Source: Arthrobacter sp. S41 (GTDB taxonomy: Bacteria > Actinomycetota > Actinomycetes > Actinomycetales > Micrococcaceae). From it: DNA of 64,000 nucleotides. A program made the translations under genes and the position numbers. Shown piece by piece: positions 1-64,000 of this stretch (its first letter is position 1; every line of letters starts with the position of its first letter). The stretch covers positions 2,356,001 to 2,420,000 of the forward strand of contig NZ_SIHY01000001.1 of the NCBI RefSeq assembly GCF_004320535.1. Reading direction: 5' to 3'. Below the pieces are notes generated by a model, which was not told the DNA's origin, did no database searches, and saw only the letters and a program-made list of their open reading frames with translations.

Positions 1-194
1 CTTCTGGACACGTTTCCTGTTCTCATTCTTCGACACCATATAGCCTGCCGTCCTCAGTTGAATGGCTAACTGAGCTTCACTTGGCTTCCCCAGAACAATG
101 TGAGCACTATGTTGTCTTGGATGGATACCAATCTCGTGGCGACCTAAACTGCATTCCAGGATTTCTAAAGAACTATGCCACCAGTCCGCTTGGA

Positions 195-210
195 TGTTTC
201 ACGTGAAACG
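195..210. promoter_or_regulatory. parS site 1
   Basis: TGTTTCACGTGAAACG matches the ParB-binding parS palindrome TGTTTCACGTGAAACA at 15 of 16 positions and has the full 14-base core. It is the outermost of eight sites, about 9.3 kb from the dnaA-dnaN gap. Confidence 0.93.
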
Positions 211-261
211 TACGGCAATCCGTCGCTGGAAGTGCCTGCGCAATTACGCACTTTTCACCAC

Positions 262-277
262 TGTTTCACGTGAAACA
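262..277. promoter_or_regulatory. parS site 2
   Basis: Exact 16-base parS palindrome TGTTTCACGTGAAACA, 67 bases from site 1. Such close pairs would serve as ParB loading points next to each other. Confidence 0.95.
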
Positions 278-602
278 TCAATGTAGTTCGTCGTGCCCAT
301 CCAATACTTGCACTGCTCAGCCTGGATGGAACCGACTCGAGGCGCGCCCTTCTGTTCACAGTCCTGCTGTTCATTGCTACGCCAAGGAACAGGCGGCAAC
401 GGATGGATCGTGTTTCAACAACAGACCCGCAGCGCCCATGATGCTCAGCTTTACAGTACGAGACACTGATACTGATCAGCACCAATACATAATCATCGAA
501 CAGGAAATTTCTGAGCCTCCAATAATTATTTATGGGAAGGCCTGAACTGCCCCGTCGCCCCGCAGGTCTCAGAAAGTCCTATGAAAGCCATCCGAACACG
601 GA

Positions 603-618
603 TGTTTCACGTGAAACG
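603..618. promoter_or_regulatory. parS site 3
   Basis: TGTTTCACGTGAAACG has the perfect 14-base core and differs from the palindrome only at the last base. It lies in the gene-poor stretch. Confidence 0.93.
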
Positions 619-1632
619 TCAGAACCTGGACCGAACTACGTGTCCGCAGTCGGGGGCACGCCCACGGAGAAATCATTCAAGCCTGACGCCAGACACAGGC
701 ATGAACTCACTACGTAGATCAAGAACCACTCCCCCTCGGTGAACTGATTCAGATCCGTAGACACATAGTCCCTCCAGCTGAAGCTCATCAGGTGCTTGAA
801 GAAACCGTCAGTATTCGTCGCGAAGGTCGAGAGCACACTTATGGTGCGTCTCTGCTGAATCTACAGACCAGTAACTCAGCGCAGGCGATCCTGATCAGAA
901 ACCCGTGCCTAGTCGCAACTGATTGCTTCAATTCCTACTCGCCGCAACTGTCCATCCGCGAATCATGTCAGATGCTCCTATCCCCTATCCGTCTCAGTGA
1001 TCGCGTTTCATGTTTGTAGCATCAGCGCTCTTACATCTGATGACGCGCTAGTCTCTCGGAACCTCCGTGGAGAAGCCAAAACGATCTCTAATCTAATGAA
1101 CCCTGATCATCGTGTATTGCAATCTCGAAGAGGTGGAACAGTTATGTAGTTCCTTGGAGACTCGTGACAGCGAATCAGGAACGCCGTTTCTAGAAGATAG
1201 CTACGGTACTTCAGTTGAGGCCCGTGGTTCAATTCCTCGCGACAGACAATCTTTCCAACCCCAGGGACACTTCCCCAATGCTGTTGTTGCAGTCCGAGCG
1301 AAAGCATATCTCCACGTATGCAGAAGCCAGGTAGCTACACTGAGTCGGCCAGCAAGATCATTAGTGGTTTGCGACGCTGCATCCGACGTTGTAGCTACAC
1401 ACTCGCAGTTCAACGCCGACCCATTTGAATCTGACATCTCCACCGTGATTCCTCCAGAGACCTCTTCATCCCAATATTGGAGCTACATCTTGGAGGCAAA
1501 TTTGCGGCTGACGGACTGGATCCTTCTGTCGTTCCTAGACTCGCTCTAAGCCCGGATCCCCTACAACCGAACTTTCGCCGATTGCGGTCGCATAAATCTG
1601 TAGTCCTGCGTCGTCAAACGTTGAAATCGTAA

Positions 1633-1648
1633 TGTTTCACGTGAAACT
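1633..1648. promoter_or_regulatory. parS site 4
   Basis: TGTTTCACGTGAAACT has the perfect core and one terminal mismatch. It lies in the gene-poor stretch downstream of parB. Confidence 0.92.
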
Positions 1649-1861
1649 TCACGGCTAATCACCCTATCAATCGTCTGTCCCCTCGATCGCAAGACTGGCG
1701 AGGCCTGTACCCCAGGTGTGTGCATTCGTCAGCCCCGTCAGGTACCACTGGTAGGACTGAATAGGATTTCCTTCGGCTCGGTCGATTCCACCAGTTATCG
1801 ATGCCCTTGGAGTCTGTGGATTACTGAGGACGAGAACATCCGTTCGTCTTCCTCTCCATGA

Positions 1862-1877
1862 TGTTTCACGTGAAACG
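1862..1877. promoter_or_regulatory. parS site 5
   Basis: TGTTTCACGTGAAACG has the perfect core and one terminal mismatch. It starts 39 bases from the start of site 6, so two ParB dimers could load side by side. Confidence 0.93.
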
Positions 1878-1890
1878 CGTCGTTAAATGC

Positions 1891-1926
1891 AAAAGGCGCA
1901 TGTTTCACGTGAAACATGCGCCTTTT
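1891..1926 (-). terminator. hairpin after parB built around parS
   Basis: A perfect 36-base palindrome (two 18-base arms, centre between 1908 and 1909) starts 9 bases after the parB stop codon. Its outer arms are AAAAGGCGCA and the complement; its middle is parS site 6. On the parB strand the RNA would fold into a GC-containing stem ending in a run of four U, with more U a few bases on, which looks like an intrinsic terminator. The same bases therefore appear to act as a DNA centromere site and as an RNA terminator. Termination itself is inferred. Confidence 0.7.
1901..1916. promoter_or_regulatory. parS site 6, inside a hairpin
   Basis: Exact TGTTTCACGTGAAACA. It forms the central 16 bases of the 36-base palindrome that follows parB. 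Confidence 0.95.
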
Positions 1927-1934
1927 CTGCTAAA

Positions 1935-3134
1935 TTATTGCTTCATCTCAGGGTCAATGACCTGCATGATGCGGTTGAGGTCATCGACGGAGGCGAATTC
2001 AATACTGACCTTACCCTTGCGCGAGCCAAGTTGGATCTTCACATTCGTGTCCAGGCGGTCCGCAAGCGACGTAGCGAGGAAGTCTAGGCGTTCGTTACGC
2101 TGAGTCTCTTTGGTTTTCTTTGCAGTCTTCTTAGGCTTGTCGTCACTGAGCGCTACCGCTTCTTCCGTAGCTCGTACGGAAAGGCCTTCGTTGATGATTC
2201 GCTGGGCTAGTTGCTCAATGGCTTCGTTGTTCGAAAGCCCAAGTAATGCCCTCGCGTGTCCAGCGGAGAGTACTCCCGCTGCCACCCGGCGCTGAACCAG
2301 TGGAGGCAGCTTCATGAGACGAATTGTATTGGAGATCTGCGAACGCGAACGTCCAATACGATCCGAAAGTACTTCTTGAGTACAGTCGAATTCTTCTAAT
2401 AGTTGCTGATATGCAGCCGCTTCTTCAAGCGGATTCAGCTGCGAACGATGCAGGTTTTCAAGCAATGCGTCGCGAAGAAGATCATTATCTTGTGTGTCGC
2501 GGATGATTGCTGGGATGGTTTCCAGGCCGGCCGCCTGCGTCGCGCGCCAACGGCGTTCACCCATGACAAGCTCATACGGTGCGTCATCAGCTTCGCGTGA
2601 GGGACGAACAACGATGGGCTGAAGAAGCCCAATTTCGCGGATGGAATGGATGAGTTCATCCATGTGTTCCTGGTCGAAATTGGTTCTTGGCTGCTTACGG
2701 TTAGGATGAATCTGCGTTACATCAAGTTCCGCAAATTTAGCGCCCGGCACCTCAACAAGATCGGACGTCTCATCGGTTGTCACCGAAGGTGCTTCGATCT
2801 TTGGTGCAGTCTTTTTAGCTGGCTTTTCAGCTTCGGTGGGTTCAACCACTGGCTTGGCGGACAACGAGCTATTCAACCCTGGCATCGTCGCGCGTGGTCG
2901 CTTCGTAGTCTTGCTTGCAGCTGGCGCAGCAGACTTTGGTGCCGAGGACTTGCGACCCGGTTCAAAGAACATGTCTACAGGACGTGCTGCCTTACTTTTT
3001 GCGGAATCAGCTTTAGTCTCAGTCGAAGATGTTTCACGTGAAACATCGACTTTCTCCTCGGCAATCTCCGTGACAGGCGAGCTCGAGATAAGAGCACCTA
3101 GTCCCCTACCCAATCCACGCTTCTTCTCTGCCAT
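1935..3134 (-). CDS. parB: chromosome partitioning protein ParB
   Basis: ParB binds parS, loads onto DNA as a CTP-dependent clamp and, with ParA and SMC, organises and segregates the origin region. The 399-residue product begins with the basic GLGRGLGALI segment (about residues 7-16) typical of the end that stimulates ParA. A low-complexity Ala/Lys/Pro/Ser linker runs to about 130. The core then has the CTP-binding motif GERRWRA at 192-198, followed by the helix-turn-helix region and a C-terminal dimer domain. The long linker is usual for actinobacteria. A parS site lies inside the gene and encodes residues of the linker (DVSRETS, about 30-36). It is read in the same direction as parA, but a 194-base gap with a terminator-like hairpin separates them, so it may have its own promoter. 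Confidence 0.97.
   Translation of the reverse strand: MAEKKRGLGRGLGALISSSPVTEIAEEKVDVSRETSSTETKADSAKSKAARPVDMFFEPGRKSSAPKSAAPAASKTTKRPRATMPGLNSSLSAKPVVEPTEAEKPAKKTAPKIEAPSVTTDETSDLVEVPGAKFAELDVTQIHPNRKQPRTNFDQEHMDELIHSIREIGLLQPIVVRPSREADDAPYELVMGERRWRATQAAGLETIPAIIRDTQDNDLLRDALLENLHRSQLNPLEEAAAYQQLLEEFDCTQEVLSDRIGRSRSQISNTIRLMKLPPLVQRRVAAGVLSAGHARALLGLSNNEAIEQLAQRIINEGLSVRATEEAVALSDDKPKKTAKKTKETQRNERLDFLATSLADRLDTNVKIQLGSRKGKVSIEFASVDDLNRIMQVIDPEMKQ
3030..3045. promoter_or_regulatory. parS site 7, inside parB
   Basis: Exact TGTTTCACGTGAAACA inside the parB coding sequence. It is translated as part of the poorly constrained linker, so the site can be kept without cost to the folded domains. 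Confidence 0.95.
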
Positions 3135-3276
3135 GTTAATTGCACGCCCTTTCGTCCGAACATTCAGCCCGAGACTAGTTTACTGTTTTTAAACTTTCAT
3201 ACGGGGATGCGCGCGCAAAAGCCTAGCTCCAGTGTTGACTTCGCTTCAAACCGCTTAAAGTGAACACGAAAAACAA

Positions 3277-3309
3277 ACAAAAAAATACGTAAATATCGAT
3301 CTATTTACG
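3277..3309 (-). terminator. intrinsic terminator after parA
   Basis: On the minus strand, just past the parA stop codon, ACGTAAATA and TATTTACGT form a 9-base-pair stem (3286-3294 with 3301-3309, 6-base loop). It is followed by a run of seven T at 3278-3284 and more T-rich sequence. It would separate parA and parB transcription, at least in part. Confidence 0.65.
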
Positions 3310-3328
3310 TGGAACGGCTTGAGGCAGA

Positions 3329-4252
3329 CTAAGCGCCGCGCTCGGCCATCTCTTGGGCTGCTTCCTTGTACGAAAGTGCGCCAGTTGAGTTGGGATCGTA
3401 CGTAATGACGGTCTGCTGGTAACTAGGTGCCTCGGAGATACGAACGGACCGAGGAATTACTGCTTCAAGAACCTGCTCAGGGAAATGCTCGCGAACTTCA
3501 TTAGCAACCTGCGCGGCCAACTTGGTACGACCGTCATACATGGTCAAAAGAATCGTGGAGACGGTCAGCTTGGAGTTCAAGTGCTTCTGAATCATCTCAA
3601 TGTTCTTCAGCAACTGGCTCAGTCCTTCCAATGCGTAGTACTCGCACTGGATAGGAATCAAAACTTCGCGTGCAGCAACAAAAGCGTTGACGGTCAGAAG
3701 GCCCAGGCTAGGTGGGCAGTCAATGAACACGTAGTCGAGTCGTGGGAGACCCTCTCGCTGACGCGTACGTGCGTAGTCATCTAAGGCTCGCTGTAGGCGC
3801 TGCTCGCGCGCCACGAGGGATACAAGCTCGATTTCAGCACCAGCGAGGTGGATCGTCGCAGGAGCTACCTGCAAGCTAGGAAGCTCTGGGCAGGTTGCAA
3901 CAACGTCAGCCAACGGAAGATCATTGATAAGCACATCGTAGATGCTGTCGACCTCGGCATGGTGCTCAATTCCGAGAGCGGTTGAGGCGTTGCCCTGCGG
4001 ATCAATGTCGATCACCAAAACGTTCATTCCGCCCTGCGCTAGAGCAGCAGCAAGGTTAACAGTGGTCGTCGTTTTACCGACCCCACCCTTTTGGTTTGAG
4101 ATCGTGAAATAGCGGGTCTTATCAGGCGCTGGCACCGTGGTGGCCTCCAAAGCTTCGCGACGACGAAGTTCGCTAGCTATCTGTGTAGCCAGTGGCGAGG
4201 ACGAGTCACTGAAGTCAAAAGCGCTGCTCGATGAGCTCTTAGTCTTGGACAC
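3329..4252 (-). CDS. parA: chromosome partitioning ATPase ParA
   Basis: ParA is the Walker-type ATPase that moves ParB-bound origins apart over the nucleoid. The deviant Walker A motif KGGVGKTT is at residues 55-62, and the FIDCPPSLG Walker B region and other conserved ParA blocks follow. I start at the GTG at 4252, giving 307 residues, because GAGGAGGAG lies 8 bases upstream. An ATG further upstream at 4294 would add 14 residues with no such site. The N-terminal 45 residues are Ser-rich and probably disordered, as in other actinobacterial ParA proteins. A parS site lies about 57 bases upstream of the start, which could let ParB influence transcription. A terminator-like hairpin follows the gene. 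Confidence 0.96.
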   Translation of the reverse strand: MSKTKSSSSSAFDFSDSSSPLATQIASELRRREALEATTVPAPDKTRYFTISNQKGGVGKTTTTVNLAAALAQGGMNVLVIDIDPQGNASTALGIEHHAEVDSIYDVLINDLPLADVVATCPELPSLQVAPATIHLAGAEIELVSLVAREQRLQRALDDYARTRQREGLPRLDYVFIDCPPSLGLLTVNAFVAAREVLIPIQCEYYALEGLSQLLKNIEMIQKHLNSKLTVSTILLTMYDGRTKLAAQVANEVREHFPEQVLEAVIPRSVRISEAPSYQQTVITYDPNSTGALSYKEAAQEMAERGA

Positions 4253-4308
4253 AGGTAAAACTCCTCCTCGTGAATTGATGCAACCCATATTCAAGGCAAC
4301 ACCGACAA

Positions 4309-4324
4309 TGTTTCACGTGAAACA
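4309..4324. promoter_or_regulatory. parS site 8, upstream of parA
   Basis: Exact TGTTTCACGTGAAACA in the gap between rsmG and parA. It is the site closest to oriC (about 5.2 kb) and sits in the probable parA promoter region. Confidence 0.95.
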
Positions 4325-4427
4325 TTCAAAACAAGTTATTGGAATTGCTAAACAACTTCAGGCCTACAGCTCGCGCGAAATTTGCCGTTAGCGTCCCAAG
4401 AACTATTAAACAGACTATCGCGTTGGG

Positions 4428-5069
4428 CTAGCCAACCTTAATGCGAACCACCGTAGTTGGCTCTGCGAGGAATTCTCCACCGATGGTGAGGACTTCTGTT
4501 TCCTTGCCTCCGAGCTTGCGGATGGCCTTGGAAGCCTTGTCGATTTCTTCGGCGGCTGAGCGACCCTTGATAGCAATAAGTTGGCCCTTGCCGTGGAGCA
4601 GGGGGATCGTCAGGCCAGCGAGGTTGGTCAGTGCGGAGACGGCACGTGCAGTGACATAGCTAGCGTTAACGGCATCAACCATCTGCTCAGCACGTCCACG
4701 CATAACCGTCACGTTATCCAAGCCAAGGTCTTCGATGACTTCCGAAAGCCAGATGCAACGACGCTCTAGTGGCTCAATGAGAGTCAGCTTGAGGTCAGGG
4801 CGGGCAATGGCCAAGCAGAGGCCTGGAAGGCCCGCTCCGGAGCCTACGTCAGCAACTTCGACGTCGCGCTCGATGACCGATTCAATCACGGCACAGTTGA
4901 GTACGTGACGGGACCACAGGCGCGGTACCTCACGAGGGCCAAGCAGTCCACGCTCAATGCCTGAGGTAGCCAGGTGCTGGACATAGCGCTTAGCTAAATC
5001 CAGGCGGTCGCCGAAGATCTTTTCAGCGGCCAGGGTCTCTTCTGCAGTAAGGCTGAGATCCTCAGTCAT
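4428..5069 (-). CDS. rsmG: 16S rRNA (guanine527-N7)-methyltransferase RsmG
   Basis: RsmG (GidB) uses S-adenosylmethionine to methylate N7 of the guanine at position 527 of 16S rRNA; loss gives low-level streptomycin resistance in many bacteria. The 213-residue protein carries the SAM-binding motif VADVGSGAGLPG at about residues 72-83. RCIWLSEV and the VTARAV segment are also typical of the family. The start ATG at 5069 has AAAGGA upstream. It is the last gene of the rpmH-to-rsmG minus-strand series, 46 bases after the khpB-like gene, and lies between it and parA as in most actinobacteria. Confidence 0.95.
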   Translation of the reverse strand: MTEDLSLTAEETLAAEKIFGDRLDLAKRYVQHLATSGIERGLLGPREVPRLWSRHVLNCAVIESVIERDVEVADVGSGAGLPGLCLAIARPDLKLTLIEPLERRCIWLSEVIEDLGLDNVTVMRGRAEQMVDAVNASYVTARAVSALTNLAGLTIPLLHGKGQLIAIKGRSAAEEIDKASKAIRKLGGKETEVLTIGGEFLAEPTTVVRIKVG

Positions 5070-5115
5070 GGTCTTGGTCCTTTAGGTCGATCAGCACGCT
5101 TGCGCGCGATGTTGC

Positions 5116-5643
5116 TTAGTTGTCCAGTACCGAGATAACGATATGGCGTCGAGTTGATTCACCCTCGGATTCCGAGTGCAATCCTGCATCGGCAATCACG
5201 TCGTGCACGAGCTTACGTTCGTAGGCGCTCATTGGATCCAGGTGGACCTTTTCACCCGTTGAACGAGCAGACTCAATGGCTTCTTCAGCCAACTTCTTCA
5301 GCTGCCCAGCACGGTCCGTACGATACCCTGCAATGTCCAGGATCAAACGGGAACGCTCACCGGTAGCGGTAAGAACTGCCAGTCGGGTCAGTTCCTGCAG
5401 AGAGTCTAAGACCTCGCCCTTATCGCCAATGAGGCTATTGAGCGAGTCATCGTCCTCATCGGTGAGGATCGAAATGTAGGTACGTCCGCCACGGATTTCG
5501 ATGTCGATGTCGCCATCAAGATCAGCAATATCCAGAAGTTCTTCAAGGTAGTCTGCAGCAACCTCACCCTCGTCGAGGGCGTCTTGTGGTGCCACGATTT
5601 GAGGCTCCACGGTTGGAGCGTCAATATTCTCAGTTGCAGTCAT
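5116..5643 (-). CDS. khpB: R3H-domain RNA-binding protein (Jag/KhpB family)
   Basis: A 175-residue acidic protein with a KH-like domain (about residues 35-105, including the SLIGDKGEVLDSLQELTRL helix-loop segment) and a C-terminal R3H domain (about 110-170, with the R-x3-H type stretch near ERKLVHD). Jag/KhpB proteins bind RNA and in Gram-positive bacteria affect cell elongation. It follows yidC with only two bases between the genes, the usual arrangement. The N-terminal Jag domain found in Firmicutes is missing, as is normal for actinobacterial members. The exact RNA targets are not known from sequence. Confidence 0.9.
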   Translation of the reverse strand: MTATENIDAPTVEPQIVAPQDALDEGEVAADYLEELLDIADLDGDIDIEIRGGRTYISILTDEDDDSLNSLIGDKGEVLDSLQELTRLAVLTATGERSRLILDIAGYRTDRAGQLKKLAEEAIESARSTGEKVHLDPMSAYERKLVHDVIADAGLHSESEGESTRRHIVISVLDN

Positions 5644-5645
5644 CG

Positions 5646-6620
5646 CTACTTCTTCTTCCGGCGGTTATTTCGCTTTGGCTGGTCACGCTGGCCCTTAGCC
5701 TGCTGGAGTGCTGCCTCTTCGGCGGCTGCAGCTGCGTCTTCCTTCTTAACACCTACTGGAGGCAAACCCTTAGTTGCGCGGCGAGCGTTAAGTTCACGCT
5801 CTGCCTGGGAGCCTGGAGTTGGGTTGTTACGGATAACCCAGTACTGCTGACCCAGGGTCCAAAGGTTGGTAGCGGTCCAGTAAATCAGAACACCAATTGG
5901 GAAGTTGATACCACCGATACCGAAGACCAACGGCAGGATGTACATCATCATCTTCTGCTGCTGCATGAACGGGCCTTCGAGGGCCTCCTTGCTCATGTTC
6001 TTGGTCATCAGCTGGCGCTGGGTGAAGAACTGCGATGCGATCATCGCGAGGATCATGATGACGGCAACAACTACGACGGCCCAGTTGGTATGGCCCGAGT
6101 TGAAGGTTCCCAAGAAAGTTTCCGATAGCGGAGCACCAAAGATCTCGGCGCTATCAAAACTACGGATGTTCTCAACAGAGAGGGCGCCAACGGACTGGTG
6201 GTTCTCGCTGGCGTGCGAGGCATTGTTCAGTACGCGGAACAGTGCGAAGAAGAACGGCATCTGAATCAACAGAGGCAAGCAGGAAGACAGCGGGTTAGTC
6301 TTGTGCTTCTTGAACAGCTCTTGCTGCTCCTGAACCATAGCCTGACGCGACATCTGGTCGGTCTTGCCCTTGTACTTCGCCTGAAGCTTGCGAAGGTCAG
6401 GCTGCAAGGCCTGCATAGCGCGCTGCGATTTGATCTGCTTGACGAATACTGGAATCAGCAACGTACGGATCAGCAGCACAAGGAAGATGATCGAGAGGGT
6501 CCAGGTAACGCCTGAACCTTCGTTCATGCCAATCCGAGTGAACAGTTCGTGGAATGCCCACAAAACCCACGACACCGCATAAGTAAACGGAGTCAATATG
6601 GTGTCTAGAAAGTTGTTCAT
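5646..6620 (-). CDS. yidC: membrane protein insertase YidC
   Basis: YidC/Oxa1 inserts and folds inner-membrane proteins alone or with SecYEG. The 324-residue protein has the short actinobacterial form: first membrane span near residue 10-25, a second carrying the conserved arginine of LLIRTLLIP, a cytoplasmic coiled-coil hairpin, then three C-terminal spans (PLLIQMPFFFALFRV, VVVVAVIMILAMIA, ILPLVFGIGGINFPIGVLIYW). The tail is strongly basic (RNNRRKKK), suited to ribosome binding. The start codon overlaps the yidD stop codon as ATGA, so the two are translationally coupled. Confidence 0.96.
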   Translation of the reverse strand: MNNFLDTILTPFTYAVSWVLWAFHELFTRIGMNEGSGVTWTLSIIFLVLLIRTLLIPVFVKQIKSQRAMQALQPDLRKLQAKYKGKTDQMSRQAMVQEQQELFKKHKTNPLSSCLPLLIQMPFFFALFRVLNNASHASENHQSVGALSVENIRSFDSAEIFGAPLSETFLGTFNSGHTNWAVVVVAVIMILAMIASQFFTQRQLMTKNMSKEALEGPFMQQQKMMMYILPLVFGIGGINFPIGVLIYWTATNLWTLGQQYWVIRNNPTPGSQAERELNARRATKGLPPVGVKKEDAAAAAEEAALQQAKGQRDQPKRNNRRKKK

Positions 6621-6997
6621 CAGTGGTCGAGCTCCTTGCGGCCGCTATCCGCGGCGTCTTCATCGTCGGGAATCACAGGATGATTCAGAACTATGATCCT
6701 CGGCAGTTTGCCTTCTGGCCAAATCCTTGGTCCCTCAGGAACATGATCGACGCCCCCGTGAGACCACGGATTGCACCGAAGGATTCGCCAAGTGGTCAGT
6801 CCGGCACCTTTAACAACGCCGTGCTGAGTCACCGCTTCGAGCCCATAGGCAGAACAGCTAGGAAAGTATCGGCATACATCGCCATATAGTGGCGAGATGA
6901 TTTTTCGGTAAATCTTTAGCAACCCGATGACGGTGTTGCGTGGAATATCAATGATGATCCACAGCAACCCAGTGCGGGGGGCAGAATCCTTACGCAT
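6620..6997 (-). CDS. yidD: membrane protein insertion efficiency factor YidD
   Basis: YidD is a small membrane-associated protein that helps YidC-dependent insertion. The 125-residue product has the family blocks [20 protein letters not shown], with the conserved cysteines, and [15 protein letters not shown]-terminal acidic extension follows the core and is not conserved in the family. It overlaps rnpA upstream and yidC downstream, each time by an ATGA, so rnpA-yidD-yidC form one coupled unit. Confidence 0.95.
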
Positions 6998-7350
6998 CAG
7001 CGATCCTCGAGCTTCCTTAACGCAGCGGAAAATGATGCGTTGATCTGGGAACGAAGTTCATCCCAAGAAAGTTCCGAGGCGCCAGGAAGCGCACGTACGA
7101 CAAAGTCAACATCGCCCTCTACGCGCCGAAGCTCGTGGGCGATTTCTCGCATTCGTCGTTTAGCGAGGTTCCTTTTAACGGCAATACCAACAGCCTTGGA
7201 AACTATGAATCCAAACCGGTCCCCCGCAAACTCTTCAGTTTCGCGGCGGCGTGCATATAGCACGACGTTCCGGCGTCCGCTTCGGACGCCGGAACGTACT
7301 GTGACTGTTAGGTCCTGCGCTAAGCGCAGTCGCTGATTCTTTGGCAACAT
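6997..7350 (-). CDS. rnpA: ribonuclease P protein component
   Basis: This is the protein subunit that assists the RNase P RNA in trimming the 5' ends of tRNA precursors. The 117-residue basic protein has the RNR signature region [16 protein letters not shown] at about residues 57-72 and the [10 protein letters not shown] strand before it. It stands between rpmH and yidD as in nearly all bacteria. The stop codon overlaps the yidD start. Confidence 0.96.
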
Positions 7351-7415
7351 GATGGTTCAACCAGCTCTTTAGTTGAGCTCGTTGAAATCATGAAGCCAAC
7401 AGCTGAGTCGCAAAT

Positions 7416-7553
7416 TTATGCTGAGAGTTCGGTGCGGCCCTTGCCACGACGTGCCGAAAGGATGGCACGACCTGCACGGGTACGCATACGAAGACGGAAA
7501 CCGTGCTTCTTCGAACGACGACGGTTGTTTGGCTGAAAAGTCCGCTTGCTCAC
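7416..7553 (-). CDS. rpmH: 50S ribosomal protein L34
   Basis: L34 is a small basic protein of the large ribosomal subunit. Read on the minus strand from a GTG at 7553, the 45 codons give the very conserved sequence [18 protein letters not shown] followed by [20 protein letters not shown] and a TELSA end. It begins the rpmH-rnpA-yidD-yidC-khpB-rsmG series and is divergent from dnaA. Confidence 0.98.
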
Positions 7554-8069
7554 GGTGACACTCCAAGACGATCTAGATGATGCGTTCTTCCCGTTGACTA
7601 TTTAGCAGTGAACAACAGGATGACGCTCGTAACTTATAAAAAGTGTGCGTATTTCGCGGGCTCTTCTAAAAAATGAGCAAGTCGCAAATGAAGCACACAG
7701 GACTGAATAACAATAGAAAAATGTTCGCCATAGGTCAAATTGGCGCGACAGTTCCACCAACTTCGCCCGGCAGGCGGTTAGCCTGTGAATAATCTACCCC
7801 AAACTTGTGGATTACTACTGTGCATAACGAAAGAAAGTTCACATTTAGCCACGAAACCGCAGGTCATCTCCAAGCTTAAAACGCTTATTCTCAAGGGAAA
7901 ACCTCTTTTCCACAGTTTAGTGGCCAACTTTTTCCACCTAGCTGTGCATAACTGTGTGGATGGTGGATAGAATCAATGGAGACGTCGTCCAAAAAACGGC
8001 GTTTTCGAGCCTTGGAAACAAGATTCGTGTGACCAAGATTGCATTTTTATCGAGAGTGGGGCGCCCTTA
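7554..8069. promoter_or_regulatory. rpmH-dnaA intergenic region with DnaA boxes
   Basis: A 516-base gap between divergent rpmH and dnaA, AT-rich and with several near-consensus DnaA boxes: TGTGAATAA 7784-7792, TGTGGATTA 7806-7814, TGTGCATAA 7819-7827, TTTTCCACA 7906-7914, TGTGCATAA 7943-7951 and TGTGGATGG 7955-7963. It must contain both promoters. The boxes suggest DnaA regulates its own gene and that this region may be part of a two-part origin around dnaA. No exact TTATCCACA is present here. Confidence 0.75.
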
Positions 8070-9506
8070 GTGAGCAGCGACGAAACCAATAGCATTGGTA
8101 GCTCCTGGCGCCAGGTCATTCGCAAGATCGAGGACGACGATCGCGTCAAAGCCCGCTACCGTGCCTTCGTATCGTTGGCTAAGCCGCAAGGATTGATCGG
8201 AACTACGTTGCTAGTGGCAGTTCCCAATGACCTGACGCGAGACATCCTGCAGACTCAACTTCGTGAACCTCTAGATGAGGCCCTACGCGAAGTATTCCAA
8301 GACGATATCCGCTGTGCCGTCAGCGTTGATCTGTCTCTTTCGGACGAGTTGGAAGAAGAAATTCCAGAAACAACTGCTCCAGCTCCCGCGGCACCAGCCG
8401 TTACTGAGACCCCAGGTCCGCGGCCGCAGCCAGCACCACAGCCAACGCCCCCATCGAACTCGCAAGAATTCGGCCGGCTGAACCCCAAGTACATTTTTGA
8501 CACCTTTGTCATTGGTTCCTCGAACCGCTTCGCCCACGCTGCAGCAGTGGCAGTAGCCGAAGCACCAGCCAAGGCTTATAACCCGCTATTCATCTATGGC
8601 GATTCCGGGCTAGGAAAAACTCACCTTCTGCACGCCATTGGCCACTACGCTCGTCACCTGTACAAAGGTATTCGCGTTCGCTACGTGAATTCAGAAGAGT
8701 TCACCAATGACTTCATCAACTCCATCCGTGATGACGAAGGCGCCAGCTTCAAGCAGACCTACCGCAACGTAGACATCCTGCTCATTGACGATATTCAGTT
8801 CTTGGCCAATAAGGACGCAACGCAGGAAGAGTTCTTCCATACGTTTAATGCGCTGCACAACCACAACAAGCAAGTTGTGATCACTTCTGATCTACCTCCC
8901 AAGCAGCTGCAAGGGTTCGAAGATCGTATGCGTTCACGCTTCGAGTGGGGCCTACTTACCGATATCCAGCCACCTGAGTTGGAAACTCGTATCGCGATTC
9001 TGCGTAAGAAGGCCGATGCTGAGAACCTTTCGGCTCCAGGAGACGTCATGGAGTACATCGCTTCACGCATCTCCACCAACATCCGTGAACTTGAGGGTGC
9101 GTTGATTCGAGTCACCGCTTTCGCTTCGCTCAATAACCAGTCCGTTGATCTGGCCTTGGCAGAAACCGTACTCAAGGACCTGATCAGCGAAGACGGTGCC
9201 CAAGAAATCACGCCGTCAACGATTATCAAGCAGACCGCCGAATACTTCGGGCTGTCTATTGATGAGCTCAACAGCAAGTCCCGAACCCGTACTTTGGTCA
9301 CCGCCCGTCAGATCGCTATGTACCTTTTGCGTGAGCTTACTGACATGTCGCTGCCAAAAATTGGTGCCGAACTTGGTGGACGCGACCACACCACCGTGAT
9401 TCACGCGGATCGTAAGATTCGTGAGCTCATGGCGGAACGTCGAGCCATCTTTAACCAAGTCACAGAGCTAACTAACCGCATTAAGCAGAGCCAGCGGGAG
9501 CATTAA
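8070..9506 (+). CDS. dnaA: chromosomal replication initiator protein DnaA
   Basis: DnaA binds DnaA boxes, oligomerises with ATP and opens the origin. The 478-residue protein (GTG start) has domain I at about 10-90, a proline-rich linker at 95-140, and AAA+ domain III with Walker A GDSGLGKTH near 178-186 and Walker B ILLIDDIQF. The C-terminal DNA-binding domain IV carries the signature AELGGRDHTTVIHADRKIR. Lengths and motif order are normal. It is flanked on both sides by regions rich in DnaA boxes. Confidence 0.98.
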   Translation: MSSDETNSIGSSWRQVIRKIEDDDRVKARYRAFVSLAKPQGLIGTTLLVAVPNDLTRDILQTQLREPLDEALREVFQDDIRCAVSVDLSLSDELEEEIPETTAPAPAAPAVTETPGPRPQPAPQPTPPSNSQEFGRLNPKYIFDTFVIGSSNRFAHAAAVAVAEAPAKAYNPLFIYGDSGLGKTHLLHAIGHYARHLYKGIRVRYVNSEEFTNDFINSIRDDEGASFKQTYRNVDILLIDDIQFLANKDATQEEFFHTFNALHNHNKQVVITSDLPPKQLQGFEDRMRSRFEWGLLTDIQPPELETRIAILRKKADAENLSAPGDVMEYIASRISTNIRELEGALIRVTAFASLNNQSVDLALAETVLKDLISEDGAQEITPSTIIKQTAEYFGLSIDELNSKSRTRTLVTARQIAMYLLRELTDMSLPKIGAELGGRDHTTVIHADRKIRELMAERRAIFNQVTELTNRIKQSQREH

Positions 9507-9974
9507 TCCCAAGAAATCACAGGTGTGGATAAAACTGTGGATGATCTGGTGACTACCTGCGGATAAACATAGGTACCCATGTGGACGTTAAAAATCGTGG
9601 AACTGAGTTTCAACAGGGTGCTGGAACTGAGTGTCAGTTTCAACCACAGATTGTTCACATGCACAATCGCCGTCATTTCACGGTGGATGGGGGTTGTCCA
9701 CAGTATCCACAGGGGTTATTAACACTTCTCCTTTAAACACTTATTCATCCAAATAACGAGTCCACTCCTGAACCTCGAGCCAAACCTGTTCAAATCTTTT
9801 TCTCGCAGCTCTCATCAACAACCGAGACCGAGCGATGACTTTGCATCAACAAGACGTGGCAAGATTAAGATGGAGAGAACGTGCAACTACCTGCTCTATG
9901 CTTAAGAACTTGGCGAGGGAAAAACCTTCTTGGCCTGACTTAAGTTTCAAAGGGTTCCGAAAGGCGGATTTTTC
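9507..9974. other. replication origin oriC (dnaA-dnaN gap)
   Basis: A 468-base gap between dnaA and dnaN, the standard position of oriC in actinobacteria. DnaA boxes read by eye: exact TGTGGATAA 9524-9532; one-mismatch TGTGGATGA 9536-9544, TGCGGATAA 9558-9566, TTGTCCACA 9694-9702 and GTATCCACA 9703-9711; weaker TTGTTCACA 9651-9659. The last strong pair is directly adjacent and is followed by the AT-rich stretch 9716-9770 (with GTTATTAACACTT), a good candidate for the unwinding element. Assignment rests on position, boxes and AT content. Confidence 0.85.
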
Positions 9975-11102
9975 GTGAAGTTCAGCGTTGAAAAGGATGT
10001 ATTGGCAGACGCCGTATCCTGGACCGCTCGGTCCTTGGCACAACGCCCACCCTCACCAGTACTGGCTGGCATCTTGATCACTACCCATGACGGCTTAGTT
10101 CGCCTCGAGGGATTTGATTATGAGATTTCCTCACACATTGAGATCCCTGCGGACATCTCAGAGCAAGGCTCGATCCTGGTATCAGGCAAGCTCTTGGCTG
10201 AGATCACTCGTTCATTGCCAAACTCAACGGTGACTCTTGAAACCGATGGCACCAAGATCTCTTTGACTTGTGGTCGCTCACGCTTCCACCTGGCCACCAT
10301 GCCAGTTGATGAATACCCAACGCTTCCAGAACTTCCAGCAATTGCCGGCACCATCGATGGTCAGGCTTTCTCTGCTGCTGTTTCTCAGGTCATCGTTGCT
10401 GCTTCGAAGGATGACACTCTCCCAGTGCTCACCGGCATCAAGGTTGAAATTGAAAACGACCTGATCACCTTCCTGGCAACTGACCGTTACCGTTTGGCAC
10501 TGCGCGAACTGAATTGGACTCCAAACACTTCGGAGATTTCCACTTCGTTCTTGATCAAGGCCAAGACCTTGAGCGAAGTTGCTAAGACTCTTTCGGGTGC
10601 AGGCGAACTGAAGCTTGCAATCAGCGAAAACGGTGACATGGTTGGCTTCGAAAGCTCCAACCGTCGCACCACCTCGTTGTTGATTAATGGCGAGTACCCA
10701 AAGATTCGATCGCTGTTCCCAAGCGACACCCCGATCCATGCAACGGTTCGCACGAGCGAACTGATGGAAGCGGTACGTCGTGTATCGGTCGTTGCAGAAC
10801 GAAATACCCCAGTTCGCATGGCCTTCACCGATGGACAGCTGACCTTGGATGCTGGTACCGGCGAAGACGCACAGGCTGAAGAAGCAATCGTTGCTTCCTT
10901 ACGCGGCGAAGATATTGTTGTGGCGTTCAACCCAACCTTCCTGTCTGAAGGTTTGAACTCGTTCACCACTGACTTTGTTCGTTTCTCGTTCACCAGTGCT
11001 CCAAAGCCGGCGATGCTGACCGGTCAGAAGAAGCTGGACGAAGCTGATCAGGATCAGTACCGCTACCTTGTGATGCCAGTACGTTTGCCAAACTCGAACT
11101 AA
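9975..11102 (+). CDS. dnaN: DNA polymerase III sliding clamp (beta subunit)
   Basis: The beta clamp encircles DNA and tethers the replicative polymerase. The 375-residue protein starts at GTG and spans the three clamp domains of about 120-130 residues each. The C-terminal QYRYLVMPVRLPN is the typical end containing the M-P-x-R-L motif of the binding cleft. It is downstream of oriC and followed by recF, the usual order. Confidence 0.97.
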   Translation: MKFSVEKDVLADAVSWTARSLAQRPPSPVLAGILITTHDGLVRLEGFDYEISSHIEIPADISEQGSILVSGKLLAEITRSLPNSTVTLETDGTKISLTCGRSRFHLATMPVDEYPTLPELPAIAGTIDGQAFSAAVSQVIVAASKDDTLPVLTGIKVEIENDLITFLATDRYRLALRELNWTPNTSEISTSFLIKAKTLSEVAKTLSGAGELKLAISENGDMVGFESSNRRTTSLLINGEYPKIRSLFPSDTPIHATVRTSELMEAVRRVSVVAERNTPVRMAFTDGQLTLDAGTGEDAQAEEAIVASLRGEDIVVAFNPTFLSEGLNSFTTDFVRFSFTSAPKPAMLTGQKKLDEADQDQYRYLVMPVRLPNSN

Positions 11103-11111
11103 ACCCGCAAA

Positions 11112-11138
11112 GTGGCGGATGAACATTTCATCCGCCAC
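11112..11138 (+). terminator. hairpin between dnaN and recF
   Basis: GTGGCGGATGAA (11112-11123) and TTCATCCGCCAC (11127-11138) form a perfect 12-base-pair stem with a 3-base loop, 9 bases after dnaN. No T-run follows, so it is not a classical terminator; it could be an mRNA stability or attenuation element. An in-frame GTG at its base would extend recF by 16 residues encoded by the hairpin itself, which argues against that start. Confidence 0.6.
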
Positions 11139-11159
11139 CACGACGTTGTCAGGACTTCG

Positions 11160-12323
11160 GTGTATATTTCGCAGCTTTCCCTCACGAGCTTCCGCTCGTA
11201 TGCGCAGGCTGACGTGCACCTAGCTCCTGGCATCAACGTTTTAATCGGCCCCAATGGGGTGGGCAAGACCAACATCGTTGAGTCCATTGGTTACCTAGCT
11301 AATTTGGCGTCTCATCGCGTCAGCAACGATGCTCCGTTGCTGAATTTTGGTGCAGAACGAGCTTTGATTCGCGGTACTTTGCACCGCGGAAGCCAAAAGA
11401 CCACGCTCGAGGTGGAGATCACTAGCGGGAAACTGAACCGAGCAAGGATCAATCGAGCTAACCCGATACGTGCTCGAGAAATCTTGGGCATGGTGCGAAC
11501 GGTGTTGTTCGCCCCTGAAGATTTGGCTTTGGTTAAGGGCGATCCATCAAATCGCCGCAAGTTCCTTGACGAACTACTCATTGCCTTGCGGCCGATAGAA
11601 GCCGGCACCAAAAATGACTACGAACGAATCGTCAAGCAGCGCAATGCATTGCTGAAATCCATTCGTGGAAAATCCAAACTCACCGCTTCGCAAGAGAACA
11701 CCTTGCAAGCATGGGATCTGCAACTGGCCACCTGCGGGGCTCGACTCATCCGAGGCCGCCTTGATGTTCTTATGCTCATCAGGCCATATATGCAGGCTGC
11801 CTACGCGGATCTTGCTGATGGCGGCAAAGCGGCACAGGCGATCTACCGTTCCTCGTTGGAAGGCGAAACCGACGAGAACAGCCTTCCGGTGACGTCGTTG
11901 GAGGAGCTGAACCAAGAAGAGATCCAAGATCTTCTTCTTGGTGCCATCGAATCGAACCGCAGCCGTGAACTAGACCGCGGCATCTCGCTATTCGGCCCCC
12001 ACCGTGATGACCTTGCGCTGATCCTAGGCCCAACTCCCGCCAAGGGCTACGCCTCCCACGGTGAAACCTGGTCCTTTGCCTTGGCTCTGCGTCTGGCAGC
12101 CTACAGAGTTTTTGGTGATGATGATCCTCGAGCGGGTTCGGGACCAATTTTGATTTTGGATGATGTCTTTGCCGAACTAGACACCACTCGTCGAGATCGG
12201 CTGGCTCATATTGTTGCCGGCGCAGAGCAAGTTTTGGTCACGGCGGCCGTAGTGGAAGATGTTCCCGAAGCACTGAAGGGACATTTCTTCCAGGTATCCC
12301 CTGGCCAGGTTGTCGATGCGTGA
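11160..12323 (+). CDS. recF: DNA replication/repair ATPase RecF
   Basis: RecF is an SMC-like ATPase that helps load RecA at single-strand gaps. I place the start at GTG 11160 (VYISQLSLTSFRSY), with AGGA just upstream; this gives 387 residues and the normal N-terminus. Walker A is IGPNGVGKTN near residues 30-39. The signature and Walker B region is at the C-terminal end (LILDDVFAELD). The gene overlaps the next one by 8 bases. Confidence 0.95.
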   Translation: MYISQLSLTSFRSYAQADVHLAPGINVLIGPNGVGKTNIVESIGYLANLASHRVSNDAPLLNFGAERALIRGTLHRGSQKTTLEVEITSGKLNRARINRANPIRAREILGMVRTVLFAPEDLALVKGDPSNRRKFLDELLIALRPIEAGTKNDYERIVKQRNALLKSIRGKSKLTASQENTLQAWDLQLATCGARLIRGRLDVLMLIRPYMQAAYADLADGGKAAQAIYRSSLEGETDENSLPVTSLEELNQEEIQDLLLGAIESNRSRELDRGISLFGPHRDDLALILGPTPAKGYASHGETWSFALALRLAAYRVFGDDDPRAGSGPILILDDVFAELDTTRRDRLAHIVAGAEQVLVTAAVVEDVPEALKGHFFQVSPGQVVDA

Positions 12324-12873
12324 GCCTGAAGAGCGGGACGAACACCGCTTTGATCCAGAAATCGACTCAGCGAAGGCCTTGCTGAACCGAATGCGTAGGC
12401 TCGCGGAAGAGCGCGGCGAACGCCGCGTAGATGCAGCGCGAATGGAAAAAGTTCGCAAACGTCAGTCCGCCCGTCGCGGCTTCATGGACCAAAAGGGAAC
12501 CTCCGAACCTGGAGTGGTGCGCGACCCTCGAGCTATTGGTGAAGTTGTCTCGCGGCTATCCAAGGCTCGCGGCTGGAACACCCAAGTTGCCGTGGGCTCG
12601 GTGCTGGGGCGCTGGGCTGACATCATTGGTGCGGAAAATGCAGAGCACTGTAAACCCGAATCTTTTGAAGATACGGTGGTGGTGATGCGTTGTGATACGA
12701 CCGCACGTGCGGCACAGATGCGCCTAATGAGCCACGATATTCTGAAAAAATTTGATGCAGAGTTGGGCCCCGGAATTGTTACCGTGCTCAAGGTCTTAGG
12801 ACCCAATGCTCCGTCGTGGCGTCACGGCATGCGTTCGGTCGCTGGACGCGGTCCAAGAGACACCTACGGATAA
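12316..12873 (+). CDS. dciA: DciA-like DUF721 protein
   Basis: A 185-residue protein of the DUF721/DciA group, which in bacteria lacking DnaC is thought to help load or activate the replicative helicase. The N-terminal 70 residues are highly charged and helical; the DUF721 domain runs from about 75 to 170 (VVSRLSKARGWNTQVAVGSV, then the WADIIG block and the strand VVMRCDTTARAAQMRL). I prefer ATG 12316, with CAGG 6 bases upstream, over a TTG at 12310. It overlaps recF and sits between recF and gyrB, where actinobacteria always keep it. Confidence 0.88.
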   Translation: MREPEERDEHRFDPEIDSAKALLNRMRRLAEERGERRVDAARMEKVRKRQSARRGFMDQKGTSEPGVVRDPRAIGEVVSRLSKARGWNTQVAVGSVLGRWADIIGAENAEHCKPESFEDTVVVMRCDTTARAAQMRLMSHDILKKFDAELGPGIVTVLKVLGPNAPSWRHGMRSVAGRGPRDTYG

Positions 12874-13155
12874 AAATAGCTGGCACGGCATATGGCGCGC
12901 TAACGCACCCGGAGGGTGGATCCCCCCTCACTTATGCTCCGCAACTGCCTCAGAAGGTCAATTGCTAGCTTTATGTGGCCGATTTAGGCCACAGAAGCAC
13001 CGATTATTTTGCTCAGCGCGGTAGAATTAGAAGCAGTGAAATGATTTTGCTGTGGGTCAACCCCGCGGCGATGTCCCTCCAGACCATGATCACCCGAGAC
13101 GCACTTTGCGGCGCAACGGTGATCGCGCGCTTAATTCGAGGAGTTCGTAGCACCC

Positions 13156-15219
13156 GTGTCTACTGAAAATGCTTCACCGCAGGATCCGGCAGAAAGCCAG
13201 GTTCCCGCGGAATCGATGACTTCCAAAGTCGAACATACCTATGGCGCCCAGGATATTACCGTCCTCGAAGGACTCGAAGCGGTACGTAAACGCCCGGGCA
13301 TGTACATCGGTTCCACCGGCCCTCGCGGCCTACACCACTTGGTTTACGAAGTCGTGGACAACTCCGTCGATGAAGCCTTGGCTGGATACTGCGACACCAT
13401 CAACGTCACCTTGCAAGCCGATGGTGGCGTGCGTTGTGTCGACAATGGTCGAGGCATCCCCGTGGATGTCCACCCCACCGAGGGCAAGCCTACCGTTGAG
13501 GTAGTTATGACCATCCTGCACGCCGGCGGCAAGTTCGGTGGCGGCGGTTACGCTGTTTCCGGTGGCCTGCACGGTGTGGGTATTTCCGTGGTTAACGCGC
13601 TATCGCGCAAGGTGGATACCGTCGTTCGCCGCCAGGGCAACGCATGGCGTATCGGCTTCAGCAATGGTGGTGTGACCACCAGCCCGCTGGAAAAGGGTGA
13701 AGAGACCGATAAGACCGGCACCACCCAGACTTTCTACCCGGATCCGGAAATCTTCGAGACCACCGAATTCGATTTTGAGACGCTGCGTGCTCGCTTCCAG
13801 CAGATGGCCTTCTTGAACAAGGGCCTGCGCATCACCTTGACCGATGAGCGCACCCCAGTCAACGCTGAACCAGAAGCCGAAGTCGCCGAAGAGATCGAAA
13901 ACCAGGTAGTTAAGCCAAAAACTGTGGACTACCTCTACAAGGACGGCCTGCTGGACTACGTCAAGCACCTGAACGCCGCCAAAAAGGTAGAACTGGTTCA
14001 CGACGAGGTCATCGCCTTCGAATCTGAAGACGCTGCTCGAGGCATCAGCCTGGAAATTGCGATGCAGTGGACCAACGCCTACGCCGAGTCCGTGCACACC
14101 TACGCGAACACCATCAACACCCATGAGGGTGGTACCCACGAAGAAGGCTTCCGTGCTGCGCTGACCGGTCTGCTGAACCGTTACGCCCGGGATAACAAAA
14201 TCCTGCGCGAAAAGGATGACAACCTCACCGGTGAAGATGCCCGTGAAGGTTTGACCGCGGTGATTTCGGTGAAGCTTTCCGAACCACAGTTCGAAGGCCA
14301 GACCAAAACCAAGCTGGGCAACTCGATGGCCCGCGGCTTTGTCCAGGGTGTAGTCAACGAGGAACTCAGCGACTGGTTCGAGCGCAATCCCAACGTTGCC
14401 CGCGACATTATCCGCAAGGCACAGCTCGCTTCCCAGGCGCGTATGGCCGCCCGCAAGGCGCGCGATAATGCCCGACGTAAGTCGCCGATGGAATCCTTCG
14501 GTATGCCCGGTAAGCTCTCGGACTGCTCCTCGAAGAATCCTTCCGAGTGCGAAGTGTTCATCGTGGAGGGTGACTCCGCAGGCGGCTCGGCCAAGCGCGG
14601 ACGTGACCCACACACCCAGGCCATCCTGCCGTTGCGTGGCAAGATCCTGAACGTGGAGCGTGCTCGTCTGGACCGTGCGTTGGGCAATGCCGAAGTTCAG
14701 GCAATGATCACCGCTTTTGGTACCGGTATCGGCGAAGAGTTCGACATGGCCAAGCTGCGTTATCACAAGATTGTGCTGATGGCCGATGCTGACGTCGACG
14801 GCCAGCACATCACCACCTTGCTGCTGACCTTGATCTTCCGCTTTATGCGTCCGCTGATCGAGCACGGCTACGTTTACCTCGCTGCTCCCCCGCTGTACCG
14901 CATCAAGTGGTCCAATGCGCCGCACGACTACGTGTTCTCCGATAAGGAACGCGATGATGCACTGCTAGCTGGACAGACTTCCAACAAGCGCCTGCCAAAG
15001 GACAACGGAATCCAGCGCTACAAGGGTCTGGGCGAGATGGACTACTCGGAATTGTGGGACACCACCATGGATCCGGAATTCCGTACGCTGCGCCAGGTCA
15101 CCATGGATGACGCCGCAGCCGCGGACGAAGTTTTCTCCGTGCTGATGGGCGAGGACGTGGAGTCCCGCCGTAACTTCATCCAGCAGAACGCCAAGGACGT
15201 GCGCTTCCTGGATATCTGA
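13156..15219 (+). CDS. gyrB: DNA gyrase subunit B
   Basis: GyrB supplies ATP hydrolysis and the TOPRIM domain for negative supercoiling. The 687-residue protein (GTG start) has a GHKL ATPase domain ([17 protein letters not shown] and [14 protein letters not shown] motifs). A transducer domain follows, then the TOPRIM region with the [10 protein letters not shown] and [10 protein letters not shown] blocks and the metal-binding DADVDGQHI. The C-terminal QRYKGLGEM is also present. GC-rich codon choice is stronger than in neighbouring regulatory genes, as expected for a highly expressed gene. gyrA follows after 56 bases. Confidence 0.98.
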
Positions 15220-15275
15220 TCGGCCTAGGCCAAGACGAAATCCACTGAAGACTTTTTGACTTATAAGGGAACACA

Positions 15276-17903
15276 TTGAGCGACGAGCAAACCCCTGAGA
15301 ATGAACCCATGGACGGCGAAGTCATCGAGCCAATCCATGAAGGCGGCCGGGTTGACCAGATCGACCTGCAGACCGAAATGCAGCGGTCCTACCTGGACTA
15401 CGCCATGGCCGTTATTGTTGGCCGTGCCCTACCGGATGTGCGCGATGGCCTGAAGCCTGTGCACCGCCGCGTGCTGTACGCGATGTACGACGGCGGCTAC
15501 CGTCCGGAGCGCGCCTACAACAAGTGCGCCCGCGTTGTCGGCGAAGTGATGGGTCAGTACCACCCGCACGGTGATACTGCGATTTACGATGCCCTGGTTC
15601 GCCTGATCCAGGACTGGGTTATGCGTTACCCACTGGCCCTGGGCCAGGGTAACTTCGGCTCCCCGGGTAACGATGGTGCTGCTGCCCAGCGTTACACGGA
15701 AACCAAAATGGCCCCACTGGCCATGGAAATGGTCCGCGACATCAACGAGAACACCGTTGATTTCCAGGACAACTACGACGGTAAGAACCAGGAACCTACG
15801 GTTCTTCCAGCCCGCTTCCCTAACCTGTTGGTGAACGGTTCCTCGGGCATCGCCGTGGGTATGGCGACCAACATTCCGCCACATAACCTGCGCGAAGTTG
15901 CCGAGGGTGTGCAGTGGTACCTGAAGAACCCGGAAGCTACCCGTGAAGAGCTGCTCGCCGAGCTGATGCTGCGCGTCAAGGGCCCGGACTTCCCATCCGG
16001 CGCGATGATCCTTGGCACCAAGGGCATCGCCGATGCTTACCGCACCGGCCGTGGTTCCATCACTATGCGCGCGGTAGTCAACGTGGAAGAAATCCAGGGT
16101 CGCACCTGCTTGGTAGTTACCGAACTGCCATATATGGCCAACCCGGATAACCTCGCGGTGAAGATCGCCGAGCTAGTGCGTGACGGCAAGATCGCCGGCA
16201 TCGCCGACATGCGCGATGAAACCTCGGGCCGTACCGGCCAGCGCCTGGTCATCGTGCTCAAGCGCGACGCCGTGGCCAAGGTTGTGCTTAACAACCTGTA
16301 CAAGCACACCGAGCTACAGACCAACTTCTCGGCCAATATGCTGGCCATCGTTGACGGGGTGCCACGCACCCTGCCACTGGATGGGTTCATCCGTCACTGG
16401 GTCACCCACCAGATCGAAGTCATCGTACGCCGCACCCAGTTCCGCCTGAAGAAGGCCGAAGAAGAGGCACACATTTTGCGTGGCCTGCTCAAGGCACTGG
16501 ATGCTTTGGACGAGGTCATCGCGCTGATTCGCCGTTCGGCAACCACCGAGGCAGCGCGCGACGGACTGATGGAACTGCTGAGCATCGATGAGGATCAGGC
16601 CCGCGCCATCCTTGATATGCAGCTGCGTCGTCTGGCCGCTCTGGAGCGCCAGAAGATTCAGGATCGTCACGCTGAACTCGAGCGCATGATTGCCGAATTC
16701 CAGGCCATCATCGCTTCGCCTGAACGTCAGCGAGAAATCGTCGCCGAAGAACTTGGCGAGATCGTGAACAAACACGGCGATGATCGTCGCACCAAGATCC
16801 TTATGGGCTACGACGGCGACATGAGCGTTGAAGACCTGATCCCTGAAGAGGAAATGGTCGTCACCATCACCCGCGGTGGGTACGTTAAGCGCACCCGCAT
16901 TGATAACTACCGCTCGCAGGCTCGCGGCGGCAAGGGCATCAAGGGCGCTAACCTGCGCGGGGACGACGTGGTGGAGCACTTCTTCGTCACCTCAACCCAC
17001 AACTGGTTGCTGTTCTTCACCAACCACGGCCGTGTGTACCGCACCAAGTGCTACGAACTGGCCGAGGCCGGTCGTGACGCCAAGGGTCAGCACGTGGCAA
17101 ATGTCATGGCATTCCAGCCCGACGAGCACATCGCCCAGGTCTTGGATCTACGCACCTACCAGGATGCTGCCTACCTAATGTTGGCTACCCGCAATGGTTT
17201 GGTGAAGAAGACCCGTCTGGAAGACTACGACACCAACCGCACCGCCGGCGTGATCGCTATCAACCTGCGCGACGATGATGAGCTTGTCTCCGCACAGCTG
17301 GTTAGCGAATCCGATGATGTGATGCTGGTCTCGCGCAAGGGTCAGTCGGTCCGCTTCACCGCGACCGATACCGCACTGCGTCCAATGGGTCGTGCAACTT
17401 CTGGTGTGACCGGCATGAAGTTCCGTGAAGGTGATGAGTTGTTGGCCGCCGATGTGGTCCGCGAAGATTCCTTCGTCTTCACGGTGACCAACGAAGGTTA
17501 CGCCAAGCGCACCGATGTTGCTGAATACCGCGTTCAATCCCGTGGTGGCTTGGGCATTAAGGTTGCCAAGCTGAACGAGGAACGCGGCGAATTGGTTGGT
17601 GCGTTGATCGTTGATGAAACCGACGAAGTTTTGGTTGTCATGAGCGGTGGCAAGGTGGTGCGCTCAGCCGCATCGCAGGTTCCTGCCAAGGGTCGAGACA
17701 CCATGGGTGTGATCTTCGCAAAGCCGGACAAGAAGGACAGCATTATTGCGGTAGCCAAGAACTCCGAGACCCAGCTCGAAGAGAACTTGGAGGAAGATGC
17801 CGTAACGTTGGACGCAGAAAACACGATCGATCAGTCATCACCTGCGCCAGAAACCGAAACTGACGTACAGGACGATGACACCACTAACGGAGGTAACGCA
17901 TGA
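15276..17903 (+). CDS. gyrA: DNA gyrase subunit A
   Basis: GyrA breaks and rejoins DNA. The 875-residue protein starts at TTG 15276, with AAGGGA upstream. The winged-helix region contains [14 protein letters not shown], the quinolone-target segment, with Thr at the position of E. coli Ser83 and Asp at the Asp87 position. The catalytic tyrosine is in AAQRYTE near residue 140. The C-terminal half has the beta-pinwheel repeats and a GyrA-box variant, QARGGKG. The last 60 residues are acidic and low-complexity. The stop codon overlaps the next gene as ATGA. Confidence 0.98.
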
Positions 17904-18487
17904 GCACGCCCTCGACGCCACGCCCCAACGGCAGTGCCCCGAAGAGCGAAGCGCCGCGACCTGCCCAGGTAAAGCGTCCGGCAACTAGCAACACCGGTAG
18001 CCGCCCAGCGGCCGGCGGTGCCCGACCAGCAGGCGGCCAGAGCCGCCCAACAGGTCAACGGCCTACCGGTGGCCAGCAGCGCCCGGCTACCACCCAGGAG
18101 CGTCTGGTTCGCCCGGCGCCTCAGGCCAAGGTGCGTAAGGCACGCTTGCTGGTCTCCAAGGTTGAACCGTTCTCGGTTCTGAAGCTCGCGTTCTTGCTCG
18201 CGGTAGCTTTCGGTGTGATCACCGTAGTTGCTTCCGTAGGTATTTGGGCCCTGCTTGACCTGATGGGAACCTTCGATGCGTTCAACCAGCTGATCCGTGA
18301 TGCGATTGCTCAGGGCAGCTTCGACCTACGACAGACCATGTCGCTGGGTCAGGTTGCTTCCTACGCAACGATTATCGCCGTGGTGAATGTTGTAGTTATT
18401 TCGGTGGTTTCCACCCTTGGAGCGGTGCTGTACAACATCGCTGCTTCATTGGTTGGCGGCATCGGAGTAACCCTCACCGACGACTAG
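17900..18487 (+). CDS. DUF3566 membrane protein
   Basis: A 195-residue protein found after gyrA in most actinobacteria. The first 80 residues are rich in Pro, Gly, Arg and Gln and probably disordered in the cytoplasm. Two membrane spans follow, near 95-120 ([20 protein letters not shown]) and 150-180 ([20 protein letters not shown]), joined by an amphipathic loop; this is the DUF3566 domain. Translation is coupled to gyrA through ATGA. The function is not established. A link to envelope or division is suggested only by its steady position. Confidence 0.88.
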
Positions 18488-18499
18488 AAACACCCCTAG

Positions 18500-18548
18500 T
18501 CGAGCCCGGGATTCATGTTGTGATGCATGACACCCGGGCTCGATTTGT
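18500..18548 (+). terminator. terminator after the gyrA operon
   Basis: TCGAGCCCGGG (18500-18510) pairs with CCCGGGCTCGA (18533-18543), with a further inner repeat, and is followed by TTTGT. It separates the gyr operon from the tRNA-Ile gene. Confidence 0.75.
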
Positions 18549-18607
18549 AAGTTCTGGAAATCCCCGGTAGAGTTTTATTTCGTTCCAAAGGGAACAAACA
18601 AAAGCAA

Positions 18608-18681
18608 GGGCGTATAGCTCAGGCGGTTAGAGCGCTTCGCTGATAACGAAGAGGTCCCAAGTTCAAGTCTTGGTACGCCCA
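18608..18681 (+). tRNA. tRNA-Ile (GAT)
   Basis: A 74-base cloverleaf. The acceptor stem is GGGCGTA/TACGCCC, the anticodon loop reads CTGATAA with anticodon GAT, and GTTCAAGTC is in the T arm. CCA is not encoded. It lies between gyrA-DUF3566 and the DLW-39 gene. Confidence 0.97.
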
Positions 18682-18712
18682 CGGAAACCTTGCTAGAGAG
18701 AAAGAGGAAGTA

Positions 18713-18832
18713 ATGAAAAAGTTCCTGGTTCTCGCAACGATTGCGACTGCTACGGTAGTCTTGGTCAAGAAAGTAAAGGCTTCTTCGGAAACAAAGGAAA
18801 CCTGGCATCAGGTAGCCGATAAAGTTTCCTAA
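18713..18832 (+). CDS. DLW-39 family small membrane protein
   Basis: A 39-codon gene between tRNA-Ile and tRNA-Ala, with AAAGAGGAAG just before the ATG. The product starts MKKFLVLATIATATVVLVKK, a single membrane span with a basic end, followed by a polar tail containing one tryptophan. Length, position and architecture match the DLW-39 family of actinobacteria. The tail here reads ETWHQ where many members have a DLW motif. Function unknown. Confidence 0.85.
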   Translation: MKKFLVLATIATATVVLVKKVKASSETKETWHQVADKVS

Positions 18833-18839
18833 AGCTTTT

Positions 18840-18912
<73 letters not shown>

Positions 18913-18924
18913 CAAAAAAGACTG

Positions 18925-18957
18925 GCGGAAAGCATCAGCTTTCCGCTAATTCTTTTT
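18925..18957 (+). terminator. terminator after tRNA-Ala copy 1
   Basis: GCGGAAAGC (18925-18933) and GCTTTCCGC (18938-18946) form a 9-pair stem with an ATCA loop, followed by TAATTCTTTTT. Confidence 0.8.
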
Positions 18958-19006
18958 GATTGATCCGCTTCGGATTGATCGGTGTGGAACACCAAAAACT
19001 GTATAA

Positions 19007-19079
<73 letters not shown>

Positions 19080-19086
19080 CAGTATT

Positions 19087-19118
19087 GAAGGACGGAAAGC
19101 ATTCGCTTTCCGTCCTTC
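19087..19118 (+). terminator. terminator hairpin after tRNA-Ala copy 2
   Basis: GAAGGACGGAAAGC (19087-19100) pairs perfectly with GCTTTCCGTCCTTC (19105-19118) around an ATTC loop. It lies between the tRNA and the convergent glycosyltransferase gene. The inner part resembles the terminator after copy 1, so the tRNA and terminator probably duplicated together. Confidence 0.7.
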
Positions 19119-19149
19119 GCCATTTCCAAGGCAACCAAGCCGCAGAACA

Positions 19150-20349
19150 TCAGCGGCTGATTCGAGCCATTCGGACAAATTGATAATGGTCGACGAGCTG
19201 TTCGCCAATGTTGAACCAGGAACGACCCTGAACGCTGGCTAACGCCGCACTAGCAAACGCCAAGCGTTTGGCATCATCATAAACAAGGTCACTGACCCGG
19301 CTTCGTAACTCAGAAAGATTCCCCGGCTGATACAACCAGCCCGTGTGCGAGGAATCCACGAGATCTAGCGGCCCTCCACGGCCCACAGCCACCACCGGGA
19401 CACCACAGGCCATAGCCTCTTGAATGGTCTGGCAGAAGGTTTCAGAGGAGCCGGGATGAACAAATACATCCATAGAAGCCATGACCTCTGCCAATCGTTC
19501 ACCCGAGAGGAAGCCGGTGAAGTGTGCGGTAGGCAGTAAGGCCCGTAATTCGGCCTCTAACGGGCCAGAACCTACGATGACGAGTCTGGTGTTCTTCAGG
19601 TCAGCTAAAGCCTTTAGATCAGCTACCTGCTTCTCTGCGGCCAGACGCCCAACATATCCGATAATGACTTCCCCATTCGGCGCTACAGCTTGCCTGAAGT
19701 GCTCGCTGCGTCGTTGTGGGGTGAATTGGACGGTGTCGACTCCTCTGCCCGAAATCTTGAGCCTGTCGATCCCCAAGTTCTTGAGCTGTTGGAAAGAAAA
19801 GGTGCTGGGAACTAGCGATAGATCAGCAGCCGTGTGGATGGCTTGGACATGCTCCCACAGACGCTGGGTTAACCACGGCATCTTATAGCGGCTTGCATAG
19901 TTGGGAACCTCGGTTTGGTAGAGGGCCACCGTAGGTAGATTCATTTCTTGAGCTGCACGTAGCCCCTGCCATCCCAAGATGAATGGGCTAGCCAGATGGA
20001 CTACGTCTACACGCTCACACGCCAGGATCTTACGAAGCCGACCCACACTGGTAGTAGCCACCCTGACCTCAGGGTAGCTAGCCAACGGCATTGAGGGCAC
20101 GGTGTGGATACGGAAACCGCGGTAGTGCTTCGGCACCCCATGGCCCGTCAGTTCGCCGGTCAATGAGCCAGCTGGCGTGATGACCACTGCATCATGTCCG
20201 GTCAGAGCCAGATGATCCAGGGTCTTCAGAATAGAGTTGGTAACCCCGTTGAAGTGGGGCAGGAACGATTCAGCGACGATTGCGACCTTCACACTTTCAG
20301 GATGGCGATCCACGGTGACATCAAAGTAAATACGACTGGGGCAGTTCAT
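19150..20349 (-). CDS. GT4 family glycosyltransferase, probable GDP-mannose-dependent mannosyltransferase
   Basis: A 399-residue GT-B enzyme. The N-terminal domain begins KVAIVAESFLPHFNGVTNSI, the hallmark of the MgtA/PimB-like mannosyltransferases of actinobacteria. The C-terminal domain has GYVGRLAAEKQ for nucleotide-sugar binding and the EX7E-type stretch SETFCQTIQEAMACGVPVVA. It probably adds mannose from GDP-mannose to a glycolipid or lipomannan precursor on the inner face of the membrane. The exact acceptor cannot be read from sequence. The start is uncertain: the ATG at 20349 has no clear ribosome-binding site, and an in-frame GTG at 20292 would begin right at KVAIVAE. Confidence 0.85.
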   Translation of the reverse strand: MNCPSRIYFDVTVDRHPESVKVAIVAESFLPHFNGVTNSILKTLDHLALTGHDAVVITPAGSLTGELTGHGVPKHYRGFRIHTVPSMPLASYPEVRVATTSVGRLRKILACERVDVVHLASPFILGWQGLRAAQEMNLPTVALYQTEVPNYASRYKMPWLTQRLWEHVQAIHTAADLSLVPSTFSFQQLKNLGIDRLKISGRGVDTVQFTPQRRSEHFRQAVAPNGEVIIGYVGRLAAEKQVADLKALADLKNTRLVIVGSGPLEAELRALLPTAHFTGFLSGERLAEVMASMDVFVHPGSSETFCQTIQEAMACGVPVVAVGRGGPLDLVDSSHTGWLYQPGNLSELRSRVSDLVYDDAKRLAFASAALASVQGRSWFNIGEQLVDHYQFVRMARISR

Positions 20350-20402
20350 TAACTTCTGTTGTTTATTGTTGGTTTTAGGCCATTGGTGGCAAGATACCGT
20401 AA

Positions 20403-21398
20403 GTGGTAAACGAAAATTCCGGCGACGTCGACGGCGCAGTTCAGAGCGAAAAGATCGACAAAGATTCGCGCATAGCGGTCCTCTTCTTTCCTGTATTGAT
20501 TCTGCTGGGTGGACTGTGTGGCATGCTGCTCCCCCAAGCTTTTGTTGGCTTGGCTGGGTGGATCAATCCTTTATTGATGATCATCATGTTCTGCATGGGT
20601 TTGACGTTGACCTTGCCTGACTTCGCCTTGGTGGTGAAAAACCCGCTGCCAGTCCTTGGCGGTGTGGTTGCCCAGTTTGTCGTGATGCCTAGCGCAGGCT
20701 GGTTGGTGGCCACCGTGCTTCACCTAGATCCAGCACTGGCGGCCGGCCTCATCTTGGTTGGCTGCGCTCCGGGTGGAACAGCGTCAAACGTCGTTTCCTA
20801 CCTGGCTCGAGGCAACGTTGCCCTGTCGGTAGCCATGACCTCTGTATCGACCTTGATTGCCCCTGCGCTAACTCCCCTGTTGGCTCTGTGGCTGGCTGGC
20901 CAGTACATGCCTGTTGATGCCGGATCGATGGCGCTAAGTGTTGTTCAGATTGTTCTGATTCCAGTGGTGCTCGGAATTGCGATCCGGATGGTCCTTAACC
21001 GATTGGTCACTAAGGTCACCGGAGTTCTTCCATGGATCTCAGTTCTCGCCATCACCGTTGTGGTGACAATTATTGTGGCCGGCAGCTCGCAAGCCATCAT
21101 GAATGCAGGACTGCTGGTACTAGTTGCCGTCATCTTGCACAACGGATTGGGGCTCCTGCTGGGCTACGGAGCCGGCGTGCTGATGCGCGTGCCTGCCGAT
21201 GCCCGCCGAACGATGGCTATCGAAGTAGGAATGCAGAATTCAGGGTTGGCAGGTGGACTAGCAAAGCAATATTTTACCCCAGAAGCAGCTCTGCCCGCTG
21301 CTGTATTCTCCGTATGGCATAACTTGTCCGGAGCGATGATCGCTGCTTACTGGCGACGCAAAAAGACCGTAAACACGGGGAATTTGGCCGACAAATAA
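20403..21398 (+). CDS. bile acid:sodium symporter (BASS) family transporter
   Basis: A 331-residue protein with about ten membrane spans and the BASS family core: PLLMIIMFCMGLTLTLPDF, the GLILVGCAPGGTASNVVSYL sodium-site segment, and EVGMQNSGLAGGLA in the second half. Bacterial members move organic anions (bile acids, pantoate-like acids, keto acids) with sodium. The substrate here is unknown. It starts at GTG 20403, is divergent from the glycosyltransferase, and stands alone. Confidence 0.9.
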   Translation: MVNENSGDVDGAVQSEKIDKDSRIAVLFFPVLILLGGLCGMLLPQAFVGLAGWINPLLMIIMFCMGLTLTLPDFALVVKNPLPVLGGVVAQFVVMPSAGWLVATVLHLDPALAAGLILVGCAPGGTASNVVSYLARGNVALSVAMTSVSTLIAPALTPLLALWLAGQYMPVDAGSMALSVVQIVLIPVVLGIAIRMVLNRLVTKVTGVLPWISVLAITVVVTIIVAGSSQAIMNAGLLVLVAVILHNGLGLLLGYGAGVLMRVPADARRTMAIEVGMQNSGLAGGLAKQYFTPEAALPAAVFSVWHNLSGAMIAAYWRRKKTVNTGNLADK

Positions 21399-21505
21399 GA
21401 TATATTCCCATTGAGGAATGTAGGATATTGATACGTAACCACGGGCAAAAAACGTGATTTGTCCCAGCTGAAAACAGCTACAAGAAACGAAGGTGTTTTT
21501 AGCTC

Positions 21506-22378
21506 GTGACGTTCCTTCTCGCCTTGGTCGGCATCCTCGGAGTCTCTGCCTCCGGACCCATTATTGCTGCTTTCCCGGGTGTCCCGGTTCTGTCCATGGC
21601 CTTCTGGCGCAATGGTGCAGCAGCGGCAATTTTGAGTGTGCCGGCGTTGCGAAAAAACCCTCGGGTGTATCTGAGTATGACAGCTCGTGAGTGGACGTTC
21701 ACCGGTCTTGCGGGAACAGCACTGGCTCTTCACTTCGTCTGCTTTATGTACTCGATGCGACTCACTAGCGTGGCTGCCGGTACTGCTTTGGTCTGCATCC
21801 AAGGTGTGTGGATTGCGGTCTTCCAAGTAATGCGCAAGGTTCAGTATCGAACACAGGTTTTTGTCGGAATGGCGGTTGCCCTAGGTGGCGCGATTGTGAT
21901 CACCGGGTTCGACATGAGCTTGGGTTCGCAGGCTCTGCTCGGTGACTTTTTGGCCTTAGCAGGTGGCGTCTTGGCGGCTGTTTACACCCTTGCAGGATCC
22001 GTCGCTCGACAAACAATGAGCACCGTGAGCTACACCTCGAGCTGTTACGCAATTACCGCACTGGCTCTATTGGTGCTCTGCTTTGCCACCGGCATGCCTG
22101 TGTGGGGTTTTGATGCTCATGGTTGGTGGGGCATTGTTCTGCTGACGGTTTGCGCGCAGATTCTTGGCCACACCGCAATGAACCATCTGCTCAATATATT
22201 GGGAGCCCTGACGGTTTCAATGCTGATCTTGCTCGAGATTCCAGGTGCTGCATTACTGGCAGCAATTTTCTTGGGGCAGGTTGTATCGCCGGCAACCTAT
22301 GCCGGCCTAGTGGTGATACTCGTTGGGCTTGCCCTCGTCATACGAGGGCAAGCCCAACCAAAAGTGAAGCGTAGTTAG
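21506..22378 (+). CDS. EamA/DMT family transporter
   Basis: A 290-residue membrane protein with ten predicted spans in two EamA repeats (about 1-130 and 140-285). The first has the AFWRNGAAAAILSVPALRK motif and the second AVYTLAGSVAR and the LLEIPGAALLAAIFLGQ helix. Members export or import small metabolites; the substrate cannot be told. GTG start with AAGG upstream. Confidence 0.88.
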   Translation: MTFLLALVGILGVSASGPIIAAFPGVPVLSMAFWRNGAAAAILSVPALRKNPRVYLSMTAREWTFTGLAGTALALHFVCFMYSMRLTSVAAGTALVCIQGVWIAVFQVMRKVQYRTQVFVGMAVALGGAIVITGFDMSLGSQALLGDFLALAGGVLAAVYTLAGSVARQTMSTVSYTSSCYAITALALLVLCFATGMPVWGFDAHGWWGIVLLTVCAQILGHTAMNHLLNILGALTVSMLILLEIPGAALLAAIFLGQVVSPATYAGLVVILVGLALVIRGQAQPKVKRS

Positions 22379-22381
22379 TTT

Positions 22382-22588
22382 TTATTTGTCATCTTCGATG
22401 ATTTCGCGGATTTCTTCCACACTGGCTTCTCGTGAATCAATGGGCTGTTGTGGAAGGGCCGTTGTAGGTTCGTTTTCCCATGGATCTTCGATTGGTTTCG
22501 AGGCTTTCCATACGGCAACCAAAATGGCGACGACTCCGGCAATCAAGCCAACGGCTAGTACTTTTCCTACTTTGCTCTTCTTGCTCAT
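22382..22588 (-). CDS. small single-span membrane protein
   Basis: A 68-residue protein starting at ATG 22588, which has GGAGC just upstream. It has a basic N-terminus (SKKSKVGK), one membrane span (about 9-26) and an acidic cytoplasmic or periplasmic tail containing IEDPWENEP. The layout (short basic end, one span, aromatic-containing acidic tail) resembles the DLW-39 protein nearby, but I cannot show homology. It is convergent with the EamA gene. Function unknown. Confidence 0.7.
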   Translation of the reverse strand: MSKKSKVGKVLAVGLIAGVVAILVAVWKASKPIEDPWENEPTTALPQQPIDSREASVEEIREIIEDDK

Positions 22589-22759
22589 GCATTGCTCCAG
22601 ACTCAAAGTCGATCTCGGTCTCCGACAGTTCAAGACTATGCAGATACGGTCTTGCAAGCCAGTGTTAGCTGTGATGCCATCAGAGATTGTTCTAAATTTT
22701 CACTCAACGCGTACGTCAGTTTTTAGTGGGTCACGCCCTGATCATGGAACAATGTAGGC

Positions 22760-23305
22760 ATGACCGCAAACGCAACTCATAAAGCCACGATTCACACTAC
22801 CTTGGGCGATATCGTTGTCGATCTCTTCGGCAACCACGCACCTAAGACCGTAAAGAACTTCGTTGGCCTGTCGACCGGTGAGCAGGAGTGGGTACACCCA
22901 GAGTCCGGTGACACGAAGACCAACACCCCGCTGTACAGCGGAACCATCTTCCACCGCATCATTTCTGACTTCATGATTCAGGGTGGCGACCCACTGGGTC
23001 AGGGCTTCGGCGGCCCAGGCTACCAGTTTGATGATGAGATCCACCCAGAACTGAACTTCAACGAGCCTTACAAGCTGGCCATGGCTAATGCGGGTATCCG
23101 TATGGGCCGCGGAACCAACGGTTCGCAGTTCTTCATCACCACCGTGCCAACCACTTGGTTGCAGGGCAAGCACACCATCTTCGGTGAAGTTAATGACGCA
23201 GATTCACGCAAGATCGTTGACGCGCTGAACGCTGTTGCAACCGACGGCCGCGACAAGCCACTGGAAGACGTTGTTATCAACTCGGTCGATATCGAGACCC
23301 TGTAA
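22760..23305 (+). CDS. peptidyl-prolyl cis-trans isomerase (cyclophilin type)
   Basis: A 181-residue cyclophilin that speeds proline isomerisation in protein folding. The catalytic blocks are present: FHRIISDFMIQGGDP with the active-site Arg, the MANAGIRMGRGTNGSQFFIT core, and the TWLQGKHTIFGEV end. No signal peptide is present, so it is cytoplasmic. It matches the PpiA gene kept between gyrA and the cell-division block in actinobacteria. Confidence 0.95.
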   Translation: MTANATHKATIHTTLGDIVVDLFGNHAPKTVKNFVGLSTGEQEWVHPESGDTKTNTPLYSGTIFHRIISDFMIQGGDPLGQGFGGPGYQFDDEIHPELNFNEPYKLAMANAGIRMGRGTNGSQFFITTVPTTWLQGKHTIFGEVNDADSRKIVDALNAVATDGRDKPLEDVVINSVDIETL

Positions 23306-23323
23306 CAACCGACTCCAAAACCG

Positions 23324-23368
23324 CAGGCCCCGACGATCCACCATGTGGTGTTGTCGGGGCCTGAAGTT
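23324..23368 (+). terminator. terminator after the cyclophilin gene
   Basis: CAGGCCCCGAC (23324-23334) pairs with GTCGGGGCCTG (23353-23363), with an inner stem CCACCATGTGG, followed by AAGTTT. Confidence 0.7.
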
Positions 23369-23400
23369 TAAGCACCCAACCCTATACAAGGCAGGTACCG

Positions 23401-24246
23401 ATGTCCTACGGGCAAATTAACCCTCAGGGCCAAGCAGCTCCGACATGCTATCGACACCCGGACACGGTAGCTTACGTTTCTTGCAATCGGTGCGAACGCC
23501 CGATCTGTCCTCAATGCCAGGTCTCTGCCCCAGTGGGCGTGCAGTGTGTGGAATGTGTCGCGGAGGCCAGCAGGCGCCTGCCGCAACAGCAAACACAGTT
23601 TGGTGGGCGCTTACGCTCCGGTGCTCCGGTGATTACCTACGCCGTGATCGCACTGAACGTCCTTGTATACCTATTCCAGTGGATCATCCCGGGGCTGACC
23701 AATTCATTGGTCCTAGCGCCCGTGATCGCCGCTTATGAACCATGGCGTTTGATCACCAGCGCCTTCGCTCACTCCACCGGGTCAATCCTGCACCTGGCCA
23801 TGAACATGTACGGCATCTACATCTTCGGCACATTGCTCGAGCCCCGACTAGGCAGGCTGCGTTTCGCTTGGCTTTATCTGCTCAGCGCCATCGGCGGATC
23901 CTTGGGCATCTTATTGCTCAGCGCTCCGATGAGTGCCACGCTCGGTGCCTCAGGCGCATTGGCAGGCCTCTTCCTAGCAACCTTTGTTGTCTTCCGCTCC
24001 AACAAGCAAGCCTTGCGCCAGATGGGCATCATTCTGGTGCTAAACATCGTGCTTGGCTTCGTCGTTTCCGGAATTTCTTGGCAAGGACACTTGGGTGGCG
24101 CCGTAACCGGCATTATTGCTTCAGCATGTATCGTGCTGATCCCTAGAAGTAATCCACAGCGTTCGCGAATCCAGCTAGTACTGCTCAGCGCATTATCGAT
24201 ACTTCTGCTTGTCGCTGTGTACCTTGCAGCCCAGGGTGCAAAGTGA
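23401..24246 (+). CDS. rhomboid family intramembrane serine protease with N-terminal zinc-binding motif
   Basis: A 281-residue protein. Residues 14-50 hold a B-box-like zinc motif with paired cysteines and a histidine (CYRHPD, CNRC, CPQC, CVEC). Six to seven membrane spans then form the rhomboid core. The catalytic Ser is in LGASGALAGLF and the catalytic His in QGHLGGAVTG. Rhomboids cut membrane proteins within the lipid bilayer. Substrates are unknown. The cytoplasmic zinc motif is common in actinobacterial members. The start has AAGGCAGG upstream. The gene is followed by the DnaA-box cluster. Confidence 0.93.
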   Translation: MSYGQINPQGQAAPTCYRHPDTVAYVSCNRCERPICPQCQVSAPVGVQCVECVAEASRRLPQQQTQFGGRLRSGAPVITYAVIALNVLVYLFQWIIPGLTNSLVLAPVIAAYEPWRLITSAFAHSTGSILHLAMNMYGIYIFGTLLEPRLGRLRFAWLYLLSAIGGSLGILLLSAPMSATLGASGALAGLFLATFVVFRSNKQALRQMGIILVLNIVLGFVVSGISWQGHLGGAVTGIIASACIVLIPRSNPQRSRIQLVLLSALSILLLVAVYLAAQGAK

Positions 24247-24277
24247 CCGGAGCATAGTTCGAAAACCCCAGTATTCG

Positions 24278-24741
24278 TTATCCACACAGATTATCCACAC
24301 TGTTAATAACTTACATCCGTGTAACTTCCGGAGCTTCGGAGATATTAACAGGCGTGGATACCTTTGTATTCAAGGATATTTCGAGGACGCTAAGCAATAC
24401 TCACAACCTTGTCCCCAGTTGTGGATAACTTTTTAACAACCCCTGTAGATAGCGCATATACGAACCAGCGAACTGTTAATAACTTTAGGTTCGAAAGTTT
24501 AACCGATTAGCGCGAGTGGCTGTGAATAAGCGAAAATCGAGCGCTATCCACAGTCGAAATCCACAGTGTTAATAACTTACAAGCATGTCATTTGTTTAAC
24601 GAAAAGTACACTTGACAAGTTATAACGCGCATATCCATTCAAGAATCGACACATTGTCCCCAGCTGTGGATAAGTTTGTGAACAACTGTTGGTAAAAGTT
24701 GTGCACATTGCATGTGGATAACGTTGATAACTTGTGGATTA
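24278..24741. other. DnaA-box cluster resembling a second origin or DnaA-titration site
   Basis: Between two convergent genes lie five exact DnaA boxes (TTATCCACA): 24278-24286 and 24291-24299 on plus, 24420-24428, 24665-24673 and 24713-24721 on minus. One-mismatch boxes are at 24521-24529, 24544-24552 and 24733-24741, with weaker ones at 24353 and 24557. Between them TGTTAATAACTT occurs three times (24301, 24474, 24567), and a GTTGATAACTT relative is at 24724. The region is AT-rich. The exact-box count exceeds that of the dnaA-dnaN gap 14.5 kb away. No gene is visible in it. Function as an auxiliary origin, a datA-like titration site or an initiation-control locus is inference. Confidence 0.8.
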
Positions 24742-25356
24742 GTTGGTGAAAAGGGGCCAGATCAAGAAGGTTGCGAACAAAAGCATAAGGATGCCGATGA
24801 TGAAGTCGAGGATCTGCCAGGCCTTGGGTTTTGCAAACAGTGGGGCGAGCAGGCGCGCTGCGTAGGCAAGAACAAAAAACCAGATGAAGCTCGCAGTGAT
24901 GGCTCCGAACGCAAACCATGGAGCACCGTCGCCTTGGGCTACGGCAACCGATCCGAGTAGTAGAACCGTGTCGATATATACGTGGGGATTGAGCCAAGTT
25001 AGCGCCAGCGTAGTTCCGATTATTGACAGGGTCGTCACCGAACGAGTTGAATCGCTAATTTTCAGCGACTCTGGTTTGAACGACCGGCGAAAGGCGAACG
25101 CCGCATACGTTGCAAGGAATAGGAAGCCACCCAAGCGCGCGATGACCAGTAGCCAGGGGAGTCGCTCAACTAAGACGCCCATTCCGCTGACTCCAGCACA
25201 AATGAGGACGGCGTCAGACAGGGCGCAGACTAGCGCGGTGGTGAAGACGTGCTCTTTTCTGATTCCTTGACGGAGCACGAAGGCGTTCTGGGCGCCGATG
25301 GCCACGATCAGCGATAGTCCAGTGGTCATACCGAAGAAAAATGGTGCAGGAGTCAT
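24739..25356 (-). CDS. lysE: LysE/ArgO family basic amino acid exporter
   Basis: A 205-residue exporter of lysine/arginine with five to six membrane spans. The N-terminal block GLSLIVAIGAQNAFVLRQGI is diagnostic for LysE/ArgO, as are ALSDAVLICAGVSG and TWLNPHVYIDTVLLLG. I choose ATG 25356 because the residues before the first span then match family length; an ATG at 25407 would add 17 residues and reach to within 20 bases of lysG. It is divergent from lysG, as in Corynebacterium, so export is probably switched on by LysG when basic amino acids build up. Confidence 0.93.
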   Translation of the reverse strand: MTPAPFFFGMTTGLSLIVAIGAQNAFVLRQGIRKEHVFTTALVCALSDAVLICAGVSGMGVLVERLPWLLVIARLGGFLFLATYAAFAFRRSFKPESLKISDSTRSVTTLSIIGTTLALTWLNPHVYIDTVLLLGSVAVAQGDGAPWFAFGAITASFIWFFVLAYAARLLAPLFAKPKAWQILDFIIGILMLLFATFLIWPLFTN

Positions 25357-25426
25357 GAGAAAACCGTATGAAAATCTACAGGCTAAGTCGAACTTAACTT
25401 TCTGCATCTAGATTAGAGTTCCTAAT

Positions 25427-26311
25427 GTGAATATCGACGTTGAGCACCTCGAGACCCTGCTGGCTGTGGTGGATGCCGGAAGCTTTGATGATGCATCCAT
25501 CGACTTAGGCGTTACGGCCTCTGCCGTCAGCCAGCGAATCAAGGCTTTGGAGAATCGAATCGGGGCGATCCTTGTAATCAGGAGTCGTCCGGTCATTCCT
25601 ACCGAACAGGGATATAGGGTGCTCAGGTATGCGCGGCAGATGGCGTTGCTCAGCGCGGAATTCACCCGGGAAATTTCTGCCGACGCACCCTTGAACGTAG
25701 CCATCGGAGTTAACGCTGATTCCTTGTCCACGTGGTTCTCGCCGGTCTTTGAACAGTTGGCAGACATCGAGAATCTGTCTGTTGAGATTCTGCGTACCGA
25801 TGAAAACAGGGGATTGGAGCTACTTCGTAGCGGACGAGTCAGCGCCGTAGTCACTACGACTTCCCAAGCACTTCAAGGATGCGTCAGTAAAAAGCTTGGA
25901 GCCATGAGATATCGCGCAGCTGCAGCACCACGCATCGTTGAACGGTACCTGCCCCGCGTGGATCCAGAAGCCCTAGTTAAAACACCAATGGTCGTTTTTG
26001 ATCGCGAGGATCCATTGCAATACAGCATGGTCGCACGGCTTGCTGGCCAGGACCGACGGCCCGAAGCCCAAGTGCACCACGTCCCTGACTCGCTGCGATA
26101 CCTCTGTGCGGTTGAAGCAGGGATGGGCTGGGGGATGATCCCCGAACTACAACTCGCTGAAGCCACGGGGCTGAAGGTACTTCACGAGGATTGGTTCGCC
26201 GATGTTCCGCTCTACCTGCAGCGATGGGCCGTGGATTCAGAACTGCTAAGCAAGATGGATGGCATATTAGTCACAGCCGCCCGCCAATTCGGACTGCATT
26301 TGATAGCCTGA
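25427..26311 (+). CDS. lysG: LysR-type regulator LysG/ArgP
   Basis: A 294-residue LysR-type activator. The N-terminal winged helix-turn-helix includes GVTASAVSQRIKALENRIG (about residues 26-45), and the effector-binding domain fills the rest. Pairing with a divergent lysE is the standard arrangement for LysG, which senses lysine, arginine or histidine. A TAGATT -10-like box lies about 12 bases before the GTG start with no ribosome-binding site, so the message may be leaderless (inference). Confidence 0.93.
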   Translation: MNIDVEHLETLLAVVDAGSFDDASIDLGVTASAVSQRIKALENRIGAILVIRSRPVIPTEQGYRVLRYARQMALLSAEFTREISADAPLNVAIGVNADSLSTWFSPVFEQLADIENLSVEILRTDENRGLELLRSGRVSAVVTTTSQALQGCVSKKLGAMRYRAAAAPRIVERYLPRVDPEALVKTPMVVFDREDPLQYSMVARLAGQDRRPEAQVHHVPDSLRYLCAVEAGMGWGMIPELQLAEATGLKVLHEDWFADVPLYLQRWAVDSELLSKMDGILVTAARQFGLHLIA

Positions 26312-26338
26312 GCTCGTTGCAGGCAATCAATGTCTGTA

Positions 26339-26380
26339 CCCGGACGAGGGAGCCGTACCCGGAAATCGACAAGACGGCCA
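26339..26380 (+). promoter_or_regulatory. guanidine-III (ykkC-III) riboswitch
   Basis: CCCGGACGAGGGAGCCGTAC, then CCGGAAATCGACAAGACGGC, closely matches the compact guanidine-III riboswitch consensus. CCGG (26340-26343) can pair with CCGG (26359-26362), and GCCGT (26352-26356) with ACGGC (26374-26378), giving the pseudoknot, with conserved ACGAG and ACAAGACGG. It ends about 6 bases before AAGGA of the exporter gene, so ligand binding probably controls exposure of the ribosome-binding site. The downstream gene is a Gdx-type guanidinium exporter, the expected partner. Confidence 0.9.
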
Positions 26381-26395
26381 GAAAAGGATTCCGGC

Positions 26396-26713
26396 ATGTA
26401 TTGGGCCGTTCTTATTATTTCTGGTGTCTTCGAAGCCGTTTGGGCCATTGCCTTGGGCATGAGTGAAGGCTTGTCGAAACTTCTTCCAAGCATCGTCTTC
26501 TTTGCTGGCTTACTAGTTTCCATGGCTGGCCTTGCCTATGCCATGAAAGAGATTCCTGTTGGCACCGCCTACGCAATCTGGGTAGGTGTCGGAGCATCAC
26601 TCGCGGTGATCTACTCAATGGCCACCGGACAAGAAGCGTTTTCGGTGCTCAAGGTGGTGTTCATCATTGGTCTGGTCGGATGCGTTATCGGACTCAAGGC
26701 CGTAAGCCACTAA
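26396..26713 (+). CDS. gdx: SMR family guanidinium exporter (Gdx/SugE)
   Basis: A 105-residue small multidrug-resistance protein with four membrane spans. The essential glutamate is in SGVFEAVWAIAL, and GTAYAIWVGVGA is the signature of the third span. The SugE/Gdx subgroup exports guanidinium in exchange for protons; the upstream guanidine-III riboswitch supports that substrate here. The start ATG 26396 has AAAAGGA upstream. A longer frame reading through the riboswitch would add 22 residues and is rejected. Confidence 0.93.
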   Translation: MYWAVLIISGVFEAVWAIALGMSEGLSKLLPSIVFFAGLLVSMAGLAYAMKEIPVGTAYAIWVGVGASLAVIYSMATGQEAFSVLKVVFIIGLVGCVIGLKAVSH

Positions 26714-26735
26714 AGAACTGATCGATTCAACGAAC

Positions 26736-26763
26736 TACGCCGATCCCCATAGGGATCGGCGTA
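26736..26763. terminator. bidirectional terminator between gdx and crgA
   Basis: TACGCCGATCCC (26736-26747) and GGGATCGGCGTA (26752-26763) form a perfect 12-pair stem with a CATA loop between convergent genes. Confidence 0.75.
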
Positions 26764-26767
26764 AGTG

Positions 26768-27025
26768 CTATTTCCAGCCTGTTGTCATAAAGAATCCGAC
26801 CATCGCGATGCCGAATCCAACAACAATGTTCCATCCACCAATGTTGGGGATTGGGAACAGGGTCTGAGAAATGTAGTAGACGATGATCCACACCAGGCCA
26901 AGGAGCATCAAACCAAACATGACAGGTTTGTACCAACCTGGCATTGGCGCATCAATGGAGTGGGTGCGCTGGCGCTCGGTTTCGGCCTGTGTTTTGTTCT
27001 TGCGTCGTGGTTTTGACTCCGGCAC
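26768..27025 (-). CDS. crgA: cell division protein CrgA
   Basis: CrgA is a small actinobacterial membrane protein that bridges FtsZ and septal cell-wall enzymes and restrains premature septation. The 85-residue protein has a basic N-terminus (PRRKNKTQ), then two membrane spans around GWYKPVMFGLMLLGLVWIIV and the conserved PIPNIGGWNIVVGFGI. The GTG start at 27025 has GAGGGAG upstream. Its position next to the sortase and trpG genes is the normal one. Confidence 0.95.
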   Translation of the reverse strand: MPESKPRRKNKTQAETERQRTHSIDAPMPGWYKPVMFGLMLLGLVWIIVYYISQTLFPIPNIGGWNIVVGFGIAMVGFFMTTGWK

Positions 27026-27245
27026 TCGAATGCTCCCTCGGCTTCATCTGCTTAATGTAGTAAATGTGGGAGACGTTAGGTCTTCCCGGTAGGCTTGGGC
27101 ACAAGGATGCTGAGAACTGCTTGTTGCATTCCTACGTAGCTTCCATACTAGCCGTAACCCATGAGAACTACCGGGTTTTGGCCTGTGAGGCCCCATGTAG
27201 ATTGACATATCCTGATAAAGGAATTCCCAGAGGAGTCGCAGAGCA

Positions 27246-28061
27246 GTGAATCGAGTTGCCACAGCACAAGGCCGCCGCGCAGAGCGCCGCCCTCGGTCTG
27301 CGGGAAATGTCATCGTAGGATTCCTCGGTGAACTCTTCATTACTATAGGAATTTTGCTCATGCTCTATGTCGCGTGGGAACTGTGGTGGACAAATATTGA
27401 TTCCGCGCAGGCTCAGAAAGAAGTAACTCAGGGACTCATCCAAGAATTTGGCGACGTGGTCATTCCGGATGAACCAGAGGATTCCTCAGAGAATTCGTCT
27501 GAAAACTCTTCCGAGAAGGAAAAGGAAGAGACCAAGGACTACGGGCCGGCGCCGGTGACCAAAATAGCTCCGGGTAGCACTTTCGGAATCATGTATTTCC
27601 CACGTTTTGGTAGCCATGGATCTCATCACCCGGTGACCTCCGGAGTCGAAGACTACGTCATCGATAATCTGGGTATCGGCCATTACCCGTCGACCCAACA
27701 ACCGGGGGAGAAAGGCAACTTTGCCGTTGCCGCGCACCGTCAAACTCACGGTCAGGTTTTCTGGGACATAGACAAGCTGCAAGAGGGCGACAAGATCTAC
27801 CTGCAGACAGCAGAAGGCTATTACACCTATACCTGGTACGCCACGGAAGTGGTTGCTCCATCCAACGGCGACGTACTTCTGCCTACCCCGCACAAATGGG
27901 GAGTGGAGCCAACCAAGTCGATCTTGACGATGACTACCTGCCATCCGAAATATACGACGCAACAGCGAATGATTGCGTATTCGGAATTGACCGATTGGCA
28001 GCCCCTTGACGCTGGTCCACCCAAGGAAATCCGCGACATGGTTATCGAAGCAACGAGCTAG
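27246..28061 (+). CDS. class E sortase
   Basis: A 271-residue transpeptidase that anchors proteins to the cell wall. A basic N-terminus is followed by a membrane anchor at about 25-45, a Ser/Glu-rich spacer (about 78-100) with SSENSSENSSE repeats, and the sortase beta-barrel. The catalytic His is in AVAAHRQT, the catalytic Cys in TMTTCHP near residue 233, and the Arg in QQRMIAYSEL. Class E enzymes usually use LAxTG signals in high-GC Gram-positives. The GTG start has GAGGAG upstream. A small membrane-protein gene follows after 9 bases. Confidence 0.93.
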   Translation: MNRVATAQGRRAERRPRSAGNVIVGFLGELFITIGILLMLYVAWELWWTNIDSAQAQKEVTQGLIQEFGDVVIPDEPEDSSENSSENSSEKEKEETKDYGPAPVTKIAPGSTFGIMYFPRFGSHGSHHPVTSGVEDYVIDNLGIGHYPSTQQPGEKGNFAVAAHRQTHGQVFWDIDKLQEGDKIYLQTAEGYYTYTWYATEVVAPSNGDVLLPTPHKWGVEPTKSILTMTTCHPKYTTQQRMIAYSELTDWQPLDAGPPKEIRDMVIEATS

Positions 28062-28070
28062 GAGGAACAA

Positions 28071-28241
28071 ATGTACGCCTGGATTTTTCGGAACTTACCC
28101 GGTCCACTATGGCTTCGCATTTTTGAAGCATTGATTGTCATTGCCGCCATCGTGCTATTACTGATGGTGTACGTTTTTCCGTGGCTGAATCAATACATCA
28201 GCCCCTTTACCGATTCAACGATTGGCCAGAGTACCCCGTGA
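28071..28241 (+). CDS. 56-residue single-span membrane protein
   Basis: A short gene with a strong ribosome-binding site (AGGAGGAACAA before the ATG) between the sortase and the amidotransferase gene. The product begins MYAWIFRNLPGPLWLRIFEA and has one membrane span (about 20-40), then YVFPWLNQY and a short polar tail. Its TGA overlaps the next gene's start as GTGA, so it is clearly translated within the operon. I do not recognise the family beyond similar small proteins at this place in actinobacteria. A role in the envelope is a guess from context. Confidence 0.82.
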   Translation: MYAWIFRNLPGPLWLRIFEALIVIAAIVLLLMVYVFPWLNQYISPFTDSTIGQSTP

Positions 28242-28882
28242 GCAGCACCAAGATCCTAGTGATCGATAATTACGACAGTTTTGTCTACACCCTCGTGGGC
28301 TATTTGCAGGAGCTTGGCGCGCAGACCACGGTGCATCGCAATGACGATCTCAGTGTGCAAGAAGCAATCGAATTAGCTTCTGAATACGACGGTGTACTGA
28401 TCTCTCCAGGTCCCGGTGATCCAGCTGGTGCCGGGGTGAGCATCGATTTGATCAAGTGGTGCGGGCAGCAGAATAAGCCGATGTTGGGCGTCTGCCTTGG
28501 TCATCAGGCACTGACCGAAGCCTACGGTGGAACGGTAACCCATGCCGAAGAACTGATGCATGGCAAGACCTCGCTCGTCCACCATGAGAACCACCCGGTC
28601 TTCAAGAATGTGGCCAACCCATTCACCGCTACCCGTTACCACTCGCTGGCTGCAGTACGCGAGAGCATCCCAGAAGAGCTGGAAATCATTGCGCAGACCG
28701 CTGGGGGAGTCATCATGGCTCTGGCGCACCGAGAAGCGCCTCTATGGGGTCTGCAGTACCATCCTGAGTCTGTTCTGACTGAGCAGGGCTACCAAATGCT
28801 TGGTAACTGGCTGGAATTCTTAGGGCTGCAGGGAGCGGCCGAGAAGGCCTCCACCCTGAGTCCATTGTTCAGTGGTGAATAA
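28238..28882 (+). CDS. pabA: aminodeoxychorismate/anthranilate synthase component II (glutamine amidotransferase)
   Basis: A class I glutamine amidotransferase that makes ammonia for anthranilate or 4-amino-4-deoxychorismate formation. The 214-residue protein has the catalytic Cys in GVCLGHQALTEA and the His/Glu pair in LQYHPESVLTE. I choose GTG 28238 because it overlaps the upstream stop codon and the product then starts at the usual STKILVIDNYDSF. Whether it serves tryptophan or folate cannot be told; the actinobacterial gene at this position is named trpG or pabA and lies away from its large subunit. Confidence 0.92.
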   Translation: MSSTKILVIDNYDSFVYTLVGYLQELGAQTTVHRNDDLSVQEAIELASEYDGVLISPGPGDPAGAGVSIDLIKWCGQQNKPMLGVCLGHQALTEAYGGTVTHAEELMHGKTSLVHHENHPVFKNVANPFTATRYHSLAAVRESIPEELEIIAQTAGGVIMALAHREAPLWGLQYHPESVLTEQGYQMLGNWLEFLGLQGAAEKASTLSPLFSGE

Positions 28883-28885
28883 CCG

Positions 28886-30865
28886 CTAGAACCTATTGCC
28901 CTCACCGGGCTTTCCTGGTGAGGGTAACGGCTTGCCCTGCTTAGGACCCTTGGTTGATTTAGGCGAGTCGCTAGGGGATTCACTCGCAGACTCGGATGGC
29001 GTTTCAGAAGGCGTTTCAGTCGGATCCTCAGAAGGATCCTCACTGTCCGATTCAGAAGGTTCTTCACTGTCGGAAGGGCTCGGAGTCTCGGATTCCGATG
29101 GGCTCGGCTCGGCCGGTGCCTTAGCCAGAATTACGGAAATGCTTCCACTTTGATCGATGGTGGCAGATTCATCCGGAGTCTGTATAGCGATCTCGTCAGG
29201 GCTGACTTCGTCAGTTTCCACAGCCGGGGCACTAGAATCTATGGACAGCTCAACTAGCCCCTTGTCATCTAACTCCCGCTCGGCTTCGTCTAGAGTCATG
29301 CCAACGAGGTCGGGGACTTCTACCTGTCCGGTCGACAGAATCAGATCAACCTTTGAACCGGCCTTAACCTTGGAGCCAAGCTCTGGATTGGTTTCAATAA
29401 TCCGGTCAGTGTCCACGGTCGCTGAGTTCTCTCGGGTAATCTTCCCAACTTCCAGACCAGCCTCGCTCAGAGCGTCTCGAGCGGTGGCCTCAGACTGGTT
29501 GGCCAGGTTGTCAGGGATTTCGCGCTGCTCTGAACCCTTGGAAAGGTAAAGAGTAATCGTAGATTCCTTGGCTACCTCGGTACCCGACGTGGGGTCGGTA
29601 CGAGTGGCCTTATTGGTATCTACATCTTCGTCGAATTCGTGTTCCACTTTGACGTTGAAGGTGGCGTCACGCAACAAGCTGCTGGCATCATCTTCTGACA
29701 TATTTTTTACGTCAGGGACCGCTACCGGAGCGTTTTTCTCTTGATCCGCCTGAATCGAACGGACAACCAAGAAACTGGCAACGGCTACCGCCAACAAAGC
29801 GATGAGCGAAAGCAAGATAATCAAAGCGCGGTTCGACTTGTGCCGTGTAGTTTGTACCGGCTCATGTTCGCTCGTGAATACCGGGTGCTCATTGGTCATC
29901 GGAGCTGACGCAGCAGCAAAACCAGCTTCGGTATTGTCGTGGATGCCATAAATAGGCAAAGTATATGGGGTTGCTTGAGCCTGATCTTCGTGGAATTCGA
30001 TCCCGTGCAAGGCGTTTTCCAAGGCCGTTGCGAACGCATCAACAGACTGGAAACGGTCAGCCCGATCTTTGGCAAGAACTTTGGCGACAATCGGATCATA
30101 GATGGGATCTAGATCCTGATTGACGTCGCTGGGTGCCGTAGCGATCTCACCAACGTGCTGGTACGCCACCGAAACCGGGGAGTCTCCGGTGAAGGGTGGG
30201 CGTCCGGTCATCAGTTCATAAAATAGGCAACCGGTCGAATAGATATCGGAGCGGAAATCTACCTGCTCGCCTCGAGCCTGTTCAGGGGAGAAGTACTGGG
30301 CGGTGCCCACTACTGCAGCAGTCTGGGTCATGGTGGCCGAATTATCGGTCGCACGTGCGATGCCGAAGTCCATGAGTTTGACGTGCCCGGCATCGCTGAC
30401 CATGACGTTGGCCGGCTTAACATCGCGGTGCACCACATTGTTGGCGTGCGAATGGCCTAGGGCTTCAGCAACACCACGGGTGATGCGGACAGCAAACTCT
30501 GGCTGGATGCCACCTTGGGCAATAACCTGCTTGAGTGTTTTGCCGGTGACATATTCCATGACCATGAACGGCAAGCGTTCACGCTGCTGGTCTGTGGCAG
30601 GTAATTCGCCGGTGTCATATACGGCGACAATGTTGGGATGACCGAGCGCCGCGACTGCCTTGGCTTCACGACGGAAACGGTTGACCACCATAGGATTGCT
30701 GGCGGTATCAGGGCGCAAGACCTTAACGGCAACCTTGCGAGAGAGTACGTGGTCCGTGGCGAGGTAGACATCCGCCATGCCACCACGACCAATGAGCGAT
30801 TCGATCTCGTATCGTTCATTGATTAGTCGCGGCAGACCTGGCGGCAGTGCGTCAACTTCGCTCAT
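28886..30865 (-). CDS. pknB: PASTA-domain Ser/Thr protein kinase PknB
   Basis: A 659-residue transmembrane kinase that senses peptidoglycan fragments and controls growth and division. The kinase domain (about 18-275) has [22 protein letters not shown] and DFGIARA. The membrane span is near 345-365. Three PASTA repeats (about 380-577) lie outside and bind muropeptides. The last 80 residues are an unusual Ser/Pro/Glu/Asp-rich tail ending in [12 protein letters not shown], probably extended in the cell wall. It overlaps the upstream kinase gene by ATGA and ends the fhaA-pknB operon, 3 bases from convergent pabA. Confidence 0.96.
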
Positions 30866-32724
30866 GGCGCTTCGCTTTGAGCCGATTCACTCGGAGTTGC
30901 CGAAGCGGACGGGGTTGCAGATCGGGTCTCCGACGGGGTCGGAGTAGCCGAAGCAGACGGGGTCTCTGAAGGCGTCTCCGATGGGGTTGGAGTAGCCGAT
31001 TCAGACGGAGTCTCTGAAGGAGTCTCTGACGGGGTTTCCGATGGAGTTGGAGTAGTCGATTCAGTTTCCTTCGGACCACTGGATACATCCAAGGTCACGG
31101 TGGTTCCTGGCTCAGCTTGGCTGCCTGCGGCCTCACTCTGGCTCAGCACGGTGCCAGCCACCGAAGAATCGCTGCGTTCTTCACCCTTGGATACAGCCAA
31201 TCCAGCGTTCTGAATCTGCGTCTGGGCAGCGGAGTAGCTCATGCCAACAACAGATGGCACTTCAACGGTCTCTGGGGCCTTGGCGTAGGTGACAGTGATA
31301 GTCTCGCCAACTTCTACGTTTCCGGTGGGGTTCAGCTTAATAACCTTGCGCGGATCAGTATCGGAAGATTCCTCGGCAACTGCGTTTACCTTCAGGCCTT
31401 GGCCTTCGAGCTGCGCGGTGACCTCGTCAATGTCCTTGCCCACCAGCGACGAGGATACCTGAACAGTTTCAGGGCTTTCGCTTTCACTCTCGCTGGCAGA
31501 CTCAGAAATTGATTCAGAGCTTTCCGTCGAGGAAGACGCGGCAGGGTCATTGTTGCTGCTCATGGCAGGGATTAGCCACGCCAAAAGACCGATGACTACA
31601 GCCAGAACAATAACTACGATCAGTGGGATCAACCAAGGACTGCGCTTTGATTCCTGCGGTGCAGGATCTTGAGCGTCAGCATCTTCGTCATCAAAACCGC
31701 TGGCACCCAGAGGTGCGGCCGCAGTGAAGCCACTGGCGGTACGCACAGGTTCAGCCACGGTAGGCATGGAGTTAGTCATCGTTGGTGCAGGGTCCGCGCG
31801 ATTCATTGCGCGGGTAGCGTCAGCGTCCAGGTTCAAAGCCTGGGTGGCGTCCTCAGAAATGCCGGTGGCCAGCATGCCAGGAACCGCCATGGTGGCGGTG
31901 TTGGTATCGCCAGCGCGCAATGCGTCGGCAGCCTTGGCCAGCGAGGTGGCGTTCTTTGGACGATCCGATGGGTTCTTGGCCAACATCGACATGATCAGCT
32001 GACGAACCGGAGCAGGGATGGTTTCCGGCAATGCCGGGGGAGCATCATTGACCTGTGCCAGTGCGATGGCGATCTGCGATTCGCCGGTGAACGGACGACG
32101 CCCAGCCAGCAATTCGTAACCGATGACACCCAAGGCATAGATATCGGAGCTGCCGGTAGCGTTCTGTCCAGTGGCCTGCTCTGGAGCGAGGTACTGGGCG
32201 GTGCCCATCACCTGACCGGTGGCGGTCAACGGCACCTGGTCGGCCAGGCGTGCGATACCAAAGTCGGTAATCTTCACAACGCCAGAAGGCATGACCAAGA
32301 TGTTGCCCGGCTTCACGTCGCGGTGTACTAGACCGTGCTCGTGAGCGGCAGCTAACGCGCGAGCGGTCTGCGCAATCAGTGAGAGGGTGCGATCTACCTC
32401 GAGCTTGCGTTCGCGCTCGATGATGGTGGACAGCGGCGGGCCAGGAACGAGTTCCATGACTAGGTATGCCGAGCCCTGCTCCTCGCCGTAGTCAAAGACG
32501 CCGGCGATGCCAGGGTGGTTCAGCAGTGCGGTGTGTCGGGCTTCAACACGGAAACGCGTCAGGAAGCTTTCGTTGTCGGTGTATTCCTCTTTGAGGATCT
32601 TGATCGCCACGAGGCGTCCAAGTACCTGGTCACGAGCTTTCCAAACTTCGCCCATGCCACCGATTGCAATGCGATCGGTGAGCTTGTAACGACCGCCCAA
32701 GGTGGTGCCGGTTATTGGCCTCAC
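30862..32724 (-). CDS. pknA: second PASTA-domain Ser/Thr protein kinase (PknA position)
   Basis: A 620-residue kinase in the pknA position. The kinase domain (about 11-270) has [22 protein letters not shown] and DFGIARL. A cytoplasmic linker of about 100 residues and a membrane span ([20 protein letters not shown], about 370-390) follow. Two PASTA repeats ([15 protein letters not shown] and [15 protein letters not shown]) lie outside. Mycobacterial PknA has no PASTA domains, so this protein differs in having its own sensor part. It ends in a 70-residue Thr/Pro/Ser/Glu repeat tail. GTG start, overlapping pbpA's stop. Confidence 0.93.
30868..31068 (-). repeat. tandem repeat coding the kinase tail
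   Basis: Degenerate short repeats encoding [12 protein letters not shown] and [16 protein letters not shown] units at the end of the second kinase gene. The repetition is visible in the DNA as recurring GTCTCCGA/GGAGTC blocks. It could change length by slippage. Confidence 0.7.
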
Positions 32725-34181
32725 TTGTTGAACACCGCCTTTAACATCTTCTTCATGATTGCACCGGTCGTGTTGTGACCAGTGTCGTAATCTACGTCTT
32801 GCAAGGTGACCGTGATGGCGACCTGAGGATCATCCGCTGGAGCGAAACCGGTCATCCACGAGTTCACGTAGGCGACGCCATTTTCGGTTCGCAACTGAGC
32901 GGTACCGGTCTTGGCACGGAAGTCCACACCTTCAACAGCCGCATTCATGGCGGTACCGCGCGTGACGGGCCCTGCCATGAGCTCCTTGAGCTGCGAAGCA
33001 ACTTCCTTGGAGGTGGCCGTGGAGAACTTCTCAGGCTTTGGTTCTTCGACGACTCGAAGATCCGGGGCAATGACCTTATCGATCATGTTTGGCTTCATGA
33101 TCACACCATTGTTGGCGATGGCCATGGCGGCCATGTTCATCTGCAGGGCGGTGACCTTGTTGCTGCCCTGACCGATGGCCATACGGGCCAATTCGGATTC
33201 GTCAGCATCTTGAGCAGGGAACTGGCTTGGCGTCACGCGCTGCGGAATGTTCAGTTGTTGGCCGAAGCCAAAGCGCTCTGCAACATCACCAAAGGCTTTA
33301 TTACCTACGGTCTTACTGATCTCGTAGAACGGAGTGTTGCAACTCTGGGCAAAGATGAATGCCAACTTTGCGCGAGGCTCACGGGCACAAACACCTTCAC
33401 CGAAGTTGTTCATCGACCTCGTTGAATTCTTGTATCGCACCGAAGTTGGGTTGTTGATCGAGGTGTCCAGATCGTACTTTCCGGACTCTAACGCAGCAAC
33501 AGTACTCAAGATCTTGAAAGAGGAACCTGGATATTCCAAGTTGCTAATCGCAGGATTCAGGTAAGGGCTCAGGCCATCAATCTTGCTGACTTTCTTCAAG
33601 TTCTCGGCAGCTTTGCTAGTGGAGTGCACCGCAAGATCGTTGGTGTCATAGGTCGGCTTGGAAGCCATGGCCAGAATGTCGCCGGTTTTTGGATCGGTGA
33701 CAATGACAGTTCCCCTCACGCCGTCAGGGATGGCGTTGAAAGCTGTCTTCTGCAGATCGCCGTCCAGAGTGAGCTCGACGGAAGCACCTTCGGTCTTCTT
33801 GCCGGTGAACATTGCCAGCAAACGATCGTAAAGCAGATCCGAGCTGCTGCCGGTGAGCCAATCGTTGAGCGAGGACTCCAGCTGGGTGGTGCCGTTAGCC
33901 AGCGAGTAGTAGCCGGTGAGGTGTGCATACATCTCAGCATTGGTGTACTCACGCTGGTACTCAAACTGTCCGTCGTCGGTTGGGACCGACTCGGCAATTG
34001 GCTTGCCATCAACCAAAATGGCGCCACGGGGAAGATCAAATTCACGGAACAGCTGGCGCTTATTCAGCGCATTGTCGGTGAGTTTGTCAGCATCGAAGAA
34101 CTGGATGTAGCTCAGCCCGCCAAGGCAAACGATAAAGAGCATGGTCAGTGCGATCCATACTCGCTTAATAGCCTGATTCAC
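32721..34181 (-). CDS. pbpA: penicillin-binding protein PbpA (class B transpeptidase)
   Basis: A 486-residue class B PBP that crosslinks peptidoglycan during elongation or division. A short cytoplasmic end and one membrane span (about 8-26) precede the dimerisation domain. The transpeptidase motifs are SSFK (Ser220, Lys223), SCN in FAQSCNTPF near 284 and KTGTA near 424. It lies between rodA and the PASTA kinases and overlaps both by 4 bases. It is the partner of the glycosyltransferase encoded just upstream. Confidence 0.95.
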
Positions 34182-35575
34182 TTGCTCTTCACCGCCTTAG
34201 TGATTGAAGTTTTAGGTTTTGTGGGCGTTGCAATTTCATCGGTGGGTCCTGAGACGCCTGACGTTGGGCGCCGTGAATTGTGGGAAATCAAGAGCAGCAG
34301 CGCGATGATGATCCAGTTCGCCAGCAATGATGAACCACCTGCAGCCATAAATGGTGTGGCCAAACCGGTCAGTGGAATCAATCGGGTGACACCACCGATG
34401 ATGACCACGGCCTGCAGGCCCAAGGTGAATGACAGGCCGGCCGCCAGTAGCTTGCCGAAGGTGTCACGCGAGCCCAAGGCTGCGCGCAGACCGCGGGATA
34501 CCAGCAGCATGTACAGCAGCACAATGGCAGTGACGCCAACCAGACCGATTTCTTCACCGAAGGAAGCGATGATCATGTCCGAGTTTGCTAGTGGAACCCG
34601 GTAAGGGGAACCAGCGCCAAGGCCGGTGCCAAAGAGTCCACCATCGGCCATACCGAACAGGCCTTCAACAATCTGCATGCTGCCACCAGTGGCTTGGTAG
34701 ATCGCTGGGTCAAAAGCATTAAGCCAAACATCAAGACGGCGGGTCACGTGGCTCATGGTTAGCCCGGCGACTATACCGCCAACAGCGACCATCAGCAGGC
34801 CAATCAGTACCCAAGAAATACGTGCGGTAGCAACGTAGACCATGACGATAAACAGGCCGAAGAACAAGATGGCCGAACCTAGGTCACGCTGGACCACCAG
34901 CACGCCGATGGACAGCAACCAAGCGATCAACATTGGCGCCATATCGCGCAAACGGGGAAGCTGCAGTGGGCCAAATTTGTGGCCGGCCATCAGAATCAAG
35001 TCGCGGTTTGAGGACAAATATCCTGCGAAGAAGATCGACAGGGTGATTTTTGCCAATTCGCCAGGCTGCAGCGAGAAGCTGCCCATGCGGATCCAGATTC
35101 GCGCACCGTTGATGGTGACGCCCAATCCAGGGATCAAAGGCAACAAGAGCAACAGGATGGATACCAGCAATGCAATATAGGTAAAGCGGCGCAGGAGGCG
35201 GTGGTCCTTTACGGCCCACAGAACGGCGGCCGCAATGACGATTGCAATAGCGGTCCAGAGCAGCTGTCGGGCCGACTGAGAAGTGCCTTTAGCCAAGTCA
35301 ATACGGTGAATCATGGCTAGGCCAAGAGAATTCAAAGCAATGGTAATTGGAAGTATTACCGGATCGGCATATTTAGCAAAGATGCGTAGCAATACGTGAA
35401 CAACCAGAGCTAGTGCGGCCATGATGCTCATCTGTACGTAGAAGTCGGAGTTGTCGACACCTTCGGTGGTACTACCGACCAAGTAGAAGGCCGCGGCACC
35501 GACGCCGAGAGCCAGGATGAGCAGGACTAGCTCAAGATTGCGCCGTGGTACCGGGGCGGTCTGCACTTCGTTCAC
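34178..35575 (-). CDS. rodA: FtsW/RodA/SpoVE family peptidoglycan glycosyltransferase
   Basis: A 465-residue polytopic membrane protein of the SEDS family that polymerises lipid II. Family blocks visible are NGARIWIRMGSFSLQPGELAK with the conserved Glu-x-x-K, VVQRDLGSAILFFGLF with the catalytic Asp, and TGLATPFMAAGGSSLLANW near the C-terminus. GTG start; it overlaps the phosphatase upstream and pbpA downstream. Pairing with pbpA fits the RodA-class B PBP unit. Confidence 0.95.
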   Translation of the reverse strand: MNEVQTAPVPRRNLELVLLILALGVGAAAFYLVGSTTEGVDNSDFYVQMSIMAALALVVHVLLRIFAKYADPVILPITIALNSLGLAMIHRIDLAKGTSQSARQLLWTAIAIVIAAAVLWAVKDHRLLRRFTYIALLVSILLLLLPLIPGLGVTINGARIWIRMGSFSLQPGELAKITLSIFFAGYLSSNRDLILMAGHKFGPLQLPRLRDMAPMLIAWLLSIGVLVVQRDLGSAILFFGLFIVMVYVATARISWVLIGLLMVAVGGIVAGLTMSHVTRRLDVWLNAFDPAIYQATGGSMQIVEGLFGMADGGLFGTGLGAGSPYRVPLANSDMIIASFGEEIGLVGVTAIVLLYMLLVSRGLRAALGSRDTFGKLLAAGLSFTLGLQAVVIIGGVTRLIPLTGLATPFMAAGGSSLLANWIIIALLLLISHNSRRPTSGVSGPTDEIATPTKPKTSITKAVKSK

Positions 35576-36969
35576 TGCATGATCTCCAGACAGTAGGCGG
35601 GCAACTTGGCTTGGTTGCTTGATGATTCGGAATTTCCGGGGGCTTGCACCGGACAGTTTTGTTTGGCAGTGACCAACAGTTCTTGAATGATCATCTGCGC
35701 GTGCTCACGGTTATCGGCCGAAATATTGGCTTCAACTCGCTGGCGCGAATACTCAGGCAGAGATTCAACAGGAACCTGGGAGACGGTGTCGACTTCCGAA
35801 AGTGAAATCGGTCCGAGCTCTTGCGGAACACCCTTGTAAATGGCGACCTTGTTATCCACGGTGCCAACAAAGTATTGGGTCTGCGTCCACATGTAACCCC
35901 AGACGACCAGGGCCACCGCGAGGCAAGCAGCCAGTGTCAGCAGGATCGGCATCATCCAACGACGGTGAGCAGTTGGGCTCTCCAGTGGATCGAGCACCTG
36001 GCCTGCGGCTGGTGAACGGTGAGTGAGCAGTGCCGCGGCACGACGTTCACCGGTGTACTGGGTGACCACCGGAATCTGCCCGGTCTGCGTGGCCAACTGA
36101 GCCGCTCCCACAAGCAAGTGTGGGCGCTGGGAAATCTCGTGGCGAAGCAGTGAAGCGCTAGCCTCAACATCGCCCTCAGCAGCAATAGCTAGCTGGGCGG
36201 TGTCTGGCGCAGGCTCAAAGACAGCTGGTTCGCTGTGGTCAGTGGCGGTGTCTTCAATGACCTCAAACATTACGACGGTGACGTTATCCGGGGCACCGTT
36301 TTTCAGGGTGATGGCCACCAGATCGTTGACGGCTTCATCCATATTTGCGGTATTGCGAATGATCTGTTCAATCACCGGCAGTGACACCGCGTCGGTCAGA
36401 CCGTCGGAGCAGAGCATCCAGCGTTCGCCGGGCTCAGCTTCGATTTGCTGAACATCAAGTTCTGGTGAGGCATCCGAGTCACCAAGAACGCGCAAAAGAA
36501 CGTTCTTATGGGGGTGGACCTCAGCCTCGGCCGGCTTGATCCGACCTTCGTCAACAAGTCGCTGCACAAAAGTGTGGTCGCGACTGATCTGCTCAAAAGT
36601 GCCGTGCTTCAGCCGGTAGGCTCGCGAGTCACCAATGTGGGCCATCTGCAAAGTGGTGCCAGAAAGCAGCAATGAAGTGACCGTGGTTCCCATGCCCGAA
36701 AGCTTCGGATTGGAACCAACAAGTTCGTTCAAGACCAGATTGGCGGCCTGAATTTCATCAGGCAACGCGTTTTGGGGATCTGCAATGTCTGAATGATCTA
36801 GGTGCACTAAATCTAGGACGGTAGATGCCGAGGCGACGTCGCCACCGACATGGCCGCCCATGCCATCGGCGAGTACCGCAAGGTATTCACCGACATAGGC
36901 GGAGTCATCGTTTTTCTTACGAATCCGCCCAACATCAGACTTTGCGGCAAATTTGAGTTTGAGGGCCAT
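35572..36969 (-). CDS. pstP: PP2C-type Ser/Thr phosphatase PstP
   Basis: A 465-residue membrane phosphatase that reverses PknA/PknB phosphorylation. The PP2C catalytic domain (about 1-235) has LADGMGGHVGGDVAS, GTTVTSLLL, AHIGDSRAYRL, SDGLTDAV and DNVTVVMFEV, with the metal-binding aspartates. A linker of about 90 residues, a membrane span (WMMPILLTLAACLAVALVVW) and a Cys-containing extracytoplasmic domain of about 100 residues follow. It is 3 bases from fhaB. Confidence 0.95.
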   Translation of the reverse strand: MALKLKFAAKSDVGRIRKKNDDSAYVGEYLAVLADGMGGHVGGDVASASTVLDLVHLDHSDIADPQNALPDEIQAANLVLNELVGSNPKLSGMGTTVTSLLLSGTTLQMAHIGDSRAYRLKHGTFEQISRDHTFVQRLVDEGRIKPAEAEVHPHKNVLLRVLGDSDASPELDVQQIEAEPGERWMLCSDGLTDAVSLPVIEQIIRNTANMDEAVNDLVAITLKNGAPDNVTVVMFEVIEDTATDHSEPAVFEPAPDTAQLAIAAEGDVEASASLLRHEISQRPHLLVGAAQLATQTGQIPVVTQYTGERRAAALLTHRSPAAGQVLDPLESPTAHRRWMMPILLTLAACLAVALVVWGYMWTQTQYFVGTVDNKVAIYKGVPQELGPISLSEVDTVSQVPVESLPEYSRQRVEANISADNREHAQMIIQELLVTAKQNCPVQAPGNSESSSNQAKLPAYCLEIMQ

Positions 36970-36972
36970 AGG

Positions 36973-37452
36973 CTAGGCCTTCAATTCCAAGACAGTCTTT
37001 CCAATGCGGATCCGCTGTCCTAGTTCTACTGCTTGGGCGCGTGAAAGCTGGGTTTCACCGACAAAAGTTCCGTTGGTGGAGCCCAGGTCTTCAATGAACC
37101 AACGAGATCCCTGGGGGAAAAGGCGTGCGTGGCGACCAGAAGCGTAATCGTCATCCAAGACAACGGTGGCATCCTGAGCACGGCCGAACATGATCGGCTG
37201 ACCGTTTAGTGGGATGCTGTTGCCAGCCAGCGGACCTTCAACGATGGCCAAGGTGGTAGCCGGCTTACGTGCTGGAGCTTCCGGTTCAGCCAGCTCGGGG
37301 TGCTTCTTGAGCTGACGGGCGCTTGGCTTGCCGGTGCGATCTCGTTTTCCGACGGCCAAATCACGGCGCATCGATCCGACAACGCTCAAAACGAGCAGCC
37401 AGATGAGTACCAGAAAGCCTAGTCGGAACAGGCTTAGAACCAGATCGTTCAC
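36973..37452 (-). CDS. fhaB: FHA-domain protein FhaB
   Basis: A 159-residue protein with an N-terminal membrane span (LFRLGFLVLIWLLVLSVVG) and a C-terminal FHA domain (about 75-155) with the phosphothreonine-binding blocks MFGRAQDA, ASGRHARLF and LGSTNGTFV. FhaB (FipA in mycobacteria) links kinase signalling to division. It overlaps fhaA by 4 bases. Confidence 0.94.
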   Translation of the reverse strand: MNDLVLSLFRLGFLVLIWLLVLSVVGSMRRDLAVGKRDRTGKPSARQLKKHPELAEPEAPARKPATTLAIVEGPLAGNSIPLNGQPIMFGRAQDATVVLDDDYASGRHARLFPQGSRWFIEDLGSTNGTFVGETQLSRAQAVELGQRIRIGKTVLELKA

Positions 37453-38261
37453 GCGCGACCTCCATTATTCGAGGTAATTAGTCGGAAGACGATTTTTGTC
37501 TGACCGATAGTAATGATCGAGCCATCAAAAATACGAGTTTCGGCTGAAATCTTCTTGCCGTCGACGTAGGTTCCGTTGGTGGAACCCAAATCAGTGACGA
37601 CAAAGCTAGTCTTGCCCCGGGTTTCCACGCGGATGTGCTGACGTGAAACTCCGGTGTCATCAACTGGGATGTCGGTGCTAGCCGAACGTCCCAGCACGAT
37701 GGAGTGATGGTGTAGTGCATAACGCTGGCCGGCAACCTCGAGGATTGCCTGCTTCTGCGTTGGAACTTTGGGGATCTCTTCAATCGGGCGCACGGTTGGA
37801 CGCGACTGCCCATTGGCGCTTGAAGAAGCTGAGGAAGACGGCTTGCCAATTGGCATCTTTACCGGAGCGGAAGCCGCTACATTGGAGCTGGATTCCTTGA
37901 CGGATCCGCTGATTTCCATCTCACCAGGCTTAAAATCATCTTTGGAGACAAAGTGGATCATGATGTCACCGTGAACGGTGTAGTCCTGGACGGTTGCGTG
38001 TTCCGCGGTGACCTTAGCCATCTCGTTGACTACGGCACGTCCCCAGGTTTTTGCGGTCGAGAAGTCTTTGCTGCTCAACGAAATGACAAAGTCGTTCGGA
38101 GCAAGGCTGCGTCCTTCACTGATTGGAAGGATTCCGCGGTCCATTTCGTTACGCAGGGCGCTGGTCAGTTCAACTGGCTTCAGGTCTGCGGTGCTGGTTC
38201 CACGAAAGAAGCTTGTGACGACCTTCTCTAAGCCGCGTTCGACATTGTCGAGAAAGCCCAT
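37449..38261 (-). CDS. fhaA: FHA-domain protein FhaA (DUF3662)
   Basis: A 270-residue protein with the DUF3662 domain at the N-terminus (MGFLDNVERGLEKVVTSFF to about 125), a low-complexity Ser/Pro linker, and a C-terminal FHA domain with LGRSASTDIPVDDTGVSRQH and LGSTNGTYV. FhaA binds phosphorylated partners of PknB, including the lipid II flippase MurJ in mycobacteria. I use ATG 38261, which has GAAGGGGC upstream and gives the standard N-terminus; an earlier ATG at 38321 is less likely. It is the first gene of the operon running to pknB. Confidence 0.94.
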   Translation of the reverse strand: MGFLDNVERGLEKVVTSFFRGTSTADLKPVELTSALRNEMDRGILPISEGRSLAPNDFVISLSSKDFSTAKTWGRAVVNEMAKVTAEHATVQDYTVHGDIMIHFVSKDDFKPGEMEISGSVKESSSNVAASAPVKMPIGKPSSSASSSANGQSRPTVRPIEEIPKVPTQKQAILEVAGQRYALHHHSIVLGRSASTDIPVDDTGVSRQHIRVETRGKTSFVVTDLGSTNGTYVDGKKISAETRIFDGSIITIGQTKIVFRLITSNNGGRA

Positions 38262-38542
38262 TATTCGTGCCCCTTCCTTGATGGTCCATTGCTTATCTAA
38301 GTGTCTCGCATTCAAGCTCAAAAGCAGTGAACACAGAACTTCATTATTGATCTTACTGTTTTCAGCTGTGGAAATGCCGAAAAATACGTGAGTGATAGAA
38401 GTATGGACCGCTTAATGACGTAGTAGTCAGAGGCTAGACCGTGTGTCTCTGACCACAGCCAAAGGTTTCGATTAGGCGAACACAAAATCTGTGTGTAAGC
38501 TATTTCTTGTTGCAAAAGCACGTGGCAACAAAAATTACATAT

Positions 38543-38626
<84 letters not shown>

Positions 38627-38633
38627 CATATGA

Positions 38634-38690
38634 AAATAACCTCTGACAATGAATTAAAGTTCATGTCAGGGGTTATTTTGTTTTCTACGG
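38634..38690 (+). terminator. terminator after tRNA-Leu
   Basis: AAATAACCTCTGACATGA-type arm and TGTCAGGGGTTATTT pair with an inner ATGAA/TTCAT stem, then TTGTTTTC. A strong intrinsic terminator 10 bases after the tRNA. The 280 bases that follow to the next gene show nothing I can assign. Confidence 0.8.
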
Positions 38691-38971
38691 CGGCCGCCAT
38701 CGGGCAGCCCGCGCCTGCACACGGTCTCGGTGCAACACCAGATGATGAAGCCGTAACTCGTGACTAAACGCTGGCAGCGTTGAACAAATCGGCAGCAACG
38801 TCTTTGCCCTTTACTACGCGTCCGGTCTGCGTGCTGTCCTAAATCACACTGCGCATTCACGAGAATGCCGTGACTATACCTAGTTACCGCGTGTTGAATT
38901 CGCACCTCGTTCGGCAGCGTGGATCCATTACTGCATTAGACTTCCTTTGAGAATTCGAAAGGCAGAACATT

Positions 38972-39508
38972 ATGGCGGCGTCTAAAGAACCATTTGAAGT
39001 GCACGGAACGATTGACTCCATTAATGAACATCGGATCCTGCGCTTGGACCAAGAATCGAGCGACCTGCTCTCAAGCCGCGGCCAGGTGGCGGTTGATCTG
39101 CTCGGAGAGTTTGCGGGCCGCACGATCGTTATCGACCCCGATGGGCGACGTGGCCATTGGATTGATCTCGCGAACGAACACGCGCCGGACATTGATGCTG
39201 CGCTAGGGGAGCGCGTTCACCTGGAGATGCAGCCAAGTTCGGTATGGCCTGAGACCGCAATTCCTGATGACTTGGCGCAGGCCTTGGATGAGGCTACCGA
39301 TCTGGAATCGACCTGGACTAGTTTGACTCCGATGGCCCGCTGGGAGTGGGTCCGATGGGTTGGATCCACCAAGGCTCCAACAACTCGTCAACGCCGGGTA
39401 GAAGTGAGCATTTCCAAGCTGCGCGATGGAAAGCGTCGGCCTTGCTGCTTTGACCTGTCCTCGTGCACCAATCCGGAACTGGCAAAGAGCGGCAAGCTCA
39501 TCGAATAG
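38972..39508 (+). CDS. DUF1905/YdeI-like protein
   Basis: A 178-residue protein with an N-terminal DUF1905-like beta domain (about 5-90) and a C-terminal YdeI/OmpD-associated helical domain (IPDDLAQALDEATDLESTW, TPMARWEWVRWVGSTKAPTT, RRVEVSISKLRDGKRRPCCF). The latter family has been linked to resistance to some antimicrobial peptides but its biochemical role is not known. Monocistronic; AAAGGCAG before the ATG. Confidence 0.8.
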   Translation: MAASKEPFEVHGTIDSINEHRILRLDQESSDLLSSRGQVAVDLLGEFAGRTIVIDPDGRRGHWIDLANEHAPDIDAALGERVHLEMQPSSVWPETAIPDDLAQALDEATDLESTWTSLTPMARWEWVRWVGSTKAPTTRQRRVEVSISKLRDGKRRPCCFDLSSCTNPELAKSGKLIE

Positions 39509-39519
39509 TGAGCCTTGAG

Positions 39520-40569
39520 CTAGCTTTGCTCTTCAGGTTGGGTTGATCCGCGGACAATCAGGGAACTGGGGAGCATGCTTTGCAATGGCTCGGGGCTCTG
39601 GCCGTTGATCAAACCCAGCAATTTGAGCGCGGCTTGTCGCCCACCCTCCTGCGCGTTGAGCTGCACCGAGGTAATGGCCGGATTAGATGTTGCGGAATAC
39701 GGAAGGTCATCAAAACCTGCCACCGCGAGCTGCTGAGGAATACGGATGTCTAACGCACGGGTTGCATGAAGCACGCCAAAGGCGTGATTATCGGTGGCGC
39801 AGCCCAGTGCGGTGACACCAGCTTTTTCCCATGCTTCCCAGTTCTCACTGAAGACCTGGGAGGCTGCGGTGACATCGATCTTCGAGCTGGCTACCGAGCC
39901 GGGTAAGACTTCAATGCCGTATTCAGCTGCGGCTGCCAAAAATGCTTCGCGACGTACGGAGAGGGTTTCGGTTCCGGTGCTTGCGTCCAAATAGGCGGCC
40001 TTGCGATGTCCCAGCGCGGCAAAATGAGCAACAACATCGCGGGCGCCTTGGGCCACGTCCATGTTCACCGCGGGGAATTGCTCGCTAATGCCCGGGGCGT
40101 CGAGGGCCACCATAGGTAGATTGCCGGAGATCTCATCAAGAAATTCTTGGCTAGGCGCGTGAACGAGCAAACCGGCAGGGCGCAGGCCCATGATCTTTCG
40201 GGTTTCACTGGCGCTGGGGGAGACGCCGGCATCGGTGACCGAGAGCATGAGTTGGTAGTCGTTGGCCAGTACCGAGCGAACGCCGGCAATCACCTTGGCG
40301 AAAAAGGGGTTGGAAATATCTGGGGCCACCATGATGACCAGAGAACTGACACCCTTGGCTAGTGAGCTGCCGATGCTATCAACAAAGTAGCCCAACTCGC
40401 GGATGGCTTCGCGCACACGCTGTTCATTAACAGCCGAGACCCGCCCGGCAGACTTTCCATTGGCAACCAGCGAGACCGTTGCAGTAGAAACGCCGGCATG
40501 CGATGCAACCATAGCCGCGGTGACGCGTCGCGGTTCGCGGGAATTGCCGGTCTTTTCGCCATAGGTCAT
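39520..40569 (-). CDS. LacI family transcriptional regulator
   Basis: A 349-residue repressor. The helix-turn-helix and hinge are TAAMVASHAGVSTATVSLVA followed by NGKSAGRVS, and the periplasmic-binding-protein-like effector domain runs from about 75 to the end (MVAPDISNPFFAKVIAGV). I choose ATG 40569; an upstream in-frame start at 40608 has no better site. A palindrome GTTAAGCGCTTGAC about 40 bases upstream is a likely autoregulatory operator. The neighbouring gene is a divergent nucleoside hydrolase, so a nucleoside or ribose-related effector is possible. Confidence 0.9.
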   Translation of the reverse strand: MTYGEKTGNSREPRRVTAAMVASHAGVSTATVSLVANGKSAGRVSAVNEQRVREAIRELGYFVDSIGSSLAKGVSSLVIMVAPDISNPFFAKVIAGVRSVLANDYQLMLSVTDAGVSPSASETRKIMGLRPAGLLVHAPSQEFLDEISGNLPMVALDAPGISEQFPAVNMDVAQGARDVVAHFAALGHRKAAYLDASTGTETLSVRREAFLAAAAEYGIEVLPGSVASSKIDVTAASQVFSENWEAWEKAGVTALGCATDNHAFGVLHATRALDIRIPQQLAVAGFDDLPYSATSNPAITSVQLNAQEGGRQAALKLLGLINGQSPEPLQSMLPSSLIVRGSTQPEEQS

Positions 40570-40609
40570 GGCACCATCGTAGTCGCTTAGTTCCCCGAGC
40601 ACTCCCATA

Positions 40610-40623
40610 GTTAAGCGCTTGAC
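40610..40623. promoter_or_regulatory. probable LacI-type operator
   Basis: GTTAAGCGCTTGAC is a palindrome with one mismatch around the AAGCGCTT core, typical for LacI regulators. An inverted repeat CGAGCTAA (40629-40636) and TTAGCTCG (40647-40654) with a 10-base spacer lies next to it. Both are in the gap between the divergent regulator and nucleoside hydrolase genes. Confidence 0.6.
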
Positions 40624-40746
40624 GTAAACGAGCTAACAGGAAAGAATTAGCTCGAGCGAACTTGTCTGCAACAAGTCTCCGTTCACAATCATCTCCGCAC
40701 CGCACACTGTAACCGGCCCCCTGCTGGTAGATATGAGGATGGCACC

Positions 40747-41718
40747 ATGGCTCAGGACAGCATTACGCCCCGAAAGATCATTCTGGATTGCGATCCAGGC
40801 CATGATGACGCGGTAGCCATGATCCTTGCCCACGGCAGCCCAGCCATTGACCTATTGGCAGTAACCACCGTGGCTGGAAACCAGACCCTAGATAAGGTCA
40901 CCGCCAACGCGCTGGCCGTGGGAACTATCGCAGGTATCACCGGGATTCCATTTGCCGCCGGTTGCTCCCGGCCGTTGGTGCGCGAAGTTGAAACCGCAGC
41001 CGACGTTCACGGTGACTCGGGCATGGACGGACCAGAACAGCCCGAATCCACCATCGAGTTGGACTCGCGCCATGCGGTAGATGTCATTATCGATCTGGTG
41101 ATGAGCCACGAACCTGGAGAAATCACCCTAGTGCCCACCGGCGCACTGACCAATATCGCCTTAGCTGTACGCAAAGAACCACGCATCGTTTCTCGTGTTC
41201 GCGAAGTGGTGCTGATGGGCGGCGGCTACCACACCGGTAACTGGAGTGCGGTTGCAGAATTTAACATCAAGGTTGATCCGGAAGCGGCCCACATCGTCTT
41301 TAACGAGAAATGGCCGGTAGTGATGGTGGGCTTGGACCTGACCCATCAGGCGCTGGCCACTGCCGAGGTCGTGGCGAGCATTGAAAACATCGGCACCGCC
41401 CCGGCAAAGTTTGTCCGCGAACTGATGGACTTCTTCGCTCAGGCCTACCGTGATCACCAGGGCTTCGACGCTCCGCCGGTCCACGACCCCTGCGCCGTCG
41501 CCTATGTCATTGACCCGCGGATCGTGCGGACCGTCAAGGCACCGGTGAACGTGGAACTGCGCGGAGATCTGACCTTAGGTATGACCGTTACCGACTTCCG
41601 CGCCCCAGCCGATGAGAACTGCAATACTTCGGTTGCGGTAGATCTGGACCATGACGGATTCTGGAACCTGGTCACCGACGCATTGGTGCGCATCGGCGAG
41701 GTCACACCCGGAAAGTAG
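40747..41718 (+). CDS. inosine/uridine-preferring nucleoside hydrolase
   Basis: A 323-residue hydrolase that splits nucleosides into base and ribose. The N-terminal calcium site DCDPGHDDA, the TLVPTGALTNIA block and VHDPCAVAYVIDP match family IU nucleosidases (RihA/RihB type). No signal peptide. GAGGATGG lies before the ATG. It is divergent from the LacI gene. Confidence 0.94.
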   Translation: MAQDSITPRKIILDCDPGHDDAVAMILAHGSPAIDLLAVTTVAGNQTLDKVTANALAVGTIAGITGIPFAAGCSRPLVREVETAADVHGDSGMDGPEQPESTIELDSRHAVDVIIDLVMSHEPGEITLVPTGALTNIALAVRKEPRIVSRVREVVLMGGGYHTGNWSAVAEFNIKVDPEAAHIVFNEKWPVVMVGLDLTHQALATAEVVASIENIGTAPAKFVRELMDFFAQAYRDHQGFDAPPVHDPCAVAYVIDPRIVRTVKAPVNVELRGDLTLGMTVTDFRAPADENCNTSVAVDLDHDGFWNLVTDALVRIGEVTPGK

Positions 41719-41805
41719 AACAACTTGGCTCTAATGTGGGGCAAGTCAATGCTATTTGGGGCAAGACCTGCATAAACTGGTGTCACACGAAGATCAGGAG
41801 GCGTA

Positions 41806-42504
41806 ATGGCAGGAAAAACACCACACCAGAACGTGACGTTCCCATCCTCGGGTGCGCAGGCACACGGCTACCTCGCAGTACCTGTTTCAGGCAAGGGCCC
41901 AGGGGTCATTGTCATTCAGGAATGGTGGGGACTAACGGACCACATTCGCGACGTGGCAGACCGTCTGGCAGCGCTCGGCTTTGTTGCGCTGGCACCAGAT
42001 CTTTACGGCGGATCAATCACCCATGACGGGGAAGAAGCCGGGCAAATGATGTCCGAACTTCCCGAAGACAAGGGTGCAAAGCTACTGGCCGGAGCGGTGG
42101 ATTACCTGCTGGCCAGCGAACATGTCACCAGCAAGAAGCTTGGCGCTATCGGTTTCTGCATGGGTGGCGGCTTTGTTCTGCAGCTCGCCGCGCAGCAGGG
42201 AGAAAAAATTGCGGCCGCCGTCCCGTTCTACGGGGTAGGTCAAGGTGTGCCCAACGATTTCTCCGGCGTACGCGCCGCGATCCAGGGGCACTACGCCAAC
42301 TTTGACGAAATGTACCCGCCAGAACAGGCGCGAGTTCAAGAAGAACAGATCCGTGAGCAGTCGGGCGCTCAGGTGAAGTACTTCTATTACGACGCCAAGC
42401 ATGCTTTCCACAATGACGAAAACACCGCGGGAAATTACGACCCTGAGCAGGCAGTTATAGCTTGGGAACGCGCCGTCGGCTTTTTACAGGATAAAGTGGC
42501 CTAA
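41806..42504 (+). CDS. dienelactone hydrolase family protein
   Basis: A 232-residue alpha/beta hydrolase. The N-terminal GVIVIQEWWGL carries the conserved Glu, the nucleophile Cys is in IGFCMGGGF, and the His in KHAFHND. Family members open dienelactone in chlorocatechol breakdown, but many relatives have other or unknown substrates, and no aromatic pathway genes are nearby. AGGAGGCGT before the ATG. Confidence 0.9.
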   Translation: MAGKTPHQNVTFPSSGAQAHGYLAVPVSGKGPGVIVIQEWWGLTDHIRDVADRLAALGFVALAPDLYGGSITHDGEEAGQMMSELPEDKGAKLLAGAVDYLLASEHVTSKKLGAIGFCMGGGFVLQLAAQQGEKIAAAVPFYGVGQGVPNDFSGVRAAIQGHYANFDEMYPPEQARVQEEQIREQSGAQVKYFYYDAKHAFHNDENTAGNYDPEQAVIAWERAVGFLQDKVA

Positions 42505-42561
42505 AGGCCATAAAGTGTTATCCATCACTTAACAGCATCACTCACAATAAAGGAGCACAAT

Positions 42562-42993
42562 ATGTCAGAAACCATCATCGTAGGTGTCGACGGTTCGGAA
42601 ACCGCTCAGCGCGCAGCACGTCGTGCTGCTGAATTGGCATTGAAGCTCGACGCCGAATTGGTGGTCATCACCGCCCACGCATCGGATAATACCGAAGTTG
42701 TTTCCATCGGCTCCGATACCTGGATCCTGGATGACGCAGAGCAGGCTCGCAAGCTCGCACAGCGTGTAGCTAACGACGTGAAGAACGCCGTTCCAGGCGT
42801 GAAGATCACCGCTGCTGCCGGTCACGGCAAGCCAGGCGACGTTCTGATCTCCGACGCTGAAGACCGCAAGGCTTCGATGATCGTTGTCGGTAACGTTGGC
42901 ATGAAGGGTCTGGGCCGAGTGCTTGGTTCCGTTGCTTCCTCGGTTGCTCACTCCGCACCGTGCGACGTTTTGGTTGTAAAGACCGACAAGTAA
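42562..42993 (+). CDS. universal stress protein (UspA family)
   Basis: A 143-residue single Usp domain. GVDGSETAQRAARRAA starts the fold, and the ATP-binding motif is GNVGMKGLGRVLGSVASSV near residues 112-130. AAAGGAG before the ATG. The codon choice is strongly biased, suggesting high expression. It probably binds ATP and acts in stress or energy-limited growth. Confidence 0.93.
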   Translation: MSETIIVGVDGSETAQRAARRAAELALKLDAELVVITAHASDNTEVVSIGSDTWILDDAEQARKLAQRVANDVKNAVPGVKITAAAGHGKPGDVLISDAEDRKASMIVVGNVGMKGLGRVLGSVASSVAHSAPCDVLVVKTDK

Positions 42994-43014
42994 GTCCACT
43001 TCTGGCCTACTTAT

Positions 43015-43046
43015 CAGGCGGGTACCGATTCTTCGGTGCCCGCCTG
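43015..43046 (+). terminator. terminator after the Usp gene
   Basis: CAGGCGGGTACCGA (43015-43028) pairs with TCGGTGCCCGCCTG (43033-43046) around a TTCT loop, followed by CGGTATTTAA. Confidence 0.7.
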
Positions 43047-43080
43047 CGGTATTTAACCCGCTACAGCGTAGGCTTAAGGG

Positions 43081-43827
43081 GTGCAAAAACTTCGAATCGC
43101 CTACGCCGCCGGCGTCACCCCCGGCAAATGGATGGATCGCTTCCAGGAGCGCTACCCGGACATGGAACTTAAAGCCTGGCGCCAGGACGAAGGATCGATT
43201 CTTGACCTTTTGGCCAACGACGAGGCCGACGCGGTCTTCGTGCGCTACCGCGGCGAGTCCCCAAAAGACGAAACCCGCCATGTGATCCCGCTGTATGAAG
43301 AACTCGAAGTGGTCTGTGCAGCTAAAGACCACGAGGTTGAATACTACGAGGAATCCATCCCTGCCAGTGTGGTGGAAGGCTTTGCGCAGTTAGACCTCGC
43401 AGACTACCCAGAAGCCGTGGGTGGCATCCCCACCGCCATGGAAGTAGTGGCCTCCGGCGCCCAAGTTTTGCGCGTTCCGCAGAGCATCGCGCGACTCTTT
43501 GCCCGCAAGGACGTAGTCAGCCGCTTCATCGAAGACGGTTCCCCGACCCAGGTAGGCATCGCCTGGCCATCATCGGTGGAAGACACCGTACTCTTAGAAG
43601 AATTTATTGGGATTGTCCGCGGACGCCGCGCTAACTCCTCCCGCCAAGCCTCGGTGCGCAACGAAGAACAAAAAGCCAAGCGCATTAACGACAAGGCGAA
43701 GCTGGACGCCAAGGTCAAATCCCTGGCCGCTGCCAAACGGCAAAAGGAACTGGCCAAGAAGCAGGCGCGAAGCAATGGTGGCAAGCCGGGGCGCTCAGGC
43801 GGATCCAAGGGTCGCAAAAAACGCTAG
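43081..43827 (+). CDS. LysR-substrate-binding-domain protein without DNA-binding domain
   Basis: A 248-residue protein starting at GTG. Residues 1-185 resemble the effector-binding domain of LysR regulators (KLRIAYAAGVTPGKWMDRF, LLANDEADAVFVRY, YEELEVVCAAKDHEV, VGIAWPSSVEDTVLLEEFIG). There is no helix-turn-helix and no signal peptide. The last 60 residues are a Lys/Arg/Gly-rich tail (KRQKELAKKQARSNGGKPGR), which could bind nucleic acid. Similar genes exist in Arthrobacter relatives; the function is not known. Confidence 0.78.
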   Translation: MQKLRIAYAAGVTPGKWMDRFQERYPDMELKAWRQDEGSILDLLANDEADAVFVRYRGESPKDETRHVIPLYEELEVVCAAKDHEVEYYEESIPASVVEGFAQLDLADYPEAVGGIPTAMEVVASGAQVLRVPQSIARLFARKDVVSRFIEDGSPTQVGIAWPSSVEDTVLLEEFIGIVRGRRANSSRQASVRNEEQKAKRINDKAKLDAKVKSLAAAKRQKELAKKQARSNGGKPGRSGGSKGRKKR

Positions 43828-43859
43828 GAACCTCTCGGGTGCATGGGTAGAGTGAAGTC

Positions 43860-44648
43860 ATGAAGCAATTTGATACGCTCGCGCTGTCTGCGCGTGGCCC
43901 AGCACTGATCCTGACCATCGACCAGCCCAAATCGCTGAACGCACTGGCCCAAGAGGTGGTTAATGACCTCGAAGCCTTTGTTGACTGGTTTGAAACCACC
44001 GGTTTTGAATACCGTGGTGTGATCATCACCGGAGCTGGCGAGAAGTCCTTTGTTGCCGGCGCCAATATCGTGCAGATGAATGCGATGGACGCCCAGGGCG
44101 CCTTGGCGTACGGACGCCAAATGCACGCTGTGACCGAACGTCTAGAAGCCTTGCAGGTCCCGGTGATTGCAGCGGTCAACGGCTTTGCCTTAGGCGGCGG
44201 CTGCGAGTTAGCACTGGCCTGTGACTTCATTTACGCCTCCGAGAAGGCAAGCTTTGGCCAGCCAGAGGTCACCCTAGGTTTGGTGCCCGGCTTTGGTGGA
44301 TCGGTACGCCTGCCACGTCGAGTTGGCAACGCGCTGGCCCGCGAACTAATCTTCACCGGCCGACGGATCAAGGCCGAGGAAGCGTTGCGCATCGGACTAG
44401 CTAACCGTGTTGTCCCGGCCGAGGAACTGATCGATCAGGCGGTGGCTACCATCGAGGAAATTGCCGCTGTCGCACCCACTGCCGTAGCCAATGCCAAGTC
44501 CGCGTTGGTAGCCATGGATGCACTGAACACTCATGACGCACTCGTGGTGGAAGGCGAATCCTTCCAGCGTGCCTTTGCTACCAATGACTCGGTTGAAGGC
44601 CGCTCAGCATTTGTGGAAAAGCGCTCGCCGAATTTCCCGGGCAACTAG
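43860..44648 (+). CDS. enoyl-CoA hydratase/isomerase family protein
   Basis: A 262-residue crotonase-fold enzyme. Oxyanion-hole block GAGEKSFVAGANIVQM, the CELALACDFIYA segment, and the FGQPEVTLGLVPGFGG segment with one catalytic glutamate (E of QPEV). Only one of the two Glu of classical hydratases is obvious, so dehydration, hydration or isomerisation cannot be told apart. It overlaps the region where the following hydrolase starts. Confidence 0.9.
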   Translation: MKQFDTLALSARGPALILTIDQPKSLNALAQEVVNDLEAFVDWFETTGFEYRGVIITGAGEKSFVAGANIVQMNAMDAQGALAYGRQMHAVTERLEALQVPVIAAVNGFALGGGCELALACDFIYASEKASFGQPEVTLGLVPGFGGSVRLPRRVGNALARELIFTGRRIKAEEALRIGLANRVVPAEELIDQAVATIEEIAAVAPTAVANAKSALVAMDALNTHDALVVEGESFQRAFATNDSVEGRSAFVEKRSPNFPGN

Positions 44649-44652
44649 TGTG

Positions 44653-45318
44653 ATGCACTACGGGCCGCACCCGGATCAATACTTGCAGTTTTGCCAACCA
44701 GAGCACACCACGGCCCAGGGGGCGGTGATGATCATCCATGGTGGCTATTGGCGTGAAAAGTACCGTGCAGATCTAGGACTGCCACTGGCTCAAGACTTAG
44801 CGCAGCGTGGGATCCCCGCCTATAACTTGGAGTACCGGCGTGGTCCGGGAAGTGCGGCAAAGATGTTGGCCGATGCCAGGTTGGCGCTGGGGCTGATTAA
44901 AGAGGAAGGGCCGATCACCTTGATCGGCCACTCCGCTGGAGCCCAGCTGGCTTGCGTATTGGCTGCGAGTGATCCTCGGGTGTCGCAGGTGATCAGTCAG
45001 GCAGGAGTGCTGGACCTAGAGTGGGCGCGCCGGCTAAAGCTCAGCGACGGGGCAGTGGATGAACTGTTGGCCGATGCACCTATGGCTATGTACAGTCCGG
45101 TGGAATTATGGCCAAGTACTGCCCGTGTCGTAATCTTTCATGGGCGAGACGATCAAGATGTTCCAGTGAAAATTGCTCGACTGGCTGCCGACAAAGCAGC
45201 GGCAGTGGGGCAGGAGTATCGCTTCGCACTGTTTGCCTCAGATCATTACACTTGGATTGATCCGCACAGTAGCCAATGGGCTGCCTGCGTGGCCGCCTTG
45301 TCACCCCTGCACTATTGA
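44653..45318 (+). CDS. alpha/beta hydrolase (kynurenine formamidase-like)
   Basis: A 221-residue hydrolase with the HGGYW motif and the nucleophile elbow GHSAGAQLA, with a C-terminal Asp and His (HGRDDQDVPV, SDHYTWIDP). HGGxW plus GxSxG is typical for formamidase or esterase-lipase relatives. It starts at the ATG 44653 (or GTG 44650) only 2-5 bases after the enoyl-CoA hydratase stop codon, so translation is probably coupled. Confidence 0.85.
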   Translation: MHYGPHPDQYLQFCQPEHTTAQGAVMIIHGGYWREKYRADLGLPLAQDLAQRGIPAYNLEYRRGPGSAAKMLADARLALGLIKEEGPITLIGHSAGAQLACVLAASDPRVSQVISQAGVLDLEWARRLKLSDGAVDELLADAPMAMYSPVELWPSTARVVIFHGRDDQDVPVKIARLAADKAAAVGQEYRFALFASDHYTWIDPHSSQWAACVAALSPLHY

Positions 45319-45327
45319 AGGAGCAGC

Positions 45328-46227
45328 ATGAACCCGACCGTGATCGGTGAAGCACTGGTCGACGTCTTGGCCTCCGGCATTACCCCCGCCCAAGAATTTG
45401 TGGGCGGAAGCCCACTGAACGTCGCGGTATCACTGGCTCGTTTGGGTTATCCCGGAACGCTGATCTCCCGTTGGGGTGCTGACGATAAGGGCCGCAAGAT
45501 CGAGGTCTATCTCGAAGAAAACAACGTGAAGTACATCGGTGGCGCCGATGACGAGGCCACCGTCATTGCCCACGGTATCTTGGACCCGGCCGGCGGTGCG
45601 GCGTTCGCGTTTAACGCTTACTGGCAGATGCCAACCATCGGCCCTGAGTTGCCTCAAGATGTTGAGCTGGTGCACACCGGTTCCATCGCTACCCTCTTTA
45701 GCCCAGAAGAGCTGTTGCCGTTGCTCTCGGCGGCCCGCACTCACGCGACCATCAGCTATGACCCGAACCTGCGCCCCTCGTTGGTGACCAACCATTCCCA
45801 GACCGTGGCCGAGGTGGAACGCTTTGTCGCGCAAGCAGACGTGGTGCGTGTTTCAGGCATCGATCTAAAGTGGATGTACCCGATGCGTTCGGTTAAGGAA
45901 TCTGCGCGAGCCTGGCTAGACATGGGCCCGGCCATCGTTGTGTCCACCGCAGGATCACGTGGGTCTTGGGGCATCGTCCGGGCCGGAGATGCAGAATTTA
46001 CCGCGGAACCTGTGGAAGTCACCGACACCGTGGGCGCTGGCGATACCTTCACCGCGGCGTTGCTGTGCTGGCTTGCCGAGCACGGCATGATCGGTGCATC
46101 CAACCGCGAAAAACTGGCCAAACTGCAGATCAACGAACTCTCGCAGGCCCTAGAATTTGCGGCCAAAGCATCGGCGGTCACGGTGCAACGAGCTGGCGCT
46201 AACCCGCCACGACGCGAGGAGCTCTAG
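45328..46227 (+). CDS. PfkB family carbohydrate kinase (fructokinase-like)
   Basis: A 299-residue ribokinase-fold kinase. N-terminal IGEALVDVLASG and EFVGGSPLNVAVSLARLG bind the sugar, and the C-terminal DTVGAGDTFTAALL has the catalytic Asp and anion hole. The sequence fits fructokinase best. GGAGCAGC before the ATG. The next gene follows within 2 bases. Confidence 0.9.
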   Translation: MNPTVIGEALVDVLASGITPAQEFVGGSPLNVAVSLARLGYPGTLISRWGADDKGRKIEVYLEENNVKYIGGADDEATVIAHGILDPAGGAAFAFNAYWQMPTIGPELPQDVELVHTGSIATLFSPEELLPLLSAARTHATISYDPNLRPSLVTNHSQTVAEVERFVAQADVVRVSGIDLKWMYPMRSVKESARAWLDMGPAIVVSTAGSRGSWGIVRAGDAEFTAEPVEVTDTVGAGDTFTAALLCWLAEHGMIGASNREKLAKLQINELSQALEFAAKASAVTVQRAGANPPRREEL

Positions 46228-46228
46228 G

Positions 46229-47023
46229 GTGATCAAGCTGATCGCCTCGGACCTGGACGGGACTATCGTTTCCCCGGACGGGACCATTTCCGAGCGTACT
46301 CGACGCGCATTCTTAGACGCTCGAGAAGCCGGAATCCAGATCGTATTTGTCACCGGCAGACCCTTTCGCTGGCTAAGTCCGATCATCCAAGCCTTTGGTG
46401 GCTTAGGCACGGTGATCTGTTCCAACGGCGCGGTGCTCTACGACTTAGAACAAGACGAAGTGATCTGGTCACGCACGCTCAGCGCTGCTTTGGCACGTAA
46501 AGCTGCAGAAATCATTTTGCAGGTGGACCCGGAAGCTAGCTTTGCCGCCGAAACCACCAAGGGCTTGCACCTCTCGGACGGTTTTGCCGAACCCCATCAT
46601 CGACTTGATGACTGTGCGGAATTGGATCTAACGTCGGATGAAATTGATCAAGAAGGCATCGTTAAGTTCCTAGCTCGCTCAAGAAAACTGACGATGGATG
46701 ATTTTTATGCTGCGGTGCAGCCTGAATTACATCAACTAGTATCAATCACTCATTCGGCTTTTGACGTTTCCCTTTTAGAGATGGCCCACGTGGATATCAA
46801 CAAAGCCAAGACGTTGAACGAGTATTGCCAACGCTTGGGTATCACCCCTGATGAGGTTATGGCGTTTGGGGATATGCCCAACGATATTCAGATGCTCGAA
46901 TTTGCCCAACATGGCTACGCCATGGCTTCGGGGCACCCGACCACGTTGGCTTGTGCCCGCTACCAAGCACCATCCTTTGCCGAGGATGGCGTCGCCCAAA
47001 TCATTGAGGGACTACTGAAATGA
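46229..47023 (+). CDS. Cof-type HAD family hydrolase
   Basis: A 264-residue HAD phosphatase with a class IIB cap. Motif I is ASDLDGTIVS, motif II TGRPF, and motif IV GDMPNDIQML near residue 213. These enzymes remove phosphate from sugar phosphates or nucleotides. The start is GTG 46229, directly after the kinase stop, with GAGGAG upstream. It overlaps the next gene by ATGA. Confidence 0.91.
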   Translation: MIKLIASDLDGTIVSPDGTISERTRRAFLDAREAGIQIVFVTGRPFRWLSPIIQAFGGLGTVICSNGAVLYDLEQDEVIWSRTLSAALARKAAEIILQVDPEASFAAETTKGLHLSDGFAEPHHRLDDCAELDLTSDEIDQEGIVKFLARSRKLTMDDFYAAVQPELHQLVSITHSAFDVSLLEMAHVDINKAKTLNEYCQRLGITPDEVMAFGDMPNDIQMLEFAQHGYAMASGHPTTLACARYQAPSFAEDGVAQIIEGLLK

Positions 47024-47739
47024 CTTTCGCTTTTGCACACCGTGGTGTCCGCACCGGGGATGAAGAAAATACGCTCATCGCTTTCCAGCGTGCAACTGCC
47101 TTGGGCGTGACCCATTTGGAATCAGACCTGCATGCCTCAGCCGATGGCACCGTGTTCCTGTTCCACGATGAGACCTTGGATCGGGTCACCAATGCCAGCG
47201 GAAAATTTGTTGAGCGCACCGACGCAGAATTGGCTGAAGTCCTTGCTGGTGGTCAGCCGTTATGCACCCTGGATGAGGTGCTGGATGCTTTCCCTGAAGC
47301 TATCTTCAACTTGGATGTCAAAGATGATCTGGTCATTGGACCACTGGCGGAATTGATTGAACGCCGTGGGGCGCACGAACAAATCGCGATTGCCGCATTC
47401 CAAAGTGCGCGCACCCACGCGGTGCAACATCTGCTCTCAGCACCCATCAAGCGCTCGCCGGGACGCCGGGAAATCACAGTGATGTGGATCAGCGCCCATC
47501 TTTTAGGCTGGGTACCTAAGAAGCTGGTCAAGGGGTACTGGGCCGTTCAGATTCCATTTAAGCTACACGGACTGCCGGTGGCTACCAACCGCTTCACCAA
47601 GGCCATACAGCGCGCCGGAGCGCAGGTGCACGTGTGGACCGTCAACGACGAACCAATCATGAGGTTATTGGTTGAACGCGAAGTTGACGCGATTATTTCC
47701 GATGAGGCTGAGCTGCTGATGAAGGTTCTGGAAGCCTAA
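47020..47739 (+). CDS. glycerophosphodiester phosphodiesterase
   Basis: A 239-residue GDPD-family enzyme that releases glycerol 3-phosphate from glycerophosphodiesters. The catalytic blocks are FAHRGVRTGDEENT (His-Arg, Glu), HLESDLHASADGTVFLFHD (Glu-Asp, His) and the C-terminal VHVWTVNDE. No signal peptide, so it is cytoplasmic. It ends a four-gene plus-strand run that begins with the PfkB kinase or earlier. Confidence 0.92.
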   Translation: MTFAFAHRGVRTGDEENTLIAFQRATALGVTHLESDLHASADGTVFLFHDETLDRVTNASGKFVERTDAELAEVLAGGQPLCTLDEVLDAFPEAIFNLDVKDDLVIGPLAELIERRGAHEQIAIAAFQSARTHAVQHLLSAPIKRSPGRREITVMWISAHLLGWVPKKLVKGYWAVQIPFKLHGLPVATNRFTKAIQRAGAQVHVWTVNDEPIMRLLVEREVDAIISDEAELLMKVLEA

Positions 47740-47807
47740 AGCAGTCAGCAAAAAAGGTTTAGGTAGAAATCCGCACGAGAGTTCACCGGCCTATTTGCTA
47801 GGCGGAT

Positions 47808-49019
47808 CTACTTGCCTGCCCCGAGGGTGCAGTGCTTGAGCGTATGTTGATTCATTATTTCCGTTTCTGGCTCAAAACCTATTCCTGGCGCTGTTGGAAG
47901 AGGCAAGGTGCCCTCGGAGCTAAGCAGAGCTTGATGCGGCGCATGCCATGAATGCAGTTGCACTTCCCAATCGAGGAATGGAATTTCCAGCTCTGGTCGA
48001 ATGTGCCCGTCTTCAAGACGCACTGGTGGATCCAGAGCAATGATCTGCGCGCTGGCTAGAAGTGCTGGTCCGAAGTAGAAGCAATGGGGAATGACGTGCA
48101 CGTTGAGTCTTCTACCGGCTTCGCGCACCTGCAACATTGCACTGACTCCACCGATCTTGCCGATGCTTGGCTGGGCAAACTCTAGGGCACCGCGCGCCAT
48201 GTCATTGATGAGGCCATTGGTACCTGAGTGATTCTCACCTGCGGAAACATTGCTGAATTCGGAATTCAGTGCTTGCAGTGACTGCGAATCATCTGGTGGG
48301 AAAACTGGTTCCTCGATCCACAAGAGGTTCATGTCGGAAAGCTGTTCAAAAGCCGCACGGGCCTCCGACAATTTCCATTTGCAGTTCACATCGACCATCA
48401 ACGGGTAGTCTCCGACGGCCTGCCGTGCTGCCTGAATTGCTGGTCTCGAGGATTCGTGTAATTTGAATGCCTTGAATCCACGGGACATAGCGCGGGAAAG
48501 GTGGAAGGAAACCTCTCCCGGGTCCTCGGCGTAATGAACCAGCGATGCATAGGCGTTGATCTCGTGGCGAGAATTGGCATTAATGTACTCACGCAGGGTT
48601 TTGCCGGCCCGCTTCGACGCAATATCCCATAGCGCGATGTCGATAGCAGACAGCGCATATTCAACAGGACCACTACGCCCGAATGCATGAAAGGCGTATT
48701 CCGCGGCGGGAAGACACTCGTCCAACTCAGTGCTTCGCCCCAAGAAGAAGGGCGCCACAATATGCTCAAGTGCTGCCCACGTAGCTGGATTCGCCTTGTG
48801 CCCAAAGCCTTCACCCCAACCGACAAGTCCCTGGACGGTCGTGATTTTTACGATCAAGGATTCCATCTGGGTGAAAGCCCGCGATGATGCATTGAAAGTA
48901 TCGATTGATTCCGCATTGGAATCTTCTGTTTTGCGACGCATCGCGTCAAATGGCAGCGAAATTAGATAGAGTTCTATGGACTCAACAATGTCCTTAAATT
49001 CGCTTCTGACCTGAGACAA
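47808..49019 (-). CDS. enolase superfamily (mandelate racemase/muconate lactonizing type) enzyme with unusual active site
   Basis: A 403-residue enzyme with an N-terminal capping domain and a TIM barrel. Metal ligands are spaced as usual: Asp in VDVN, Glu in WIEEP 26 residues later and Glu in SAGEN another 26 later. The base on the second strand reads FKLH instead of KxK. The His-Asp dyad lacks its Asp: AQPSIGKIGGV has Ser where PDxxKIGG is normal, while His in PHCF is kept. In this family such enzymes act as sugar-acid dehydratases or racemases. The altered residues make the reaction uncertain. It is divergent from the ABC permease operon and probably shares the operator at 49175. Confidence 0.85.
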   Translation of the reverse strand: MSQVRSEFKDIVESIELYLISLPFDAMRRKTEDSNAESIDTFNASSRAFTQMESLIVKITTVQGLVGWGEGFGHKANPATWAALEHIVAPFFLGRSTELDECLPAAEYAFHAFGRSGPVEYALSAIDIALWDIASKRAGKTLREYINANSRHEINAYASLVHYAEDPGEVSFHLSRAMSRGFKAFKLHESSRPAIQAARQAVGDYPLMVDVNCKWKLSEARAAFEQLSDMNLLWIEEPVFPPDDSQSLQALNSEFSNVSAGENHSGTNGLINDMARGALEFAQPSIGKIGGVSAMLQVREAGRRLNVHVIPHCFYFGPALLASAQIIALDPPVRLEDGHIRPELEIPFLDWEVQLHSWHAPHQALLSSEGTLPLPTAPGIGFEPETEIMNQHTLKHCTLGAGK

Positions 49020-49129
49020 TTTATGAATCCTTCATTGAATCACTGATTTTTCTGGAGGGCACCCTTGAGGCCCGAGAGTTGGCATTGAGGATGTAAGCGC
49101 CACTACTGCAACTCATCTTACGAATGTGG

Positions 49130-49190
49130 TTGACCTCACGTTGGTCTTTAGTTTAGCGTTATGGAACAGAGATTGGAAAGCGCATTCCAA
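49130..49190 (+). promoter_or_regulatory. promoter and LacI-type operator 1 of the sugar cluster
   Basis: TTGACC (49130-49135) and TAGCGT (49154-49159) are 18 bases apart and could be the permease promoter. TTGGAAAGCGCATTCCAA (49173-49190) follows, a near-perfect palindrome with core GGAAAGCGCATTCC at 49175-49188. The same core recurs at 60251 and 61467. It lies between the divergent enolase-family and permease genes. Confidence 0.72.
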
Positions 49191-49230
49191 CGTGTGTTGG
49201 CGAAGCATTTCTTAAAGCAAGGAGTCAGTC

Positions 49231-49293
49231 ATGTCGGTCCCGATTCGCAAGGGGCACCCTAGCGTTCTGATGAAAGGAGGTGATGGCCAGTGA
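49231..49293 (+). CDS. 20-residue leader reading frame
   Basis: An ATG with AAGGAG upstream opens 20 codons (MSVPIRKGHPSVLMKGGDGQ) whose TGA overlaps the permease GTG as GTGA. The permease ribosome-binding site GGAGGTGAT lies inside this frame, encoding KGGD. Ribosomes finishing the leader would be placed to start the permease. It may be a coupling peptide without its own function. Confidence 0.5.
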   Translation: MSVPIRKGHPSVLMKGGDGQ

Positions 49294-50216
49294 GCGCCAT
49301 TGCCGAGTTGCAAAGCCTGAGTAAGAGTAAAGGTAAGAAGGCTCCTGCAAAAGATAACAAGGCCGCCCATATCTTCCTGATTCCATGGACGATAGGGCTC
49401 TTCCTGGTCACTTTGGGACCGATGGCGATGTCCTTATATCTCGCTTTTACGGACTACAACCTGTTGCAGTCACCGGAATTTACCGGGTTTGCAAACATCG
49501 AGCGGATGTTGGACGACCAACGACTGCATAATTCGCTGCGTGTGACCTTTACCTACGTTCTTATCGGTGTCCCGCTGCAACTTGCAGTTGCCCTCGCTGT
49601 TGCAATCTTGCTGGACCGGGGAATGCGCGGACTATCGTTCTACCGATCCGTTTTCTACCTCCCATCAATGCTCGGCTCGTCAGTAGCCATCGCAGTGTTG
49701 TGGAAGCAGATCTTTGGAACGACCGGCCTGGTCAACCAGATGCTCGAACTTGTAGGGATCCAAGGTATTGGCTGGATTTCGGATCCGAACACATCGCTTG
49801 GAAGCCTGATCCTGCTGAACGTCTGGACCTTCGGATCACCCATGGTGATCTTCTTGGCTGGATTGCGCCAAGTTCCTGCCATGTACTACGAAGCCGCGTC
49901 CATTGACGGCGCATCCAAGTGGCGTCAGTTCCGGAGCATTACGCTCCCGATGATTAGCCCGATTATCTTCTTCAACCTCGTTTTGCAGATCATCGGAGCT
50001 TTCCAGAACTTCACCCAAGCCTTCATTGTTTCCAACGGTTCGGGCGGACCGGCCGACTCCACGATGTTCTTCACTCTGTATCTGTATCAGCAAGGCTTCA
50101 AGCAATTCGACATGGGATACGCATCGGCCATGGCCTGGCTCTTGGTCCTCATCGTCGGCGCTTTTACCGCCGTGAACTTCTTAGTTTCAAAGTATTGGGT
50201 GTTCTACGATGACTAA
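49290..50216 (+). CDS. ABC transporter permease, carbohydrate type (MalF-like)
   Basis: A 308-residue inner-membrane permease with six spans. AHIFLIPWTIGLFLVTLGPM starts the first span; the ATPase-contact EAA loop is YYEAASIDGASKWRQFRSIT. GTG start with a strong GGAGGTGAT site. The next permease overlaps by 8 bases. With it and the solute-binding lipoprotein at 61548 it forms a CUT1-type importer. No ATPase gene is present here, so a shared MsiK-like ATPase is likely (inference). Confidence 0.93.
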   Translation: MSAIAELQSLSKSKGKKAPAKDNKAAHIFLIPWTIGLFLVTLGPMAMSLYLAFTDYNLLQSPEFTGFANIERMLDDQRLHNSLRVTFTYVLIGVPLQLAVALAVAILLDRGMRGLSFYRSVFYLPSMLGSSVAIAVLWKQIFGTTGLVNQMLELVGIQGIGWISDPNTSLGSLILLNVWTFGSPMVIFLAGLRQVPAMYYEAASIDGASKWRQFRSITLPMISPIIFFNLVLQIIGAFQNFTQAFIVSNGSGGPADSTMFFTLYLYQQGFKQFDMGYASAMAWLLVLIVGAFTAVNFLVSKYWVFYDD

Positions 50217-51189
50217 TCAAACTTCGGTACCGCAGTCAGAAGATCTTGAACAAACTCCGCAAGATCATGCTCTCGACGAGGAAAAGATGATGGGCCAGAA
50301 CCTGCCGGTCGGCGGAACTGATGCCACCGGGCGCAGGGTTAAAGGCCATCGGCCAAAGGCGCGCACACCGCTTCGTTCCGTCGTAAAACACACACTGTTG
50401 CTGCTGGCCGCAGGGGTAATGATTTACCCGCTGTTGTGGATGGTAGCCAGTTCTTTCAGGCCTAATGATCTGATTTTCCGCGAAGCTGGCCTCGTCATTT
50501 CGCAGGTAGATTGGAACAACTACCCCAATGGTTGGGACGCCCTTTCTGAGCCGTTCAGCAAGTACCTGCTGAACTCGGCCGTCCTGGTCATTGGATGCAT
50601 CGTCGGAAATCTTGTTTCGTGTTCAATGGCCGCTTATGCCTTTGCCCGACTTGAGTTCAAATTCAAGAAGATCATGTTTGTGCTCATGCTGATGACCATC
50701 ATGCTTCCGATTCACGTGATCATCGTGCCGCAGTACGTCATGTTTTCTCAGATCGGATGGGTCAACACCTTCTGGCCGATTATCGTCCCGAAGCTGCTGG
50801 CAACCGACGGTTTCTTCATCTTCCTCATGATCCAGTTCATTCGAGGTATCCCTAAAGATATGGACGAAGCTGCCCGTATCGACGGTGCCGGACACCCCCG
50901 GATCTTCCTGCAGGTCATCTTGCCGCTGATGGTTCCAGCGTTAGCGACCACAGCGATTTTCACCTTCATCTGGACCTGGAGCGACTTCTTCACTTCCTTG
51001 ATCTACCTGACCAATCCAAGCAATTACACGGTGCAGGTGGCATTGAACGCCTTCATTGATTCAACGGGTGAATCGAACTGGGGAGCCCTGTTCGCCATGT
51101 CGATCGTTACGCTCGTCCCGGTCTTCCTAGCATTCCTCTTCGGTCAAAAATATCTGGTCAAAGGCATTGCTACTACCGGCATCAAATAA
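50209..51189 (+). CDS. ABC transporter permease, carbohydrate type (MalG-like)
   Basis: A 326-residue permease with six spans and an N-terminal cytoplasmic extension of about 55 polar residues that is longer than usual. The EAA loop is MDEAARIDGAGHPRIFLQVI. It overlaps the preceding permease by 8 bases. Together they are the membrane part of an oligosaccharide or sugar-derivative importer. Confidence 0.93.
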   Translation: MTNQTSVPQSEDLEQTPQDHALDEEKMMGQNLPVGGTDATGRRVKGHRPKARTPLRSVVKHTLLLLAAGVMIYPLLWMVASSFRPNDLIFREAGLVISQVDWNNYPNGWDALSEPFSKYLLNSAVLVIGCIVGNLVSCSMAAYAFARLEFKFKKIMFVLMLMTIMLPIHVIIVPQYVMFSQIGWVNTFWPIIVPKLLATDGFFIFLMIQFIRGIPKDMDEAARIDGAGHPRIFLQVILPLMVPALATTAIFTFIWTWSDFFTSLIYLTNPSNYTVQVALNAFIDSTGESNWGALFAMSIVTLVPVFLAFLFGQKYLVKGIATTGIK

Positions 51190-51196
51190 GGAAAGA

Positions 51197-51229
51197 GATT
51201 GGCCCGGCGTTTCAGACTCCGGGCCAATC
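51197..51229 (+). terminator. hairpin between permease and oxidoreductase genes
   Basis: GATTGGCCCGG (51197-51207) pairs with CCGGGCCAATC (51219-51229), 8 bases after the permease stop. No long T-run follows, so it may only lower downstream expression or protect the permease mRNA. Confidence 0.5.
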
Positions 51230-51280
51230 GCATCTTGTCATCTCGGCAAATACTGCAGCACCTAGCTAAGGAGAAAACTG

Positions 51281-52636
51281 ATGGGAACAACAACACGTAA
51301 GCGCTACGTGCTGATCGGGGCCGGGAACAGATGCGAAATGTACATCACCTCAATCCTTGGCGACCACAGCAACGTAGCTGAATTGGTTGCCTTAACGGAT
51401 ACAAACCCAGGCCGGGTCGAGTACTACCAAGACGTTGTCGAGCAGAGCTTTGGGGAACGCTTGGGCTCCTTCGACCCCGACGAGCTGGATTCATTCATCC
51501 GCGAAAATTCCATTGATCGGGTCATCATCACGACGCCGGACTATACCCACGCCGCCCTGATTTGCACCGCCATGTATGCGGGGGCCGATGTCATTGTAGA
51601 GAAGCCGCTGACCATCGATGCGGCGAGTACCGCGCGCATAGCGCAAGCCGTAGACGATACCGGTCGCGAGGTGATCGTCGCTTTTAACTATCGTTACTCA
51701 CCGCGAAATACGGCGTTGAAAAAGGCCATTGATGATGGACTGATCGGTCAGGTGACGTCGATAGATTTCAGCTGGATGCTCGACACCGTTCACGGAGCTG
51801 ACTACTTCCGTCGCTGGCATCGACTCAAGGAGAATTCCGGCGGGTTACTGATCCACAAATCTAGTCATCATTTTGACCTCGTCAACTGGTGGCTTGATGA
51901 TTCGCCTCAGAGCGTTTTTGCTGCCGGCGGCCTCAAATTTTATGGCCCAAAAAACGCCGCTGCGCGAGGACTGCAGACCCACGAACGCGGCACGCATGAG
52001 CTAAGCGATCAAGAGCCCTTTGATCTGGACTTGCGTAGTGACGAACGCTTAGAGAAGTTGTACTTGGCTAATGAACATTTGGATGGTTACCGCCGCGATC
52101 AAGGCGTTTTTAATGGGCAAATTTCCATTGAAGACAATCTGAGCCTGACCGTTCAATACGACAAAGGCACCATTCTTTCCTATTCGCTTAATGCGCACAG
52201 TCCGTGGGAAGGATACCGAGTTGCGATCAACGGAACCGAAGGGCGTCTGGAACTTGATGTAGTTGAGCGGGCGGCGGTCCTACCGGCCTCCGGCGGCCGT
52301 CCAGTTGATCCCTCTTACAACGACGATGGTCAGAGCAGCAAAGTGCGTTCCAAGGGGGAACGGCTCATACTTCAACGCCATTGGCAAGAAGCGGAAGAAA
52401 TTCCCATTATCAATTCCGAAGGTTCGCACGGTGGAGGCGATAAGCTTCTGCTTCAAGAACTCTTCCAGGGCCAGCAAGTTGACGGATATTCGCGGCAGGC
52501 CGGATTCCTTGATGGCGTACGAGCGATTGCGGTGGGAATCTGCGGGAACACTTCTTTGGAAACAGGCGAGCTAGTGAACGTGCGTTTTGCTGGACTGGGC
52601 GTTAATTTCTCAGCTGTCGACAAGGCTCAGGTGTAA
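51281..52636 (+). CDS. Gfo/Idh/MocA family oxidoreductase
   Basis: A 451-residue NAD(P)-dependent sugar dehydrogenase. The Rossmann start is VLIGAGNRCEMY, the catalytic Lys is in VEKPLT and the C-terminal substrate domain includes HKSSHHFDLVNWW. It is longer than most (about 340-390) because of insertions between 240 and 300. TAAGGAG before the ATG. It probably oxidises or epimerises a sugar taken up by the ABC system. Confidence 0.9.
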   Translation: MGTTTRKRYVLIGAGNRCEMYITSILGDHSNVAELVALTDTNPGRVEYYQDVVEQSFGERLGSFDPDELDSFIRENSIDRVIITTPDYTHAALICTAMYAGADVIVEKPLTIDAASTARIAQAVDDTGREVIVAFNYRYSPRNTALKKAIDDGLIGQVTSIDFSWMLDTVHGADYFRRWHRLKENSGGLLIHKSSHHFDLVNWWLDDSPQSVFAAGGLKFYGPKNAAARGLQTHERGTHELSDQEPFDLDLRSDERLEKLYLANEHLDGYRRDQGVFNGQISIEDNLSLTVQYDKGTILSYSLNAHSPWEGYRVAINGTEGRLELDVVERAAVLPASGGRPVDPSYNDDGQSSKVRSKGERLILQRHWQEAEEIPIINSEGSHGGGDKLLLQELFQGQQVDGYSRQAGFLDGVRAIAVGICGNTSLETGELVNVRFAGLGVNFSAVDKAQV

Positions 52637-52644
52637 TTGAATCC

Positions 52645-53553
52645 ATGCGTGAAAAGGTAATTATTACCGGCGGTTCAGGTCGCCTCGGGCGGTCGGTTGT
52701 CGATGGTTTTGCAGCCGCAGGCCATGAAGTTATTTCACTGGATCGGGGATTGCCCGAGGAACCAGTGGCCGGCGTTGACTACCGCAGTATTGATCTACAA
52801 GACGCCGAAGCAACACAGACACTATTCAAAGAAATCAACCCCCAGGCAGTCGTCTCGTTGGCGGCCATGGCCGTTCCGTTCATGGCCCCTGAAGAGGTGC
52901 TTTTGCAGACCAACGCTACGATTGCGCACAACGTCACCTCTGCAGCCGTAGAGTCAGGTGCGACGCGGGTGGTCTTGGCCTCCAGCCCTTCGATTATGGG
53001 CTACGGATCTCCCGGTGGGTGGGTCCCTGAAAAGCTTCCACTGGACGAAAATGAAACGCCGAGACCCTGGCATGCTTATGGACTATCCAAGTTTGTGGCA
53101 GAACAGATCGCGGCAATGTTCGCGGCCAAGTTGGGTCCCGAGAGCCCGGTGAAATTTGTGTCGTTCCGCCCGTGCTTTGTGATCGCAAAAGAAGAGTGGG
53201 AGGGAGCGCTGACCCAACAAGGCCACACCGTGGCCGAGCGTTTGGCGGATCCAACGCTATCGGCGCCGGCGCTGTTCAATTATGTCGATGCCCGCGACGT
53301 TTCGGACTTCTTGCTGCTACTTATTCAGCGATTTGATCGCGTCAACAGTGGCGATGTTTTCTTCGTCGGTGCCCAGGATGCCATGGCTACACGTCCACTG
53401 GCGGAAATCATTCCAGAGATCTATCCGGAACTCGCAGAGTTGGCACAAGAACTGACTGGGCAGAGCCCGGCCTTCAGTATCCAGAAAGCACGCGAGGTGA
53501 TCGGTTGGGAACCAAAGCGAAGCTGGCGAACTGAACTCAAGATCAAAGTCTAG
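52645..53553 (+). CDS. NAD-dependent epimerase/dehydratase (extended SDR)
   Basis: A 302-residue extended short-chain dehydrogenase. N-terminal IITGGSGRLGRSVVDGF binds NAD(P). The active-site region has Ser in LASSPSIMGYG and the HAYGLSKFVAEQ segment with YxxxK. It follows the oxidoreductase by 8 bases, so both are probably in one operon. Substrate unknown; likely a sugar or sugar-acid dehydrogenase such as a uronate dehydrogenase relative. Confidence 0.88.
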   Translation: MREKVIITGGSGRLGRSVVDGFAAAGHEVISLDRGLPEEPVAGVDYRSIDLQDAEATQTLFKEINPQAVVSLAAMAVPFMAPEEVLLQTNATIAHNVTSAAVESGATRVVLASSPSIMGYGSPGGWVPEKLPLDENETPRPWHAYGLSKFVAEQIAAMFAAKLGPESPVKFVSFRPCFVIAKEEWEGALTQQGHTVAERLADPTLSAPALFNYVDARDVSDFLLLLIQRFDRVNSGDVFFVGAQDAMATRPLAEIIPEIYPELAELAQELTGQSPAFSIQKAREVIGWEPKRSWRTELKIKV

Positions 53554-53570
53554 GAAATTTGAGTAAAGAC

Positions 53571-53615
53571 AAACCGGTGAGTACGAGGATTTTCTCTCCT
53601 CGTACTCACTGGTTT
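53571..53615. terminator. bidirectional terminator between convergent operons
   Basis: AAACCGGTGAGTACGAGG (53571-53588) pairs with CCTCGTACTCACTGGTTT (53598-53615), one wobble pair, flanked by A-rich and T-rich ends, so it can work in both directions. Confidence 0.8.
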
Positions 53616-53629
53616 TCTTCTTCGCGACG

Positions 53630-54724
53630 TTATCGTTGCAGTACTTGGGGCCTGGGCAATCCATTGATTATTGTTGCTGGCCACTGTGGATCGACGCTCA
53701 GCACTTCAATGTCACCCGAATCCGTGAGCAGCATGGTGTCCTCAACCTTGAACATGAGGCCATCGCGTTCTGCACTCGGATTAAATGCGAACGCTTGATT
53801 CGGCTGAAAGACGTCGACAGACTCAGGTGAGAATCGGGGATCCCGTCCGTTATATCCGGCTATTCCTCCTTGATGATGTCGTGTCCATTCATCCTCATCA
53901 AATCCGTGGGCCGGGTATGCCTGCTCAATGGCGGGTAGTAGTTCGCCCAGTGCTTTGCCGTGTGCAATACCGCGAATGATCTCTGCCTCAACCTTAAGAA
54001 TGTCAGCTTCACCAGCAAGCTCCTGCGCCGTTGGCGGGGCATAGCGGACCCAGCGCGTGAGATTAGCAATCAGGCCGTGGCGCCTGACGCACAGTACAGC
54101 CATCGCCTTTCGGCCCAACGGGGCCATTGTCGGCAATGGGTGTCGATACTGGACACGAGTGGAGCCACTGACCAGTGCCACGAGCACATCTCCACCCAGC
54201 GCAATTGCACCGGCTGAAAGGTGGGCTGCGACGGCATATTCGGAATCGTCACTGGAAGTTTCAGCTAGAACCTTAGTCATCACCGAAGCGGTGTCTTGGC
54301 ACAGCCGGCGGTAGCGGTCTACTTCTGCTAGGGACAAAGCCGAGCGCAGGGCACGAAGCTCCTGATCGATCTGGGCCTCGGCAAGAATATTCCAGTCACT
54401 GGCCTCGGGGAACCACGAACTGATGTTATCCAGCGGCTCATACCACTTGGTGACATGGATCGTCAGCTGGTTCTGACCCGTGACTTCTTCATCTTGGATT
54501 CGCTGAGCTTCACTGATTGATGTAGCAAGTTCGCATCCGCGTGCATGAACCAGAACCGTGAGGATCGGGGGAGCGGCCAGCGAAACATGCGTGCGCGCAC
54601 CGTCAAGGAACCACGCAAGCGATGCGGGAGTGGACAGCAACAATGCTTGCGCACCCTGATTATGGATGATTTCCATCAGCTGAGCATGTTTTTTCGTGTA
54701 CCTACCGGCTACCGCTGTACGCAT
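53630..54724 (-). CDS. M24 (pita-bread) family protein without canonical metal ligands
   Basis: A 364-residue protein with an N-terminal creatinase-like domain (to about 130) and a C-terminal pita-bread domain. In active metallopeptidases two aspartates sit in blocks like VLVDFG and SDITR; here the matching stretch reads AVLCVRRHGLIANLTRW, with neither. A His in TRHHQGGIAGYNG and a Glu in FKVEDTMLL remain. It is therefore unlikely to be a normal aminopeptidase and may be a creatinase-like hydrolase or a non-enzyme. AGGAGG before the ATG; last gene of the minus-strand operon. Confidence 0.82.
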   Translation of the reverse strand: MRTAVAGRYTKKHAQLMEIIHNQGAQALLLSTPASLAWFLDGARTHVSLAAPPILTVLVHARGCELATSISEAQRIQDEEVTGQNQLTIHVTKWYEPLDNISSWFPEASDWNILAEAQIDQELRALRSALSLAEVDRYRRLCQDTASVMTKVLAETSSDDSEYAVAAHLSAGAIALGGDVLVALVSGSTRVQYRHPLPTMAPLGRKAMAVLCVRRHGLIANLTRWVRYAPPTAQELAGEADILKVEAEIIRGIAHGKALGELLPAIEQAYPAHGFDEDEWTRHHQGGIAGYNGRDPRFSPESVDVFQPNQAFAFNPSAERDGLMFKVEDTMLLTDSGDIEVLSVDPQWPATIINGLPRPQVLQR

Positions 54725-54735
54725 ATTCGATCCTC

Positions 54736-56856
54736 CTATTTTTCTGAACCGATTTCTTGGTACAGCGCAGCGACGTCCGCTGCCTCTACGCGACCATCAG
54801 TGACCAAAATTCGAACTCGACGAGTCGCGGAGTCTCCGGGTTCCAGAACCACCGGCGAATTCCAAGCCAGAGAACTTCCCACACCGGGATAACTGGAGCT
54901 ACGAACAAACCACGGGTCACCGTCGTTGCTGCAGAAAACGAGAGTTGCTGCACCGTGCTCAACTCCGCGTTGCGCCAAACTGACCGATTCTGAGGAGAAT
55001 TCGGCACTGAAGGCTAACCATGGGCTCAGTGAGCCATGGACCTGATCCTCACCTGTTGCGTCTTGGGTAAAAATTGCTGGGCTATCAGCTTTTGGTAGCC
55101 TCCAGAAGAAGCCGCCGTATCCGCCATTAACCCGCCCGTTGGAACCGGGAGAGCCCAGAGAAACCGTTTGGTCTCGTGCGCAGAGACTAAAAGTGAAATC
55201 CATGATCCAACCCGAGATTCCGGTGGGCTCGTGGTTAAAGGCGCGCACGTTCACAGCGCGTTTTTCGTCGAGCAATATTTGCTGATCATGGCCAACCCAC
55301 TCCAGGTGCGAAGAGTGAGAATTTCCGCTGGGGGCAAATGAATTTGAAACGGTTCGAATATGCCCATGGTCTTGTCGCCACACATAACGCGAGTCAGCTC
55401 GTGTATAGGTTCGGCCACCCCAAAAGTTATTTCCGTTAACGTCCTGCAGCGCCACCCCGACACCGAGGTGCCACGAGTGATCCAGAGGCTGCTGGTCGCT
55501 GATGTGCACCCCACCAAATGTTTTCAACTCATCTAAGAAAGGACGCGGTGAATTGCTCCGGGAAATATCCTCGCCCGTGCGCAGCTTTGCAACGGTCAGC
55601 TTCTGCGCAGTCGCAGGATTCTCAAGGGTCAGTTGGCCGCTGATCGAGGCATCGGCTGCCCAGGGAGCACCGAGTGAGGCAAAGTCTGATTGGGCAGCGA
55701 CGGCACGGTTGATGAAATGCTCGATATCTGGAATGACAGGGTGAAATTCTTCGTCAGCACCAGTAGGTATAACGTGTTCTGCGCGGATAGTAGTGGGGGT
55801 GGGAGAAATGCGTATCTGCTCAAGCACCCGCATGAAGGCGCCAGCAGATTCCAGTGAGCTCAGCAGTGTCGCTTCTGTTCCGCGGCGCACGTTCACGAGA
55901 TTTTCTAAGAGGTTGGTGCGCTCAAAAACTTCAGTAGTCTCCGGGCGCCCGGACTCCGTGTTGGGGCGGATGACCAGTTCATCGCGCGTGTAGTACAAGA
56001 TTGCAGAGCCTTCGGTCCCGTAGACGGTGATCCATGGATCTTGTTGCTCCTTGGCGCAGACCGTCAACGCAGCGACTACCGGGATTCCGGTGCGCGTCTC
56101 CAGCCGAACAACAGAAGTGTCATCTGCTTCGATTTGATGAGCATGGTACAAATCGGTGGCAACCGAGACAACATCCTCAGATCTCTTCGCACCAGCAATC
56201 CGCAGTGCGCTGGCGACAGCATGAGCCAGAGGATTGGTCACCACACCGTCAGCGATTTCGATTCCGTTCAGTACTCGGTGCCCAGCCCACGGTGAGCGGT
56301 TGTAGTAGCCGGTGGTGCGCACCCAATTTCCGCTGGCGCCTACCGCGCGAAGTGCACCAATAGGCGAATTTTTGTTGTTGTCCTCGAAAAACTCTTCCAC
56401 GGCTTTTAACGCGCGAGAACCTAAAGCTTGGAAACCTACCTGGACGTTGATATTGGCCTCATGTGCGGCATAGAACAGTGTTTCGTACTGCTCTAGTGTC
56501 GCCGTGGGCGGCTTTTCAAGGTACAAGTCCGCACCGGTTTCTAAAGCTTTCATGGCCAAGTCGGCATGGGTGTTGATCGGTGTTGAAATGATGACGATGT
56601 CCGGCTTTAGACCTGTTTTCAGAAAATCATCAAAGGTACTGAAAATTTGCGTCTTTTCTCCGCGAACAAGGCTGCCAGGATCCTTGGGGTCAACGCCGGC
56701 AAGAAAGGAAATCTTTTCCTCCTCGACAAGACGATGAATGTTTGTCAGATGCTGGCGTCCGAAACCATTAAGGCCGACCAGCACCACCGCTGGTGTGGTT
56801 GACGGCAAAGCGGAATTGGTGCCGGTGACAGCCGCTACGGTGGTTTGCTGGTTCAT
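54736..56856 (-). CDS. Gfo/Idh/MocA oxidoreductase fused to a DUF6807 (PmoA-like) domain
   Basis: A 706-residue two-domain protein. Residues about 25-390 form a Gfo/Idh/MocA dehydrogenase (VVLVGLNGFGRQHL, YLEKPPTATLEQY). Residues about 420-700 form a DUF6807 beta domain with HSWHLGVGVALQDVNGNNFW, GRTYTRADSRYVWRQDHGHI and PWFVRSSSYPGVGSS. DUF6807 proteins are often encoded beside sugar genes and are of unknown function; the histidine-rich DHSWH and DHGHI stretches suggest a carbohydrate or metal site. The fusion implies the two act on the same compound. AAGGG before the ATG. Confidence 0.87.
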   Translation of the reverse strand: MNQQTTVAAVTGTNSALPSTTPAVVLVGLNGFGRQHLTNIHRLVEEEKISFLAGVDPKDPGSLVRGEKTQIFSTFDDFLKTGLKPDIVIISTPINTHADLAMKALETGADLYLEKPPTATLEQYETLFYAAHEANINVQVGFQALGSRALKAVEEFFEDNNKNSPIGALRAVGASGNWVRTTGYYNRSPWAGHRVLNGIEIADGVVTNPLAHAVASALRIAGAKRSEDVVSVATDLYHAHQIEADDTSVVRLETRTGIPVVAALTVCAKEQQDPWITVYGTEGSAILYYTRDELVIRPNTESGRPETTEVFERTNLLENLVNVRRGTEATLLSSLESAGAFMRVLEQIRISPTPTTIRAEHVIPTGADEEFHPVIPDIEHFINRAVAAQSDFASLGAPWAADASISGQLTLENPATAQKLTVAKLRTGEDISRSNSPRPFLDELKTFGGVHISDQQPLDHSWHLGVGVALQDVNGNNFWGGRTYTRADSRYVWRQDHGHIRTVSNSFAPSGNSHSSHLEWVGHDQQILLDEKRAVNVRAFNHEPTGISGWIMDFTFSLCARDQTVSLGSPGSNGRVNGGYGGFFWRLPKADSPAIFTQDATGEDQVHGSLSPWLAFSAEFSSESVSLAQRGVEHGAATLVFCSNDGDPWFVRSSSYPGVGSSLAWNSPVVLEPGDSATRRVRILVTDGRVEAADVAALYQEIGSEK

Positions 56857-56886
56857 GGTGCCCTTCTTGGAATCGTCGAAGTCAGA

Positions 56887-57795
56887 TCAGTTTATGGCGC
56901 TCGCCGGATGGATGCCTGCAGCTTGCTCAAGATGGGGCAAAACTAGCGACTCATAACGTTGAGACATGGTGGCAAGAGTCAGGTGAGGATCTTGTGAATT
57001 GATCTCATCGTTAAAGATCTCCACTTCCACTGGTCCCCGATAGCCGGCCCGGGCAACCCAGCGGGAGATCGTTGCGAAATCAATATGTCCATCGCCCATC
57101 ATTCCGCGTGATTGCAGTGCATTGCTGGCGATAGGCAAGTTGAAGTCGCAAACCTGGTAGCTAACCAAACGGCGTTCGAGACCAGCCCGCTGAATTTGCT
57201 GCTGCAACTGCGGATCCCAGAAGACATGGAAGGTATCAACAACAACTCCTACGGCTTCGGCCGGGTGAGCGGTGGCCAAGTCGAGAGCTTGGCCTAGGGT
57301 CGAGAGCACAGCCCGGTCCACCGCATACATGGGGTGTAGTGCTTCGAGCACGAGGCAGACGCCGTGTTCTAGCGCCAGCGGAACCAACTGATCCAAGCTG
57401 CGCGCAACTCGGTCGCGAGCGGCGACGATGTCTTTGTCGGCAGGATCGCCAGAGCCCCCGAGAATGTGCGCCGCCGAGGGCAAGCCGCCAACAACCATAA
57501 TTAGGTTGCGCGCGCCGATCGTGGCGGCCTCTTCGATAGCTTTCTGGTTGGATTCAAGCGCCTCTTGCTTAGTCCGTGGCGAAGCCCCGGTGAGAAAGCC
57601 GCCGCGGCACAGGGTACTGGCCTGAAGCCCGCCTTCTCTGATGATGGTTGCTGCACGTTGCGCACCGCCAACTTCTTCAATCAAGTGTCGCCATGGACCG
57701 ATGTGCGTCAGACCCGCACGGGCAGCTGCCTCCACCGCCTGATGCAGGTTTAGTTTGGGGGTGGTTCCGGTGTTCAGCGATAATTCGAAGCTCAT
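56887..57795 (-). CDS. sugar phosphate isomerase/epimerase (AP endonuclease 2 fold)
   Basis: A 302-residue TIM-barrel protein of the xylose-isomerase-like group. Metal-binding positions visible are Glu in LVLEALHPMYAV, Asp-His in VVVDTFHVFWDPQL and Glu in VEVEIFNDEI. I start at ATG 57795, which overlaps the DUF993 stop as ATGA and gives the usual SFELSLNT opening; a longer frame upstream is the shadow of DUF993. It probably interconverts a keto and an aldo sugar or sugar derivative. Confidence 0.9.
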   Translation of the reverse strand: MSFELSLNTGTTPKLNLHQAVEAAARAGLTHIGPWRHLIEEVGGAQRAATIIREGGLQASTLCRGGFLTGASPRTKQEALESNQKAIEEAATIGARNLIMVVGGLPSAAHILGGSGDPADKDIVAARDRVARSLDQLVPLALEHGVCLVLEALHPMYAVDRAVLSTLGQALDLATAHPAEAVGVVVDTFHVFWDPQLQQQIQRAGLERRLVSYQVCDFNLPIASNALQSRGMMGDGHIDFATISRWVARAGYRGPVEVEIFNDEINSQDPHLTLATMSQRYESLVLPHLEQAAGIHPASAIN

Positions 57796-59045
57796 GAGAC
57801 TCCAGTCAGCGTTTGGGTGGTTACGTTGACGCCGTAGACAGCTAGGAGCTGTTCCATGCGTTCGGCTGCCAGGTGTGGGTTCAGTAGCAGTCCGGCGGTA
57901 TCGGCGAGCACGAAGGTACGGATCAGATGCGGGAGCGAACGTCCTGCCTGAAGGCCGCCAATCATCTGGAATCCGGCTTGGTGGCCGTTGAGCCATGAAA
58001 GGAAGGCAATTCCTGTTTTGTAGTAGAGCGTGGGTGCGCTAAAAATATGCAGTCCTAGTTCCCTAGTGGAATCCAAAATTGCGCGTCCGCGTTGCGAATC
58101 TTCTGCGTCAAAAGCCTGCATAGCCGTTGAGGCTGCGGGGTAGATGGCCGCAAATATTCCTAGCAAGGCATCTGAATGTAGTTCGCCGTCACCCTCGATC
58201 AGCTCCGGGTAGTTGAAGTCGTCCCCGGTGTAGAGCCTGACCCCTGCAGGAAGTGCAGCACGAAGTTGTTTCTCATGCTCGGCATCGAGCAGTGAAACCT
58301 TCACGCCATCAATCTTGTGGGCGTACTTGTCCAAGATTGATTGGAAGATTGAGGTGGCTTCGGCCAGATCGGTGGTGCCCCAGTACCCGGCCAGTTCTGG
58401 ATCGAACATTTCACCGAGCCAGTGCAAGATGACCGGTTCTTGAGCAGCTTCCAGCACAGTTGAATAGACCTGGAGGTAATCGTGTGAGTTGCGCGCTGCC
58501 TTAGCGAGGGCGCGTGAGCACATCACAATAGATTTTGATCCGGAGCCTTCTACTAAGCGCAGCATTTCCAGGTAGGCATCGGTGACCAACTGCAACTGTC
58601 CGGGCTTAATGGAGTTAACCGTTAGCTGATCCGTTCCTACGCCGCAGGCGAGGATATCACGAACCGTCAGGCCGCCCAGTGCTGGGTAGCGGTTTTCTGC
58701 GATGACCGTGGCAGCCTCGTGGGCTGAACGCGTGATCAGCTCGCAGGTGGCTGCATAGTCCAAGCCCATGCCACGTTGTGCGGTATCCATTGCATCCGCG
58801 ACGCCTAGTCCGTAGGACCAGAGCTCGTGGCGGTAGGCCAAGGTGGCATCCCAATCGATAATCGCCGGCGCTCCGGGGGTGTTATTTGCCCCCATCTGCG
58901 GGATGACGTGGGCCGCGGCGTAGACCTTGCGGGAGACAAAGGGGGCGAGCGGGCGTGTGAAGTCCCCTGGACCTTTGAGGGTGTAGGTGAACGACTGGCC
59001 ATGTTCATCGATCAATCCGAGTTCCGGAAGATTGTTCTCGTTCAT
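57792..59045 (-). CDS. DUF993 (dihydrodipicolinate synthase-like) protein
   Basis: A 417-residue TIM-barrel protein of the DUF993 family, related to dihydrodipicolinate synthase and keto-acid aldolases. A candidate Schiff-base Lys is in KIDGVKVSLLD, and conserved stretches include VILHWLGEMFDP and LYTGDDFNYPELI. Some relatives of this fold cleave 2-keto-3-deoxy sugar acids. Such a step would fit this cluster, but no activity is known for DUF993. It overlaps genes on both sides by ATGA. Confidence 0.86.
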   Translation of the reverse strand: MNENNLPELGLIDEHGQSFTYTLKGPGDFTRPLAPFVSRKVYAAAHVIPQMGANNTPGAPAIIDWDATLAYRHELWSYGLGVADAMDTAQRGMGLDYAATCELITRSAHEAATVIAENRYPALGGLTVRDILACGVGTDQLTVNSIKPGQLQLVTDAYLEMLRLVEGSGSKSIVMCSRALAKAARNSHDYLQVYSTVLEAAQEPVILHWLGEMFDPELAGYWGTTDLAEATSIFQSILDKYAHKIDGVKVSLLDAEHEKQLRAALPAGVRLYTGDDFNYPELIEGDGELHSDALLGIFAAIYPAASTAMQAFDAEDSQRGRAILDSTRELGLHIFSAPTLYYKTGIAFLSWLNGHQAGFQMIGGLQAGRSLPHLIRTFVLADTAGLLLNPHLAAERMEQLLAVYGVNVTTQTLTGVS

Positions 59046-60208
59046 AGCGTGATCTCCGGAATGTCCAGCGTGCGTCGCTCGGCTGCGGACTGCAGGCCCA
59101 AGCTGGCCAGTTGCACGCCGCGGGCTGCGGAGAGCAAACCGAATTGGTGCTCTCGACCGGCAGCAACGTCACCGAGGAAGTCTTCCCACTGCAGCTTAAA
59201 TCCGTTATCCAAGTCCGCGTTGGCTGGAACTTCGAGCCATTGGTCGCGGAAGGATTCAGTGACAGGCAGATCTGGATTCCATACGGGCTTAGGTGTGTGG
59301 GCTCGTTGCTGGGCCACACACTTGTTCAATCCTGCAACAGCGGAACCGTGGGTTCCGTCAATCTGGAATTCGACAAGTTCGTCGCGGTACACACGCACAG
59401 CCCAGGAAGAATTGATCTGAGCGATGACCGGGTCACCTGCCGGTGTCTCAAGTTCGAATATTCCGTAGGCGGCATCGTCTGCGGTAGCAGTGTAGGGCTC
59501 GCCCTGCTCGTCCCAGCGGGTTGGGATGTGGGTGGCGGTCGTGGAGGTCACCGTCTTGACGCGGCCGATGATTCCTTCCAGTACGTAGTTCCAGTGGCAG
59601 TACATGTCGGTGGTCATGGACCCGCCATCGGCCAGCCGGTAGTTCCACGATGGGCGCTGGGCTTCTTGGATTTCTCCTTCGAAGACCCAGTAGCCGAACT
59701 CGCCACGCAGGGACAAGATTCTTCCGAAGAATCCTTCGTCCACAAGGCGTCGTAGCTTGACCAGCCCTGGCAGATAGAGCTTGTCATGAACTACGCCTGC
59801 GGTAATTCCTTTGGCTTTGGCCTGACGGGCTAGATCCACCGCATCACTCAGGGTTTCCGCTGTGGGCTTCTCGGTGAAGATGTGCTTGCCCGCTGCGATG
59901 GCCTTGGACAGGGTGTCGTATCTCAGCGAGGTCATCGATGCGTCAAAGATGATGTCGACAGTGGGATCATCAATCAGCGAATCGAGGTCGGTGGTGTAGT
60001 GCTCCACCTGATGTCTGTTTGCCAGCTCGCGTAGTTTGTCTTCATTTCGACCGACGAGTATCGGTTCAACGGTGAGTTTGGAACCGTCAGCTAGCGTGAT
60101 GCCGCCTTGGTCGCGGATGGGCAAGATGGAACGCAGCAGGTGCTGTCGATAGCCCATGCGACCGGTGATGCCGTTCATGGCAATTCGGAGAACTTTGGTA
60201 TTTGTCAC
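59042..60208 (-). CDS. Gfo/Idh/MocA family oxidoreductase
   Basis: A 388-residue dehydrogenase with Rossmann start RIAMNGITGRMGYRQHLLRS, the catalytic Lys in TEKPTAETL and substrate-domain stretch MTTDMYCHWNYVLEGI. It is the first gene of the minus-strand operon and starts at GTG with GAGGAG upstream. It overlaps DUF993 by ATGA. The usual EKP active-site Lys is kept; the substrate is unknown. Confidence 0.91.
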   Translation of the reverse strand: MTNTKVLRIAMNGITGRMGYRQHLLRSILPIRDQGGITLADGSKLTVEPILVGRNEDKLRELANRHQVEHYTTDLDSLIDDPTVDIIFDASMTSLRYDTLSKAIAAGKHIFTEKPTAETLSDAVDLARQAKAKGITAGVVHDKLYLPGLVKLRRLVDEGFFGRILSLRGEFGYWVFEGEIQEAQRPSWNYRLADGGSMTTDMYCHWNYVLEGIIGRVKTVTSTTATHIPTRWDEQGEPYTATADDAAYGIFELETPAGDPVIAQINSSWAVRVYRDELVEFQIDGTHGSAVAGLNKCVAQQRAHTPKPVWNPDLPVTESFRDQWLEVPANADLDNGFKLQWEDFLGDVAAGREHQFGLLSAARGVQLASLGLQSAAERRTLDIPEITL

Positions 60209-60250
60209 GAGATACTCCTCGGCTAAAAAATGAGAGGGGAAACAATTTCG

Positions 60251-60293
60251 GGAATGCGCTTTCCACGATAGTGATGCAAATTTAGGGTGTCAA
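60251..60293 (-). promoter_or_regulatory. promoter and LacI-type operator 2
   Basis: On the minus strand TTGACA (60288-60293) and TATCGT (60265-60270) are 17 bases apart, a good sigma-A promoter for the oxidoreductase operon. The operator core GGAATGCGCTTTCC (60251-60264) lies directly downstream of the -10 box, where a bound repressor would block initiation. It also lies upstream of the divergent LacI gene. Confidence 0.8.
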
Positions 60294-60353
60294 CCATCAC
60301 GGGCTTTGAGGGATAAGCTTGTCCCAGCTTGTCGTGGACGAAAAGGATTTCAG

Positions 60354-61376
60354 ATGGCTATTCGACTGACTGATGTCGCTAATGAGGCGGGAGTTTCATT
60401 GGCGACTGCTTCGCGTGTACTCAATGGATCAGCCCGCAAACCGGCGGCCGAAATCTCGGATAGGGTCCGTGCTGCGGCGGAGAAACTTGGGTATTTTCCT
60501 AACGCGCAAGCGCAAGCGCTTGCCCGAGCCTCAACAAAGCTGATCGGGCTGGTGGTCCGTGATATCGCAGACCCCTATTTCTCAACTATTGCCCGAGGCG
60601 TCCAGCGAGGCTTGGGGGATAGTGGCACCCAGCTGCTGTTGGCCAGCACCGATTCTGATCCCGAGCGAGAGATCGAGGCGGTGAAGGCATTTATGTCTCA
60701 GCGCACCGACGCAATCATTCTTTCCGGATCAAGGGCATTATCCGAAGATGATGGACTGTTGCGCTTGATCGAGAGCTACCAGGACAACGGTGGCCAAATT
60801 GTTGTTATCGGTCAGCCACTCGCTAGCACCGGTGGAATTCATGTGGATAACGAGACCACGTCTGAGAACCTCGCCGGTGAACTTATCCGCGCAGGTCACC
60901 GCAAGTTTGTTGTGCTTGCAGGCGATGAAAATCTACTGACTTCTCGGGGCCGTGCTCAGGGTTTCATGGCGAAGCTGAAGCGGACGGGACTTGTTGCGGT
61001 AGACGTGATTCACGGGGCATTCTCCCGCGAGGGCGCCTATATGGCCATGAGTGATTACCTGAAAGGGTGCGAGGCAACGGAGCCGCGGGAGCAGGTCTGC
61101 GTTTTTTGCGTTTCCGACGTGATGGCACTGGGCGCTATTCGCGCCATTCGAGAAAGCGGACTTCGGGTACCGCAGGATATTGCCGTGGTGGGGTTTGACG
61201 ACATTCCCACCCTGGTGGACGTCACCCCCTCGATTAGCACCGCGCGATTGCCGCTGGAGGAAATTGGCCGATGGGCCGGTGAGATGGTGTTAAGCCACGG
61301 GGACGCGCGCAAAATGGTTGTTACTGGCACTCCGGTGTTGCGTGAATCATCGGAACTCCGCGCGGAAAATCGGTAA
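60354..61376 (+). CDS. LacI family repressor of the sugar cluster
   Basis: A 340-residue LacI regulator: helix-turn-helix RLTDVANEAGVSLATASRVL plus hinge (about 4-60), effector domain after that (LVVRDIADPYFSTIARGVQR). I start at ATG 60354, with AAAAGGA upstream; an earlier frame start at 60306 has none. It is divergent from the oxidoreductase operon, and a shared operator sits in each promoter region of the cluster, so it most likely represses the whole cluster until its sugar is present. Confidence 0.92.
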   Translation: MAIRLTDVANEAGVSLATASRVLNGSARKPAAEISDRVRAAAEKLGYFPNAQAQALARASTKLIGLVVRDIADPYFSTIARGVQRGLGDSGTQLLLASTDSDPEREIEAVKAFMSQRTDAIILSGSRALSEDDGLLRLIESYQDNGGQIVVIGQPLASTGGIHVDNETTSENLAGELIRAGHRKFVVLAGDENLLTSRGRAQGFMAKLKRTGLVAVDVIHGAFSREGAYMAMSDYLKGCEATEPREQVCVFCVSDVMALGAIRAIRESGLRVPQDIAVVGFDDIPTLVDVTPSISTARLPLEEIGRWAGEMVLSHGDARKMVVTGTPVLRESSELRAENR

Positions 61377-61432
61377 TACCGAACCTGCATGATGCGATGT
61401 TCAAATGTAATTGATGGATTCGACCTCTGCTC

Positions 61433-61480
61433 TTGACTCGTGACTGGGGTCACAATTAGATTGTTTGGGAAGCGCTTTCC
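61433..61480 (+). promoter_or_regulatory. promoter and LacI-type operator 3
   Basis: TTGACT (61433-61438) and TAGATT (61457-61462), 18 bases apart, form a sigma-A promoter for the solute-binding protein. The operator core GGGAAGCGCTTTCC (61467-61480) lies directly downstream of the -10 box. It matches operators 1 and 2 in the pattern GGRAWGCGCWTTCC. Confidence 0.8.
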
Positions 61481-61547
61481 GCAATGTTGATCGGCAGGGT
61501 CAATTGTTGAAACTTCGCTCTTATCGGCCCACTCAAGGAGGAGACCC

Positions 61548-62864
61548 ATGGACCAGCAGGACAACTCAAGAAAAAGTCGGCAGAAGTTCGGTGCACGTCT
61601 GAGCAAGTCCGTAGCCATTGCCGCCGTTGCCGCTCTGGCGCTAACTGGTTGCGGTGGCAGCAGTGGTGCTGAAAGCGCGGACGGCAAGAAGATTCTCCGC
61701 TTTTCTTGGTGGGGATCCGATACGAGAGCCCAAGCCACGAACAAGATCATCGAAGCTTTCGAAGCAGAGAATCCCGATATTGATGTCCAGGGAGAATATT
61801 CGGACTGGAGCGGTTACTGGGACAAACTGGCTACCCAGGTTGCTTCCAACGATGCTCCTGACATCATCCAGATGGACGACAAGTATCTTCGCGAATACGC
61901 GGACCGCGGCGCTCTACTGGATCTGACCGGGGTTGATGTCTCCAAGTTTGAAGAGGTTTCCATTCAAAACGGAACCACTGACGATGGTCTGGTCGGCATT
62001 ACTACCGGCATCAATTCCTTCACCCTGACGGCCAATCCTAAAGTTCTGAAAGAAGCTGGTCTAGAAATCCCCGACGATAAGACCTGGACCTGGGACGACT
62101 ACCGGAAGATCACCGAAACCGTCAGCGAGAAAGCAGAAGGAAAGTACGGCGCCGAAGCTCCCAACGAACCGGCTGGACTGCAGACCTGGCTGCGCCAAGA
62201 CGGCAAGCATCTCACCGGCTCTGACGGCAAGCTCGGATTCAGCGCAGAGGATCTCACAACTTACTTCCAGCACCATCGAGACCTGTTGGACGCCGGCTCT
62301 TACCCTAAAGCCTCGGTATTGGCAGAAAACCAGAATGCCGGGCCTGACCGCTCGATGACTGGTACCGGAACCGCAGCTTTTGGCATGTGGTGGAGCAACC
62401 AGCTAGGTGGCTTGTCGGCCGCGGTTGGCTCGGATCTTGTCCCGTTGCGTTTGCCTAGCAGCACGGGCAAAGCCGAAGACAACGGGCTCTGGTACAAATC
62501 ATCGATGATGATGTCAGGCTTCGCGCGCACCAAGCACCCGGAGGAGACCAAGAAGTTCATTGACTTTATGGTCAACTCGCAAGAAGCCGGTGCGCTTAAT
62601 CAAATGGACCGCGGATTGCCAGCGAATCTCGACGTTCGTAAAAAGGTAGTTGCCGATTTGGACTCAGTCGAAACGGCCTCCGCGAAGTTCGTCACGAGCC
62701 TAAAGCCAGAGCTGAAGGGTACAGAGTCGATTCCACCGATGGGCTTCAGTGCCGTTCAGGACATCCTCTATCGCTACGAGATGGAAGTGTTCTTCGAGCG
62801 ACAGAGTGTTGCCGATGCAGCACAAAACGCATTCAAGGAAATCGAAACCGCAGTATCCCAGTAA
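61548..62864 (+). CDS. ABC sugar-binding lipoprotein
   Basis: A 438-residue extracellular solute-binding protein of the family-1 (maltose-type) group. The signal peptide is KSVAIAAVAALALTGCGG with the lipidated Cys at about 35. The mature part begins LRFSWWGSDTRAQ and has the DIIQMDDKYLREYADRGALL block. AAGGAGGAGA before the ATG. It is split from the permease genes by 11 kb but shares their operator, so it most likely captures the sugar for the permeases at 49290 and 50209. Confidence 0.93.
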   Translation: MDQQDNSRKSRQKFGARLSKSVAIAAVAALALTGCGGSSGAESADGKKILRFSWWGSDTRAQATNKIIEAFEAENPDIDVQGEYSDWSGYWDKLATQVASNDAPDIIQMDDKYLREYADRGALLDLTGVDVSKFEEVSIQNGTTDDGLVGITTGINSFTLTANPKVLKEAGLEIPDDKTWTWDDYRKITETVSEKAEGKYGAEAPNEPAGLQTWLRQDGKHLTGSDGKLGFSAEDLTTYFQHHRDLLDAGSYPKASVLAENQNAGPDRSMTGTGTAAFGMWWSNQLGGLSAAVGSDLVPLRLPSSTGKAEDNGLWYKSSMMMSGFARTKHPEETKKFIDFMVNSQEAGALNQMDRGLPANLDVRKKVVADLDSVETASAKFVTSLKPELKGTESIPPMGFSAVQDILYRYEMEVFFERQSVADAAQNAFKEIETAVSQ

Positions 62865-62910
62865 TTAAACGACTAATGGGCCCCGAAAGAGGGCCCATTA
62901 GTCGTTTAAT
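62864..62910. terminator. bidirectional terminator
   Basis: Two 20-base arms (62864-62883 and 62891-62910) pair perfectly around a 7-base loop, filling the whole gap between the convergent lipoprotein and kinase-fold genes. Ends are A/T-rich (ATTAAAC, GTTTAAT). Confidence 0.85.
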
Positions 62911-63924
62911 CTATTGAAGATCCAGCGTTGCCAAAACGGCTGGAGCGTTTTCGCGCAACTTTTCATCGTCGGCATCCAGCAGTAGGCGTAGCCAGGTCTC
63001 GTGCTGAGACAGCGGAGCAACCAGGCACGCTGGATCGATCAGATCGTAAAGCTCATCGGCAGTGCCATAGGCGGCAAACTGATCCAGGTAGGCGAACAAG
63101 GCCTGCATGACCCGCTCATCACCCGTGTCACAATTCCACGCCTCGGTCATTGCTTCAAGCGCAGTCTTCAGCGAGGAGAATGGGTGGGCCCAGTGCGCTG
63201 ATGACAAATTCAAGATGCGACCGTGTTCCCCAGCTTCACCGGGAACTACTACCTGGGTCAGATCAAAGTTTCCGTGCTCAAGGCTCAGCGGTACCGGTCC
63301 CTCGTGGAGTGTGGCGCAGGCGCTGGTGAGCTGATCAATGTGTCCAGCCAAGCGATCCGCGTGGGCCCCATCAATGTGCAGTGGGTGATCTACTGGCAAG
63401 GAAACATGCATCATGAGCGCTTGTTCAAACTGCTCTGGCAGGAACTGAGGATCAACTACGGTCACACCGGAGTCAAAAAATTCGTCTTCGCGACCCATAA
63501 GGGCTACTTGGAAGGAACCCAAGGAGGACAAAGCCATCTCCCAGTGCTCCACCGAGTCACCCAGATCAGCAAGGCAGTGGCCAAAGTCGGGGCAGAGCAT
63601 GTAGCCGGCGCTACGGTCAACGGCCAACGGCATCACCACGCGGTCGGGCAAAAACTGGCCGGCCGCCACGGTGATCGCTGGCTCAGCGGCCAGCCCGGGC
63701 GCGTTGGCGCTGAAAATCAGATCGGCGGCGTCGGTCTTCACCGAGGCCTGAATCTGGTGCAATTGGGCAGGCCAGAATTCCGGGGGAGCGGTGCGCTTAA
63801 TCCCGTAGGACTCGCAGGCCGAGTCGATCCATGCGGCGGTCGACTCACGCCAGGTATCGCTGTTGAACAAATCTATCCACTGTGCCACGTTCTTATCGTA
63901 GTATGTCGATGCAAACGCGTTCAC
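62911..63924 (-). CDS. aminoglycoside phosphotransferase-fold protein, possibly inactive
   Basis: A 337-residue protein whose C-terminal part has the layout of the APH kinase fold. LSLEHGNFDLTQVV sits where active kinases have an HGDxxxxN catalytic loop, and LNLSSAHWAHPFSSL where they have an ID-x-G/D-P-x-DL metal loop. The Asp of each motif appears replaced (HGN, NLSS), suggesting loss of normal phosphate transfer. Start GTG 63924 has only a weak site. The gene is divergent from the partial gene at the window edge. Family membership is my judgement from motif order only. Confidence 0.6.
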   Translation of the reverse strand: MNAFASTYYDKNVAQWIDLFNSDTWRESTAAWIDSACESYGIKRTAPPEFWPAQLHQIQASVKTDAADLIFSANAPGLAAEPAITVAAGQFLPDRVVMPLAVDRSAGYMLCPDFGHCLADLGDSVEHWEMALSSLGSFQVALMGREDEFFDSGVTVVDPQFLPEQFEQALMMHVSLPVDHPLHIDGAHADRLAGHIDQLTSACATLHEGPVPLSLEHGNFDLTQVVVPGEAGEHGRILNLSSAHWAHPFSSLKTALEAMTEAWNCDTGDERVMQALFAYLDQFAAYGTADELYDLIDPACLVAPLSQHETWLRLLLDADDEKLRENAPAVLATLDLQ

Positions 63925-63952
63925 TTGCTACCGTATGGACTACGGCTAGTAA
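63925..63952 (+). promoter_or_regulatory. possible promoter of the edge gene
   Basis: TTGCTA (63925-63930) and TAGTAA (63947-63952) are 16 bases apart. CCGTA and TACGG (63931-63945) form a small inverted repeat between them that could be an operator. Confidence 0.4.
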
Positions 63953-63980
63953 TTTGCTCCTCTTTCGAAGGATTTCGATC

Positions 63981-64000
63981 GTGAACGCTTATCGACCTGA
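63981..64000 (+). CDS. 5' end of a divergent gene
   Basis: GTG with GAAGGA upstream opens a frame reading VNAYRP up to the window end. Only six full codons are visible, so no function can be given. The first codons resemble those of the divergent gene (VNAF). Confidence 0.5.

Follow-up and report, generated by a model that had tools for sequence, protein, structure and literature searches.

The window, that is, the whole 64-kb stretch of DNA analyzed here, contains a 492-bp gap (24247-24738) between two convergent genes, one encoding a rhomboid protein (23401-24246, plus strand; best named relative from Glutamicibacter sp. JC586, 90% identical, in line with a Glutamicibacter-like genome) and the other a LysE protein (24739-25407, minus strand). 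Five exact DnaA boxes, TTATCCACA, lie in this gap, at 24278(+), 24291(+), 24420(-), 24665(-) and 24713(-), together with three one-mismatch boxes, at 24521(-), 24544(+) and 24733(-), and three copies of the AT-rich sequence TGTTAATAACTT, at 24301, 24474 and 24567. The scan thus recovered everything that a preliminary description of this DNA had listed, namely, five exact boxes, at least three one-mismatch boxes and three TGTTAATAACTT copies in a convergent-gene gap of about 490 bases. The features of the locus, with one element of oriC for comparison, are as follows.

9694-9727, plus strand: oriC element, box-box-GGGG-TTATTAACACTT, in the dnaA-dnaN gap (comparison element)
23401-24246, plus strand: rhomboid gene (PF01694), adjoining the element in the family loci checked
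24247-24738, unstranded: whole DnaA-box cluster, filling the convergent-gene gap (box scan; DNA matched in 18 of 18 genus genomes)
24278-24299, plus strand: module 1 tandem of exact boxes at 24278 and 24291, 13 bp start to start (box scan, alignment)
24301-24312, plus strand: TGTTAATAACTT of module 1, its first ten bases being the oriC 10-mer GTTATTAACA, inverted (genome motif count)
24409-24428, both strands: module 1 opposed pair, weak TTGTCCCCA (plus, 24409) and exact box (minus, 24420), 11 bp start to start
24443-24449, plus strand: CTGTAGA block, invariant in the genus (alignment)
24474-24485, plus strand: middle TGTTAATAACTT, away from the tandem boxes (alignment)
24490-24495, unstranded: TTCGAA block, invariant in the genus (alignment)
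24521-24529, minus strand: one-mismatch box TTATTCACA, unconserved across most of the genus alignment
24544-24565, plus strand: module 2 tandem, CTATCCACA (24544) and AAATCCACA (24557), 13 bp start to start (alignment)
24567-24578, plus strand: TGTTAATAACTT of module 2 (alignment)
24654-24685, both strands: module 2 opposed pair, TTGTCCCCA (plus, 24654) and exact box (minus, 24665), followed by TTGTTCACA (minus, 24677)
24713-24721, minus strand: exact box (box scan)
24733-24741, minus strand: one-mismatch box that overlaps the LysE stop codon (box scan)
24739-25407, minus strand: LysE gene (PF01810), a neighbor within the genus only
26771-27022, minus strand: crgA (PF06781), the usual convergent partner in the class, here set apart from the cluster

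At up to one mismatch, the entire window contains 29 boxes compared with 9.3 expected from shuffles, and the gap contains 8 where about 0.07 would be expected in DNA of this size. The 3.47-Mb genome harbors 21 exact copies of TTATCCACA (12 for the reversed control), of which 5 are in this gap and 1 is in the dnaA-dnaN gap. No exact TGTTAATAACTT exists in the genome beyond these three copies; with one mismatch allowed, this sequence occurs 7 times, which is not above its reversed control (11). Of the five tandems of boxes 13 bp apart that the genome contains with up to three mismatches allowed, the cluster has three, oriC one and the region upstream of dnaA one; none is found with the reversed control. 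The locus thus has a defining feature of oriC-proximal DnaA-box clusters, namely, DnaA boxes packed closely into non-coding DNA that lies outside oriC.

Weaker paired sites at 24409, 24557, 24654 and 24677, absent from the preliminary description, complete a regular design that consists of two modules. In the alignment of 18 genus genomes, each module has two plus-strand boxes, 13 bp apart start to start; TGTTAATAAC begins 10 bp past the start of the second tandem box; and an opposed pair follows, in which a weak plus-strand box (for the window, TTGTCCCCA) is succeeded 11 bp further by a strong one on the minus strand. From the second tandem box to the strong minus-strand box, module 1 of the window spans 129 bp, and module 2 spans 108 bp. 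The middle copy of TGTTAATAACTT, which is unpaired, is missing in 5 of the 18 genomes. The invariant columns of this alignment include 74 of the 99 in boxes and 23 of the 36 in TGTTAATAACTT copies, compared with 41 of the remaining 347 columns of the gap. The TTCGAA, CTGTAGA and TTGTGAACAA blocks are common in the genus; elsewhere, CTGTAGA and TTGTGAACAA are nearly absent, and TTCGAA is patchy.

The cluster DNA was matched in all 18 genus genomes, each time between the rhomboid and LysE genes and with 3 to 6 exact boxes. In the family, BLAST matches to it were found in at least 122 of 295 genomes, the 18 genus genomes included, a lower bound because the cluster DNA diverges. In the 12 family loci listed, the element lies 3' of the rhomboid gene, and LysE was not found. 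The place between rhomboid and lysE, whose persistence in relatives the preliminary description proposed to check, holds throughout the genus, but LysE was found as a neighbor in the genus only, and the wider neighbors are rhomboid and crgA. Two family loci (L091 and L092) show no box in the 650 bp after the rhomboid gene because their clusters start 727-782 bp after it. Among the 30 family crgA loci listed, the 8 pieces that include the rhomboid gene all carry an exact box between the two genes, the other 22 pieces, without rhomboid, being outside this count. The distance from the rhomboid end to the dnaA start is 14.8 to 17.4 kb in all 20 genomes of a set that comprised our genome and 19 others chosen because their contigs begin at or near dnaA.

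In the genus, genes for LysE, a LysR-type regulator and an SMR-type transporter (24739-26713) separate the cluster from crgA. Some loci that retain the boxes (L129, L130), in turn, showed no rhomboid gene within their 5.2-kb piece, and no one neighbor gene accompanies the element in all the loci examined. Given that crgA is separable from the boxes and rhomboid is absent from some pieces, the element seems to be maintained independently of its neighbors. These observations bear on a local role, in which DnaA bound at the cluster would control the flanking convergent genes via termination or antisense transcription. The location between two 3' ends would suit such control, and the gap contains one terminator-like match (0.7 expected) and two promoter-like matches (1.4 expected); however, these are no more than shuffles yield, and the neighbors change while the element stays, so that we deem local control highly improbable. 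Readings of the gap as a promoter, a terminator or a structured RNA were rejected, with nothing beyond chance detected for any of them and no Rfam family match in the cluster.

In the class Actinomycetia, crgA was found in 385 of 394 genomes and, in the loci fetched, usually converges with rhomboid. We compiled 101 usable rhomboid-crgA gaps from 60 class loci, hand-picked for family spread from the best-scoring crgA matches and, therefore, not a random sample, and from 45 of 46 named rhomboid loci; left out were L144 (a wrong-side piece), L160 (an incomplete piece), L034 and L035 (no crgA match) and L069. (In L035, an exact box lies 144 bp after rhomboid.) An exact TTATCCACA is present in 77 of the 101 gaps and missing from 24; either TTATCCACA or TTGTCCACA is found in 86, and any of six box variants in 96, a count that has no control of its own. 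The gaps, 75.4 kb in total, contain 149 exact boxes compared with 3 in 996 kb outside. Among 300 permuted 9-mers used as a control in the same gaps, the mean was 0.23, and the maximum, 8, belonged to a shifted copy of the box. When Micrococcaceae were removed, an exact box was still present in 64 of 88 loci, with 91 boxes in 45.8 kb of gap versus 3 in 801 kb. The G+C content of the gap (0.66) is close to that of the flank (0.67), and tandem spacings of 12-13 bp recur beyond the family. One of the proposed refuting observations, absence of the boxes in close relatives, is accordingly contradicted by both the genus and the class data. Judging from this conservation, the cluster is an old, selected element, and, with a fixed chromosomal spot in most of the loci examined, it is probably a built-in control of the start of replication.

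The spacing of the boxes was analyzed in 92 family gaps from 17 genera (103 pieces minus 11 with neither rhomboid nor crgA), which were chosen from cluster matches and so show geometry rather than frequency. Among same-strand spacings, that of the 13-bp tandem is far more frequent than any other. The distances from tandem to opposed boxes in these gaps fall at 43, 106-112, 117-119, 128-132, 142, 152, 167, 175 and 194-196 bp; 22 modules have no exact opposed box within 200 bp. The best helical period is 11.0 bp (R 0.66) for 41 genus-distance pairs, whose independence is compromised by the common ancestry of orthologous modules; for nine hand-binned modes, of which the 167-bp one misfits, the phasing has p of about 0.01. 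Helical phasing of tandem and opposed boxes is therefore likely, and the steps of about 11 bp between genera suggest that both arms of a module have to lie on one and the same helix face. Such phasing, together with the opposed pairs and the class-wide proximity to the origin, could also fit a structural role, with cluster-bound DnaA bridging to oriC or organizing the origin domain jointly with parS sites and so aiding orisome assembly or segregation. Eight parS sites do lie within the window's first 4.4 kb, but the contact with oriC would be conjectural, and we regard a structural role as fairly unlikely. The parS-like sites are located at 195-4324, to the left of dnaA, and include four exact and four one-mismatch matches to the parS consensus.

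The preliminary description ranked the cluster above oriC and read a single exact box in the dnaA-dnaN gap. Our scan agrees on that box: the dnaA-dnaN gap contains one exact and four one-mismatch boxes, and the 400 bp upstream of dnaA contain no exact and five one-mismatch boxes. The ranking accordingly stands for exact boxes (five versus one). The five one-mismatch boxes upstream of dnaA (7784-7951) include a 13-bp tandem and possibly serve dnaA autoregulation. In all 20 dnaA-dnaN gaps compared (our genome and 19 other Micrococcaceae), a box pair is followed by GTTATTAACA; this element, box-box-spacer-GTTATTAACACT, is a candidate unwinding site. The 10-mer GTTATTAACA occurs six times in our genome, three times in the cluster, once in oriC and twice elsewhere (three for the reversed control), and its cluster copies are inverted relative to the boxes when compared with all 20 oriC gaps. 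The arrangement recalls the oriC basal unwinding system (BUS), likewise tandem boxes followed by an AT-rich element and represented in our oriC by box-box-GTTATTAACA. However, the AT-rich element of the cluster is not in the oriC orientation, and the cluster boxes are 13 bp apart, as opposed to 9-10 bp in the oriC gaps examined. The inverted 10-mer suggests an origin-like assembly of DnaA that would not be arranged to open DNA.

Strand skew appeared at first sight to favor an origin at the cluster: in each of 11 genomes, the raw cumulative GC skew (1-kb steps) reaches its minimum 3 to 18 kb to the right of dnaA, and 5 of the 11 have it no more than 1 kb from the cluster. Segment by segment, a different picture emerges. 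Plus-strand genes from gyrA to the cluster (46 genes) have a fourfold-site skew of -0.085, similar to leading-strand genes elsewhere (-0.070 to -0.127), whereas lagging-strand genes are at -0.139 to -0.180; intergenic DNA has a positive skew from +5 kb onward, and the segment ahead of the cluster behaves like the right arm. The first 5 kb, with dnaA, dnaN and recF, resemble the left arm (-0.165 for plus-strand genes, -0.033 for intergenic DNA). The gyrB/gyrA segment (13156-17903) is strongly C-rich (-0.274), and the codon usage of these two genes accounts for much of the displacement of the raw minimum from dnaA. The segment-wise values place the strand switch between dnaA and the end of gyrA, that is, before the cluster. 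A main origin at the cluster finds no support, given this switch and the inverted 10-mer, the raw minimum being misleading; the gyrB/gyrA effect is a caution for origin calls based on skew. As for the auxiliary origin of the preliminary description, dense boxes with AT-rich repeats, the raw minima and the lagging-like genes of the first 5 kb speak for it, and the leading-like genes between gyrA and the cluster, the positive intergenic skew, the gyrB/gyrA contribution and the orientation of the 10-mer speak against it; a minor origin of this kind is conceivable, but, in our judgment, very unlikely.

On balance, we lean toward viewing the cluster as an oriC-proximal DnaA-binding regulatory locus that would limit DnaA once copied. 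The locus lies about 14.3 kb from the dnaA-dnaN gap, close to the 14.5 kb given previously, and must be copied soon after initiation. The cluster is genuine, shows strong conservation and is replicated early; as a class of function, titration or inactivation of DnaA is thus well supported, and to this extent so is the earlier suggestion of titration. Two reviews (PMC5742627 and PMC4585315) state that untimely initiation is repressed by DnaA-box clusters close to oriC in S. coelicolor and B. subtilis. A third review (PMC5295017) describes early initiation only after the loss of six B. subtilis clusters and states elsewhere that clusters with a significant role have not been identified in B. subtilis. 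The position and content of the cluster make a role like that of the Streptomyces and Bacillus clusters, a strong DnaA site that doubles early, the likeliest one. This assignment is favored by the presence of 5 of the 21 exact boxes in 492 bp, the conservation of the boxes, the spacing rules kept between genera, the recurrence of exact boxes in class-wide rhomboid-crgA gaps, the narrow range of distances from dnaA and the changing neighbors; the 24 of 101 class loci without an exact box in the gap and the statements of PMC5295017 count against it.

Under the mechanism we propose, DnaA would bind the tandem boxes as well as, at a distance of about 108-130 bp and probably on the same helix face, the opposed pair, and each module could close into a looped complex. 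Since replication reaches the locus shortly after origin firing, its two copies would pull DnaA away from oriC and perhaps alter the nucleotide state of DnaA, such that premature re-initiation would be restrained, an idea drawn from the parallel with datA and with the clusters of Streptomyces and Bacillus. Against this, the sink would be small with about a dozen sites, except where DnaA is scarce or the site is catalytic. The fixed geometry suggests a defined complex rather than a passive sink, so that a change in the state of DnaA is possible. We would entertain, as a rather less probable option, a more specific scheme, in which an Actinomycetia-wide, position-fixed element forms a phased, looped DnaA complex that alters the activity as well as the amount of DnaA, a counterpart of datA or DARS, with the inverted AT-rich element making it a decoy origin unable to open DNA.

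Little is understood of how actinobacteria restrict replication to one round per cycle, and SeqA and Hda of E. coli are not known from these bacteria. A DnaA-box locus at one chromosomal place in most of the class loci examined, usually beside the division gene crgA, offers a small deletion target across many species, and the cluster provides spacing rules for a possible assembly of DnaA outside the origin. In the openly licensed literature, our searches turned up neither the class-wide position nor the phased architecture and nothing that joins crgA with DnaA boxes; papers that mention both DnaA boxes and rhomboid appeared unrelated, judging by their titles and the beginnings of their abstracts. 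This kind of locus is already known from Streptomyces and Bacillus; the class-wide position and the phased architecture appear to be the new part.

The cluster shares some features with E. coli datA, likewise a non-coding cluster of DnaA boxes near oriC that is copied early and keeps its spacing, as described in PMC5742627 and PMC4585315. The essential boxes of datA, according to PMC5742627, share one direction and need IHF; the strong boxes here face both ways, and opposed boxes are among the best conserved. A datA-type identity of the cluster is conjectural. Two proteins of the HU/IHF family (PF00216) are encoded in our genome.

A second, less widespread DnaA-box cluster, with two exact and six one-mismatch boxes, is located upstream of dnaB (L164:4660-5130; C1, about 2307660-2308130), about 56 kb to the left of the dnaA start, and is matched in 15 of the 18 genus genomes. 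Across the class, the 700 bp before the DnaB-domain match contain an exact box in 10 of 30 loci (14 boxes in 21 kb versus 2 in 75.5 kb elsewhere). The two clusters differ in their relation to E. coli DARS1, which we take to lie in the bioD-uvrB gap, with DARS2 taken to lie in the mutH-ygdQ gap. The DARS1 deletion primer printed in PMC4585315 matches the bioD-uvrB stretch used; in the DARS2 region, a simple scan detected one weak box. In DARS1, box I is opposed to boxes II and III, and the latter two are 12 bp apart, as in module 2, where the third box (24677) has two mismatches; module 1 has only a poor site at 12 bp. However, boxes I and II of DARS1 are 14 bp apart (cores at 208+, 222- and 234- in L163), compared with 11 bp in the rhomboid-gap cluster, and membership in the DARS1 type was rejected on this spacing. 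The 14-bp opposed pair is found, instead, in the dnaB-upstream cluster, in all 15 genus copies and in 2 of the 30 class loci, our own genome being one. The reactivating function suggested earlier, whereby opposed boxes would speed ADP release and remake ATP-DnaA so that the locus stimulates initiation, fails on the same spacing; in addition, the cluster is near oriC, and E. coli DARS2 moved close to oriC impairs the timing of initiation, according to PMC5742627. Despite the match of module 2 to the II-III spacing, we find a DARS-like role unlikely.

Titration or inactivation of DnaA, the function we prefer, finds parallels in two other bacteria. In the actinobacterium S. coelicolor, the clusters H69, H24 and D78, reportedly described by Smulczyk-Krawczyszyn et al. 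in 2006, likewise consist of DnaA boxes outside but near oriC. H69 is reported to come from a crgA-carrying cosmid and may correspond in position to the rhomboid-crgA gap, in which all 10 presumed Streptomyces loci have exact boxes; the strong regulator, however, is said to be D78 rather than the crgA-linked cluster. The two-module architecture described here is that of Micrococcaceae. In B. subtilis, the DnaA-box clusters, reportedly the subject of Okumura et al. in 2012, also lie outside oriC, with six clusters there compared with one strong cluster and a second one upstream of dnaB here.
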